From positions 1 to 42,961 of the forward strand of contig NZ_CALMAT010000048.1 in NCBI RefSeq assembly GCF_937859865.1: a DNA stretch of 42,961 bases, in the 5' to 3' direction. The translations under genes were made by a program, and so were the position numbers. Of the stretch, positions 1 through 42,961 are shown piece after piece. The notes beneath the pieces were generated by a model. The model did no database searches. It was not told where the DNA came from and was given only the letters and a program-made list of their open reading frames with translations. This DNA is from an uncultured Mucilaginibacter sp. Its GTDB lineage: Bacteria > Bacteroidota > Bacteroidia > Sphingobacteriales > Sphingobacteriaceae. Positions within the stretch are counted from its first letter, which is position 1. Every line of letters starts with the position of its first letter.

Positions 1-416
1 CGGTTCAATTGCTGGTCGAACAAAGCGGTATAAACTTCCATCCGGCGCGCATCACTCATCGGGCCCCACAAAAATTCTCCCGATACTTCTTTTATGCGGG
101 ATAAATAGCCGGAAGCCATTGCCTGCAAAGTTTCGATGGCAATCAGTGGTTTATCCAACGAAAAACACAAACCTTTGGCCGTAGAAACGCCGATGCGCAA
201 ACCGGTGTACGAACCCGGGCCAGAACTTACGGCAACTGCATCCATTTCTTCAAATGTTAACCCGTTCGCCGCAAAAATTTCACCGATAAAAACAGTAATC
301 ACTTCGGCATGAATGTTCCTTTGGTTGATGGTTTTGGCAGAAAGCACAGTTCCGTCTTTTGCCAAAGCAACCGAACAAGACGTGGTAGAAGTTTCTATTT
401 GCAGGATTAAACTCAT
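1..416 (-). CDS. tsaB: TsaB, tRNA threonylcarbamoyladenosine biosynthesis protein (N-terminal part)
   Basis: The reading frame starts at ATG 414-416 and runs off the left edge, giving 138 residues of a protein usually about 230 long. It begins MSLILQIETSTTSCSVALA, the ASKHA-fold phosphate-1 strand, and carries SGPGSYTGLRIG at residues 65-76, the signature of the TsaB/TsaD family. TsaB partners TsaD and TsaE to make the t6A modification on ANN-decoding tRNAs in the cytoplasm. The start lies 5 bases after the yidD stop, so it is probably the last visible gene of the rpmH-rnpA-yidD operon. A copy of the dispersed 12-mer lies inside the gene at 83-94 and encodes I-K-E-V-S in frame. Identification is firm; only the C-terminal end is missing. 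Confidence 0.93.
   Translation of the reverse strand, partial: MSLILQIETSTTSCSVALAKDGTVLSAKTINQRNIHAEVITVFIGEIFAANGLTFEEMDAVAVSSGPGSYTGLRIGVSTAKGLCFSLDKPLIAIETLQAMASGYLSRIKEVSGEFLWGPMSDARRMEVYTALFDQQLN
83..94 (-). repeat. Dispersed 12-mer, GTAT form, inside tsaB
   Basis: On the minus strand this reads TAAAAGAAGTAT. It is read in the frame AAA-GAA-GTA, the same frame as in three other genes of the window. Confidence 0.8.
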
Positions 417-421
417 GGTAA

Positions 422-664
422 TTAAGGAACAGGATCGTGGCCGTGGCCGCCCCAGGGGTTGCAGCGGCCGATGCGTTTTAGCGTAAGCCAGCCGCCTTTA
501 AACGGCCCGTATTTTCGGATGGCTTCTATGCCGTATTGCGAGCAGGTTGGCGTGTAGCGGCAGGAAGCACCCAAAATTGGCGAAAGCAGGATTTGGTACA
601 AACGGATCAGCAGCAAAAAAAAACTGCTGATGAGTTGACGTAAAAGTCTTCCAATTGTGTTCAC
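422..664 (-). CDS. yidD: YidD, membrane protein insertion efficiency factor
   Basis: A small protein of 80 residues with an N-terminal hydrophobic/amphipathic segment (residues 10-30) and the conserved YidD core around [15 protein letters not shown] and the Gly-rich tail [14 protein letters not shown]. YidD assists YidC-dependent membrane protein insertion at the inner membrane. The start codon is GTG (662-664) and overlaps the rnpA stop as GTGA, so translation is probably coupled to rnpA. Its place between rnpA and a downstream gene is the standard bacterial arrangement. Confidence 0.95.
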
Positions 665-1044
665 GATGCCAGTTTTTCGGCTAATTGCTGCAAGGCTTTC
701 TGCATTTTTTTCATCATCAAAGCATAATCTTCCACTTCTTTGCCGATGTAAGCCAACGAAACCAGCAATTGCTTTTCCGAAATTTTTACCTGTGGAAACA
801 GAAATTCCTGCTTTTGCTGCCGGTAGCTTTCGCGCATTTTCCGCTTCAATAAATTGCGGTCAACTGCCCGTTTAAACCTTTTTTTGGAGACGGAAAACAG
901 CACTTTAACCGGAACTGCATCTGCAAAAGTTTCCTGCCGCCAGTTCACTTTGTACGGATAACACAAAAAAGAAGAGCTGTTATCGTACAAAGCTGAAATG
1001 AGCCTGATGCCGGATAACCGTTCTTCTTTTGGTAAAGTATTCAT
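661..1044 (-). CDS. rnpA: RnpA, protein component of ribonuclease P
   Basis: This 127-residue basic protein contains the RNR motif around [14 protein letters not shown] (residues 59-72), which contacts the RNase P RNA and the pre-tRNA leader. It supports 5' maturation of tRNA. The gene lies downstream of rpmH with an 82-base gap that holds an inverted repeat, and overlaps yidD by four bases. Length and motif fit the family. Confidence 0.95.
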
Positions 1045-1055
1045 GAAATTGGAGG

Positions 1056-1085
1056 GACCGGTTGGTTTAAATCAAGAAACCGGTC
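1056..1085 (-). other. Inverted repeat between rpmH and rnpA
   Basis: GACCGGTT at 1056-1063 pairs with AACCGGTC at 1078-1085 across a 14-base loop. In the transcript this is a stable 8-bp hairpin between rpmH and rnpA. No T-run follows, so it is more likely a processing or partial attenuation site than a full terminator; that role is inferred. Confidence 0.55.
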
Positions 1086-1126
1086 AGGTCAGCAGTTCCT
1101 GCCGATCACAGGAAAAAAACAAAAGC

Positions 1127-1285
1127 TTATCCTTTGTGGCGGCGTTCTGAAGATACGCTCAGTTTTTTGCGGCCTTTTGCCCTTCTTGAGGCCAAAACCC
1201 TTCTGCCGTTTGCTGATGACATCCGCTCGCGGAAACCATGCTTATTTCTTCTCTTACGCTGTGAAGGCTGGAACGTTCTTTTCAT
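1127..1285 (-). CDS. rpmH: Ribosomal protein L34
   Basis: Reading the minus strand from ATG at 1283-1285 gives a 52-residue, Arg/Lys-rich protein starting [20 protein letters not shown] and ending SSERRHKG. This is the highly conserved L34 of the large ribosomal subunit. It is the first gene of the rpmH-rnpA-yidD-tsaB operon. A TATATTTG promoter box lies 38 bases upstream. Reading frames on the opposite strand here are only shadows of it. Confidence 0.95.
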
Positions 1286-1322
1286 ATCTTTGTGGTGTTA
1301 TACGCTTTTTAAAACAAGAGCG

Positions 1323-1330
1323 CAAATATA
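1323..1330 (-). promoter_or_regulatory. Promoter -7 box for the rpmH operon
   Basis: The minus strand reads TATATTTG, matching the Bacteroidota primary-sigma -7 consensus TAnnTTTG. It sits 38 bases before the rpmH start. I see no well-spaced -33 element. Confidence 0.6.
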
Positions 1331-1401
1331 GGGTTGTTTTTTCAAAATTACAACGCAACATTGGATTTTATCCAAAGCTAAATCATCTATTTTTTGTTTT
1401 T

Positions 1402-2292
1402 ATGAAATTTTTACCTGCTAAAAGAAGCATTGCCACTATTATTTTGCTGTTTGCATTTTGTGTTGATGCTTTTTCCCAAGATGCTTCTTCTTACAAAATC
1501 TATCAAACTTCCACTAAAAAAATAATTACAATTGACGAGTTGGTTAAAGCCTTAAACAAAACCGATGCGGTGTTTTTTGGCGAAGAACACAACGATTCGG
1601 TCAGCCATGTTTTGGAAGCAACAATTTTGCAAAAGCTGAACGAAGCGCACCCAAAACAAGTGGCGTTGTCTATGGAAATGTTTGAGACCGATTGCCAGAA
1701 TGTGTTGAACGAATATTTAGCCGGATTGATCCGCGAGAAAAACTATGTGGTTGATGCACGCGTCTGGCCAAATTATAAAGATTACCGGCCGTTGGTAGAG
1801 TATGCAAAAGAAAACCATTTGCCGGTTATTGCCGCAAATGCAGCTTCGCGATATACCAATATGGTTAGCCGATTGGGTTTAAAATCACTGAACCAATTGG
1901 ATAAAACCGGAAAATCTTACCTGCCGCCCTTGCCGATTGATACCGCAACCGGTGCTTATCTAACTAAGTTTGATGCAATTATGGGCGGCCACGCGATGGG
2001 CGGCATGGAAATGTACCAGGCGCAAAACCTGTGGGACGCCACGATGGGTTGGTCAGTCGCTTCTTTCTTAAAAACGCATCTGGGTTTTACGGTTTTTCAG
2101 ATCAACGGTGGTTTTCATAGTGAGGAAAAGTTGGGCGCAGTTGCCCAGTTTAAAAAGTATTTGCCCCAGGCTTCCGTCAAAAATATTGCGGCTTATGGTT
2201 CAGAAGATTTTAATAAACCGGACTGGAATAAGTTGGGTAAAATGGGCGATTTTATAATTGTAACGGAAGGTTTGGGAACGAAAGGTTTTTGA
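1402..2292 (+). CDS. ChaN-like haem-binding/Tiki-superfamily exported protein
   Basis: The frame is open further upstream, but the ATG at 1402 starts a clear signal peptide (Lys-rich start, hydrophobic stretch 10-24, AFSQ cleavage region), giving 296 residues. The mature part has GEEHND at residues 60-65 and a conserved SMEMFE at about 90-95, followed by a Tyr/Pro-rich stretch and Gly/His-rich GGHAMGG, as in the ChaN family (DUF399, related to TIKI/EreA proteins). ChaN of Campylobacter binds haem, but substrates of Bacteroidota members are uncertain. A dispersed 12-mer (1419-1430) forms part of the signal-peptide codons (A-K-R-S-I). A degenerate second copy of the gene's 3' end lies at 3072-3212, beyond the toxin module. 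Confidence 0.8.
   Translation: MKFLPAKRSIATIILLFAFCVDAFSQDASSYKIYQTSTKKIITIDELVKALNKTDAVFFGEEHNDSVSHVLEATILQKLNEAHPKQVALSMEMFETDCQNVLNEYLAGLIREKNYVVDARVWPNYKDYRPLVEYAKENHLPVIAANAASRYTNMVSRLGLKSLNQLDKTGKSYLPPLPIDTATGAYLTKFDAIMGGHAMGGMEMYQAQNLWDATMGWSVASFLKTHLGFTVFQINGGFHSEEKLGAVAQFKKYLPQASVKNIAAYGSEDFNKPDWNKLGKMGDFIIVTEGLGTKGF
1419..1430 (+). repeat. Dispersed 12-mer inside a signal-peptide coding region
   Basis: TAAAAGAAGCAT, preceded by an A/T block (AAATTTTTA) in the same spacing as intergenic copies. It is translated as A-K-R-S-I in the positively charged n-region. Confidence 0.75.
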
Positions 2293-2385
2293 TGCTGTTT
2301 TTATCGGTTGTTTTTTAGTGTTGAAACAGATTGAAAACCTGTAGTTCAAAAATCGGGATTGTAATAACCGACCAGATCTGGAACG
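2224..2385 (+). repeat. Direct repeat, copy A (3' end of the ChaN-like gene)
   Basis: This segment covers the last codons of the ChaN-like gene and its trailer. It is repeated with roughly 85% identity (by eye) at 3072-3212. Both copies keep the C-terminal frame (G-D-F-[I/V]-I-V-T-E-G, stop) and the trailing ATGCTGTTTTTA variant motif (2292-2303 here). A further variant copy, ATACTGTTTTTA, lies at 2397-2408. Confidence 0.8.
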
Positions 2386-2412
2386 AAGGTTTTCTAATAC
2401 TGTTTTTATCGG

Positions 2413-2440
2413 TTGAAAAAGAATCAAATGTGTATATTTG
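2413..2440 (+). promoter_or_regulatory. Promoter of the PIN toxin module
   Basis: TTG at 2413-2415 and TATATTTG at 2433-2440 are 17 bases apart, fitting the Bacteroidota TTG / TAnnTTTG promoter. The start codon follows 20 bases later. Confidence 0.65.
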
Positions 2441-2460
2441 TTTAAGAACCAAATTAAAAC

Positions 2461-2679
2461 ATGGAAACTATTTTGCTTCAAATAAACGACCAAAATGCTT
2501 ATAAACTTATTGAAGGGCTTGAAGCATTGCACCTTGTTAAAGTTCTCAAAAAAAACATCGAACCTAAAAAGAAGTTATCAGAACGATTTGCAGGTTCATT
2601 AAAACTTACAGATGCACAATATAACGACTTTCAAAACTTAATAACTGAAGGCCGTAACGAATGGAACAGGGATATTTAA
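2461..2679 (+). CDS. Putative antitoxin of a PIN-type toxin-antitoxin module
   Basis: A 72-residue protein that I do not recognise at family level. It is rich in Lys/Glu and overlaps the following PIN-domain gene by 19 bases, the usual arrangement for a type II antitoxin upstream of its toxin. Its N-terminal part (METILLQINDQNAYKLIEGL) resembles the short strand-helix start seen in many Bacteroidota antitoxin-like proteins; the C-terminal half (ERFAGSLKLT...) looks like a toxin-wrapping tail. It has its own promoter at 2413-2440. The role is inferred from context only. Confidence 0.65.
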   Translation: METILLQINDQNAYKLIEGLEALHLVKVLKKNIEPKKKLSERFAGSLKLTDAQYNDFQNLITEGRNEWNRDI

Positions 2680-3071
2680 TAGATTCAAATGTTATTATTG
2701 GTTATCTGGATAATAAGATTCCAACTTCAGGAATGCAATTTTTGAACATTGTAATTGATGACAGTCCTACTATCTCTGTCATAAACAAAATTGAGGTTTT
2801 ACGCTTCAATTCTCTTGATGAATCAACCTATCAAACTTTGGTTGAATTTGTAAATGAATGTTTGGTATTAAATTTAAATGATAACATTATAAATTTAACA
2901 ATTAGCATTTGCAAAAATAATAGGATTAAATTGCCAGATGCCGTTATTGCCGCAACAGCATTAGCCAATAATTTAATATTATTGACCCGAAACACAACCG
3001 ATTTTAAAACAATCAACAATTTAAAAACTTGCAATCCTTGGGAAATCAGGGATACAAGTATCTTAAATTAA
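2661..3071 (+). CDS. PIN-domain toxin, VapC-like ribonuclease
   Basis: At 136 residues it has the PIN acidic set in order: D8 in LIDSNVIIGYL, E45 in INKIEVL, D93 in KLPDAVIAATA and D114 in TRNTTDF. Such proteins are Mg2+-dependent endoribonucleases that cut tRNA or rRNA when their antitoxin is lost. All four catalytic acids are present, so the toxin looks intact. It is translated from a start inside the antitoxin gene. The stop at 3069-3071 is followed at once by the second ChaN 3'-end copy. The local sequence is AT-rich relative to neighbours, suggesting acquisition. Confidence 0.85.
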   Translation: MEQGYLIDSNVIIGYLDNKIPTSGMQFLNIVIDDSPTISVINKIEVLRFNSLDESTYQTLVEFVNECLVLNLNDNIINLTISICKNNRIKLPDAVIAATALANNLILLTRNTTDFKTINNLKTCNPWEIRDTSILN

Positions 3072-3212
3072 TTGGAACAAGTTGGCGATTTTGTAATTGT
3101 AACGGAAGGCTCGGGAACGAAAGATTTTTGATGCTGTTTTTACCGGGTATTTTTTAGTGTTGAAACAGATTGGAAATCTGTAGCTCAAAAACTGGAATTG
3201 CAAATTCAGACC
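3072..3212 (+). repeat. Direct repeat, copy B (ChaN 3'-end remnant)
   Basis: A second copy of the 2224-2385 segment starts directly after the toxin stop codon. It still encodes G-D-F-V-I-V-T-E-G-S-G-T-K-D-F and a stop but has no start, so it is a gene remnant. A 9-base gap relative to copy A lies near its start. It carries the ATGCTGTTTTTA variant motif at 3132-3143. Confidence 0.8.
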
Positions 3213-3242
3213 AGTAGAAGCTTTCAACAGTTCTTTGCTTTA

Positions 3243-3908
3243 TCAATATTGTTCATTAGTCAATTTAGCCATCGCTCTTACAGGAAATGTTCCAACGCCT
3301 TTAAACTTGGGCGGAATTGCACTAAAAGTAAACCCATTGTTTGGCAATAGATATAAATTGCAAAGATGCTCAACAATCAAAATTTCTACTTCTAAAAGTG
3401 TTGTATGAACAGGCCTTGTTTTACCTAATGTATTGTCAATATTATGAGAATCAATACCTACTAATTTAACACCGCAGTTTTTTAAATATTTAGCGGCTTC
3501 TTCTGTCAAATAGGGGTGATTTTCATAATACCTTTCTGTATTCCAATTGCTATCCCAACCTGTATGAATTAAAACTGCTTTATTTCTAATTTCGTGATTT
3601 TTTAAATGCTCTTCTGTGATTTCTAATGTTTTAGAAAATGGAATTCTTATTACAACTGCGTCAAGGTCTGTAAAACTCTCTAATCCTATTTCTGAAAGGT
3701 CTTTACCGTTTTCAAACCTGTGAAAGGGACAGTCAATATACGTTCCCGTATTTGTTACCATCTCAATTTTTCCAATTTGAAATTCCGTTCCTTTCTCGTA
3801 AAACTGTTTTGAGTTTTCTCTACTTAAATAGTCACAAATAATAGGTGCTGGCAGACCCTTATAAGTTACAAGACCGTTTTGAATTGTGTGGCTTAAATCA
3901 ATAAACAT
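3243..3908 (-). CDS. Cyclase-family protein (kynurenine formamidase-like fold)
   Basis: The 221-residue protein starts MFIDLSHTIQNGLVTYKG, typical of the cyclase/arylformamidase family (PF04199). The usual metal-binding signature HxGTHxDxPxH appears as NTGTYIDCPFH: Asp and the last His are kept, but the first and second His are Asn and Tyr. Other family blocks are present (IHTGWD, GVKLVGIDSHNID, and an E-x-L-I-V-E near the C terminus). The family hydrolyses amides such as N-formylkynurenine; with the changed metal site the substrate cannot be stated. It stands alone, with no tryptophan pathway genes nearby. Confidence 0.75.
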   Translation of the reverse strand: MFIDLSHTIQNGLVTYKGLPAPIICDYLSRENSKQFYEKGTEFQIGKIEMVTNTGTYIDCPFHRFENGKDLSEIGLESFTDLDAVVIRIPFSKTLEITEEHLKNHEIRNKAVLIHTGWDSNWNTERYYENHPYLTEEAAKYLKNCGVKLVGIDSHNIDNTLGKTRPVHTTLLEVEILIVEHLCNLYLLPNNGFTFSAIPPKFKGVGTFPVRAMAKLTNEQY

Positions 3909-4158
3909 ATCTTTTATTACTTTTTCGTTAATTAGTTTTCTTTTTTAAGCTTAGTCTTGGATTTCTGGCTCATAGTTTTTTGTTTGTGCAACCATAGAGC
4001 CTGAATCCTATTGCTACTTTAGTCAATTTTTAATTAATGTTTACCTATTCCAATAATTTGATCGTTTTAAGTCAATAGTTGGTTTACTATCCAGCATTTA
4101 CAATCTTAATCTTCAACTAAAAGTTCTAATCTTAATACGGATTATAGTAATTTCACCC

Positions 4159-4170
4159 ATACTTCTTTTA
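4159..4170 (-). repeat. Dispersed 12-mer just downstream of mscL
   Basis: Minus strand TAAAAGAAGTAT, three bases past the mscL stop codon. The gene-poor stretch 3909-4158 holds nothing else I can name. Confidence 0.75.
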
Positions 4171-4173
4171 CCC

Positions 4174-4563
4174 CTATTTTTTCTGTCCCGCCAGCAAATC
4201 CCGAATCTCCGTCAGCAACATTTCTTCTTTCGTCGCCTTCACTTCCACCGCTGCAACGGGTTGTTTGCGTTGCATTTTATTGATGGCCTGGATAATCAAA
4301 AACAAGGCAACGGCTACAATTAAAAACGCAATTACTTGTGATAAAAAGTTGCCATATTTAATAGCCGTTCCGGGGATTACCAACTGGCTTAAATTGGATA
4401 GCTTGGCCGCTTTTAATGCAGGCGTTAAAATGGCCGGCGTGATAATATCATCCACCAACGAACTTACAATTTTACCGAAAGCGGCACCAATAACCACACC
4501 AATAGCCAGGTCAATCACGTTTCCTTTTAGTGCAAAAGCCTTAAATTCTGTCAAAAAGCCCAT
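4174..4563 (-). CDS. mscL: MscL, large-conductance mechanosensitive channel
   Basis: A 129-residue protein beginning MGFLTEFKAFALKGNVIDLA with the pore-lining first helix (GVVIGAAFGKIVSSLVDDII) and a second hydrophobic helix at about 70-92, then a charged cytoplasmic C-terminal helix. MscL opens on strong membrane tension to release solutes during osmotic downshock. Length and motifs match the family. It diverges from rpoN; a possible TATTTTTG box on the minus strand lies at 4628-4635. Confidence 0.95.
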   Translation of the reverse strand: MGFLTEFKAFALKGNVIDLAIGVVIGAAFGKIVSSLVDDIITPAILTPALKAAKLSNLSQLVIPGTAIKYGNFLSQVIAFLIVAVALFLIIQAINKMQRKQPVAAVEVKATKEEMLLTEIRDLLAGQKK

Positions 4564-4681
4564 ATCGTTTATTTTTGGTTTTAAGAATTAATTTGGTGTA
4601 AGTTAGTAAAAACTGCCGTATAACAACCAAAAATATGCTGTAAAAACAGCACGTTACCTTTAGGTATCATCAATTTTAATG

Positions 4682-4689
4682 TATTTTTG
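4682..4689 (+). promoter_or_regulatory. Possible -7 box that sets the rpoN start
   Basis: TATTTTTG matches TAnnTTTG and overlaps the in-frame TTG at 4687, which makes that codon an unlikely start. The ATG at 4699 would then have a leader of only a few bases. Confidence 0.4.
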
Positions 4690-4698
4690 AGGCCTCGT

Positions 4699-6177
4699 AT
4701 GTTAAGACAAAATTTACAACAAAAACTACTTCAAAAGCTTTCGCCACAGCAAATACAGTTTATCAAATTACTGCAAGTGCCAACGGTTTCTTTAGATGCA
4801 CGCATCAAAGAAGAGTTGGAGGAAAACCCGGCGCTGGAGGATTTGAGTTTGGCCAATATGACGGAACCCGTGGAGGAATATCCTGACCGCGACCCGGACG
4901 ACGATAATTTTAATAAAGAAGAGAGCAGCGGTGAAGATTTCGACGAGTTTAACATCGACGAATATTTGCAGGAAGACAACCTGAACGATTACGGCAGCCG
5001 TTTCGACCAAAACGGAGACGACGAGGAAGAACGGAAAGAAATGCCGATTGCCATCCAAAGTTCGTTTTTCGAGAAGCTGCAAAACCAGTTGGATTTGCTT
5101 CCTTTATCGGATAAAGATTTCAGGGTTTGCCAGCAGATTATCGGCAGTTTGGACGACGATGGTTATCTGCGCCGCCCGATTATGTCCATCACGGATGACT
5201 TGGCCTTCTCCCAAAATATTATGGCCGAGGACGAGGAAGTGGAAGACATGCTAAAGGTGATCCAAAGTTTTGACCCAGCCGGCGTTGGCGCGCGCGATTT
5301 GCAGGAATGTTTGCTGATCCAGCTTCGGAGAAAAGACACCAATATTCCGGTGATCAGAAAAGCCATCCAGGTGGTGGAACATTATCTGGACGAATTTACG
5401 CGGAAACATTACGACAAACTCGAAAAATCTTTAAACCTGCACGATGATGAACTGAAGGAAATTGTGGCCGAAATCTTAAAACTCAACCCAAAACCCGGCG
5501 ATTCCAACGAGATCAATACCAAGCAAATGCAGGTGATCCCGGATTTTCATATTCGCAACAGTGATGGCGTTTTGATTTTGACTTTGAATGCGAAAAATGC
5601 ACCGGAACTGCGCGTAAGCCGTTCTTACCAGGATATGTTTCAGCATTATGATAAATCGGCACAAAAAGACAAGAAGCTGAAAGAAGCTGTGCAGTTTGTG
5701 AAGCAAAAGCTGGATTCGGCCAAGTGGTTTATTGACGCGATCAAACAACGCCAGCAAACGCTGCTGAAAACGATGAACGCGATTATGCATTATCAGTACG
5801 ATTTCTTTTTGACGGGCGACGAAAAAAACCTGCGCCCCATGATTTTAAAAGATATTGCAGATAAGATCGGGATGGATATTTCTACGGTTTCGCGCGTTGC
5901 CAATTCTAAATATGTGCAAACGGAACATGGCACTTATCTGCTTAAATCTTTCTTTTCGGAAGCCATACAAACTGAAAGCGGCGAAGAAGTTTCCAACAAA
6001 GAAGTGAAAAAAATATTGGAAGAAAATATTGCCAAAGAAGACAAACTGCACCCTTTGGCCGATGAAAAACTGACTGAAATTTTAAAAGATGCCGGTTACA
6101 ACATCGCCCGAAGAACGGTTGCCAAATACCGCGAGCAGATGAACATTCCGGTGGCGCGTTTAAGAAAAGAGCTGTAA
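4699..6177 (+). CDS. rpoN: RNA polymerase sigma-54 factor RpoN
   Basis: From ATG 4699 the protein has 492 residues. It starts MLRQNLQQKLLQKLSPQQIQ, the Gln-rich activator-interacting region I, followed by an acidic region (about 50-115), the core-binding domain, a helix-turn-helix-like stretch (DIADKIGMDISTVSRVANSK) and the C-terminal RpoN box ARRTVAKYRE. Sigma-54 directs RNA polymerase to -24/-12 promoters and needs an AAA+ activator to open them. A TTG four codons upstream is in frame but lies within a promoter-like box. It converges with the PorP operon; a hairpin formed by two dispersed 12-mers separates the two. Confidence 0.96.
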   Translation: MLRQNLQQKLLQKLSPQQIQFIKLLQVPTVSLDARIKEELEENPALEDLSLANMTEPVEEYPDRDPDDDNFNKEESSGEDFDEFNIDEYLQEDNLNDYGSRFDQNGDDEEERKEMPIAIQSSFFEKLQNQLDLLPLSDKDFRVCQQIIGSLDDDGYLRRPIMSITDDLAFSQNIMAEDEEVEDMLKVIQSFDPAGVGARDLQECLLIQLRRKDTNIPVIRKAIQVVEHYLDEFTRKHYDKLEKSLNLHDDELKEIVAEILKLNPKPGDSNEINTKQMQVIPDFHIRNSDGVLILTLNAKNAPELRVSRSYQDMFQHYDKSAQKDKKLKEAVQFVKQKLDSAKWFIDAIKQRQQTLLKTMNAIMHYQYDFFLTGDEKNLRPMILKDIADKIGMDISTVSRVANSKYVQTEHGTYLLKSFFSEAIQTESGEEVSNKEVKKILEENIAKEDKLHPLADEKLTEILKDAGYNIARRTVAKYREQMNIPVARLRKEL

Positions 6178-6192
6178 ATCAAAAACAGTACA

Positions 6193-6236
6193 ATGCTTCT
6201 TTTATCGGCTAAAATTTAGTGCGGTAAAAGAAGCAT
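6193..6236. repeat. Outward inverted pair of the dispersed 12-mer; likely bidirectional hairpin
   Basis: ATGCTTCTTTTA (6193-6204) and TAAAAGAAGCAT (6225-6236) are perfect inverted copies around a 20-base centre, forming a 12-bp stem, extended by one mismatch and two further pairs. It lies between the convergent rpoN and PorP genes, where it could end transcription from both sides. Its last base is part of the PorP stop codon. Confidence 0.8.
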
Positions 6237-7246
6237 CACCAAAACCTTCTCGGGCAAACCACTTTGTATAAGTTGTTCAGCATCACGCCCAAAATAATTT
6301 CGTGCGTACCGTTGCTTACGGTGTTTAAGTTGGATGTGGTATGATCGTAAGCATAACCTACATTTAAAAAGCTGCCGATGTTAATGCCCGCCATGCCGGC
6401 AATAGCATCGTTATGGCGGTAAGAAGCCCCGATCCAAAACCTATCCTGAAAAGCCAGTTTCATGTTTACATCAAAAGTAGATGGCACTGGGTTTACATAT
6501 TTAAACATTACCGAAGGCAGCAAGGTAATATCTTCTGCCAAAAACAGCTTTACGCCTGCCGTTACAAAATAATGCGGCACGGTTTTGCTTTGGTTGTAGT
6601 TGGAATTGGAAGAGAAAAACAAGGTTTGCGGCAAAACCTGCTGTGCAGAAACGCCCACAAAATACCGGGCAGAATACGCCCAAACGCCCAGGCCGAGATC
6701 TGGTTTGTACTGGCTGTTTTGGCCGTTTGCAATGGCCGGATCGAGCGCATTTTCCAAAGTAATTTGGCTGGTATTTAAATTGATACTGGCCAAACCTGCT
6801 GCAACACCAACCGCAATATTCAAGTTGCTGGTGATGCCCAAATGGTAAGCGTAAGTAAGATCGTAATTGTTTTGGGTGATTGGACCGGCTTTATCAGAAA
6901 CCAAAGTAAAACCAATGCCGTGGTGCGGTGCCGCCGCCTGATAATCTTGCACGTACGACCGGCTCATCGGGTCATCATTTGACCCTGGCTGGCTCATGGG
7001 ATCGCCCTGAATAAATTTATTGCCAATTGGTGTTTGGATGGTAAAAAACATCGTTACCGGCGCACCATCCAGGCCCGACCACTGGTTGCGGTAGCCAGCC
7101 TTAATATCAGTATAACTTTCAATCCCGGTTATGGCTGGGTTGAGCAGGTAATTGTTGAAAATATATTGGGTATACTGCGGCTTTTGCTGCGCCCACGCTC
7201 CCATTGCACAAAAACAGTATAAAAAAGTAAAAATTAGTTTCCTCAT
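6236..7246 (-). CDS. PorP/SprF-family type IX secretion membrane protein
   Basis: A 336-residue beta-barrel protein with a signal peptide ending AWAQ and the family start QKPQYTQYIFNNYLLNPAIT, followed by YRNQWSGLDGAP. PorP/SprF proteins sit in the outer membrane and help secrete or anchor particular T9SS substrates; SprF serves SprB in Flavobacterium. It starts 3 bases after the stop of the 1169-residue PKD protein, so both are one transcript and the latter is probably its partner. Many paralogues usually exist per genome, so this need not be the core PorP. Confidence 0.9.
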   Translation of the reverse strand: MRKLIFTFLYCFCAMGAWAQQKPQYTQYIFNNYLLNPAITGIESYTDIKAGYRNQWSGLDGAPVTMFFTIQTPIGNKFIQGDPMSQPGSNDDPMSRSYVQDYQAAAPHHGIGFTLVSDKAGPITQNNYDLTYAYHLGITSNLNIAVGVAAGLASINLNTSQITLENALDPAIANGQNSQYKPDLGLGVWAYSARYFVGVSAQQVLPQTLFFSSNSNYNQSKTVPHYFVTAGVKLFLAEDITLLPSVMFKYVNPVPSTFDVNMKLAFQDRFWIGASYRHNDAIAGMAGINIGSFLNVGYAYDHTTSNLNTVSNGTHEIILGVMLNNLYKVVCPRRFW

Positions 7247-7249
7247 CGC

Positions 7250-10200
7250 TTATCTGATAATGGTGATCGGGCCTGCCATTCTGCTTCTTCCGCTGCCCGG
7301 GTTAATAACATAAAAATAGGTTCCCACTGGTAATTCTGCCCCTTTATAACGTCCGTCCCAAGGTATGGAATATCCTTTAGAGTAATAAATTTGCTGTCCG
7401 TAGCGGTTATATATTTCTACGGTAACGTCCGGATAGCTGTCTAAATTTTGGATGTTCCAAATATCGTTGATGCCATCGTTATTGGGTGTAAAAGTATTTG
7501 GGATTACCGGCGCTTTCAATACGGTTACCATAACTTCATCTGCGATGGTACAACCACCATCGGCAGAAGATACCGTGAGCTTATAAATAGTATTTACGTT
7601 TGGCCTGGCAACCGGGTTTAAAATATTATCGAAGTTTAAACCGGTGGAAGGTGTCCATTTATACGTCAGTTTATTGCCGGATGCGGTTGCATTTAGTGTA
7701 GCACTTTCCCCTTCCGGGATCAATATATCTTTGCCTGCATTTACTTTTGGTGTCGGATAAACGGTGATTTGTTTTGAAACCGTATCGGCACAGCCATTCT
7801 GTGCCGTAAAAATATAAGTGATGGTTTGGATGCCCAGCCCTGTCGCCGCCGGGCTGAACAAGCCCGAAGCCGAAATGCCTTTGCCCGAAAAAGTACCTGT
7901 TCCGTTAGCGCCGTTCAGTTCTGTAGCGACAACCTGGAACGGGTCAATTTCTGCACAAGTACTGGCTGGGATGGATAACGAAACTTGCGGATCGGCATTA
8001 ACCGTAACCACCTGCATTTTTTCGTCTACACAAGTAATGCCCGAATAAGCACGCATCAAAACCGTATAGTTGATGGTAGCCGGGGCATGAAAAACCGGAT
8101 ATTGGTGGCTGTACAATTTATCGGTTTCCGGGCTGTCATCGGTTTCAAACTGGTCCGGATGGTTGGTATAATCGTAATAAACCACCACCTTGCTCAGCTT
8201 TCCAAAGTCAACAGAAGATTTATTTCTGATCATCAACGCCTGTTTGCTGCACATACTACCGGTATTTAAAACGGTAAAATCAGCTTTTGGCGTTGCCCCG
8301 TTTACCGTAAAATTCATTGTCGTATCGGCAAAACAACCGTCTGCAGAAGTAACCGTTAATTTAACCTGATAAAGTGCCGCGTTAGTATATTTATGCTGTG
8401 GGTTTTTTTGGGTGGAAGTATTCGGGTTGGCCGGAGTTGCAGCGGCATCGCCAAAATTCCACAAGTACGTAAAGCCTGATTCGGTATGGTCGCTAATACT
8501 GCTTTTATCGGTAAAATTTGCGTACGTATCTGACAAACAAACTTTAGGCAAAACAAAATCAGGAACAGGCAGCGGATGAATGATTAACGGAACGCCAACC
8601 GAATCACTGTGGCAACCTAAATTGGTGTAAGTAATTAATTGCACATTGTAGTTTCCTGCATTTTTATAAGTATGTTGGAATGGTGCGTTGCTCGTTTGCG
8701 TTTGCTTCGTTCCATCGCCAAAACTCCAAACCCAACTGTTGATGGTGCCTTCGGCGGAAGTTGATTGATCTGTGATGGTAACCGCTTTGCTGGCACAATC
8801 CGGATTGGAAACTATAAACTTGGAAACCGGCTTGGCATAGATATGTACTTTTTGGGAATCCAAAGCCGAAGTACAACCATTGGAATTGGTAACCATTAAA
8901 GTGGCTATAAAATCTCCTGATTGCTTGTAAGTATGCGTTGGGTTTTGTACGCTTGAAGTTGTGCCATCGCCAAAATTCCAGTTCCAGGCTTTGATGGTTG
9001 CCCCTGCCCCATTGCTTTTATCAGTAAAACTTAAAGTGTCCGACGGGCAATTTTGGGCTCGGGCAGTAAACGCAACAACCGGATTGTCATAAACCGTAAA
9101 ATCAATATTCACTTCTTCATACGTTCCGCAGGCATCTGCAATGGCATTAAAAGCTTTAACCTTTACATCGTACAAGCCAGGTTTTGCATAAGCAACCATT
9201 TTTGGATAGCTATACGTGTACAAAGGCTTGTTGTCTTTAACCGTTTGGCTAACCAAGGTTGGATTATTGTCGGTAAAAACAGCATTGCCGTTTTGCGGGT
9301 CCCAAATAAGCTGTTTGGTTTGGAACGGGAGCGAAACTTCCAGCCTTACATTGTTACCAACACAAGTGCTGGCAATGCTGTCGCCAATGCTGTTTTTAAC
9401 TTGCACAAACTCGTTCAGGTTCCGCAAGTTTGTCCCGGCCGAGTAACCGTAAGACTCGGCATTGCCAAAACCATAAGCAATGGCATTAAAACCAGTTGAA
9501 GCTTTGATATTGTGCGTGCCCGAAGCAACCGGAAATTGTCCGTAAGCATAAGCCGTATTTCCCGGAACCGGTTTAAAACCAGCGGCAGGCACCGAACCGT
9601 CAATCGTAAAACTTGGCGCTGCCGAAGTGGCAATAATGACGTTGATGTAACTTTGCAAAATACGGTAAGCCGTTGGCGAATAAAGCGTTACGTTATTTAC
9701 AATTTGCTCAATCGGGTTAAGGTAGATCATTTCCGGGTCGCCCACATCGGCTCCGGGCGGTGGCGTAACCGGGCTGGAATTGGTTTGCGTAATGGCATAT
9801 TGCACCACCTGGATCGGTTTATCGGCACTGATTACGTTGGGCGTTGTGCTGTTAAACTCGTAATAAAAACCATTGGTAAAAGAAGCATTGCTTAAAACCG
9901 AACCGTTTAAAGTTACTTTGGTAGATGGGTCGCTGATGATGATCCGGAAAGTATCATAAGGCCGGTGGCTAAGCGGCGCGCTTACATAATTTCTGCCCCA
10001 AGATGCGGTTGGATAAACCTGCTGAAAAAGGTTATCTGAAGAAGTTGTCAAACCGTTGCCGATATAAATTTTACTGCTTCCGGAGAAAACCGCAATCCTT
10101 TTGCAAACATTTGTGCCAGAACTAACCGAACGGATGCGCGTGCCGGTCAAATCCGTAGCCGACAATCCCTGGTAAAGTTCGCCTTTTTTCAGATTCAAAG

Positions 10201-10759
10201 TGAAAGGCACATTAGCAGCTTTTCCGCTCAGCAAGGTTGCGGCTGGCGTAACTTCAACCATTGTAGAATCCTCGGTAGCAACCACCACAAAAGCCGAATA
10301 AGAATTTCCCTCGTTCGAGCGTTGCGTATAATTGATCGAGTAATAATCTTTAGCCAAAGTATTCACCGGCAAAACCAATGTGGCGCCTGAAACATTGGAA
10401 GCATAAATATGGGCATAAACCACAATCGGGTTGGCGGCGGTAATGTGGATGCCTTTTAACGATTGCCCTTCGGTGCCTAGAAAAGCAGATTGTGGCATCA
10501 CCACTTCGGTAACCTGGTTGGCCGTAACATTAAAACTCGTTGAATAGCTTCCATCGGCAACGGTTATGGTACCCGAAGTGCTGATATCGGAAGTTAAATA
10601 CAAACTCATCTGGCAAGACGAATTGCTGGTAACTCCGCGGACATTGTCCATATAAGCCACCCAAAAATCCGTTCCTTTGTTGGTTTGCGCAAAAACCGAA
10701 CCGGCAAAGGCAAGCATCAGCAACAAATAAAAAATACAGAAAGTAAATTTTTTTATCAT
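7250..10759 (-). CDS. Large secreted PKD-repeat adhesin-like protein with T9SS C-terminal domain
   Basis: The 1169-residue protein has a signal peptide (cleavage near VFAQ), an N-terminal GTDFWVAYMDN block as in IgGFc-binding-like domains, several PKD domains with WNFGDG or WSFGDG motifs in the middle, and a C-terminal gliding-type domain (TFTPNNDGINDIWNIQ, then YNRYGQQIYYS and W-D-G-R-Y). The last domain targets type IX secretion and, in this class, usually needs a PorP/SprF partner; one follows directly. It is probably exposed on the cell surface and could act in adhesion, but its ligand is unknown. The start codon overlaps a dispersed 12-mer at 10758-10769. Confidence 0.9.
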   Translation of the reverse strand: MIKKFTFCIFYLLLMLAFAGSVFAQTNKGTDFWVAYMDNVRGVTSNSSCQMSLYLTSDISTSGTITVADGSYSTSFNVTANQVTEVVMPQSAFLGTEGQSLKGIHITAANPIVVYAHIYASNVSGATLVLPVNTLAKDYYSINYTQRSNEGNSYSAFVVVATEDSTMVEVTPAATLLSGKAANVPFTLNLKKGELYQGLSATDLTGTRIRSVSSGTNVCKRIAVFSGSSKIYIGNGLTTSSDNLFQQVYPTASWGRNYVSAPLSHRPYDTFRIIISDPSTKVTLNGSVLSNASFTNGFYYEFNSTTPNVISADKPIQVVQYAITQTNSSPVTPPPGADVGDPEMIYLNPIEQIVNNVTLYSPTAYRILQSYINVIIATSAAPSFTIDGSVPAAGFKPVPGNTAYAYGQFPVASGTHNIKASTGFNAIAYGFGNAESYGYSAGTNLRNLNEFVQVKNSIGDSIASTCVGNNVRLEVSLPFQTKQLIWDPQNGNAVFTDNNPTLVSQTVKDNKPLYTYSYPKMVAYAKPGLYDVKVKAFNAIADACGTYEEVNIDFTVYDNPVVAFTARAQNCPSDTLSFTDKSNGAGATIKAWNWNFGDGTTSSVQNPTHTYKQSGDFIATLMVTNSNGCTSALDSQKVHIYAKPVSKFIVSNPDCASKAVTITDQSTSAEGTINSWVWSFGDGTKQTQTSNAPFQHTYKNAGNYNVQLITYTNLGCHSDSVGVPLIIHPLPVPDFVLPKVCLSDTYANFTDKSSISDHTESGFTYLWNFGDAAATPANPNTSTQKNPQHKYTNAALYQVKLTVTSADGCFADTTMNFTVNGATPKADFTVLNTGSMCSKQALMIRNKSSVDFGKLSKVVVYYDYTNHPDQFETDDSPETDKLYSHQYPVFHAPATINYTVLMRAYSGITCVDEKMQVVTVNADPQVSLSIPASTCAEIDPFQVVATELNGANGTGTFSGKGISASGLFSPAATGLGIQTITYIFTAQNGCADTVSKQITVYPTPKVNAGKDILIPEGESATLNATASGNKLTYKWTPSTGLNFDNILNPVARPNVNTIYKLTVSSADGGCTIADEVMVTVLKAPVIPNTFTPNNDGINDIWNIQNLDSYPDVTVEIYNRYGQQIYYSKGYSIPWDGRYKGAELPVGTYFYVINPGSGRSRMAGPITIIR

Positions 10760-10769
10760 GCTTCTTTTA
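10758..10769 (-). repeat. Dispersed 12-mer overlapping the PKD-protein start codon
   Basis: Minus strand TAAAAGAAGCAT runs into the ATG so that its final AT forms the first two bases of the start codon. The A/G-rich part lies where a ribosome-binding site would be. Confidence 0.8.
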
Positions 10770-11104
10770 CTGCCTTAATTTTTGTGCCCACAATTTTTGG
10801 TTTCTCGGTAACCTATAAATTTTATTAAGCGTATAAAAGTTAAATCGGATAAGTTATGCTCATTATTTCACTGACAATCTTTCTTTACAAAAAATTTTTT
10901 CAGCAAAAAAACATCCGAACATACTAAAAAAAAGCAGTTTAAATTATACTATTTCAAATTTTAATATTTGAAAAACCAGTCGGCTTCTTCAGGCAATATT
11001 TTTGTTTGGAAAGAGAATTGAACCGTAAACTTGTTTCGGTTTATTTTGAACGAAGCAAAAATGGACGAAGCTTTAATCTTAAAAAAACACCGGTAAAAAC
11101 AGTA
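10770..11104. other. AT-rich gene-free stretch upstream of the PKD operon
   Basis: About 335 bases without a credible reading frame. It must hold the promoter of the PKD-PorP operon, but I find no convincing TAnnTTTG box on the minus strand. A variant motif TAAAAACAGTAT at 11094-11105 follows the SGNH gene's stop side, and a weak inverted repeat (AACCG/CGGTT) lies near 11022-11042. Confidence 0.5.
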
Positions 11105-11827
11105 TCATAGCTGATCTTTTAAAACCTGCCAAACATTTTGCGCCACAATTTTTGCGCCTTTTGCCGTTGGGTGGATGCCGTCGCGCTGGTTTAAATCCCG
11201 GTTTCCCGCTACATTTTCTAATAAAAAAGGCACCAAAGCCATGTTGTTCTTTTTGGCCAACTTTGGAAAAACTTTTTTGAAATCGCTGGCATACGTTCCG
11301 CCCATGTTTGGCGGCACCTGCATGCCCGTCATCACCAATTTTGCTTTCGGGTATTTTGCTTTTACCTGATCAATGATGGATTGCAAACTTGCTTCCGTTT
11401 CGGCAACTGGAATTCCGCGTAAACCATCGTTCGCGCCCAATTCCAACACAAAAACATTCACCGGCTGGCGCAGCAACCAATTGATCCGGTTCTTGCCATC
11501 CGACGAAGTTTCTCCGCTTAAACCACCGTTTACCACTTTATAAGGCAGTTTCAGCGAATCAATAGTTTGCTGAATAACAGACGGAAAAGCATCGTTTTGC
11601 GGATCATCTAAACCGTAACCGGCCGTTAAACTATTTCCGAAAAACAAGATACTTTTTTGCGATTGCGTTTTAGCCGATACTTCTTTTACCGTATCTTTTT
11701 CAGTGTTGGTTTTAGGTTGAGAACTGTTTCCGCACCCGCAGAAAAAAACCAGGAACACAAGCGCGGAAAAGGGAAATAATTTTTGCATAAAAGCGTAACA
11801 AAATTGCTGAAATTGTTTCTTAAACAT
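11105..11827 (-). CDS. TesA-like SGNH/GDSL arylesterase lipoprotein
   Basis: This 240-residue protein has a hydrophobic lipoprotein signal ending FFCGCGNSS, a charged linker, then SGNH hydrolase blocks: FFGNSLTAGYG (catalytic Ser), NGGLSGETSSDG, LGANDG and DGIHPTAKG (Asp-His). It is the TesA type, a periplasm-facing esterase/lysophospholipase. An ATG at codon 14 (11788) would give a more ordinary signal peptide and may be the true start. The gene diverges from a YbbA-YbbP transporter pair, the same neighbourhood as in E. coli. A dispersed 12-mer (11677-11688) is translated as V-K-E-V-S in the flexible linker. Confidence 0.9.
   Translation of the reverse strand: MFKKQFQQFCYAFMQKLFPFSALVFLVFFCGCGNSSQPKTNTEKDTVKEVSAKTQSQKSILFFGNSLTAGYGLDDPQNDAFPSVIQQTIDSLKLPYKVVNGGLSGETSSDGKNRINWLLRQPVNVFVLELGANDGLRGIPVAETEASLQSIIDQVKAKYPKAKLVMTGMQVPPNMGGTYASDFKKVFPKLAKKNNMALVPFLLENVAGNRDLNQRDGIHPTAKGAKIVAQNVWQVLKDQL
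11677..11688 (-). repeat. Dispersed 12-mer, GTAT form, inside the lipoprotein linker
   Basis: Minus strand TAAAAGAAGTAT read as AAA-GAA-GTA in the low-complexity linker after the lipobox, where an insertion would be tolerated. Confidence 0.75.
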
Positions 11828-11888
11828 AAGCCCGACATTTAAGTTTAGCTTTAAACGTACATTTCCACATATTTAATCTTTCAATCTT

Positions 11889-12581
11889 TTGAACAATATC
11901 CTCAAAATAGAAAACCTCACCAAAACATATAAAAGTGCAGGCAATACTTTAACCGTTTTAAACAATATCAATTTTTCGGTGGATGAAGGTTCCACTTTTG
12001 CCATTGTTGGCCCTTCCGGCAGCGGAAAAACCACGTTGCTTGGCCTTTGCGCCGGTTTAGACCGTTCCACTTCCGGCTTGGTGGAACTCAACAACATTCG
12101 TTTGGATAATTTAAGCGAAGATGAACGCGCACAAGTCCGCAACCAATATGTGGGTTTTATCTTTCAAAACTTTCAGTTGCTGCCTACGCTGACTGCGTTG
12201 GAAAACGTGATGGTTCCGTTGGAATTGCGGGGCGAGAAAAACAGCCGCGCCCGCTCGATGGATTTGCTGGATAAAGTTGGGCTGGCAGACCGAAGCCATC
12301 ATTATCCAACCCAACTTTCGGGCGGCGAGCAGCAGCGTATTTCTTTGGCGCGTGCCTTTTCCAATCAGCCAAAAATTTTGTTTGCCGATGAACCGACAGG
12401 AAACCTGGACGCCGAAACCAGCGAAAAAATGGTAAAGCTTTTGTTTGACCTGAACCGCGAAAGCGGGACCACACTGATTTTGGTAACGCATGATATGGAA
12501 CTGGCTTCTAAAACCCAGCGCATTATCCGCATCAAAGGCGGCAATTTAATTTCTGATGAGCGCACCGCCGCCGCAATTTAA
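11889..12581 (+). CDS. ybbA: ABC transporter ATP-binding protein, YbbA/LolD type
   Basis: A 230-residue ATPase with Walker A GPSGSGKTT, Q-loop FIFQNFQL, signature LSGGEQQR and Walker B ILFADEP, typical of the YbbA/LolD/MacB group. It should power the YbbP-like permease encoded next. The start is TTG at 11889; no ATG lies near it, and the following residues NNILKIENLTKTYKS match the family's N terminus. It diverges from the TesA-like gene with a 61-base shared promoter region. Substrate is not established for this family. Confidence 0.9.
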   Translation: MNNILKIENLTKTYKSAGNTLTVLNNINFSVDEGSTFAIVGPSGSGKTTLLGLCAGLDRSTSGLVELNNIRLDNLSEDERAQVRNQYVGFIFQNFQLLPTLTALENVMVPLELRGEKNSRARSMDLLDKVGLADRSHHYPTQLSGGEQQRISLARAFSNQPKILFADEPTGNLDAETSEKMVKLLFDLNRESGTTLILVTHDMELASKTQRIIRIKGGNLISDERTAAAI

Positions 12582-12584
12582 CAC

Positions 12585-12596
12585 ATACTTCTTTTA
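12585..12596 (-). repeat. Dispersed 12-mer between ybbA and ybbP
   Basis: Minus strand TAAAAGAAGTAT in the 29-base gap between two genes of one operon, four bases after the ybbA stop. It would lie inside the mRNA near the permease ribosome-binding region. Confidence 0.75.
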
Positions 12597-12610
12597 TCGC
12601 CCTTTTTTTA

Positions 12611-15172
12611 ATGAACACAGATTCCATCAATTATAAACGCCCCATCAATTTTGGCTGGCTGCTGCAAATGGCCTGGCGCGACAGCCGTAAAAACCGGTCG
12701 CGGCTGTTCCTTTTTATTTCTTCCATTGTGCTGGGCATCGCCTCGCTCGTTGCCATTTATTCTTTCGGTTTTAATTTGAGGCAGGATATTGACCGGCAGG
12801 CCGCAGAACTGGTTGGTGCTGACATCGTAATTTCGGGCAACAAACCGCTTTCGCCCCAAATTCAAAGTCTGGTTGATTCTTTAGGCGACCGAAAATCAAC
12901 CCAACGCAGTTTTGTTTCGATGGCACTTTTCACCAAAAACCAAGGAACGCGTTTTGTAGAAGTTCGTGCTTTACAAGGCGATTTTCCCTATTATGGTTCC
13001 ATTGAAACCACGCCGGCTTCCGCAGCAACCACTTTCCGGAAGAAACAGCAAGTGCTGGCCGACCGCAACCTGATGCTGCAATTTAACGCGCATCCCGGCG
13101 ATTCCATCAAAATAGGAAAAGTAACGTTTGCCATTGCCGGTATTTTGGACAAAGCGCCTGGGCAAACCAGCATTTCTGCTTCTGTTGCGCCGGTAATTTA
13201 TATGCCGCTCTCCTACCTCGAACAAACTGGTTTGATGCAGCGTGGCAGCCGTATTAATTACAGTTATTACATCAAGTATGACCGCAAAGAAAACATCGAA
13301 AAACTGACCACCAACATAGAACCGCGTTTAGATAAAGAAGATTTGAGTTTGCAAACGGTGGCTTCGCAAAAAGAACAAACTTCGCGTTCTTTTGAGGATC
13401 TCACACATTTTTTGGCTTTGGTTGGCTTTGTGGCTTTGCTTTTGGGTTGCATCGGCGTGGCCAGTTCCATCCATATTTATGTGCGCGAAAAGCTGAAAGC
13501 AATTGCCATTATGCGTTGTTTGGGCGTAAAATCTACCGAAGCTTTTTTGATTTACCTGATCCAGATCGTCATCATCGGTTTTATCGGTTCAGTTTTGGGC
13601 GCGGTTTTAGGAACACTGGTGCAGCAAATTCTACCGATTGCTTTTAAAGATTTTCTGCCGATTGAAATTACAGTTGAAGTTTCCTGGGCTTCCATCGGCA
13701 CCGGAATTTTGTTGGGCGTAGTCATTTCATTGTTGTTTGCTTTGCTGCCGCTGGTTTCGGTTCGAAATATTTCTCCGTTAAACACTTTGCGCGTTTCGGA
13801 TGAATCCGTCAACCAAAAACGCGACCCTTTAAAATGGCTGGTTTATTTACTGATTGTGGCTTTTATTACTGTTTTTACCTACCTGCAATTGAATAGTTGG
13901 AAACAGGCATTGTCTTTTACCGCGTTTGTGCTGCTGGCGTTTTTTGTGCTGACCGGAATTGCCACGCTGATTATGTGGTTGCTGCGCAAATTCCTGCCGC
14001 TTTCCTGGAGTTATTTGTGGCGGCAAGGTTTTGCCAACTTGTACCGGCCCAACAACCAAACCATTATTTTGCTAGTTTCCATTGGTTTGGGCACTGCTTT
14101 TATCAGTACTTTATTTTTTATCCAATCCATTTTGTTAAGCCGGATTAACCTTTCTTCCGGCGGCAATCAGCCTAATTTAATTTTGTTTGACATCCAAAGC
14201 AACCAGCAACAGCAAGTCGTGGATTTAACCAAACAACAACATTTGCCGGTGTTTGGAATGGTGCCGATTGTAACCATTCGTTTGGAAGAACTAAACGGAA
14301 AGAACGCCGCTTTCTACAAAAAAGACACTTCCAAACATGTTTCCCGTCAGGTTTTTAGTCGCGAATACCGTGTTTCCTACCGCGATTCGTTGGTTTCTTC
14401 GGAGAAAATAACGGCAGGCAACTGGATTGGAAAAGCTGATCCTGCTGCCAACAACATTCCCATTTCCATCGAAGAGAAATTTGCACAGCACAACCACATC
14501 AAAATTGGCGACAAACTTTTGTTCAACGTGCAAGGTGTAAACATGGAAACGCATATTGCCAGCTTTCGGAAAGTAAATTGGAACCGCATCCAAACCAATT
14601 TCCTTGTGCTGTTTCCCAAAGGTGTTTTAGAGCAGGCGCCGCAATATTTTGTTTTTACCACGCACGTACCTTCTACCACCGCTTCGGCCAAATACCAGCA
14701 GGCCGTGGTGAAGCAATTTCCCAATGTTTCGATTATTGATCTGGCTTTGGTTTTAAAATTATTGGACGATATTTTGGGCAAGATTAGTTTCGTCATCCGT
14801 TTTATGGCAGGTTTCAGTATTTTAACCGGATTGATTGTGTTGGTTTCTTCCGTGCTCATCAGCAAATACCAGCGCATCCAGGAAAGCGTATTGTTGCGGA
14901 CTTTGGGCGCTAGCAAAAGGCAAATCCTGATTATCACCGGGCTGGAATACTTTTTCCTCGGCTCCATTGCGGCGTTAACCGGTATTTTAATTTCCGTGCC
15001 GGGAAGCTGGGCTTTGGCCAAATACAGTTTTGATACCGCCTTTTCGCCGCCTTTGCTGCCCGTGGTCATCCTGTTTTTTGTAGTCGCGCTGATTACGGTT
15101 CTGATCGGCCTGTTTAACAGTCGCGGTATTTTAAACAAGCCGCCGTTAGAAGTTTTACGATCAGATGTGTAA
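12611..15172 (+). CDS. ybbP: FtsX-like ABC permease, YbbP type
   Basis: An 853-residue membrane protein with two FtsX-like permease units. One membrane helix lies near residues 30-55, then a large periplasmic domain (about 60-260), three helices, a central pair of helices, a second periplasmic domain and three C-terminal helices. The motif RDSRKNRSRL before the first helix and ILRCLG/LRTLGASKRQ-type cytoplasmic loops are typical. With the adjacent ATPase it forms a type VII-like ABC system working on the cell envelope; in E. coli it is linked to TesA. Length agrees with the family (about 800-850). Confidence 0.9.
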   Translation: MNTDSINYKRPINFGWLLQMAWRDSRKNRSRLFLFISSIVLGIASLVAIYSFGFNLRQDIDRQAAELVGADIVISGNKPLSPQIQSLVDSLGDRKSTQRSFVSMALFTKNQGTRFVEVRALQGDFPYYGSIETTPASAATTFRKKQQVLADRNLMLQFNAHPGDSIKIGKVTFAIAGILDKAPGQTSISASVAPVIYMPLSYLEQTGLMQRGSRINYSYYIKYDRKENIEKLTTNIEPRLDKEDLSLQTVASQKEQTSRSFEDLTHFLALVGFVALLLGCIGVASSIHIYVREKLKAIAIMRCLGVKSTEAFLIYLIQIVIIGFIGSVLGAVLGTLVQQILPIAFKDFLPIEITVEVSWASIGTGILLGVVISLLFALLPLVSVRNISPLNTLRVSDESVNQKRDPLKWLVYLLIVAFITVFTYLQLNSWKQALSFTAFVLLAFFVLTGIATLIMWLLRKFLPLSWSYLWRQGFANLYRPNNQTIILLVSIGLGTAFISTLFFIQSILLSRINLSSGGNQPNLILFDIQSNQQQQVVDLTKQQHLPVFGMVPIVTIRLEELNGKNAAFYKKDTSKHVSRQVFSREYRVSYRDSLVSSEKITAGNWIGKADPAANNIPISIEEKFAQHNHIKIGDKLLFNVQGVNMETHIASFRKVNWNRIQTNFLVLFPKGVLEQAPQYFVFTTHVPSTTASAKYQQAVVKQFPNVSIIDLALVLKLLDDILGKISFVIRFMAGFSILTGLIVLVSSVLISKYQRIQESVLLRTLGASKRQILIITGLEYFFLGSIAALTGILISVPGSWALAKYSFDTAFSPPLLPVVILFFVVALITVLIGLFNSRGILNKPPLEVLRSDV

Positions 15173-15206
15173 CCGAAATTTATTTTCGAGAAAAATAAAA
15201 AAAGGT

Positions 15207-15232
15207 GTAACTATTCGCTATCGCTTGCCGTA
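15207..15232 (+). promoter_or_regulatory. ECF-type promoter of small transcript copy 1
   Basis: GTAAC at 15207-15211 and CGTA at 15229-15232 are exactly 17 bases apart, as in copies 2 and 3. The pattern looks like an ECF sigma-factor promoter. Confidence 0.55.
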
Positions 15233-15237
15233 GAAGT

Positions 15238-15311
15238 AAGTGGTTTTAGAATTATTTGGTTAATGTTCTGTTTTAGTTAAAATCCCTGCCGGAGACGGTG
15301 GGGATTTTTTT
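15238..15311 (+). ncRNA. Putative small RNA, copy 1
   Basis: The body shared with the other two copies (GTGGTTTTAGAATTATTTGG and onward to TTTTAGTT) is followed by a terminator: ATCCCTGCC at 15282-15290 pairs with GGTGGGGAT at 15297-15305, then a run of T. This copy differs from copies 2 and 3 mainly in the terminator loop and by a one-base gap. No coding potential beyond a very short ORF is visible. It lies after ybbP and before an unrelated low-GC gene. The ncRNA call is inferred from promoter, conserved body and terminator together. Confidence 0.5.
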
Positions 15312-15418
15312 GTTTATTTTTGACCTTAAGCCTAATACTTTTGAATTAAATATATATTTTAGAAAAGTAATTAAACTTATTACTACTGTAAAATAACGGC
15401 ATTAAGATATAGTAAAAA

Positions 15419-16264
15419 ATGAACTTAAAGGACTTAACAACATCTATTTATGATTTATTCAATAATAATCCACTTTTAAATTTAATATCACTATTACTGG
15501 CTATTCTTGGAATTGTTTTTACGATTTACTTCTATTTTAAAAGTAAAAAAAGCAGGTTACCAGTTTACATTATAAGAACGATAAATTTGGTAAAAGAAAA
15601 GTTCCAGAAAATTGACACAGTTCAAATCCTATACTCAGGCGAGAAAGTTAACAATCTTTCTATTTCTAAGATAGCTTTTTGGAACGACGGAAAGGAGACA
15701 ATTGATTCAAGTAATGTTGCGATAAATCATCCTTTAAAACTAAATATATCAGAGGAATTTGATATTCTATATGCAGAAATATTGTTTCAAAAAAATAATT
15801 CTAATGATTTCAAAATAGATATTAGTGAAGACAATAAGTCAATATCAATAATTTTCGATTTTTTTGATTACGAGGATGGTATAGTTTTACAACTCTTTCA
15901 TACTGGAAATTCAAGCGACGACTTATCTATTTCAGGAACAATAAAATCCGTTAAAAACATTAGACGAAAAGAAATTAACTATTCAATATTACCCTTAAGA
16001 ATATTCGAAATATTAAATGGTAACATAACAAAAATTAAACGAAAAACAATGATAAGAATTTTAGGATGGGTAACTATTTTAGTGGGTATTCTTTTTTGTA
16101 CAATTTCTTTTTACAATCCCCATAAATTAGAACCTGTGACTGAAAACTCTCCCTTTTTTAATATAATTCTTCCATTGTTAGGTATTCCTTATATTTATTT
16201 AGGTTATAAAATGTTGATTAAACACATTCCAAAAGGTTTTGACATTTTTAATGAAGAATTTTAG
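15419..16264 (+). CDS. Uncharacterised membrane protein of an AT-rich accessory gene
   Basis: I do not recognise this 281-residue protein. It has a membrane helix at about residues 18-40, a soluble domain (about 45-205) with alternating strands and many Asn/Ser/Asp residues, and two C-terminal helices (about 213-232 and 243-262). The sequence is clearly more AT-rich than neighbouring genes, with codon use to match, suggesting recent arrival. It stands alone between small-RNA copy 1 and Rpn copy 1. A sensor or signalling role could be imagined from the topology, but nothing shows it. Confidence 0.6.
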   Translation: MNLKDLTTSIYDLFNNNPLLNLISLLLAILGIVFTIYFYFKSKKSRLPVYIIRTINLVKEKFQKIDTVQILYSGEKVNNLSISKIAFWNDGKETIDSSNVAINHPLKLNISEEFDILYAEILFQKNNSNDFKIDISEDNKSISIIFDFFDYEDGIVLQLFHTGNSSDDLSISGTIKSVKNIRRKEINYSILPLRIFEILNGNITKIKRKTMIRILGWVTILVGILFCTISFYNPHKLEPVTENSPFFNIILPLLGIPYIYLGYKMLIKHIPKGFDIFNEEF

Positions 16265-16383
16265 AATAATACAAAGAGAAAATTTTTAGTTAATCCATCA
16301 GTCCAAATTTACAATCTATAATCTATATTTTTGAGTTTCATGTTTCTAACTTACTTTCTAAACTAACATTAACTTCTACCCTA

Positions 16384-16395
16384 TAAAAGAAGCAT
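16384..16395 (+). repeat. Dispersed 12-mer upstream of Rpn gene 1
   Basis: TAAAAGAAGCAT, 99 bases before the Rpn start. An inverted copy lies beyond the gene at 17595, so the two bracket the cassette. The rest of 16265-16494 holds no gene. Confidence 0.8.
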
Positions 16396-16464
16396 ACCTA
16401 ATTTTTACAGTACAAAACCGTAACCTATTCAAACAAGTAAACAAAAAACCCTAACAAAACAATA

Positions 16465-16472
16465 TAAATTTG
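16465..16472 (+). promoter_or_regulatory. Promoter -7 box of Rpn gene 1
   Basis: TAAATTTG, 22 bases before the ATG. The same box at the same distance precedes Rpn gene 2 (23414-23421). Confidence 0.6.
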
Positions 16473-16494
16473 CTGACCAAGTTAGGCAACCAAT

Positions 16495-17343
16495 ATGAAG
16501 GCAAAATACATCAACCCGTTTACCGATTTTGGCTTTAAAAAGATTTTTGGCGAAGAAGCCAGCAAGCCGCTTTTGCTTGATTTTTTGAATGCGCTTTTGC
16601 CTCAAACCAACAAAATAGCAGATTTAACCTTTAAAAACACCGAACAATTAGGACAAACAGAAGTCGACCGAAAAGCTATTTACGATATTTATTGTGAAAA
16701 TGAAAATGGCGAAAAGTTTATTGTGGAACTACAAAAAGCCAAACAAAACTATTTTAAGGAAAGGACTATTTACTATTCCACTTTTCCGATTCGCGAACAG
16801 GCCGAAAAAGGCGAATGGAATTACAATTTAAAAGCAGTTTATTGTGTTGGTATTTTGGATTTTACTTTTGACGATTACAAAAACGAAACCGAGAAAAGCG
16901 AAGTTGTGCATACAATTAAGTTGAAAAACCAAAATGGTAAAACTTTTTATGACAAGCTGACTTACATCTATCTTGAAATGCCAAATTTCAAAAAAACGGA
17001 AGCCGAACTGGAAAGCCGCTTAGACAAGTGGTTGTATTTTATTAAAAATTTGGAAGACTTTCAAACCATCCCAACAATTTTTAAAGATGAAGTTTTTATA
17101 CAAGCTTTTGAAAAAGCCGAACTTGCAAAGTTTAACCAAATTGAATTGGACAATTACGAAAACAGTTTGAAAAGCTATCGTGATTTAAAAGGTGTTATTG
17201 ACACCGCTTTTGATGAAGGCAAGACAGAAGGTAAATTAGAAGGCAAGTTAGAAGTTGCAAAAAGGATGAAATTAAAAGGGCTTTCACCAAAGGACATAGC
17301 TGAATTAACCGGACTTTCTGAGAATGAAATAGAAAAGTTATGA
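16495..17343 (+). CDS. Rpn-family PD-(D/E)XK nuclease/putative transposase, copy 1
   Basis: A 282-residue member of the PDDEXK_2 family (PF12784), starting MKAKYINPFTDFGFKKIFG. The nuclease core is visible as D64 (AIYDIYC) and E78-x-Q80 (FIVELQKAK). The E. coli relatives RpnA-E are nucleases that promote RecA-independent recombination; many are linked to horizontal transfer or phage defence. The C terminus has three E-G-K-x repeats (17215-17250) and a small helix-turn-helix-like end (LSPKDIAELTGLSENEIEKL). About 90% identical to copy 2 at 23444. Small RNA copy 2 lies downstream. Confidence 0.9.
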   Translation: MKAKYINPFTDFGFKKIFGEEASKPLLLDFLNALLPQTNKIADLTFKNTEQLGQTEVDRKAIYDIYCENENGEKFIVELQKAKQNYFKERTIYYSTFPIREQAEKGEWNYNLKAVYCVGILDFTFDDYKNETEKSEVVHTIKLKNQNGKTFYDKLTYIYLEMPNFKKTEAELESRLDKWLYFIKNLEDFQTIPTIFKDEVFIQAFEKAELAKFNQIELDNYENSLKSYRDLKGVIDTAFDEGKTEGKLEGKLEVAKRMKLKGLSPKDIAELTGLSENEIEKL

Positions 17344-17449
17344 TCAAAACTTTAAAAACAACGTTTACTTCTAAAACATTGAAATTTGAAAAGAAAATTA
17401 GTAACCGAAAAAATAATTTCTACACAGCTAAAAATAATTTCAAAAAACT

Positions 17450-17475
17450 GTAACCCTTTTAACCAAGCCACCGTA
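17450..17475 (+). promoter_or_regulatory. ECF-type promoter of small transcript copy 2
   Basis: GTAAC at 17450-17454 and CGTA at 17472-17475 with a 17-base spacer. Confidence 0.55.
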
Positions 17476-17480
17476 CAAGT

Positions 17481-17556
17481 AAGCGGTTTTAGAAATTATT
17501 TGGTTAATGTTCTGTTTTAGTTCAATCCCTGCTTTGCAAAAGGCAGGGATTTTTTT
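17481..17556 (+). ncRNA. Putative small RNA, copy 2
   Basis: From the CGTA box a short transcript would contain the conserved body and end at a terminator in which ATCCCTGC (17525-17532) pairs with GCAGGGAT (17543-17550) before a T-run. It is identical in sequence to copy 3. It lies about 110 bases after Rpn gene 1. A T-arm-like GTTCAATCC is present, but no tRNA cloverleaf can be drawn. Confidence 0.5.
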
Positions 17557-17667
17557 GTGAAGGCTTGGTTCACCTTCCGCAAAATTTTAGTTACATGCTT
17601 CTTTTATCAACTAAAAACTAAGGTTACATAAATCTTTAGCCGAAATTCTGTTACTTTTAGCCATGCG
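17481..17667 (+). repeat. 187-bp exact direct repeat, copy 1
   Basis: Base-for-base identical to 24613-24799 by my reading, with no gaps. It covers small RNA, terminator, a dispersed 12-mer (17595-17606, minus strand) and the leader of the following gene up to its second codon. Identity stops abruptly after ATGCG, where a pseudogene begins here and an intact gene begins at the other copy. Confidence 0.85.
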
Positions 17668-17727
17668 GTTTTGTTTGTGCTTTTCGGGTTTTTTGCCAGC
17701 CGTTTTATGGCGCAAACCGGCAACATC
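17663..17727 (+). pseudogene. 5' remnant of a carboxypeptidase-regulatory-like domain protein
   Basis: Starts ATGCGGTTTTG and encodes M-R-F-C-L-C-F-S-G-F-L-P-A-V-L-W, close to the signal peptide of the intact gene at 24795 (M-R-F-F-F-C-F ... L-P-S-V-L-W-A-Q). One base is lost after the Trp codon, so the A-Q-T-G-N-I continuation is out of frame. About 65 bases in, similarity ends exactly where an extended copy of the dispersed repeat begins. It is a broken paralogue, truncated at the repeat. Confidence 0.7.
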
Positions 17728-17728
17728 A

Positions 17729-17758
17729 ACACCAATTTTTATACGATAAAAGAAGCAT
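17729..17758 (+). repeat. Extended dispersed repeat truncating a pseudogene
   Basis: Full form: ACACCAATTTTTA block, then TAAAAGAAGCAT at 17747-17758. It replaces the continuation of the pseudogene, which suggests insertion or recombination at this repeat. Confidence 0.8.
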
Positions 17759-17821
17759 TCTAAATTTCCCCGGTTTAGATTAAAACCTACTTTCAAACCT
17801 GGTTTTTTGTTTACAATATAA

Positions 17822-17977
17822 AGCCTGTTTAAATTCTGTTCATTTTATTTTTTATGCTTCTTTTATTACCTAAAAATTGGAGAAATTAATTTTTTGATTT
17901 TTGGGTTGATGCTAACACCAATTTTTGTAAGGGAAAAGAAGCATTAACATTTTTTCTTATATAAATTTAAACAGGCT
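17822..17977. mobile_element. 156-bp MITE-like palindromic element
   Basis: Perfect 14-bp terminal inverted repeats, AGCCTGTTTAAATT at 17822-17835 and its complement at 17964-17977. Inside lies an outward inverted pair of the dispersed 12-mer: ATGCTTCTTTTA at 17854-17865 and GAAAAGAAGCAT (one mismatch) at 17933-17944, each with an A/T block. No reading frame and no obvious target duplication. A degenerate relative lies at 41792-41938. Together with the items above it fills the gene-free stretch 17344-18101. Confidence 0.7.
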
Positions 17978-18101
17978 CATAGAAACGACAAATTAAAATT
18001 TATTTGCTTTAACAAATCCAAACAGCAGAAACCTGGCTTTTAAACTTTTTTTGTTTGGCAATGGTTGTACACTATTTACTTTAACTGTTTGAGCCATAAC
18101 T

Positions 18102-19013
18102 TTAATTTACTTTGCTTCTTCTGTATATGGCCGGGGTTTGGCCGGTTTTGGTTTTAAAAACTCTGTTAAATGCAGCTTCCGACTGATAACCAACATTTAC
18201 CGCTATCGCACTGATGTTATCGGTATTTGTTATTAAAATTTCTTTGGCCTTCATAATTCGCCAGTTGGTGAGGTAATTTAAGGGCGTCTCGCCAATCAAT
18301 TTTTTAAAGCGGTTGAAAAAAACCGACCTCGACATTCCAATCTCGCGTGCCAGCAATTCTAACGTCCATTCGATGTGTGGCGAATCCTGCATTAATTTCA
18401 AAGCTTTGCTGATCCTGGTGTCGTTCAATGCAGAAAGAAAACCGCTTTCCGGAGCGTCCTGCTCCAGATAAGCCCTTATAATGTTGATAAAAGCCATTTC
18501 TGCCAGGCACTTCAGCATTACTTTACTGCCTGGCTTTTCATCGTTCAGTTCGGCAAGAATCAATTGAGCCGTATGCTGTAGCAATAGCTGATGTTTGGTT
18601 TCAAATTGAGTTATGTGGATAATTTGCGGTAAATCTTTCAAAAAAGGATGGATGTCCTGGTCTTCAAATTGAAAATGGCCTCCGATAATGGTTGTTTCCT
18701 CTCCCCCGGTACAAAAAATAGGAATACCCGTTTGCCGCGCTTTAACATATTCAGCCGAGGGCACACGCCTGCTTGTTGTTTTATCTGCTATCCAATGCGA
18801 AGAGCCATGCGGGATAAATACCAAATCCCCTTCTTTCATTTCAACGGTTAGTCCGTTAGATAAGCCAATAAAACAGCTTCCTTTAATCAACCTCCAAAAT
18901 TGTGAGTTTTCATCCTTCGCTACATCCAAACCCCAGGGAGACGAAACGACAAGCTTATTGTATACTATACTTTTAAGTTTTGTTGCTTCTATTACGGTAC
19001 TTAAAGCGTCCAT
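18102..19013 (-). CDS. AraC-family transcriptional regulator (cupin N-terminal domain)
   Basis: A 303-residue regulator. Residues about 1-120 form a cupin-like sensor (GDLVFIPHGSSHWI), and the C-terminal 100 residues hold the two HTH motifs of AraC/XylS (LELLAREIGMSRSVFFNRFK and ISAIAVNVGYQSEAAFNRVF). It is the cupin_6 type, which often senses small aromatic or aldehyde compounds. It diverges from an SDR oxidoreductase gene 201 bases away, so that gene is its probable target. A -7 box lies just upstream. Confidence 0.9.
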   Translation of the reverse strand: MDALSTVIEATKLKSIVYNKLVVSSPWGLDVAKDENSQFWRLIKGSCFIGLSNGLTVEMKEGDLVFIPHGSSHWIADKTTSRRVPSAEYVKARQTGIPIFCTGGEETTIIGGHFQFEDQDIHPFLKDLPQIIHITQFETKHQLLLQHTAQLILAELNDEKPGSKVMLKCLAEMAFINIIRAYLEQDAPESGFLSALNDTRISKALKLMQDSPHIEWTLELLAREIGMSRSVFFNRFKKLIGETPLNYLTNWRIMKAKEILITNTDNISAIAVNVGYQSEAAFNRVFKTKTGQTPAIYRRSKVN

Positions 19014-19036
19014 TTAAATAAATTGATACGAATGAG

Positions 19037-19044
19037 CAAATATA
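19037..19044 (-). promoter_or_regulatory. Promoter -7 box of the AraC-family gene
   Basis: Minus strand TATATTTG, 23 bases before the start codon, inside the region shared with the divergent SDR gene. Confidence 0.55.
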
Positions 19045-19214
19045 AAACATCTTTTAATACCATGAGTGTTAAAACGGAAAACTATTTTTGTACTGTAAAT
19101 AATCAAAACATTAAGAACAACTGTAAAACCTACAACCGGATCATAATAAAATAATTAGAAAACGAATCCGATCCTGTCAACAAAATTATATCAACAATAC
19201 CAATAATTAAATTC

Positions 19215-19949
19215 ATGAAAAAGTTAGAAAACAAAGTTGCCGTAATTACCGGCGCTACCTCAGGCATGGCCCTGGCCACTGCCAAACTATTTGTAGAAGA
19301 AGGTGCTTATGTGTTTATCACCGGCCGCCGCCAAAAAGAATTGGACGAAGCTGTAAAAACCATTGGCAGCAATGTAACAGGTGTGCAATGTGATTCTGCA
19401 AACCTTGCCGATCTGGACCGATTGTTTGAAACCATTAAGACAGAAAAAGGCCACATTGATATTTTATATGCCAGTGCCGGGTTTGGCGAGTTTGGTAACT
19501 CCATAGGTTCTATAACTGAAGAACATTTTGATAAAAACTTTAATGTGAACACAAAAGGAACCTTGTTTACAATACAAAAAGCGTTGCCGTTATTTAAGGA
19601 CGAAGGTTCCATCATCATGACGGGAACCGCAGTAATTTCAAAAGTGATGGAAGGTATGAGCGTTTATAGTGCAAGCAAGATGGCACTTCGTGTCTTTGCA
19701 CGCACCTGGTCTGTTGAGTTAAAAAGCAGGCGGATCCGTGTAAACGTGGTTAGTCCCGGACCAATCAATACGGCAATAATAGCGCATGCGCCAAAAGAAA
19801 CGGTTGATGCGATAGTTGCGGGTGTTCCTTTTGCCAGGCTTGGCCAGCCTGAGGAAATTGCAGCAGCGGTTTTGTTTTTAGCATCAGATGACTCGAAGTT
19901 TATTACCGGTGTAGAATTAAATGTTGATGGCGGGATGGCGCTGGTATAA
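19215..19949 (+). CDS. Short-chain dehydrogenase/reductase
   Basis: A classical SDR of 244 residues: nucleotide-binding TGATSGMA near residue 12, an N-terminal Arg-rich GRRQKEL loop suggesting NADPH use, the Y-S-A-S-K catalytic motif at about 152-156, and a C-terminal FITGVELNVDGG. The third Gly of TGxxxGxG is Ala, as in some FabG-like members. Substrate unknown. Divergent from the AraC-family regulator, which probably controls it. Confidence 0.88.
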   Translation: MKKLENKVAVITGATSGMALATAKLFVEEGAYVFITGRRQKELDEAVKTIGSNVTGVQCDSANLADLDRLFETIKTEKGHIDILYASAGFGEFGNSIGSITEEHFDKNFNVNTKGTLFTIQKALPLFKDEGSIIMTGTAVISKVMEGMSVYSASKMALRVFARTWSVELKSRRIRVNVVSPGPINTAIIAHAPKETVDAIVAGVPFARLGQPEEIAAAVLFLASDDSKFITGVELNVDGGMALV

Positions 19950-19974
19950 ACATGTCGGGGATTATCCATTTATT

Positions 19975-20005
19975 GATACCAATTTTTATACGATAAAAGA
20001 AGCAT
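19975..20005 (+). repeat. Extended dispersed repeat between two SDR genes
   Basis: ATACCAATTTTTA block followed by TAAAAGAAGCAT at 19994-20005. A reading frame through it (D-T-N-F-Y-T-I-K-E-A-F) is not a gene. Confidence 0.8.
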
Positions 20006-20111
20006 TCCGAATTTCAAGCCCTTCCCCATTTTGGCTACACCATTCTTCAATTAGGCTACACTTAAAAAATCCGGACGGCCAACCTTTGTACTTCAATTTA
20101 AAAACAAAAAA

Positions 20112-20921
20112 ATGAAGACAATTTTCATCACCGGGGCCTCAACAGGCATTGGAAAAGCAACGGCGAAATTATTTGCCGAAAATGGTTGGAAAGTTATTGC
20201 AACGATGCGAAAACCCGAAAACGAAACAGAACTAAACCTCGTTGGCAATATTACTTTGTTGCCATTGGATGTTACAAACTTGGATCAAATAAAGGAAGCA
20301 GCACAAAAAGCAATTGCGTTAGGGCCTGTTGATGTCGTTTTTAACAATGCAGGTTATGGATTGGCCGGACCGATGGAAGGCATGGCCGACGAACAAATTG
20401 TAAGACAACTCGAAACAAATTTGCTTGGCGCAATGCGGGTTACACAAGCTTTTATACCGCATTTCAGGGAAAAACAAAGCGGGCTTTTTATCTCCACTAC
20501 GTCCATCGGCGGATTGGTTACTTTCCCATTCTTTTCTATTTATCATGCAAGTAAATGGGCTTTAGAAGGCTGGAGTGAAAGTATGTCGTTCGAACTAAGT
20601 AAATTTGGGATTGGGATTAAAACAGTTTCACCGGGCAGCACCGAAACTGATTTTATCAGCCGTTCATTGGATTTGGCAAAACATCCTGCTTATGATGAAC
20701 TGTTGGATAAAACATTTTCAGCTTTTGCCAACAATCCGAATATGGGAACTTTATCCTCTCCCGAACACATCGCTTCAATTGTTTATGAAGCTGCCACAGA
20801 CGGCAAAGACCAGATAAGATATGTGGCCGGCGATGATGCCAAATACTTATATAACGAACGTTTAAAAGTGGGCAATGAGCAATTTAGAAAAGACATTGAC
20901 AAGATGTTTTTTGAGAAGTAA
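20112..20921 (+). CDS. Short-chain dehydrogenase/reductase
   Basis: A 269-residue classical SDR with TGASTGIG at 7-14, NNAGYG at about 77-82, a catalytic Ser in STTSIGG and Y-H-A-S-K at about 143-147. The longer C-terminal part resembles retinol-dehydrogenase-like SDRs common in Bacteroidota. It is followed by an AraC-family gene with a strong hairpin between them. Substrate not predictable. Confidence 0.88.
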   Translation: MKTIFITGASTGIGKATAKLFAENGWKVIATMRKPENETELNLVGNITLLPLDVTNLDQIKEAAQKAIALGPVDVVFNNAGYGLAGPMEGMADEQIVRQLETNLLGAMRVTQAFIPHFREKQSGLFISTTSIGGLVTFPFFSIYHASKWALEGWSESMSFELSKFGIGIKTVSPGSTETDFISRSLDLAKHPAYDELLDKTFSAFANNPNMGTLSSPEHIASIVYEAATDGKDQIRYVAGDDAKYLYNERLKVGNEQFRKDIDKMFFEK

Positions 20922-20942
20922 ATTTATTAAATTTTTAAATTT

Positions 20943-20976
20943 GGCAGGCAAAATCCAAGGTTAGATTTTGCCTGCC
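20943..20976 (+). terminator. Strong hairpin between SDR and AraC genes
   Basis: GGCAGGCAAAATC (20943-20955) pairs perfectly with GATTTTGCCTGCC (20964-20976) around an 8-base loop. Only a weak T/A tail follows. It may end the SDR transcript or, since it lies 15 bases before the next start codon, act in the leader of the AraC gene. Confidence 0.6.
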
Positions 20977-20990
20977 TTAAAACTTTAAAA

Positions 20991-21911
20991 ATGAAGACCG
21001 AAAAAAAAGAAGCACCGGTGATTTTCAATTCAATTTCAGAAATGCATTCTTTTTTAGGTTTGCCGAAACCTTTGCATCCTTTGGTCAGCCTTGTTGATTT
21101 TGGTGCAATTGAAACAGCCCTGAGAAAACTTCCGCCTTCCTATATATTAAACTTTTACAAAATATCCTATACCCGAAAGTTTCAGGGGAAAATGAAATAC
21201 GGACAAAATTATTATGATTTTGATGAAGGTGGTATGATCTTTATTTCGCCCAACCAATTGCTTGCATGTTTGGAGGCCAATTCCGATTTTAAAGGATATA
21301 CTTTACTCCTTCACCCTGATTTTATCAGAAATTATCCGCTGGGAAAAAAGATCCAAGATTACGGTTTCTTTTTATATTCGGTAAACGAAGCATTGCATCT
21401 TTCAGAAACCGAATTGCAAACTATTGTTTCTGTTTTTGAAAATATCGAAAAGGAACTTACCACAACAATAGACGATATCAGCCAGGACGTTACGGTTTCT
21501 TACATCGAAGTATTGTTAAATTATAGCAACCGTTTTTATAAGCGGCAGTTCATCACCCGTAAGGCAGCAAGCAATGATTTACTGGAACAAATGGAAACGC
21601 TTTTAACCAACTATTTCAACAGCAAAGCAGCGTTGATGCAAGGTTTGCCAACGGTTCAAAACCTGGCAGAACAATTGAACGTTTCGCCAAGTTATTTAAG
21701 CGATATGCTTCGGTCTTTAACCGGCCAAAACGCACAGCAACACATCCACAACAAGCTGATTGAAAAGGCAAAAGAAATATTATCTACCAGCAACTTAACC
21801 GTTGCAGAAGTAGCTTATCAATTGGGGTTTGAGCATCCGCAATCTTTTAACAAAATATTTAAAAGCAAGACAAACTTATCGCCTTTAGAGTTCCGGTCTT
21901 CGTTTAATTAA
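20991..21911 (+). CDS. AraC-family transcriptional regulator
   Basis: A 306-residue regulator with an N-terminal sensor domain (a GGMIFISPNQ strand at about 80-90) and C-terminal AraC DNA-binding domain: VQNLAEQLNVSPSYLSDMLR and VAEVAYQLGFEHPQSFNKIF. It lies downstream of the second SDR gene and probably controls it, a layout frequent in Bacteroidota. The start has an A-rich leader, as is normal in this phylum. Confidence 0.9.
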   Translation: MKTEKKEAPVIFNSISEMHSFLGLPKPLHPLVSLVDFGAIETALRKLPPSYILNFYKISYTRKFQGKMKYGQNYYDFDEGGMIFISPNQLLACLEANSDFKGYTLLLHPDFIRNYPLGKKIQDYGFFLYSVNEALHLSETELQTIVSVFENIEKELTTTIDDISQDVTVSYIEVLLNYSNRFYKRQFITRKAASNDLLEQMETLLTNYFNSKAALMQGLPTVQNLAEQLNVSPSYLSDMLRSLTGQNAQQHIHNKLIEKAKEILSTSNLTVAEVAYQLGFEHPQSFNKIFKSKTNLSPLEFRSSFN

Positions 21912-22009
21912 CTTCTAAAAATAAATCTTTATTTAGTCAAAGTTTACAATTTAATATTTGAACTATACATTCCAAACCCAATTCTTTAACATTAAAACAC
22001 TTTAAGTCA

Positions 22010-22040
22010 ATGCTTCTTTTACCCTATAAAAATTGGTGTT
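22010..22040 (-). repeat. Extended dispersed repeat upstream of the GNAT gene
   Basis: Minus strand: ACACCAATTTTTATAGGG, then TAAAAGAAGCAT (22010-22021). The sequence just beyond (TTGATGCAAACACC on the minus strand) also matches the interior of the 156-bp element, so this is a half element. Confidence 0.8.
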
Positions 22041-22065
22041 TGCATCAATTCAAATTAATTAAAGC

Positions 22066-22542
22066 ATGAACTTATCTGCAGAAAACAAAGTTAAAATTAT
22101 TACTTATCGTGAAGAGTTTAAGGAAATCTTTAGAAATATAAACTACGAGTGGATTGAAAAATACTTTGAAGTTACCGAACTTGATAAAAAAGCTTTCAAC
22201 AATCCGCAACAGGAAATTATTGATAAAGGAGGGTTTATTTTTTTGGCCCAATACGAAAATCAAATTGTAGGCTCGGTTGCTTTAGAAAAAATAACCGATC
22301 AGCAATATGCACTAACCCGAATGGGAGTTAACCCAGGTTATCAAGAACAAAAAATTGGGCAATCTTTAATAGAAAAAGCCATTGAAAAATCTAAAGAACT
22401 TGGTTTGAATAGCATAATTCTTTATACAAATCAAAAATTAATTAATGCACTTAATCTGTACTTTAAAAATGGTTTCAAAGTAGTTCCGCTTGATGATGTT
22501 CCTTATATCAGGGCAACAATAAAAATGGAACTAGCATTGTAA
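22066..22542 (+). CDS. GNAT-family N-acetyltransferase
   Basis: A 158-residue protein with the GNAT fold: TRMGVNPGYQEQKIGQSLIE is motif A, with an acetyl-CoA-binding Gln/Gly loop, and the C-terminal ALNLYFKNGFKVVP is motif B. It transfers an acetyl group to an unknown amine. The gene is more AT-rich than its surroundings and monocistronic. Confidence 0.85.
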   Translation: MNLSAENKVKIITYREEFKEIFRNINYEWIEKYFEVTELDKKAFNNPQQEIIDKGGFIFLAQYENQIVGSVALEKITDQQYALTRMGVNPGYQEQKIGQSLIEKAIEKSKELGLNSIILYTNQKLINALNLYFKNGFKVVPLDDVPYIRATIKMELAL

Positions 22543-22664
22543 ATTGAACCAAAAAGTTTGGTAAAACTTTGATCAGATAATTTGAGTTTGAGCCTTAGCT
22601 GTCTCCGGATTGTTAATGTAACTTTTTAATGTTTTAAATTTTTCTTTTTCTGAAAATTGTACGA

Positions 22665-22676
22665 TAAAAGAAGCAT
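22665..22676 (+). repeat. Dispersed 12-mer after the GNAT gene
   Basis: TAAAAGAAGCAT with a shortened A/T block (AAAATTGT). Single copy in the 22543-22774 gap. Confidence 0.75.
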
Positions 22677-22744
22677 TGCTGCAATCCATATTTAAAACTA
22701 TGTAATCGAAAAAATCCAATTCTTTCCATCGTTGCTAAATTTGT

Positions 22745-22752
22745 TATATTTG
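22745..22752 (+). promoter_or_regulatory. Promoter -7 box before the truncated AraC gene
   Basis: TATATTTG, 22 bases before the ATG at 22775. It rules out the TTG at 22757 as a start. Confidence 0.55.
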
Positions 22753-22774
22753 ATTTTTGCAGATCAGATCAAAC

Positions 22775-23224
22775 ATGGAAACTATCTCACTTACCGATTG
22801 GTATAAAACAATCGGAACAACGATACCCGAAGAAATCAGTAAGGAGATTGGGCATTTTAACGTTTTCAAAAACAAAGAAGTAGTTGCGCAGTTTAAAACA
22901 AAAAAAGTGATGCCTTATAACACAAGGGCGTTTTATAAAATCAGTTTGATCAATGGCAGCAGCACTTCCGAATATGCCGACAAAGTGATTGAAATTAAGA
23001 ATAACGGCCTGTTGTTTGCCACACCTAAAGTGCCTTACCATTGGACACCAAACAGCGAAAAACAAGGCGGTTACTTCTGTATCTTTACAGACGAATTTTT
23101 AATCAGGAACAAAAGCGGCGTTGTGCTGGACGATTTGCCAATTTTTAAACCAGGCGGCTATCCTGTTTTCGAACTTACAGAAGAAGAATCAGCAGCATTG
23201 ACGGCTATTTTTGTGAAAAAGTGA
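22775..23224 (+). pseudogene. Truncated AraC-family regulator (sensor domain only)
   Basis: The 149-residue frame from ATG 22775 matches the N-terminal half of Bacteroidota AraC regulators (KVMPYNTRAFYKISLINGS, then LLFATPKVPYHWTP and GYFCIFTDEFL). It stops right after LTAIFVKK, where the linker to the DNA-binding domain should begin. No helix-turn-helix follows in any frame before the next repeat at 23310. It is either a pseudogene or a stand-alone sensor fragment. The break lies just upstream of the Rpn copy 2 cassette. Confidence 0.7.
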
Positions 23225-23310
23225 AATTGGTTATGTAACTCCAATCCAATAATCCAAATTTGCAATCTTGTTTTTTGAACTATGGATTTCTAATCATTAA
23301 AAAAACAACA

Positions 23311-23339
23311 CACCAATTTTTACCTGATAAAAGAAGTAT
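23311..23339 (+). repeat. Extended dispersed repeat upstream of Rpn gene 2
   Basis: CACCAATTTTTA block then TAAAAGAAGTAT at 23328-23339, 104 bases before the Rpn start; the same position as the copy before Rpn gene 1. Confidence 0.8.
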
Positions 23340-23413
23340 AGTACCTTTTCCTAAAAAACGTCCGTTAATTTATTAAAACCAAACAGCTAAACCAAAACTC
23401 TAACAAAAGAATG

Positions 23414-23421
23414 TAAATTTG
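23414..23421 (+). promoter_or_regulatory. Promoter -7 box of Rpn gene 2
   Basis: TAAATTTG, 22 bases before the ATG, matching the box in front of Rpn gene 1. Confidence 0.6.
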
Positions 23422-23443
23422 TCAACAAGGTTATCCAAGCAAC

Positions 23444-24304
23444 ATGAAGGCAAAATACATTAACCCGTTTACAGATTTTGGTTTTAAAAAAATTTTTGGC
23501 GAAGAAGCCAGCAAACCGCTTTTGCTTGATTTTTTGAATGCACTTTTGCCTCAAACCAATAAAATAGCAGACCTAACTTTTAAAAACACCGAACAATTAG
23601 GACAAACAGAATCAGACAGAAAAGCTATTTACGACATTTATTGTGAAAATGAAAACGGTGAAAAGTTTATCGTGGAGCTGCAAAAAGCCAAACAGAATTA
23701 CTTCAAAGAGAGGACAATTTACTATTCCACTTTTCCTATTCGGGAACAGGCCGAAAAAGGCGAATGGAACTACAACCTCAAAGCAGTTTATTGTGTTGGC
23801 ATCTTAGATTTTACTTTTGACGATTATGAAAACGAGCCAGAGAAAAGCGAGGTCGTGCACACCATTAAGTTGAAAAACCAAAACGGGCAGGTTTTCTACA
23901 ATAAGTTGACCTACATTTATTTGGAAATGCCAAATTTCAAAAAGGCGGAAGCCGAATTGGAAACCCGTTTAGACCAATGGCTGTATTTTATCAAGCACTT
24001 GGAAGACTTCCAGTCAATACCCACCATTTTTAAAGATGAAGTTTTTATACAAGCCTTTGAAAAAGCAGAACTTGCAAAGTTTAACCAGAACGAATTAGAC
24101 AGTTATGAAAACAGTTTAAAAACATACCGTGATCTAAAAGGCGTTATTGACACCGCTTTTGACGAAGGCAAGATAGAAGGCAAGTTAGAAGGCAAAATAG
24201 AAGGCAAAATAGAAGTTGCAAAAAAGATGAAACTGAAGGGGATTTCACCTAAAGATATATCTGAATTGACGGGCCTTACCGAAAGTGAAATAGAAAAGTT
24301 GTAG
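23444..24304 (+). CDS. Rpn-family PD-(D/E)XK nuclease/putative transposase, copy 2
   Basis: A 286-residue near-duplicate of the protein at 16495, with the same D64 and E78-x-Q80 nuclease residues. It has four E-G-K-x repeats instead of three, encoded by four 12-base units at 24164-24211. Both copies look intact, and many of the differences are third-position changes, so both have probably been under selection. The cassette is bounded by inverted dispersed 12-mers (23328 and 24727) and followed by small RNA copy 3. Confidence 0.9.
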   Translation: MKAKYINPFTDFGFKKIFGEEASKPLLLDFLNALLPQTNKIADLTFKNTEQLGQTESDRKAIYDIYCENENGEKFIVELQKAKQNYFKERTIYYSTFPIREQAEKGEWNYNLKAVYCVGILDFTFDDYENEPEKSEVVHTIKLKNQNGQVFYNKLTYIYLEMPNFKKAEAELETRLDQWLYFIKHLEDFQSIPTIFKDEVFIQAFEKAELAKFNQNELDSYENSLKTYRDLKGVIDTAFDEGKIEGKLEGKIEGKIEVAKKMKLKGISPKDISELTGLTESEIEKL

Positions 24305-24381
24305 TTTTAAAAAACATTCCGATAGCCCCTGATTGGTAATCCTGTTTTTAAAGCCCCAATCTGAAATCCGACTATAATCAA

Positions 24382-24410
24382 TACCAATTATTATTCGGTA
24401 AAAGAAGCAT
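24382..24410 (+). repeat. Extended dispersed repeat downstream of Rpn gene 2
   Basis: ACCAATTATTA-like block then TAAAAGAAGCAT at 24399-24410. No counterpart follows Rpn gene 1, so it was gained or lost after the duplication. Confidence 0.75.
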
Positions 24411-24581
24411 GGCAGGCTTCCTCCTCTGCACCAAGACTTTCAGAACTTGGTAAAAAAATCCAATTAAAGACAATATCAAAACAGATGGAACCACATTTGC
24501 TTCCGGAGAATATTGACTGCCGAAAAAAAATTATAGCTGAAAAAATAATTTTGGTACCATGAAAAATAATTTCAAAAAAGC

Positions 24582-24607
24582 GAAACCCTTTTAACTAAGC
24601 CCACGTA
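24582..24607 (+). promoter_or_regulatory. ECF-type promoter of small transcript copy 3
   Basis: GAAAC at 24582-24586 and CGTA at 24604-24607, again 17 bases apart. The first box differs from GTAAC in one base. Confidence 0.5.
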
Positions 24608-24612
24608 GAAGA

Positions 24613-24688
24613 AAGCGGTTTTAGAAATTATTTGGTTAATGTTCTGTTTTAGTTCAATCCCTGCTTTGCAAAAGGCAGGGATTTTTTT
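24613..24688 (+). ncRNA. Putative small RNA, copy 3
   Basis: Identical to copy 2 over its whole length, including the terminator (ATCCCTGC at 24657-24664 with GCAGGGAT at 24675-24682 and a T-run). It could be a free small RNA or an attenuated leader of the gene starting at 24795; the terminator would then limit read-through. Confidence 0.5.
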
Positions 24689-24799
24689 GTGAAGGCTTGG
24701 TTCACCTTCCGCAAAATTTTAGTTACATGCTTCTTTTATCAACTAAAAACTAAGGTTACATAAATCTTTAGCCGAAATTCTGTTACTTTTAGCCATGCG
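24613..24799 (+). repeat. 187-bp exact direct repeat, copy 2
   Basis: Identical partner of 17481-17667, 7132 bases away. Includes the inverted dispersed 12-mer at 24727-24738 and the leader and first codons of the intact gene at 24795. Confidence 0.85.
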
Positions 24800-25973
24800 T
24801 TTTTTCTTTTGTTTTTTCCTGGTTATTTTTCTGCCGTCGGTTTTATGGGCACAAAACGGCACCATTTCCGGAAAGGTAACCGCGATTGATACCAAAGGCC
24901 CGTTGGGCAAAGCCAGTGTTTTTCTCAGCAACGCTACGTTTGGAACCGTTACGGCCGAAGACGGGACTTTTACGCTAACCGGTGTAAAACCTGGTCAGTA
25001 CAATTTGGTGGTTTCTATTTTGGGTTACGAAACTTATAACCAAAGCATTTTGGTGGGCACAAAACCGCAGCAACTAACCATCGAAATGATGCCCAAACCG
25101 ATACAAATGCGGGAAGTTGTTATCACCACCAGTGCCAACTGGAAAAAAAACTATGCTTTGTTTATCAGGAATTTTATTGGCACAACAGAAAACGCCAAAC
25201 TTTGCAAAGTGCTAAACCCGCACGCCGTTTACCTTATTTACCATAAAAAAACGCAAACGCTGGAAGCATCTACGGATGAGTTTTTGGAGGTCGAAAACCG
25301 GGCTTTAGGTTATAAAGTCCGTTTTTTGATTAAGGAATTTGAAAGCAGCTCGCTTACCAGCATTATCCGTTATCAAGGGCAGGTGTTGTTTGAAGAACTA
25401 AAAGGCAGCGAATCGCAAAAAAAGAAATGGCAGGAAAAACGGCGACTGGCTTATTACGGTTCGAGCATGCACTTTTTCCGCGCCTTGTACCAGCAGCATT
25501 TACAGCAGGAAGGTTTCGTGATCCGCCAGTTGCAACGGCGGCCAAACCCAAAACGCCTGCCGGAAGAAATTTTGCAGCAGAAATATGCAAAGTTTAACAA
25601 AAGCAACAACCGCGATTCGGTAAACTACTGGAACGAAAAGGCGCAGGAACCGCGGTATATCGAAAACCTGATTAAACAACCTTTGCATGAGGAAGATGTA
25701 TTGCGGCGCACAGAGCAGCCCGGTTTGTTTGCGCTTACTTTTCCTGATTGTTTGTATGTTGTTTATACCAAAAAAAGCGATCCCAACAATTTGGACAATG
25801 TTTACCGTCCGCTTGATTTGGAAAGCAATGCCACCAGCATCATCACTTTATATGCCCAATATGCTTTGTTTGATTTGAATGGTGTAGTGATCTCCCCGCA
25901 AAGTACTTTGTACGAAGGCGATTGGGCGAACGACAAGTTGGCCGAACTGCTGCCGGTAGATTATGCCCCCTAA
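24795..25973 (+). CDS. Exported protein with carboxypeptidase-regulatory-like domain
   Basis: A 392-residue protein with a signal peptide ending VLWAQ. Residues about 20-105 form a CarboxypepD_reg-like beta-sandwich (TISGKVTAIDTKGPLGKASV ... VSILGYETYNQSI), common in Bacteroidota envelope proteins. The rest has no domain I recognise; it is rich in Lys/Arg/Gln in the middle. Likely periplasmic or on the outer membrane; no TonB plug or barrel follows. A truncated paralogue start lies at 17663 behind the same 187-bp leader. The TAA stop is the first triplet of a dispersed 12-mer. Confidence 0.85.
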   Translation: MRFFFCFFLVIFLPSVLWAQNGTISGKVTAIDTKGPLGKASVFLSNATFGTVTAEDGTFTLTGVKPGQYNLVVSILGYETYNQSILVGTKPQQLTIEMMPKPIQMREVVITTSANWKKNYALFIRNFIGTTENAKLCKVLNPHAVYLIYHKKTQTLEASTDEFLEVENRALGYKVRFLIKEFESSSLTSIIRYQGQVLFEELKGSESQKKKWQEKRRLAYYGSSMHFFRALYQQHLQQEGFVIRQLQRRPNPKRLPEEILQQKYAKFNKSNNRDSVNYWNEKAQEPRYIENLIKQPLHEEDVLRRTEQPGLFALTFPDCLYVVYTKKSDPNNLDNVYRPLDLESNATSIITLYAQYALFDLNGVVISPQSTLYEGDWANDKLAELLPVDYAP

Positions 25974-25982
25974 AAGAAGCAT
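25971..25982 (+). repeat. Dispersed 12-mer supplying a stop codon
   Basis: TAAAAGAAGCAT; its TAA is the stop codon of the preceding gene. Confidence 0.8.
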
Positions 25983-26031
25983 GCTATTTCACTTCTGATA
26001 ACTTGTGATGTATTTTCACTATCTTTAAATC

Positions 26032-26268
26032 ATGATCTGGAAATATAGCAAGTTACCTTTGGCCGTTAAACTATTTGTCTCATTTCTTTTGAATATGGCA
26101 GCTGTATATTTGCTGATGCTATTTTGGGATTCCTACTCAAAACATCAGATCCGACCAATAGACCAACAGATATTTAGCGTTGTCAGCGTAGGCTTAATTT
26201 TAACGATTCAGCGTAATTGGAATAAAATAAAAGGTTTATTCAAGAAAAATAAAATAACAAGTATGTAG
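26032..26268 (+). CDS. Small two-helix membrane protein of unknown function
   Basis: A 78-residue protein with hydrophobic segments at about 10-30 and 45-60 and a Lys-rich C terminus (KGLFKKNK). I do not recognise it. The frame is open from a plausible ATG and has a TATCTTTA element about 10 bases upstream, close to the -7 consensus. It lies between two dispersed 12-mers. It is probably real because it has membrane-protein character and fills the gap, but support is modest. Confidence 0.5.
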   Translation: MIWKYSKLPLAVKLFVSFLLNMAAVYLLMLFWDSYSKHQIRPIDQQIFSVVSVGLILTIQRNWNKIKGLFKKNKITSM

Positions 26269-26337
26269 AATTGTTTGGATTCTGCGATCGACTCTTGTAA
26301 GTTTTTTTACTGATTGTTAGTAAGAAATTATGACCCA

Positions 26338-26349
26338 TAAAAGAAGCAT
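26338..26349 (+). repeat. Dispersed 12-mer at the 3' end of the FUSC-like gene
   Basis: TAAAAGAAGCAT, ending 1 base from the stop codon of the minus-strand gene at 26351. Confidence 0.75.
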
Positions 26350-26350
26350 C

Positions 26351-26899
26351 TTATTTCACTTCCGTTTCCTCAGTTTCTGCCGGTTTTTTAAAACGGTTTC
26401 TGCGCCACGAAACCCGCGCTTTTCGTTCCCGCACATTGCTGATTAGGGTTTTATAATGAACCAAATAAGTAATCAGCAAAGCAATCAAACAACCGCCGAT
26501 AACGCCTGCTGCCCGCTCAACAGCAACCTGCCAAAAATATTTGCTTGTTTCATGGATGCAAATGATAACAACTGAAGCCAATGCCGAACGTGTGGCGGCC
26601 TGCAATTTCAGCAATTCGCAAATTACAACCACAATCATTACGCCCAAACAAATCATAAAAAAAGCCGGCGGATGCAGAAAGAACAGCAGCAAACCAGTGC
26701 CCGCCCCTACTAAATTGGCTTTGATGCGCACTTCCGCCAGGTTGATGGCATCTTTTCCTTCGGGAGAAAGCACCAGTAAAATTGAAATCAGGCTCCAGGC
26801 ACCGCCCTCTGGGAAAGCGCGGTAAATAAAAAACCCGATTGCGGCACCAATCAGGCATTTTAAAATATACAATAAAAAATCAACTTGTTTCTGGTCCAT
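26351..26899 (-). CDS. FUSC-family (aromatic acid exporter-like) membrane protein
   Basis: From ATG 26899 the protein has 182 residues: about four to five membrane helices and a basic C-terminal tail. The segment GGAWSLISILLVLSPEGKDA followed by R-x-K-A-N-L-V-G-A-G-T-G matches the N-terminal module of FUSC/ArAE proteins, linked to export of aromatic acids. The frame is open to 26971, but a TACCTTTG promoter box (26933-26940) lies inside that extension. It is much shorter than full ArAE proteins and may work as an oligomer. Confidence 0.8.
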   Translation of the reverse strand: MDQKQVDFLLYILKCLIGAAIGFFIYRAFPEGGAWSLISILLVLSPEGKDAINLAEVRIKANLVGAGTGLLLFFLHPPAFFMICLGVMIVVVICELLKLQAATRSALASVVIICIHETSKYFWQVAVERAAGVIGGCLIALLITYLVHYKTLISNVRERKARVSWRRNRFKKPAETEETEVK

Positions 26900-26932
26900 A
26901 TATTTTGTTAAGCAAATCGAAAACTGAACAAC

Positions 26933-26940
26933 AAAGGTAT
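26933..26940 (-). promoter_or_regulatory. Promoter -7 box deciding the FUSC-like start
   Basis: Minus strand TACCTTTG, 33 bases before ATG 26899. It argues against the upstream in-frame start at 26971. Confidence 0.55.
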
Positions 26941-26965
26941 GCCTTGGTTTAATACAATCGGCGGA

Positions 26966-26994
26966 CACCAATTTTTATGTGATAAAAGAAGCAT
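26966..26994 (+). repeat. Extended dispersed repeat between the FUSC-like and ABC-F genes
   Basis: ACACCAATTTTTATGTGA leads into TAAAAGAAGCAT (26983-26994), between two divergent genes. Confidence 0.8.
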
Positions 26995-27078
26995 CTGCCA
27001 AACTCAAAATTCTGTTTGCTTCTGGTAATATTCCTGTACCTATATGGCACAAAAAACGTAAATATCATGGTAAAAACT

Positions 27079-27086
27079 TACCTTTG
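27079..27086 (+). promoter_or_regulatory. Possible -7 box overlapping the ABC-F upstream GTG
   Basis: TACCTTTG ends in the G of the in-frame GTG at 27086, so ATG 27092 is preferred. If used, the mRNA would have almost no leader. Confidence 0.4.
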
Positions 27087-27091
27087 TGCCA

Positions 27092-29017
27092 ATGATTGCA
27101 ATTAATGATTTAACTTACGAAATTGGTTCCAGGGCATTGTACGACGAAGCCAACTGGCATATTAAACCAGGCGAAAAAATTGGTTTGATTGGCGCCAACG
27201 GAACCGGAAAAACAACTTTGCTGAAGCTGATTGTGGGCGATTTGAAACCTACTTCGGGCACTATTTCCAAATCCAAGGAACTCACCATCGGTTACCTGAA
27301 CCAGGATTTGCTTTCTTACGCTTCTGATAAAAGTATTTTGCACGTGGCGATGGAAGCTTTTGAGCGGCAAAACCAGTTGCACGATGAAATCGAAGCTTTA
27401 TTAAAGAAACTGGAAACCGATTATTCGGAAGATGTTTTGCATAAATTGAGCGATAAACAAAGCGAGTTTGAAGCTTTGGACGGTTACAATATCGAGTACA
27501 AAGCGCACGAAATTTTGGCTGGTTTGGGTTTTAGCGATGCCGATACCGAACGCAAATTGAGCACTTTTTCGGGCGGTTGGCGGATGCGCGTAATGCTGGC
27601 CAAAATCCTGTTGCAAGCGCCCGATATTTTATTGCTGGATGAGCCAACCAACCACTTGGATTTGCCTTCGATCCAATGGCTGGAAGATTATTTAAAAGCT
27701 TTTGAAGGCGCAGTGGTGATCGTATCGCACGACAGGTGGTTTTTGGATAAAGTAATCAACAAAACAGTCGAATCCCGCAAAGGAAAATTGACTTCTTATT
27801 CAGGCAACTACTCTTTTTATGTTGAAGAAAAAGACTTGAGAGGAGAAATCCAGAAGAACGAGTTTAAAAACCAGCAGGCAAAAATTAAACAGGAAGAACG
27901 ACTGATCGAGCGTTTCCGCGCCAAAGCTTCTAAAGCAAAAATGGCGCAATCGCGTATCAAAGCTTTAGATAAACTGGAGCGTGTGGAAGATGTGGACGAT
28001 GATAACCCATCGGTAAATTTCAGTTTTAAGTTTTCCCGTCAGTCTGGCCGCCATGTCATCAATATTGAAAACCTCACCAAAAAATATCCGGCGATTGACA
28101 TTGTGGAAGGCGCACATGCCGTCATCGAAAAAGGCGATAAAATTGCTTTGATTGGTGCCAACGGCCGCGGTAAATCTACCGTTTTGCGCATTATTGCCGG
28201 TGCAGATCAGGATTTTGAAGGCAAAAGCGAAACCGGTTACAACGTTACCCAAACCTTTTTCGCACAGCACCAGTTGGAGGCTTTGCACCTGGACAGCGAG
28301 ATTTTGCAGGAATTGCAACGCTTCGCCCCAAAACACAACGAAACGGAACTGCGCTCTATTTTGGGTTCGTTTTTGTTTACCGGTGATGATGTTTTCAAAA
28401 AAATCAAAGTACTTTCCGGAGGCGAAAAATCACGCGTGGCATTGGCCAAAGCTTTAACTGCCGATGCCAACTTTTTGATTCTGGATGAGCCGACCAACCA
28501 CTTGGATATTGCTTCGGTCAATATTTTGATCCAGGCTTTGCAGCAATATGAAGGAACGGTGATTGCCGTATCGCACGACCGGTTTTTCCTCGACAATATT
28601 GCCAACAAGATTTGGTTTATCGAAGACCAGCAGATCAAAGAATATCCGGGAACGTACGCCGAGTACGAAGTTTGGCAGGCCAAACGGAAATTGGAAGCGA
28701 AATCGGCTCCGGCAACACCTCAGCCTAAAAAAGAGGTAAAAAAAGAAACCGTTGCGGTTAAACAGCCAACGGAAGATAAATCCAAACAATTAAAAAAACT
28801 GAACCAGGATTTATCCGGAATGGAGCAGAAAATTACGGAGCTGGAAAAAAATGTAAAGCAACTGGAAGCCGAACTGAGCGACGATAAAATTTACAAACAG
28901 CAAAACCGTTTGCAGGAAGTGAACAAAAACCTGAAACAAAAACAGCAAGAATTGAAACAACAGCAGGAAAAATGGGAAGCCCTGGCCGACCAGATCCTGG
29001 AAATGGAAGAAAGGTAA
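27092..29017 (+). CDS. ABC-F family ATPase (translation factor type, Uup/YfmR-like)
   Basis: A 641-residue protein with two ATPase domains and no membrane part. Domain 1: GANGTGKTT, FSGGWRMR, ILLLDEPTNHLDL. An arm/linker with many Lys/Glu follows (about 240-310), then domain 2: GANGRGKST, LSGGEKSR, FLILDEPTNHLDI. The C terminus is a Gln/Lys/Glu-rich coiled coil (about 560-641), as in Uup and YfmR. ABC-F proteins act on ribosomes to relieve stalled states or antibiotic block. Start chosen at ATG because the upstream GTG lies in a promoter-like box. Confidence 0.92.
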   Translation: MIAINDLTYEIGSRALYDEANWHIKPGEKIGLIGANGTGKTTLLKLIVGDLKPTSGTISKSKELTIGYLNQDLLSYASDKSILHVAMEAFERQNQLHDEIEALLKKLETDYSEDVLHKLSDKQSEFEALDGYNIEYKAHEILAGLGFSDADTERKLSTFSGGWRMRVMLAKILLQAPDILLLDEPTNHLDLPSIQWLEDYLKAFEGAVVIVSHDRWFLDKVINKTVESRKGKLTSYSGNYSFYVEEKDLRGEIQKNEFKNQQAKIKQEERLIERFRAKASKAKMAQSRIKALDKLERVEDVDDDNPSVNFSFKFSRQSGRHVINIENLTKKYPAIDIVEGAHAVIEKGDKIALIGANGRGKSTVLRIIAGADQDFEGKSETGYNVTQTFFAQHQLEALHLDSEILQELQRFAPKHNETELRSILGSFLFTGDDVFKKIKVLSGGEKSRVALAKALTADANFLILDEPTNHLDIASVNILIQALQQYEGTVIAVSHDRFFLDNIANKIWFIEDQQIKEYPGTYAEYEVWQAKRKLEAKSAPATPQPKKEVKKETVAVKQPTEDKSKQLKKLNQDLSGMEQKITELEKNVKQLEAELSDDKIYKQQNRLQEVNKNLKQKQQELKQQQEKWEALADQILEMEER

Positions 29018-29019
29018 CG

Positions 29020-29031
29020 ATGCTTCTTTTA
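29020..29031 (-). repeat. Dispersed 12-mer directly after the ABC-F stop
   Basis: Minus strand TAAAAGAAGCAT, two bases after the stop codon. Confidence 0.75.
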
Positions 29032-29117
29032 CCGGCATAAAATCAGCAAACAATTTAAGGTCTTGGTATTTTATATTACAGGATTTGTTTCTTAATTTTA
29101 AACAGGATAATTAAATT

Positions 29118-29312
29118 ATGGCTTTTTCATTTTTTAACACGGCACCCAAATTATTAAGCGACAGGTTTATCAAATTGGCAAAAGAAGGCCATCTGCCCGA
29201 TATTATGGAAGCTATTGATGATGAACGTCATAATAAAAAATCGCTTAAAGGAACTTCTAAAAACGGATTGATTACTGTTGAACGCATCGGTTCTTTTCCA
29301 AAAAGCAGATGA
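29118..29312 (+). CDS. Small conserved-looking protein coupled to the next gene
   Basis: A 64-residue protein (MAFSFFNTAPKLLSDRFIKL ...) that I do not recognise. Its stop overlaps the next start as ATGA, which supports real, coupled translation. No membrane helix; mixed charge. It may work with the adjacent membrane protein. Confidence 0.6.
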   Translation: MAFSFFNTAPKLLSDRFIKLAKEGHLPDIMEAIDDERHNKKSLKGTSKNGLITVERIGSFPKSR

Positions 29313-30073
29313 ATTTTGCCCTGCCTACCATCATTTTGTTGTTGATGCTGGTGCCGGGTTTTTTGTTCAGGCGTTTGTATTACAGCGGAGAATTTTCTAA
29401 GGAATATTTTAAGCAAAACTTTACCGATTACCTTTTCCCTTCGCTCCTCTTTAGCATTCTGATCCACCTTGTTTGCCAGGGTTTTATCAGGCTGTCGGGC
29501 TATAAAATAAGTTTGTGGCCACTGTTCCTCCTGATTGGAAGCAACGGCAGCAGCAGCGAAACCAGTGTTGCTTTCTTACAGATTTATCAAAACATCTATC
29601 ATATTTTCTTTTACTTTATTTTTACTGCATTGGCCGGTGCAATTTTAGGCTACCTCGGTAAATATGTGGTGCGGAACTTAAAGCTCGACCGTAAATACCA
29701 GTTGTTTCGTTATCAAAACGAATGGCATTATGTTTTTACCGGAGAAATCCTGGGTTTTCCAAATATTGGCGGACAGTATGATGTGCAGCCGGAAGTCCAA
29801 TATGTTGATGCATTGGTAAAAACGGCTGAAGGCAGTGTTTTGTACAGCGGCTACCTCTCGCACTACGTCCTTTCCAGTTCCAACGGAATTGACCAATTGT
29901 ATTTGAGCGATGTAAAGCGCCGTTATTTGAAAGACGATCATCGGCCCGAAAACGACGATCCTTATTATTACATGCCCGGAGATTTCACCATTATTCCTTA
30001 CCGCGAGGTAATGAATTTAAATATTACTTATTACCGGATCAATCAAAGTCCGCCGGAAGTATTAGCTGAATAA
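29309..30073 (+). CDS. Membrane protein of unknown function (DUF6338-like)
   Basis: A 254-residue protein with three hydrophobic segments (about 4-20, 45-65, 95-120) and a soluble C-terminal domain of about 130 residues starting after the basic YVVRNLKLDRKYQ. The topology and the FVLVPGFLF-like first helix recall DUF6338 proteins, seen near phage-related or stress genes, but I hold this assignment loosely. It overlaps the preceding small gene and is followed 8 bases later by the T9SS plug-like gene. Confidence 0.65.
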   Translation: MNFALPTIILLLMLVPGFLFRRLYYSGEFSKEYFKQNFTDYLFPSLLFSILIHLVCQGFIRLSGYKISLWPLFLLIGSNGSSSETSVAFLQIYQNIYHIFFYFIFTALAGAILGYLGKYVVRNLKLDRKYQLFRYQNEWHYVFTGEILGFPNIGGQYDVQPEVQYVDALVKTAEGSVLYSGYLSHYVLSSSNGIDQLYLSDVKRRYLKDDHRPENDDPYYYMPGDFTIIPYREVMNLNITYYRINQSPPEVLAE

Positions 30074-30081
30074 AAACGCCT

Positions 30082-31359
30082 ATGAAAACAAGTTTAAGTT
30101 TTTGGTTGATATGCTTCTTTTACCTGTTAAATTTCAGAAATGTAAAAGCGCAAACCATTTATCAAGACGCTGTTTTCCAACCCAACATCAAATCTGTTGA
30201 TCTTTTTAACGCGCAGCAGGAAAGCTCTTTCCCGATCATTGGTTTGCGCAGTAACGATGTTTTGCTGTTGAGTTTTGATGATCTGAACGGCGGCTCTAAA
30301 TCCTACAGTTATACCATCGAACATTGCGATGCCGACTGGAAACCTTCCAACTTGTCGCCTTCCGAATACTTGCAAAGTTTCAACGAAGACCGGATCATGG
30401 ATTACCGTTATTCATCAAACACTTTGCAAAAATACACCCATTACCAGCTTACATTTCCCAATTACAACATCGCTCCAAAACTTTCGGGAAATTACGTTTT
30501 AAAAGTTTATCCCGAAGGAAACCCGCAGCAACCTATTTTAACGCGCCGTTTTTATGTAATTGATAACCGTGCCGGAATTGCCGCTGTCATCGCGCCTTCC
30601 AACAATGTGGCCAGCCGGACTTCCAACCAAAAACTCAATTTTAATGTTGATGTAACGCCGTTAAACGTAACCAATCCTTATGCTGAAGTTCGGACTTTGG
30701 TTTTACAAAATGGCCGGAACGATGTAAGCCAAATGAACACGCGCCCGCAATTTATCCAAGGCGGATTGCTGCAATACACCGATTTCCAAACCAATGATTT
30801 TCCCGGAGGAAATGAATTTCGACGTTTTGATTTGCGCACTTTGCTTTCGGGTGGAGAACACATTGATAAAATTTACCGCGATACGGCAAACACGGTGATG
30901 TTGATGAATGATCGTCCGTTGGATCAGCCCAGTTACACTTTTCAATACGATAACGACGGCAACTTTTTCATCCGCAATATCAATGGCCGCGATCCGCGTT
31001 TAGATGCCGATTATGCGCACGTTTACTTCAATTTATATTTCACGCCGCCAACGCCAAACAGTACTGTTTTTATCACCGGAAAATTTAACAATTACCGTTT
31101 GGATGAAAGCAGCAAAATGGTTTACGATGCTTCGCGCGGCTTTTTTTACAGCAATTTATATTTAAAGCAGGGCATTTATGATTATCATTACGTGCTGAAA
31201 AATGGAAACGAGATTGACCAAACCACGATTGACGGCAGCCATTTTGAAACCGAAAACGATTACCAGATTTTGGTGTATTACAAACGCGCAGGCAGCCGTT
31301 ACGAAGAATTGGTAGGATATCAATTGCTCAATTCGGTTAAAGGAAACAGTTTGCGCTAA
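30082..31359 (+). CDS. Type IX secretion plug-like protein (former DUF5103)
   Basis: A 425-residue protein with a signal peptide ending NVKAQ. The first domain shows the family features YTIEHCDADWKPSNLSPSEY and NTLQKYTHYQLTFPN, then SGNYVLKVYPEG, which I recognise as the T9SS plug family (PF17116, earlier DUF5103). In Flavobacterium the Plug protein binds the periplasmic side of the SprA translocon and closes it when no substrate is present. The second half is a beta-rich domain ending in a starch-binding-like GKFNNY fold. An antisense dispersed 12-mer (30111-30122) forms part of the signal-peptide codons (C-F-F-Y-L). Confidence 0.85.
   Translation: MKTSLSFWLICFFYLLNFRNVKAQTIYQDAVFQPNIKSVDLFNAQQESSFPIIGLRSNDVLLLSFDDLNGGSKSYSYTIEHCDADWKPSNLSPSEYLQSFNEDRIMDYRYSSNTLQKYTHYQLTFPNYNIAPKLSGNYVLKVYPEGNPQQPILTRRFYVIDNRAGIAAVIAPSNNVASRTSNQKLNFNVDVTPLNVTNPYAEVRTLVLQNGRNDVSQMNTRPQFIQGGLLQYTDFQTNDFPGGNEFRRFDLRTLLSGGEHIDKIYRDTANTVMLMNDRPLDQPSYTFQYDNDGNFFIRNINGRDPRLDADYAHVYFNLYFTPPTPNSTVFITGKFNNYRLDESSKMVYDASRGFFYSNLYLKQGIYDYHYVLKNGNEIDQTTIDGSHFETENDYQILVYYKRAGSRYEELVGYQLLNSVKGNSLR
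30111..30122 (-). repeat. Dispersed 12-mer inside the plug-protein signal peptide
   Basis: Minus strand TAAAAGAAGCAT; on the coding strand it gives the hydrophobic core C-F-F-Y. Confidence 0.75.
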
Positions 31360-31382
31360 ACACATCACCAAAAAAAGCACGA

Positions 31383-31394
31383 TAAAAGAAGCAT
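31383..31394 (+). repeat. Dispersed 12-mer running into the exonuclease start codon
   Basis: TAAAAGAAGCAT whose last AT begins the ATG at 31393, the same arrangement as at 10758. The purine stretch could serve as ribosome-binding site. Confidence 0.8.
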
Positions 31395-32100
31395 GCTCGA
31401 ACAATTGGACCTACAAAACCTGTTGATTTTAGACATCGAAACGGCACCGCAATTTCGACACTACGAAGAAGTGCCGGAACATTTGCAGCTTTTGTGGGAA
31501 CAGAAAACGGCTTACCAGCGCAAAGAAATTTCGGCGGCAGATTTTTACGAACGGGCAGGAATTTGGGCCGAATTCGGAAAGATAATTTGCATTTCTGCCG
31601 GTGTTTTTTCGGATGCTGAGGGAAATTCGCTTCGCATTAAATCTTATTGTTGCGATGAAGAAAGTGAATTGCTGGAAAGTTTTGCAACAATGCTTAACCG
31701 CCAACCTGTCAACAAAATCCTGTGTGCGCACAACGGCAAAGAGTTTGATTTTCCGTATTTGTGCCGAAGGATGCTGATCCATCAAATCGCCATTCCGCCT
31801 CAACTCCAAACTTTCGGCAAAAAACCTTGGGAAGTAAACCATTTGGATACGATGGAATTGTGGAAGTTCGGCGACCATAAAAACTACACTTCGCTGAGTT
31901 TGCTGGCTGCTATTTTCAACATTCCAACACCAAAAGACGACATAGACGGCAGCGAAGTTGGCCGCGTTTATTGGGAAGAAAACGACCAGGAACGCATTCG
32001 TATTTATTGCCAGAAAGACGTTATCACGGTAGCACAACTCCTCAAACGTTTCCGCGGAGAAGATTTAATTTCCGAAGAAAACATTACTTATATTGATTAG
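31393..32100 (+). CDS. Predicted 3'-5' exonuclease, PolB-exonuclease-like
   Basis: A 235-residue RNase H-fold nuclease with D14 and E16 in LILDIETAP (ExoI), the middle block ILCAHNGKEFDFPYLCRRM (ExoII, Asn/Asp) and YCQKDVITV (ExoIII), as in the DNA_pol_B_exo2 family (PF10108). Such stand-alone proofreading-like exonucleases probably trim 3' ends of DNA. It lies 33 bases after the plug-like gene and 3 bases before an ABC ATPase gene, so the three may share a transcript. Confidence 0.85.
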   Translation: MLEQLDLQNLLILDIETAPQFRHYEEVPEHLQLLWEQKTAYQRKEISAADFYERAGIWAEFGKIICISAGVFSDAEGNSLRIKSYCCDEESELLESFATMLNRQPVNKILCAHNGKEFDFPYLCRRMLIHQIAIPPQLQTFGKKPWEVNHLDTMELWKFGDHKNYTSLSLLAAIFNIPTPKDDIDGSEVGRVYWEENDQERIRIYCQKDVITVAQLLKRFRGEDLISEENITYID

Positions 32101-32103
32101 CCA

Positions 32104-33837
32104 ATGAGTTTGAAAGTTGACCGGCTCAATGTAAGTTTCAAAACCGGGGACACCAATTTTTATGCGGTAAAAGAAGTATCCTTTCAATTGGAGCCTGGAA
32201 AAGTGCTGGGGATTGTGGGCGAATCCGGTTCCGGAAAATCTGTTACTTCGCTGGCTTTAATGCGTTTGCTGGATGAAGAAAAAGCAAAGGTAACGGGTTC
32301 TATTTTACTGAACAACAAAGCATTATTAGAACTATCGGAAGCAGAAATGCGCAGCTTTCGCGGTAACCAAATTGGAATGATTTTCCAGGAACCGATGACT
32401 TCCTTAAACCCGGTTTTAACTTGCGGTTACCAGGTTGCCGAAGCGATACAACTGCATTTAAAACTTGGCCGAAAAGAAGCCAAAAGCAAAACAATCGAGC
32501 TTTTTGAAGAAGTACAACTGCCGCGGCCGGAAGCTATTTTTGGACTTTATCCGCACCAAATTTCGGGCGGGCAAAAACAGCGCGTGATGATTGCCATGGC
32601 GCTAAGTTGCAGCCCGGAAATTTTAATTGCCGATGAACCAACCACAGCTTTGGATGTAACCGTACAAAAATCAATCCTGGAGCTTCTTTTACGCATCAAA
32701 AATGAGCGCAACAGCAGTTTGATTTTTATTTCGCATGATCTGGGTGTGATCCGTGAAATTGCCGACGAAGTAATTGTAATGTACAAAGGCAGGATTGTGG
32801 AACAGGCTGCAGCTGAAACTATTTTTTCTGATCCGCAGCACCCTTACACTAAAGGACTGCTGGCCTGTCGCCCTTCGCCGCAATTTCGCTTAAAAAAGTT
32901 GCCGGTTATCCGCGATTTTTTAAAGACAGGTTTGCATGGCGAAATCCAAACTTTCGGCACAACCATCCACGAAATCCGGCAACGGTATGCTTTGAGCGAC
33001 GATGAAAAAAAGCAGCGGCAAAAAAAGCTGTACGATCAGGAACCTTTGCTGAAAATCAAAAACCTAAACACTTGGTTTCCGATTAAAAAAGGGTTTCTGC
33101 AACGCTCAACCGAAGTGGTAAAAGCGGTAAACAACATCAGCTTTGAAGTTTTTCCGGGAGAAACGCTGGGTTTGGTTGGCGAATCAGGTTGCGGCAAGAC
33201 AACGCTGGGACGAAGTTTGATCCGTTTGATCGAACCAAATCTGGGCAAAATTATTTTTAAAGGACAAGATATTTTAACGCTTCCGCAAAATGAAATGTGC
33301 CGGATGCGGAAAAAAATGCAGTTGATTTTCCAAGATCCTTACTCTTCCCTCAACCCAAAACTCTCGATTGGAAACGCCATTTTAGAACCGATGGAAGTTC
33401 ATGGATTGTACGCAAATCAGCAACAACGAAAAAAGAAAGTGCTGGAATTGTTGGACCGCGTAAATTTATTGCCCGAACATTTTAACCGTTATCCGCATGA
33501 ATTTTCCGGTGGACAACGCCAACGCATTGTCATCGCCCGCGCTTTGGCTTTGCAGCCTGAGTTTATCATTTGTGATGAATCGGTTTCGGCTTTGGATGTT
33601 TCTGTGCAGGCGCAGGTTTTAAATTTGCTGAAAGAATTGCAGCGCGAATTTAACCTCACTTATATTTTTATTTCGCACGATCTTTCGGTGGTAAAACATT
33701 TTGCCGACCGTATGATGGTGATGAACAAAGGCGAAATCATTGAAACTGGCGACCCGCAGGAGATTTACGAACATCCCAAAGAAACTTATACGCAAAAACT
33801 GATTGCTTCCATTCCCGGTTCCGGTTTGCCTTACTAA
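32104..33837 (+). CDS. Fused double ABC ATPase for oligopeptide-type transport (OppD-OppF, YejF-like)
   Basis: A 577-residue protein made of two full ATPase domains. Domain 1: GESGSGKS near residue 38, [20 protein letters not shown]. Domain 2: GESGCGKTT near residue 360, [20 protein letters not shown]. Each is followed by an oligopeptide-transporter C-terminal stretch ([10 protein letters not shown]). Such fusions drive OppBC/YejBE-type permeases for peptide uptake, encoded elsewhere. The gene contains a full-length extended dispersed repeat (32150-32179), translated as [10 protein letters not shown] just before the first nucleotide-binding loop. Confidence 0.92.
32150..32179 (+). repeat. Full-length dispersed repeat inside a conserved coding region
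   Basis: ACACCAATTTTTATGCGG then TAAAAGAAGTAT (32168-32179), with both the core and the upstream A/T block intact while encoding a normal ABC strand. Confidence 0.8.
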
Positions 33838-33881
33838 AAATCGTTCAGCCAGGCAAAACACTTTATCAGGCTAAATCCTTG

Positions 33882-33889
33882 TATCTTTG
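33882..33889 (+). promoter_or_regulatory. Promoter -7 box of the RNase R gene
   Basis: TATCTTTG, 10 bases before ATG 33900. It overlaps the upstream in-frame TTG region and thus decides the start. Confidence 0.5.
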
Positions 33890-33899
33890 CAAAGAATAT

Positions 33900-36038
33900 A
33901 TGGCAACAAAAAATAAAACCAGCCATTCTGTAAAACAAGTGCTTAGCCAATTGGTGCTGCAGGTTTTTGAGAATAATGGCAACCAATCTTATAATTACAA
34001 ACAGGTTTCGGCAAAATTGAACATTACTGATCCCGAATCCAGGGAAACTATCCTGGAAATTTTGCAGGAAGAGGCCAAAAAACAGGTGCTAAAAGAAGTA
34101 TCGCGCGGCAACTTCCAACTGGTAGAACTGAAAACTTTTGTGGAAGGCCGGGTAGATTTAACGGCTGACGGTTCGGCTTTTATCGTTACCGATGACGAAG
34201 CTGAAACTGATATTTTTGTGGCCCCGCGGAAATTGCGCAACGCTTTGCACGGCGACCGCGTGAAGATTTACGTTTACGGAAAATCCAAAGGCAAGCACAA
34301 AGAAGGCGAAGTGATCGAGATTATCCAGCGCGCCAAAATGGAGTTTTCGGGCATTGTCAAACTTTCTGAACGTTTTGCTTTTTTCATCCCCGACGATAGG
34401 AAAATGCTGCATGATATTTTTATCCCGATCTCGGAATTGAATGGTGCTAAAAACGGTATCAAAGCGATTGCAGAAATTACCGACTGGCCGCCGGAAGCCA
34501 AAAACCCGATTGGCCGCATCAAACAAATTTTGGGAAAACAAGGCGAGAACAATACCGAAATGAACGCGATTTTGGCCGAGTACGGCTTTCCGCTTTCGTT
34601 TCCTGCCGAAGTTGAACGGGAAGCAGAAGAGATCAGCGATGAAATTTCGGCAGAAGAAATTGCCAAACGCCGCGATTTTAGGACGACAACCACTTTCACC
34701 ATTGACCCGGTTGATGCGAAAGATTTTGACGATGCCATCTCTTTTAAATTTTTGGAGAATGGCAATTACGAAATTGGTGTCCACATTGCCGATGTTTCGC
34801 ATTATGTTTTGCCAAATACGCCTTTAGATGCTGAAGCTTTTGAGCGCGGCACTTCGGTCTATCTGGTTGACCGTGTAATTCCAATGTTGCCCGAAAGGTT
34901 ATCCAATGGCGTTTGTTCGCTTCGGCCAAAAGAAGACAAGCTGTGTTTTGCGGCCGTTTTTGAAATGGATGCCGATGCACAAATTGTAACCGAATGGTTT
35001 GGCAAAACGATCATTCATTCTAACCGGCGTTTTGCTTATGAAGATGTGCAGGAAATCATTGAAGCACAATCAGGAGATTTTGTAAAAGAGATTTTGCTGT
35101 TGAACGAACTGGCTTACAAACTACGCGACCGAAAATTTAAAAACGGAGCCATCAGCTTTGAAACGACTGAGGTAAAATTTAAGTTGGACGAGCAAGGCAA
35201 ACCCTTGGGCGTTTACACCAAAGAACGCAAAGATGCGCACAAACTGATTGAAGATTTTATGCTGCTGGCCAACCGCCGCGTAGCAGAATTTATTGGTAAA
35301 AAAGGCAAAGGCAAAAGCAAATACACGTTTGTTTACCGTTCGCATGATTCGCCGAAGGAAGATAACCTACTTTCTTTTGCGCAGTTTGCTTTGCGTTTCG
35401 GTTACAAAATCAACACGAACACGGATAAAGAAATTGCAAAATCGCTCAACCATTTAATGGCCGATGTGGAAGGCAAAAAAGAGCAAAACGTGTTAACGCA
35501 ATTGGCTATCCGCTCGATGGCAAAAGCGGTTTATACAACTAAGAAAACCAGTCATTACGGTTTGGCTTTTGATTTTTATACGCATTTTACTTCGCCCATC
35601 CGCCGCTATCCAGATGTGATGGTGCACCGTTTATTGGAACACTATTTGGCTGGCGGAAAACCGGTGGATGCAGAAACTTATGAAAAACTAAGCGTGCATT
35701 CTTCGCAAATGGAGAAAAAAGCGGCCGATGCAGAACGTGCTTCGGTGAAATACAAGCAGGCCGAGTATTTGCAAAACCAGATTGGTACTGTTTTTACCGG
35801 TATAATTTCGGGTGTTACCGAGTGGGGAATGTATGTGGAGATTGAAGAAAACAAGTGCGAAGGGATGATCCGGCTACGCGACATTACCGACGATTTTTAT
35901 ACATTGGACGAAAAGAATTACGCTATTATCGGTCAGCGGAAAAAGAAAATTTATCAGTTGGGCGACGAGGTAAAAATCAAGGTAAAAAGCGTTGACCTTA
36001 CCAAAAAGCAAATTGATTTTTCACTCGTCCAGGAATAA
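33900..36038 (+). CDS. rnr: Ribonuclease R
   Basis: A 712-residue exoribonuclease of the RNase II/R family. An N-terminal winged-helix-like region and cold-shock domains (VDLTADGSAFIV, FSGIVKLSERFAFFIP) precede the RNB catalytic domain (IDPVDAKDFDDAISF, catalytic Asp cluster; FTSPIRRYPDVMVHR), and an S1 domain closes the protein (GTVFTGIISGVTEWGMYVEI). RNase R degrades structured RNA 3' to 5'. A dispersed 12-mer (34090-34101) is translated as L-K-E-V-S near residue 65. It is followed 17 bases later by a polyprenyl synthase gene. Confidence 0.95.
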   Translation: MATKNKTSHSVKQVLSQLVLQVFENNGNQSYNYKQVSAKLNITDPESRETILEILQEEAKKQVLKEVSRGNFQLVELKTFVEGRVDLTADGSAFIVTDDEAETDIFVAPRKLRNALHGDRVKIYVYGKSKGKHKEGEVIEIIQRAKMEFSGIVKLSERFAFFIPDDRKMLHDIFIPISELNGAKNGIKAIAEITDWPPEAKNPIGRIKQILGKQGENNTEMNAILAEYGFPLSFPAEVEREAEEISDEISAEEIAKRRDFRTTTTFTIDPVDAKDFDDAISFKFLENGNYEIGVHIADVSHYVLPNTPLDAEAFERGTSVYLVDRVIPMLPERLSNGVCSLRPKEDKLCFAAVFEMDADAQIVTEWFGKTIIHSNRRFAYEDVQEIIEAQSGDFVKEILLLNELAYKLRDRKFKNGAISFETTEVKFKLDEQGKPLGVYTKERKDAHKLIEDFMLLANRRVAEFIGKKGKGKSKYTFVYRSHDSPKEDNLLSFAQFALRFGYKINTNTDKEIAKSLNHLMADVEGKKEQNVLTQLAIRSMAKAVYTTKKTSHYGLAFDFYTHFTSPIRRYPDVMVHRLLEHYLAGGKPVDAETYEKLSVHSSQMEKKAADAERASVKYKQAEYLQNQIGTVFTGIISGVTEWGMYVEIEENKCEGMIRLRDITDDFYTLDEKNYAIIGQRKKKIYQLGDEVKIKVKSVDLTKKQIDFSLVQE
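34090..34101 (+). repeat. Dispersed 12-mer, GTAT form, inside the RNase R gene
   Basis: TAAAAGAAGTAT in the frame AAA-GAA-GTA. No A/T block upstream, so chance or codon constraint may explain this one. Confidence 0.55.
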
Positions 36039-36055
36039 CGCCTTCAGAAAATTTT

Positions 36056-37030
36056 ATGTATTCAATACAGCAGCTACAAAATATTATTGTTCAGGCCATC
36101 GAAGGCAAAAAATATCCTGAAGAACCGGCAGAACTCTACGAGCCGATGCAGTACATGATGAACTTGGGCGGAAAACGTTTGCGTCCTGCCCTGCTTTTGA
36201 TGGGCTGCGATGCTTTTGGCGGCGATATTTACCAGGCCATCAATCCGGCAATTGCTATTGAAGTGTTCCATAATTTTACGTTGATGCACGACGATATTAT
36301 GGACAATGCGCCAATCCGCAGAGGGAAAACGACGGTCCATGAAAAGTGGAATTCGAGCGTTGGTATTCTTTCCGGCGATGCAATGCTGGTGGAAGGCTAC
36401 AAGCTGATGATGCAGGTAAATGAAAAAGTGCTGCGCCCGGTTTTAGAAATCTTTAACCATACGGCCATTGCCGTTTGCGAAGGCCAGCAGTTAGACATGA
36501 ATTTTGAGCAATTGCCAGTTGTTAAAATTGATGCTTATATCAACATGATTCGTTTAAAAACTGCGGTTGTTTTGGGCGGCGCTTTAAAAATCGGTGCTTT
36601 GATTGCCGGTGCCACGCCAACCGAAGCCAATTTAACTTATGCTTTTGGCGAAGATTTAGGCATTGCTTTCCAATTGCAGGACGATATTTTGGATGTTTAT
36701 GGCAATCCCGAAAAATTCGGAAAGCAAGTTGGCGGCGATATTTTATCCAACAAAAAAACGTATTTGTTAATCAAAGCTTTGGAAACTGCGGATGCAACGC
36801 AATTTGCAGAACTCAATTCCTGGTTGCAGCTTACCAATTTTGATGCGGTAAAAAAAGTATCGGCTGTTAAAAAGCTGTTTGACCAAATGGAGATCCGCGA
36901 AAAAGCAGAACAGGAAATGAACCGCTACGCCCAACGCGCTCTGCAAAGTTTAAAGGATTTGCCGTTGGATGAAGCACAAAAATCGCAATTGTATGAGTTT
37001 GCGGATATGTTGCTGGTAAGGGAGAATTAA
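36056..37030 (+). CDS. Polyprenyl diphosphate synthase
   Basis: A 324-residue trans-prenyltransferase. It has the first Asp-rich motif in FTLMHDDIMDNAPIRRG (about 78-92), the preceding GGKRLRPALLLM block and the second motif FQLQDDILDVYG. It condenses isopentenyl diphosphate with an allylic diphosphate to make the side chain of quinones or a C15-C40 lipid carrier; residues upstream of the first motif do not let me fix chain length. It ends by overlapping the convergent DUF5615 gene by four bases. Confidence 0.92.
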   Translation: MYSIQQLQNIIVQAIEGKKYPEEPAELYEPMQYMMNLGGKRLRPALLLMGCDAFGGDIYQAINPAIAIEVFHNFTLMHDDIMDNAPIRRGKTTVHEKWNSSVGILSGDAMLVEGYKLMMQVNEKVLRPVLEIFNHTAIAVCEGQQLDMNFEQLPVVKIDAYINMIRLKTAVVLGGALKIGALIAGATPTEANLTYAFGEDLGIAFQLQDDILDVYGNPEKFGKQVGGDILSNKKTYLLIKALETADATQFAELNSWLQLTNFDAVKKVSAVKKLFDQMEIREKAEQEMNRYAQRALQSLKDLPLDEAQKSQLYEFADMLLVREN

Positions 37031-37356
37031 CAAGTTTTATTGATAACGTAAGCTTTATGTTTCTTAAATTTTGAAAGCTTTTCACGAAAAGCTGGTAAAA
37101 ATGATATTAGTTCTTCTGCTTTGCTTGTATAAGAATTGAAAACGACAATTGTTAGAGGATACTTATCCAGGTTCTGTTGATACTGGAGGTTTTTATCAAT
37201 GGTTAGCAAAATATCGAAATTGCTTGATACACATAAGCTCATCAATTTGCCATTTTTAATACCGCTCCATTGCATTTCTCTTACCGTAAAAACTTCAAAC
37301 CCATTTAAATGTGGTTTTAAATGTTTGGTTACACATTCATCAAGTAAAATTTTCAT
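37027..37356 (-). CDS. DUF5615 PIN-like protein (putative toxin)
   Basis: A 109-residue protein with the DUF5615 start MKILLDECVTKHL and DILLTIDKNLQYQQN, a PIN-like fold with acidic residues D7, E8 and an Asp in LTIDKNL. Partnered with a DUF433 protein with a 3-base overlap (ATGA). Such pairs are thought to act as toxin-antitoxin modules with the PIN-like protein as nuclease; experimental support is thin. Confidence 0.85.
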   Translation of the reverse strand: MKILLDECVTKHLKPHLNGFEVFTVREMQWSGIKNGKLMSLCVSSNFDILLTIDKNLQYQQNLDKYPLTIVVFNSYTSKAEELISFLPAFREKLSKFKKHKAYVINKTC

Positions 37357-37574
37357 GCTAAATTATTTGTTGATAACTCAATTAACTTGAGCGACATTTC
37401 CAAAACTTTCGTTACTTGCTCCCGTTGTACACCTTCAAAGTCATCCAAAAAATAATCAATAGATTCGCCGGATTCCAAGTAATCAAACAAATTTTTAATT
37501 GGAACTCGTGTTCCGAAAAAAACTGGTGTTCCTCCTAAAATTTCAGGATCAATGTTGATGACGTGGTTTTCCAT
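37353..37574 (-). CDS. DUF433 domain protein (putative antitoxin)
   Basis: A 73-residue protein with the DUF433 signature DPEILGGTPVFFGTRVPIKN and a short helix-turn-helix-like C-terminal part. It is the first gene of the pair and probably both binds DNA and neutralises its DUF5615 partner. Those roles are inferred from the pairing. Confidence 0.85.
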   Translation of the reverse strand: MENHVINIDPEILGGTPVFFGTRVPIKNLFDYLESGESIDYFLDDFEGVQREQVTKVLEMSLKLIELSTNNLA

Positions 37575-37659
37575 AATTTACAAGTTTGTTGATATTTTAG
37601 TGTTATAGTTTTAATAACCAAATATAATTATATTTTAAAGAAGGTGGTTTATACCAAAT

Positions 37660-37689
37660 TCACCAATTTTTATACGGTAAAAGAAGTAT
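37660..37689 (+). repeat. Extended dispersed repeat upstream of the DUF433 module
   Basis: TCACCAATTTTTA block then TAAAAGAAGTAT (37678-37689) between the DUF433 and NmrA-like genes. Confidence 0.8.
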
Positions 37690-37724
37690 CGGTAGTTTTA
37701 GAAACTTGTTCAACTCCAAGTAGG

Positions 37725-38597
37725 TTATTTTACAAGTAAAGCTTTGTTATCAACTACAAATTGATCAAACGATATAGGCTGCCTGCCGGTTATTTTTTCT
37801 ATACAATTTGAAATTGGTGGTCCTTTGCGAAACCGTTGAAAGTAGTGGAGCATAATCATAACCAGAATAAACATAGTTGGAACTTTTTCCCTTCGTTTTG
37901 TTATATAAAACTTTAATAAATTTGGTGATTGATATTGGATTTTCGTTCCCAACTTGGCAGTAAATTTGTTTGCCATTTCTTCAAAAGTAAGCTTTTCGTC
38001 ACTGGTCAAATCGTATGATTTATTAACATGGTTTTTAGTAGCTGCAATTATTGTTGCTGCTGCCATGCCAATATCTCGCACATCTATCAGTGTAAACTTT
38101 GCATTTCCGGCTGGCAAAAATATTGTTCTTTTGTTTACCAAATCATTTCGCAAAACAGTTGTAAAGTTTTGCATAAAATAAGCCGGTCGCAAAAAGGTAT
38201 AAGCAATATTGCTTTTTGCAATCAATTTCTCAATTCTATAATGTGGAATTATTTTATTGTTCTTCACACCTTGGACAGATAAAAACAGGATATGCTCAAC
38301 TCTTTCTGCTTTTGCCAATGTAATAAAAGATTTGAAATGTTTTTCTACTTTAGAAATTTGAGGCGGCATTAACAAAAACAAAATATTACAATTTTGCAAG
38401 GCACTTTTATAAGTTGTGCTATCGGTAAAATCAAATTGTACAGCGCTAATAGGATAAGCTGCCAATTTTTTTTGATTTTCTTCCACGTTCCGTAAACCGG
38501 CAAAAACTTGAATTGTATGGTTAAGTTTACTTAAACATTTGATTACCTCAATGCCTACATTACCGGTTGCGCCTGTTATCAAAACCTTTTTCATCAC
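37725..38597 (-). CDS. NmrA/TMR-like NAD(P)-binding protein
   Basis: A 290-residue atypical SDR with the Rossmann motif ITGATGNVG at 6-14 and the family pattern FDFTDSTTYKSAL and FLRPAYFMQNF. NmrA/HSCARG-like proteins sense NADP(H) or reduce quinones; the catalytic Tyr-x-x-x-Lys of classical SDRs is not evident, so a sensor or quinone reductase role is possible. Gene is AT-rich and monocistronic. Confidence 0.85.
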   Translation of the reverse strand: MMKKVLITGATGNVGIEVIKCLSKLNHTIQVFAGLRNVEENQKKLAAYPISAVQFDFTDSTTYKSALQNCNILFLLMPPQISKVEKHFKSFITLAKAERVEHILFLSVQGVKNNKIIPHYRIEKLIAKSNIAYTFLRPAYFMQNFTTVLRNDLVNKRTIFLPAGNAKFTLIDVRDIGMAAATIIAATKNHVNKSYDLTSDEKLTFEEMANKFTAKLGTKIQYQSPNLLKFYITKRREKVPTMFILVMIMLHYFQRFRKGPPISNCIEKITGRQPISFDQFVVDNKALLVK

Positions 38598-38963
38598 AAA
38601 AAAATATGTTTATATAAACGATGTTGGTATTGCCTTTTACGTTTAAAATATTACCCGATAAAAACAGTATTAACCTACATGGTCAATGCTTTATTGTGGC
38701 AAAATGTTTATCGAAATGTTATTGTTTGTTGTGGGCAAAACAACCAGAATTTTAATTCTGAACCTATTTCCAATCAAAACAAACAATGATTTTTATGTGG
38801 TAAAAGAAGCATAGGAAAATTTTGCATCAACATCATTACAATAACAAATTTGAAAAATATCAACATAAAATTTTAAGTTTGAAAAATACTGAAAGCCGAG
38901 ACCAAATAAACCATAGAAAAGGTTTAGTAATCAATTTCTTTCTTCTATTAGATTATTAAATTA
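38598..38963. other. Gene-free stretch with two dispersed motifs
   Basis: About 365 bases with no credible gene. It carries a variant motif TAAAAACAGTAT at 38659-38670 and TAAAAGAAGCAT at 38801-38812 behind an AATGATTTTTA block. The promoter of the downstream CDP-ribitol gene must lie here, but I cannot place it. Confidence 0.6.
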
Positions 38964-40343
38964 ATGAGAAATATTGCAGTTATTTTAGCTGGCGGAACAG
39001 GGGCCCGCCTAAACCTGGAGTTGCCCAAACAGTTTTTTAAAGTGGCGGGGAAAACCGTTTTAGAACATACTTTGGATATTTTTCAAAAGCATAAAAAAAT
39101 AGATGAAATAGCGGTAGTTGGCCATCCTGATTTTATCGGAATGATCGAAGACAGCGTGAACAAAAACGCCTACACCAAGGTTAAAAAAATTTTGTTTGGC
39201 GGCAACGAAAGGTATTTGTCAACCTGGAGTGCCATCAATGCCTACGAAGATTGCAATGATTGTCATCTTATTTTTCATGATGCTGTCCGGCCGCTTGTTT
39301 CAGATCGGATTATTGATGAAGTGATCCAGGCTTTGGAGGGAGGTTATCGGGCAGTAGACGTTGCGGTCCCTGCGGTGGATACGATCATCCAGGTAACATC
39401 AGCAGACAGTGAAATTGAAACCATACCCGACCGCAGCAAACTGATGCGGGGCCAAACCCCGCAAGCTTTTACTTTACAATTGATAAAAAAAGCTTACCAA
39501 AGTGCTTTTAAAGATCCAAACTTTAAATCTACCGATGATTGCGGCGTTGTTAAAAAATATCTTCCTGCCGAACCAATTTTTGTAGTTAAGGGAGAAGAAG
39601 CCAACATGAAACTAACTTATAAAGAAGACACTTACTTGTTAGACCGGTTGTTTCAGTTAAAAGCTTCTGTTTTTACAAATTGGGCCGTAACAGATTTTAC
39701 AGGTTTGAAAGACAAGGTGCTGGTGGTTTTTGGAGGAAGTTATGGAATTGGAAAAAGCATTGTTGATATTGCCGCTGCCAATAACGCCATTGTATATCCA
39801 TTTTCCAGAAGTTGCGGCAATGTGGATATCTGTTCCAGGACAAGTGTTGCACAAGCTTTAAAAAATGTATATCAGCAGGAAGGCAAGATTGATTTTGTAA
39901 TCAATACGGCTGCCGTTTTGAAAAAAGAACCTTTGATGAACATGGATTATGAACAGATTTTGGAGGCTGTGCATACCAATTATTTAGGGACAGTTCATGT
40001 AGCCCTTGAGAGTTTTAGCTATTTGAAAGAAAGCCAGGGCCATCTCCTGTTTTTTACTTCGAGTTCATATACCCGAGGACGCGCCTATTACAGCCTTTAT
40101 TCTTCTTCAAAAGCTGCTGTGGTAAATTTTGTCCAGGCTATTTCGCAAGAGTGGGACGGTTTTAAAATCAAGGTAAATTGTATCAACCCGGAGCGTACCC
40201 ACACGCCGATGAGGATCAAGAACTTTGGCAACGAAAATATAAACACGCTTTTATCTGCAGACCATGTTGCAAATGCTTCGATAGCTGCTATTTTGTCTGA
40301 ACATTCCGGCCAGGTAATTGATGTTAAATTGTCGGCGTTTTAA
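38964..40343 (+). CDS. Bifunctional ribitol-5-phosphate cytidylyltransferase / ribulose-5-phosphate reductase
   Basis: A 459-residue fusion. Residues 1-235 are an IspD/TarI-like cytidylyltransferase (LAGGTGARL, LPKQF, FHDAVRPLVSD, PDRSKLMRGQTPQAF). Residues about 245-459 are an SDR domain (VFGGSYGIGKSI, NTAAVL, YSLYSSSKAAV). The same fusion occurs in Haemophilus Bcs1, which reduces ribulose 5-phosphate and makes CDP-ribitol. The following TagF-like polymerase would use that product. CDP-glycerol or another polyol is possible but the SDR half favours ribitol. Confidence 0.85.
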   Translation: MRNIAVILAGGTGARLNLELPKQFFKVAGKTVLEHTLDIFQKHKKIDEIAVVGHPDFIGMIEDSVNKNAYTKVKKILFGGNERYLSTWSAINAYEDCNDCHLIFHDAVRPLVSDRIIDEVIQALEGGYRAVDVAVPAVDTIIQVTSADSEIETIPDRSKLMRGQTPQAFTLQLIKKAYQSAFKDPNFKSTDDCGVVKKYLPAEPIFVVKGEEANMKLTYKEDTYLLDRLFQLKASVFTNWAVTDFTGLKDKVLVVFGGSYGIGKSIVDIAAANNAIVYPFSRSCGNVDICSRTSVAQALKNVYQQEGKIDFVINTAAVLKKEPLMNMDYEQILEAVHTNYLGTVHVALESFSYLKESQGHLLFFTSSSYTRGRAYYSLYSSSKAAVVNFVQAISQEWDGFKIKVNCINPERTHTPMRIKNFGNENINTLLSADHVANASIAAILSEHSGQVIDVKLSAF

Positions 40344-40364
40344 AAGCCTGTTCAACTATTTGCC

Positions 40365-40457
40365 ATGCTTCTTTTACCACCTAAAAATCATTGCCTTTTT
40401 TATGGTTTCTATTTCGGTAAATATCCTGCACAAAATTTATGGGCATAAAAGAAGCAT
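40365..40457. repeat. Outward inverted pair of the dispersed 12-mer between two operon genes
   Basis: ATGCTTCTTTTA at 40365-40376 and TAAAAGAAGCAT at 40446-40457, 93 bases overall, each with an A/T block toward the middle. It fills most of the 201-base gap between the CDP-ribitol gene and the polymerase gene; the short open frame across it is not credible. Confidence 0.8.
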
Positions 40458-40544
40458 TGCTGTTTTTCTTGTAAAAAATTTAATAAAAGACCATAACAAA
40501 ACAATTTCCGATGCAATTAAAAAATCTACTTTATATAATTAGCT

Positions 40545-41771
40545 GTGTTCAAATTTAAAGCCCGTTTATTGTTTTTTTATAAAGTACTGCGTAATTATAG
40601 TTTATACCTGCTGTCTTTTTTGATGCCGCGCGATAAAAAAAAGTGGGTGTTTGCCAATTATATTGTAGATGCTTTTAACGACAACCCTAAATACTTGTTT
40701 ATTTATGTAAACCAACATTGCCCTGATATCAAGGCTATCTATATCACCCCTGACCCGGGCATCTATTTTCAATTAAAGAAACTTGGCTTAAAGGTTTATA
40801 AAAAGAAAAGCTTTGCAGGAGTTTGGCATTGCCTTACCGCAAAAGTTTACTTTTACAATGCCTACCCGGCCGATATAAATTATTACACCAGCGGCGGTGC
40901 CGTCCTGATAAATCTATGGCATGGCGTAGGTTTAAAAAAAATTGAGTTTAACATAGAGCGGGGAAAGCTTACTGATCTTTACAAAAGAAAAAAGTTTTTT
41001 TATCGGCTTACGATGCCCTGGTTGTACAAAAGGCCAAGCTGGTTTGTTTCTTCTACTCAATTTCAATCTATCCCGTTTTCTACGGCCTTTCGTATCCCGC
41101 TTCAAAAATGCCTTGATTTCGGTTACCCGCGAAACGATATTTTATTGGCTACCGAAGATGAGCGGCTGCGTTTTATCCAGAAATACGAACGGGAGGAAAC
41201 ATTACAGTTGCTCGGGTTGATGAAAAACTACGACAAGGTGTATATTTATATGCCTACCTGGCGCGATTCGATTGATTTTCTCCAAGATACCGGGATTGAT
41301 TTTGCTGTTTTAAACGATATTTTGCTTGCCAACCATGCATTGCTGATCCTTAAACTGCATATCAACACGCCGCATATCCAAGAGATAACCGCTTTATCAA
41401 ACCTTGTTCTTCTGCATGGCAATATTGATGTATATGGGATTTTGCCATACACCCATACATTGATTACAGACTATTCTTCTATCCTTTATGATTACATCAT
41501 CATGCCGGGAAAAGAAGTGGTACTTTACCTTTTTGATTATGACCAGTACGTTGATACCCGTGATTTTAATTATCCGTTTATGGAAAATGTGGCCGGTGCT
41601 ATTGTAAAGGATAACCAGGGTTTTTACAAAATTTTTGATAAAGAAATGAAGGCTGAAAGTATCAATGAGATCAGTACAATTCGAGATAAGTTTTGGGGAA
41701 ATTATAACGGTGATGCATCCAAAAAAATAGTCGGCTTTGTGTATTCAGAATTGAAAATCAGAAAGCATTAA
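40545..41771 (+). CDS. CDP-glycerol/CDP-ribitol phosphotransferase (TagF/TarL-like)
   Basis: A 408-residue GT-B-type polyol-phosphate transferase. It shows the family blocks INLWHGVGLKKIEF (catalytic His region), FGYPRNDILL, YIYMPTWRDS and LITDYSSILYDY (Ser-Ser for the CDP-bound phosphate). It lacks an N-terminal glycosyltransferase module, so it is the single-domain form. Start is GTG at 40545. With the CDP-ribitol synthase upstream it probably adds ribitol-phosphate units to a surface glycan or capsule on the cytoplasmic face of the inner membrane. Confidence 0.88.
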   Translation: MFKFKARLLFFYKVLRNYSLYLLSFLMPRDKKKWVFANYIVDAFNDNPKYLFIYVNQHCPDIKAIYITPDPGIYFQLKKLGLKVYKKKSFAGVWHCLTAKVYFYNAYPADINYYTSGGAVLINLWHGVGLKKIEFNIERGKLTDLYKRKKFFYRLTMPWLYKRPSWFVSSTQFQSIPFSTAFRIPLQKCLDFGYPRNDILLATEDERLRFIQKYEREETLQLLGLMKNYDKVYIYMPTWRDSIDFLQDTGIDFAVLNDILLANHALLILKLHINTPHIQEITALSNLVLLHGNIDVYGILPYTHTLITDYSSILYDYIIMPGKEVVLYLFDYDQYVDTRDFNYPFMENVAGAIVKDNQGFYKIFDKEMKAESINEISTIRDKFWGNYNGDASKKIVGFVYSELKIRKH

Positions 41772-41791
41772 GTTTGGTTTTTAAACTGTAA

Positions 41792-41938
41792 AGCCTGTAC
41801 AAAATTTATTGAATACAATTTGAATGCTTCTTTTATCACCTAAAATTTGGTGAAGGGTTGATTTATTGATTTGATCTAAGCACAAATTTTTATAGGGTAA
41901 AAGAAGCATTGGTAGTTTAGCATAAATCTAAACAAGCC
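41792..41938. mobile_element. Degenerate MITE-like element with inverted 12-mer pair
   Basis: Inner pair: ATGCTTCTTTTA (41824-41835) and TAAAAGAAGCAT (41898-41909), with TAAAATTTGGTG and CACAAATTTTTA blocks facing inward. The outer ends, AGCCTGTACAAAATT and the complement of GGCTTGTTTAGATTT, are imperfect versions of the 14-bp termini of 17822-17977. No coding capacity. It occupies the gene-free stretch 41772-42016. Confidence 0.65.
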
Positions 41939-42016
41939 CTTTATTTTTTAAATTTGGATTGATTTCCGGATTTCTATTGATCAATCTGTTTCAAAACAAA
42001 TTAGATATTCAAACAA

Positions 42017-42051
42017 AAAGCCCGAACCAGATTTTTTCTGGTTTGGGCTTT
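42017..42051 (-). terminator. Terminator of the rplU-rpmA operon
   Basis: AAAGCCCGAACCAGA pairs with TCTGGTTTGGGCTTT (one G-T wobble) around a short T-rich loop, about 20 bases after the rpmA stop. A/T runs on both sides would let it work in both directions. Confidence 0.8.
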
Positions 42052-42071
42052 TTAAATTTTACAGTAAGAAA

Positions 42072-42494
42072 TTAAGCCGGAACAGCTTCTCCTTCGCCTT
42101 CTGTGGCAGTTTCAGTTTCTGTAGAAGCAATGGCTTCGTCAACCAAATTGCCTTCCGGTGTTACTACCGTTGGGTGTGCATCTACGGTTTCGTTTAGTGC
42201 AATCGGTTCTGGTGTTACTTGTTGAGCAACATCTGCAGTTTCAAAAGGGATAACCGAAACGTAAGAACGGTTGTCTGCTTTCTTTTTGAACATTACGTAA
42301 CCATCAACCAAAGCAAACAAAGTATGGTCTTTGCCGATGCCTACATTTTTGTCGGGGTTGTGCGGTGTGCCGCGCTGGCGTACAATAATGTTGCCTGCAA
42401 TGGCCGGTTGGCCGCCAAATATTTTAATGCCTAAACGTTTGCTATGCGATTCGCGTCCGTTTCTTGAACTGCCCGCGCCTTTTTTGTGTGCCAT
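42072..42494 (-). CDS. rpmA: Ribosomal protein L27 with an acidic C-terminal extension
   Basis: The first 85 residues are a canonical L27 ([20 protein letters not shown], then [20 protein letters not shown]), whose N-terminal tail reaches the peptidyl-transferase centre. Instead of ending there the frame continues for about 55 residues that are rich in Glu, Thr, Ala and Val and end [17 protein letters not shown]. The start is unambiguous and the gene follows rplU by 51 bases. The extension is unusual; its role is unknown. Confidence 0.95.
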
Positions 42495-42545
42495 TTTGTT
42501 TTAATTTTTTGTGGGACAAAGTTCAGCCCCGAATTTAAAAATCAA

Positions 42546-42854
42546 TTATAAAGTGATCCCGGTGATCTCGATTTTTGTGAATTGCTGGCGGTGGCCGTTT
42601 TTCTTTTTGTAGCCTTTGCGGCGTTTCTTTTTGAAAACGATCACCTTATCACCTTTTAAATGAGACACGATTTTAGCCGAAACACGTGCATTTTCCAAAC
42701 CACTTCCGATTGAAAAATTTCCTTCGTTTTCTGCCAACAATACCTGGTCAAATTCAATACTAGCGCCTTCTTCTCCTTGCAAACGGTGCACAAAAAGCTT
42801 CTGGTCTTTAGCAACTTTAAATTGCTGTCCGGCTATACTTACTATTGCGTACAT
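42546..42854 (-). CDS. rplU: Ribosomal protein L21
   Basis: A 102-residue protein starting [20 protein letters not shown], with the conserved basic C-terminal loop [16 protein letters not shown]. It binds 23S rRNA in the large subunit. First gene of the rplU-rpmA operon, with a TATATTTG box 29 bases upstream. Confidence 0.96.
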
Positions 42855-42882
42855 TGTTAAATAATATTTTTTAAATGAGGCG

Positions 42883-42890
42883 CAAATATA
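42883..42890 (-). promoter_or_regulatory. Promoter -7 box of rplU-rpmA
   Basis: Minus strand TATATTTG, 28 bases before the rplU start codon. Confidence 0.6.
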
Positions 42891-42925
42891 GCATCTTTTC
42901 CCATTAATAAAAACAGTATTGCCAT

Positions 42926-42961
42926 CTATTTTGTGCGGTCTTCGGCATCGGCCAAACGCTG
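42926..42961 (-). CDS. Possible C-terminal end of a gene entering from the right
   Basis: The minus strand is open from the window edge and ends [11 protein letters not shown], stop. Eleven codons are too few to identify it. A variant motif TAAAAACAGTAT (42908-42919) follows the stop, as often happens after genes here. Confidence 0.25.

Follow-up and report, generated by a model that had tools for sequence, protein, structure and literature searches.

An apparently gained stretch with putative ribitol-phosphate genes in a Mucilaginibacter genome and an abundant genus-specific 29-bp motif, a possible self-recognition signal

The window, here the whole stretch of 42,961 nucleotides analysed from an uncultured Mucilaginibacter sp. 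(contig NZ_CALMAT010000048.1), includes a Bcs1-type fusion gene, a glycerophosphotransferase-family gene (PF04464), and many copies of a short motif. The features discussed below are as follows (coordinates, strand, description, basis).

6193..6236, no strand: tight inverted motif pair (30-bp offset) between convergent genes, 44-nt hairpin (RNA fold z -6.2)
9877..9888, minus strand: motif copy within a coding gene; both sisters carry the identical 14-bp core in the matching position (alignment)
37678..37689, minus strand: single motif core, bordering the apparently gained stretch on the left (motif search)
37711..42013, no strand: stretch unaligned in the sister loci, between a DUF5615 gene and rpL27, roughly delimiting the apparently gained DNA (site comparison)
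37725..38597, minus strand: NmrA-like NAD(P)-binding protein gene, within the stretch missing from the sisters (ORF, domain, site comparison)
38659..38670, minus strand: single motif core, GT variant (motif search)
38801..38812, minus strand: single motif core, TC variant (motif search)
38964..40343, plus strand: Bcs1-type fusion of a ribitol-5-phosphate/IspD-like cytidylyltransferase (aa ~1-230) and an SDR reductase (aa ~247-459) (ORF, domain matches, alignment)
40365..40457, no strand: inverted motif pair between the genes, 93-bp imperfect palindrome, plus-strand core 40365-40376 and minus-strand core 40446-40457 (RNA fold z -3.0)
40545..41771, plus strand: glycerophosphotransferase-family protein (PF04464), 408 aa, GTG start (ORF, domain match, TagF alignment)
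41824..41909, no strand: inverted motif pair after the genes, 86-bp imperfect palindrome, plus-strand core 41824-41835 and minus-strand core 41898-41909 (RNA fold z -4.1)

The fusion gene is a 459-aa ORF at the place where the earlier note had put a CDP-ribitol synthase. The domain search recognized IspD (2.6e-45) and adh_short (4.2e-27) in the single chain; an IspD/TarI-type cytidylyltransferase joined to an SDR reductase is the architecture of Bcs1. GGSYGIG (257-263), Y379/K383 (YxxxK), and PKQ (21-23), which we take to be signature motifs, are invariant in all four aligned homologues. For the first domain, the best-matching solved relative is 6xhp, a ribitol-5-phosphate cytidylyltransferase. 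Judged from its family, the fusion protein would reduce ribulose-5-phosphate and then activate it to CDP-ribitol. Bcs1 is described in the excerpt available of PMC10299916 as a single enzyme that reduces and activates ribulose-5-phosphate, with the reductase fused. The likeness to Bcs1 of Haemophilus influenzae type b, a CDP-ribitol synthase, lies in the two matching domains and is one of domains rather than of alignment to Bcs1 itself, and the activity here is putative; no Bcs3-like multi-domain polymerase stands alongside, and the host belongs to Bacteroidota. A bifunctional cytidylyltransferase/SDR protein of Parabacteroides distasonis, WP_009276125.1, shares the architecture and the phylum, with 57.8% of residues identical across 99% of the query, while its locus has a Wzy-type polymerase, LicD, and glycosyltransferases, and only the PF04464 gene is found here. 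Glycan genes surround the fusion homologues in three other loci. A related-locus search of genome contigs with the Bcs1 protein gave 19 pattern matches, none of which was confirmed. The fusion was also considered as the essential IspD of the organism, and this was rejected; a separate IspD-like match is present at G000:C9:2417-3094 (34% identity over query residues 2-237, with one TAG counted within the match).

The neighboring transferase matches Glyphos_transf with 1.5e-49 and is the sole PF04464 gene in the genome. Its WHG and KLH histidines align with those of WHG and RMH in the TagF chain 3l7i, and the PF04464 catalytic domain therefore has both of the presumably catalytic histidines; in the u49466 chain, N replaces the first of them. 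The protein scores 99.2 bits against the TarF equivalog (cut-off 550) and, lower, 60.3 bits against the TarL equivalog (cut-off 1000). It passes neither curated cut-off, and may thus be either a polymerase or a single-unit transferase. TagF enters the alignment only from residue 339 onward, and the 408-aa protein therefore lacks an equivalent of its N-terminal part. The ORFs and domains thus bear out a Bcs1-type fusion next to a PF04464 transferase in a Gram-negative Bacteroidota, as had been proposed. The proposed label "TagF/TarL-type polymerase" was overstated.

By family, the transferase would attach ribitol-phosphate or the unit of a different CDP-polyol to a surface glycan, and the two genes probably help make a ribitol-phosphate surface sugar. 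The glycan receiving it may be the product of genes elsewhere in the genome; no glycan export or polymer genes were recognized in the ORF lists of the window, where the family scans covered four proteins. It is a real possibility, somewhat on the lower side of even, that the pair serves another CDP-polyol or a single-unit glycan decoration and not a teichoic-acid-like polymer. The higher score for TarF than for TarL, both under cut-off, and the unmatched N-terminal part of TagF agree with this, as does the presence of LicD, in place of a PF04464 gene, beside the fusion in locus L027 and in P. distasonis. It is opposed by the ribitol-5-phosphate cytidylyltransferase as top solved relative of the first domain, and by the reductase fusion, which is the Bcs1 arrangement in the excerpt of PMC10299916. 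Taken by themselves, the ribitol genes add modestly to what is known: this surface-glycan pair has a patchy distribution, and an annotation of its first member already exists in another Bacteroidota.

Together with the NmrA-like gene, the pair fills about 4.3 kb that both sister species are without at this site. The comparison used 240 kb of sister loci in 12 stretches; absence of the fusion was established by genome-wide search of the sister genomes (E<=1e-60), and absence of the NmrA-like and PF04464 genes applies to this site only. The NmrA-bcs1-glycerophosphotransferase stretch, lying between conserved housekeeping genes, was apparently gained. An inverted repeat pair between the genes and a second one after them are present, as the earlier note described. 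On the left of bcs1 there are single copies only and no pair, so that the cassette is not bracketed by two pairs. The repeats are not MITEs of the cassette either: their arms are copies of an asymmetric motif of about 29 bp that is specific to the genus and distributed throughout the window and the genome.

The motif consists of a core, AT[G/A]CT(TC/GT)TTTTAYC, followed by an A/T tract at +20 to +24. Three genomes of the genus were compared, one of them Mucilaginibacter arboris, and the motif density in the sampled stretches is 0.75-0.91 per kb. The exact main core was found 1479 times in this genome of 3.98 Mb, split 745 to 734 between the strands, with 0 for its reversed control; the two sisters have 1357 and 711 copies. 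The same core is present 0-3 times per genome in 148 other genomes of the family and in 391 other genomes of the phylum sample, 11 of which are also among the 148. With up to two mismatches allowed, the window has 39 matches distributed over all 43 kb, against 0.67 in shuffles. For a short and asymmetric motif to be so extremely over-represented, and on either strand, is characteristic of uptake sequences, and by extrapolation the motif would reach several thousand copies. The information profile of 234 copies, whose core part (not the tail) is shaped by the use of the core as the search key, stops at about +29 and is nearly flat beyond, with little shared sequence outside. Adjacent core bases covary (TC 231, GT 79, TT 11, and GC 10 in 363 kb).

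No comparable motif that could represent a dialect was recognized by k-mer search in samples of up to 20 kb from other genera of the family, where the best 11-mer count was 3; four stretches of the genus itself reached 6-8. This search covered G049, G038, and a single stretch per genome for 16 others of the family, 20 kb long in 15 cases and 7.8 kb in one, leaving aside the shorter stretches L061, L065, L067, and L071, and also L050. As to phage DNA, the 29-bp pattern had 0 exact matches in viral contigs, which says little because phages of this genus may be missing from those contigs. The motif was not recognized among the matches listed in the literature on Bacteroidota uptake sequences and Mucilaginibacter palindromes. 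A-rich k-mers are listed for Riemerella and Flavobacterium in an excerpt of PMC7965970, which says that their function needs study.

Many copies lie within genes and in frame. Interior coding copies numbered 56, 48, and 69 in the three genomes, against means of 3.3, 3.8, and 4.2 in 20 synonymous shuffles; these counts and those for gaps below are based on home-made gene calls. Of 170 interior coding copies, 153 have only A/T at positions +20 to +23, compared with 15.4% of 2124 random coding 4-mers. Divided by gene quintile, the intragenic copies (29/38/44/36/23) are not concentrated at gene ends. Between the two sisters (78.4% identity), the motif is kept at 27/51 and 27/39 aligned sites, three of them with a switch between TC and GT. 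This retention exceeds the background of 22% of random 14-mers, a control that counts up to one mismatch, while "kept" permits the motif's own degenerate positions.

At the remaining 24 of 51 and 12 of 39 sites the motif is not kept. This speaks against an uptake function, and the pair offset of about 80 bp with weak interior similarity suits a MITE/BIME-like element.

Among the 288 motif matches in 363 kb there are 28 inverted pairs, and most copies are unpaired. An offset near 80 bp is preferred (67-83 in 19 of the 28), and the interiors of the pairs resemble one another weakly more often than by chance, in 11 of 435 comparisons and in 1 after shuffling. Both features would fit a REP/MITE-like mobile family that amplified in the ancestor of the genus, the motif being its end or unit and single copies being eroded halves, and Y1_Tnp (RAYT-type) matches are present in all three genus genomes (1, 2, and 1). 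We consider this origin improbable, since interior coding copies that preserve the reading frame and the A/T tract are in excess, orthologous sites are conserved including the TC/GT switches, and little common sequence extends past about 29 bp; Y1_Tnp also occurs without the motif, with 2-10 matches in five of ten other family genomes and none in the other five. A binding site for a genus-specific chromosome-organizing or global regulatory protein is unlikely too, at roughly one chance in four. The core and A/T tract with covarying adjacent bases resemble a protein-DNA contact surface, both strands are used equally, and the spacing of copies has a CV of 0.68 after merging those less than 300 bp apart, which itself lowers the CV. 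However, divergent gaps, where promoters lie, have fewer copies (14 in 34 gaps, 8.6 kb) than convergent gaps (57 in 36 gaps, 14.1 kb), unlike with a usual regulator, and such abundance was not found outside one genus. The higher motif density in convergent gaps, and the better folding of all three tested pairs than their shuffles, would agree with pairs that are mainly RNA hairpins, either terminators or stabilizers of mRNA 3' ends, with single copies being incidental. This is very unlikely given the small number of inverted pairs and the many intragenic copies with the A/T tract kept. A known RNA family at the pairs was rejected: of the four Rfam matches with E<1, none reached its gathering score, and each lies within 41948-42066, next to the terminator and off the motif pairs.

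The reading that we prefer, though still at a little less than an even chance, combines two layers: an apparently gained stretch with putative ribitol genes, and a motif serving as a self-recognition signal of the genus. Within the genus, DNA carrying the motif would be favored in uptake or recombination, as with USS/DUS, and the motif would accumulate; inverted pairs at gene ends may have a secondary duty as hairpins or terminators, and, with motif tags all over the genome, the cassette would be an ordinary passenger. A role of the repeats in transfer, suggested in the earlier note, is possible in the form of this genome-wide signal rather than as cassette ends. We infer the uptake function by analogy. 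That this genus of Sphingobacteriaceae evolved its own self-recognition sequence of about 29 bp for natural transformation or recombination, independently of the proteobacterial USS/DUS and without a type IV pilus motor, is proposed only tentatively, the chances being somewhat short of even.

No T2SSE/PilB-type ATPase (PF00437) scored over the cut-off in the three genus genomes, where two sub-threshold partial matches were found in the sisters, so the usual uptake pilus of USS/DUS systems appears to be absent. All three genomes have genes of the competence (ComEC) and DprA families; each family is over the cut-off in 10 of 14 control genomes, and such widespread genes prove nothing alone. Uptake sequences are the classic DNA motif that spreads through a genome by biased transformation. 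If the proposed reading is true, an unrelated origin in Bacteroidota would be an independent test of how such a motif arises, spreads into genes, and isolates lineages, and the seemingly missing pilus motor could be a hint of some other machinery for uptake.

The USS of Pasteurellaceae has an asymmetric core followed by A/T tracts, as does the motif here. To our knowledge, uptake sequences are established only in Pasteurellaceae and Neisseriaceae, and we know of none in Bacteroidota. According to the excerpts available of PMC2346458, PMC3630211, and PMC5217627, uptake sequences have hundreds to thousands of copies, also within genes, and form inverted pairs at terminators; the motif is similarly found in coding genes and in intergenic inverted pairs. 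It is like the USS, as excerpted, in copy number (hundreds to thousands), in intra- and intergenic distribution, and in inverted pairs at gene ends. It differs in its unrelated sequence and phylum, in having no type IV pilus ATPase over the cut-off, and in the intragenic copies, which lack the gene-end bias reported for Pasteurellaceae in those excerpts. With the DUS dialects of Neisseriaceae, for which the excerpts quote 2245-5918 copies, it shares lineage-specific variants, intragenic copies, and inverted pairs, while the motif here was found in only one genus, with two co-resident core variants, and no dialects appear in the small sister-genus samples. REP/BIME and MITE elements are likewise dispersed imperfect palindromes in intergenic DNA, whereas the unit here is asymmetric, most copies stand outside inverted pairs, and many are in frame within genes.

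The cassette at the end of the window consists of two genes, with a third alongside:

37725–38597, reverse strand: NmrA-like gene
38964–40343, forward strand: bcs1 fusion ORF, 459 aa, IspD and SDR domains in a single chain
40545–41771, forward strand: ORF of the PF04464 (glycerophosphotransferase) family, 408 aa, the sole PF04464 match of the genome

The assignment of a Bcs1-type synthase to the gene at 38964, made in an earlier note, is supported by its domain architecture. An IspD domain (residues 4–223, 2.6e-45) and an SDR domain (residues 252–420, 4.2e-27) were recognized by family profile search, and the best match among solved structures is the ribitol-5-phosphate cytidylyltransferase 6xhp (3.1e-29). 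The domain arrangement is that of Bcs1 from Hib, for which reduction of ribulose-5-phosphate followed by activation to CDP-ribitol is reported (PMC10299916). From its sequence, the fusion is predicted to produce CDP-ribitol. The neighboring gene had been called a TagF/TarL-type polymerase. Its PF04464 membership stands, and its histidines align with those of TagF; the scores against TarF (99 bits, cut-off 550) and TarL (60 bits, cut-off 1000) are far under the cut-offs, and thus the label "polymerase" exceeds the evidence.

RNase R, GGPP synthase, rpL27, and rpL21 keep the same order around the site in two sister species of the genus (G002 and G027). The gap between GGPP synthase and rpL27 is 5041 bp here, 2012 bp in G002, and 798 bp in G027. 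No alignment of the NmrA–bcs1–transferase stretch (~37.7–42.0 kb) was found in the 240 kb of G002 and G027 compared. Of 151 family genomes, 3 encode the fusion at E ≤ 1e-60: the present genome and two members of other genera (56–60% identity). The same search found it in neither sister. In one of these other genera (locus L026), the fusion directly follows a PF04464 gene and precedes a glycosyltransferase gene; in the other (locus L027), the fusion is flanked by a glycosyltransferase gene and a LicD-family gene. Among plasmid records, 102 contain a fusion match, with query coverage of 80% or more in 2 of them. The best match, from Parabacteroides distasonis (57.8% identity), belongs to a glycan locus that also encodes LicD and a Wzy-type polymerase. 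Given the absence from the sisters and the scattered homologs in glycan loci, a surface-glycan function of patchy distribution is well supported, and the cassette was probably gained in this genome, the alternative being loss in both sisters. Genes of this kind are already known in Bacteroidota. A LicD-family gene lies immediately 3' of the fusion in two different Bacteroidota (L027:2840-3751 and, in P. distasonis, L104:7374-8282), which suggests LicD as a possible ribitol-phosphate transferase in these loci.

The inverted pairs described as MITE-like between and after the genes are real (40365–40457 and 41824–41909), but their motif is genome-wide rather than particular to the cassette. This genome has 1479 exact main cores (745 and 734 on the two strands), and the reversed-motif control gave 0 occurrences in it. 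The three genomes of the genus contain 1479, 1357, and 711 exact cores, and each of 148 other family genomes and of 391 other phylum-sample genomes (11 of them shared with the family set) contains 0–3. All eight core forms together reach 0.91, 0.85, and 0.75 per kb in stretches sampled from the three species, compared with 0.01 per kb in other genera (367 kb); scaled to the whole genome, the density extrapolates to roughly 3600 copies.

In a profile of 234 copies with at most one core mismatch (363 kb), information spans position 1 to ~29 and is nearly flat beyond. The consensus opens with AT[G/A]CTTCTTTTAYC and continues through degenerate positions to an A/T tract (20–24) and a weak G.G (27–29). 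A second core has CTGTTTTTA replacing CTTCTTTTA, with a similar tail (48 copies). Positions 6–7 change together, as TC (231) and GT (79) are common while TT (11) and GC (10) are rare in the summed counts.

The window contains 41 copies, and 39 matches at ≤2 mismatches against 0.67 expected. Seven cores lie in 37,678–41,909, all intergenic; scanning this interval revealed none within the bcs1, transferase, or NmrA gene, the closest near-misses being at 38278 in NmrA (1 mismatch) and 39482 in bcs1 (2 mismatches). The homologous loci of other species (L026, L027, L049–L051, L104) contain 0 cores; therefore, the copies around the cassette either arose after its arrival or were brought in with it from another member of the genus. 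A contribution of these copies to the transfer of the cassette is possible. Past the transferase gene and before rpL27 lies a conventional hairpin (42015–42053, 17-nt arms, 94% complementary), which is separate from the motif pairs and overlapped by weak sub-threshold Rfam matches.

Other repeats are present in the window. A closely similar gene pair (16495–17343 and 23444–24304), with MKAKYINPFTDFGFKKIFGEEASKPLLLDFLNAL at the start of both, probably encodes PD-(D/E)XK nuclease family transposases; downstream of each gene lies a near-identical stretch carrying one shared motif copy, at 17595 and at 24727, respectively. Repeats of ~90–270 bp at 15196–15289, 17409–17672, and 24574–24690 cross-match one another's places in the G002 and G027 loci and are another dispersed family.

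Within coding sequence, stretches sampled from the three species have 56, 48, and 69 interior copies, against means of 3.3, 3.8, and 4.2 (maxima 6, 9, and 7) in 20 synonymous shuffles. In the sample of this genome, interior copies with ≤1 mismatch are concentrated in two of six frames (64 of 80), often translated as (V/I)KE(A/V) or (A/T)SF(T/I). The A/T tract is kept in these copies: positions 20–23 are all A/T in 153 of 170, versus 15.4% of 2124 random coding 4-mers. The density is ~0.2 per kb in coding sequence (interior copies) and 2.0–2.8 per kb in intergenic sequence, with 57 copies in 36 convergent gaps (14.1 kb), 114 in 173 co-directional gaps (42.0 kb), and 14 in 34 divergent gaps (8.6 kb). 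Two reverse-oriented copies extend across gene boundaries: the one at 25971–25982 contributes the TAA stop codon to a gene that ends at 25973, and the one at 31383–31394 overlaps the ATG at 31393.

The G002–G027 alignment spans 119,719 columns at 78.4% identity; of the motif sites in G002, 27 of 51 are retained in G027, and of those in G027, 27 of 39 are retained in G002. The flanks share 74% identity, and ≤1 mismatch occurs in 22% of random 14-mers. Three retained sites switch between TC and GT cores. This genome retains 10 of 13 sites with G002 in each direction, and 12 of 20 and 12 of 16 with G027. At the remaining aligned sites, the motif is partly degraded or absent, indicating turnover. 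Overall, it resembles a unit that is being maintained more than repeats in decay. A REP/MITE family is an unlikely identity for it; a mobile-element origin is kept alive by the interiors of the wider inverted pairs, which show a slight excess of mutual similarity (11 of 435 comparisons versus 1 shuffled; 30 pairs, three species). Among 28 inverted neighbor pairs <250 bp apart in 363 kb, 19 are offset by 67–83 bp, and 4 have a 30-bp offset and form tight hairpins. We read the inverted pairing as a secondary arrangement, and RNA hairpins are a very unlikely account of the motif. A site for a chromosome-organising or regulatory protein is somewhat unlikely.

By analogy, the leading, though tentative, reading of the motif is a DNA-uptake or recombination signal; its core plus A/T tract recalls the layout of the Haemophilus USS. 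ComEC-family and DprA-family genes are present in all three genomes of the genus, and no PilB/PilT-type ATPase scored above the cut-off when these were searched by ATPase profile. Competence is on record for the phylum, as natural competence is reported for Riemerella species and a preference for self DNA for R. columbina (PMC7965970). The motif is undescribed among the matches listed from the open-access literature. Like the uptake sequences described in Pasteurellaceae and Neisseriaceae (PMC2346458, PMC3630211, PMC5217627), it is abundant on both strands and lineage-restricted, occurs as intragenic copies and intergenic inverted pairs, and combines maintenance with turnover.
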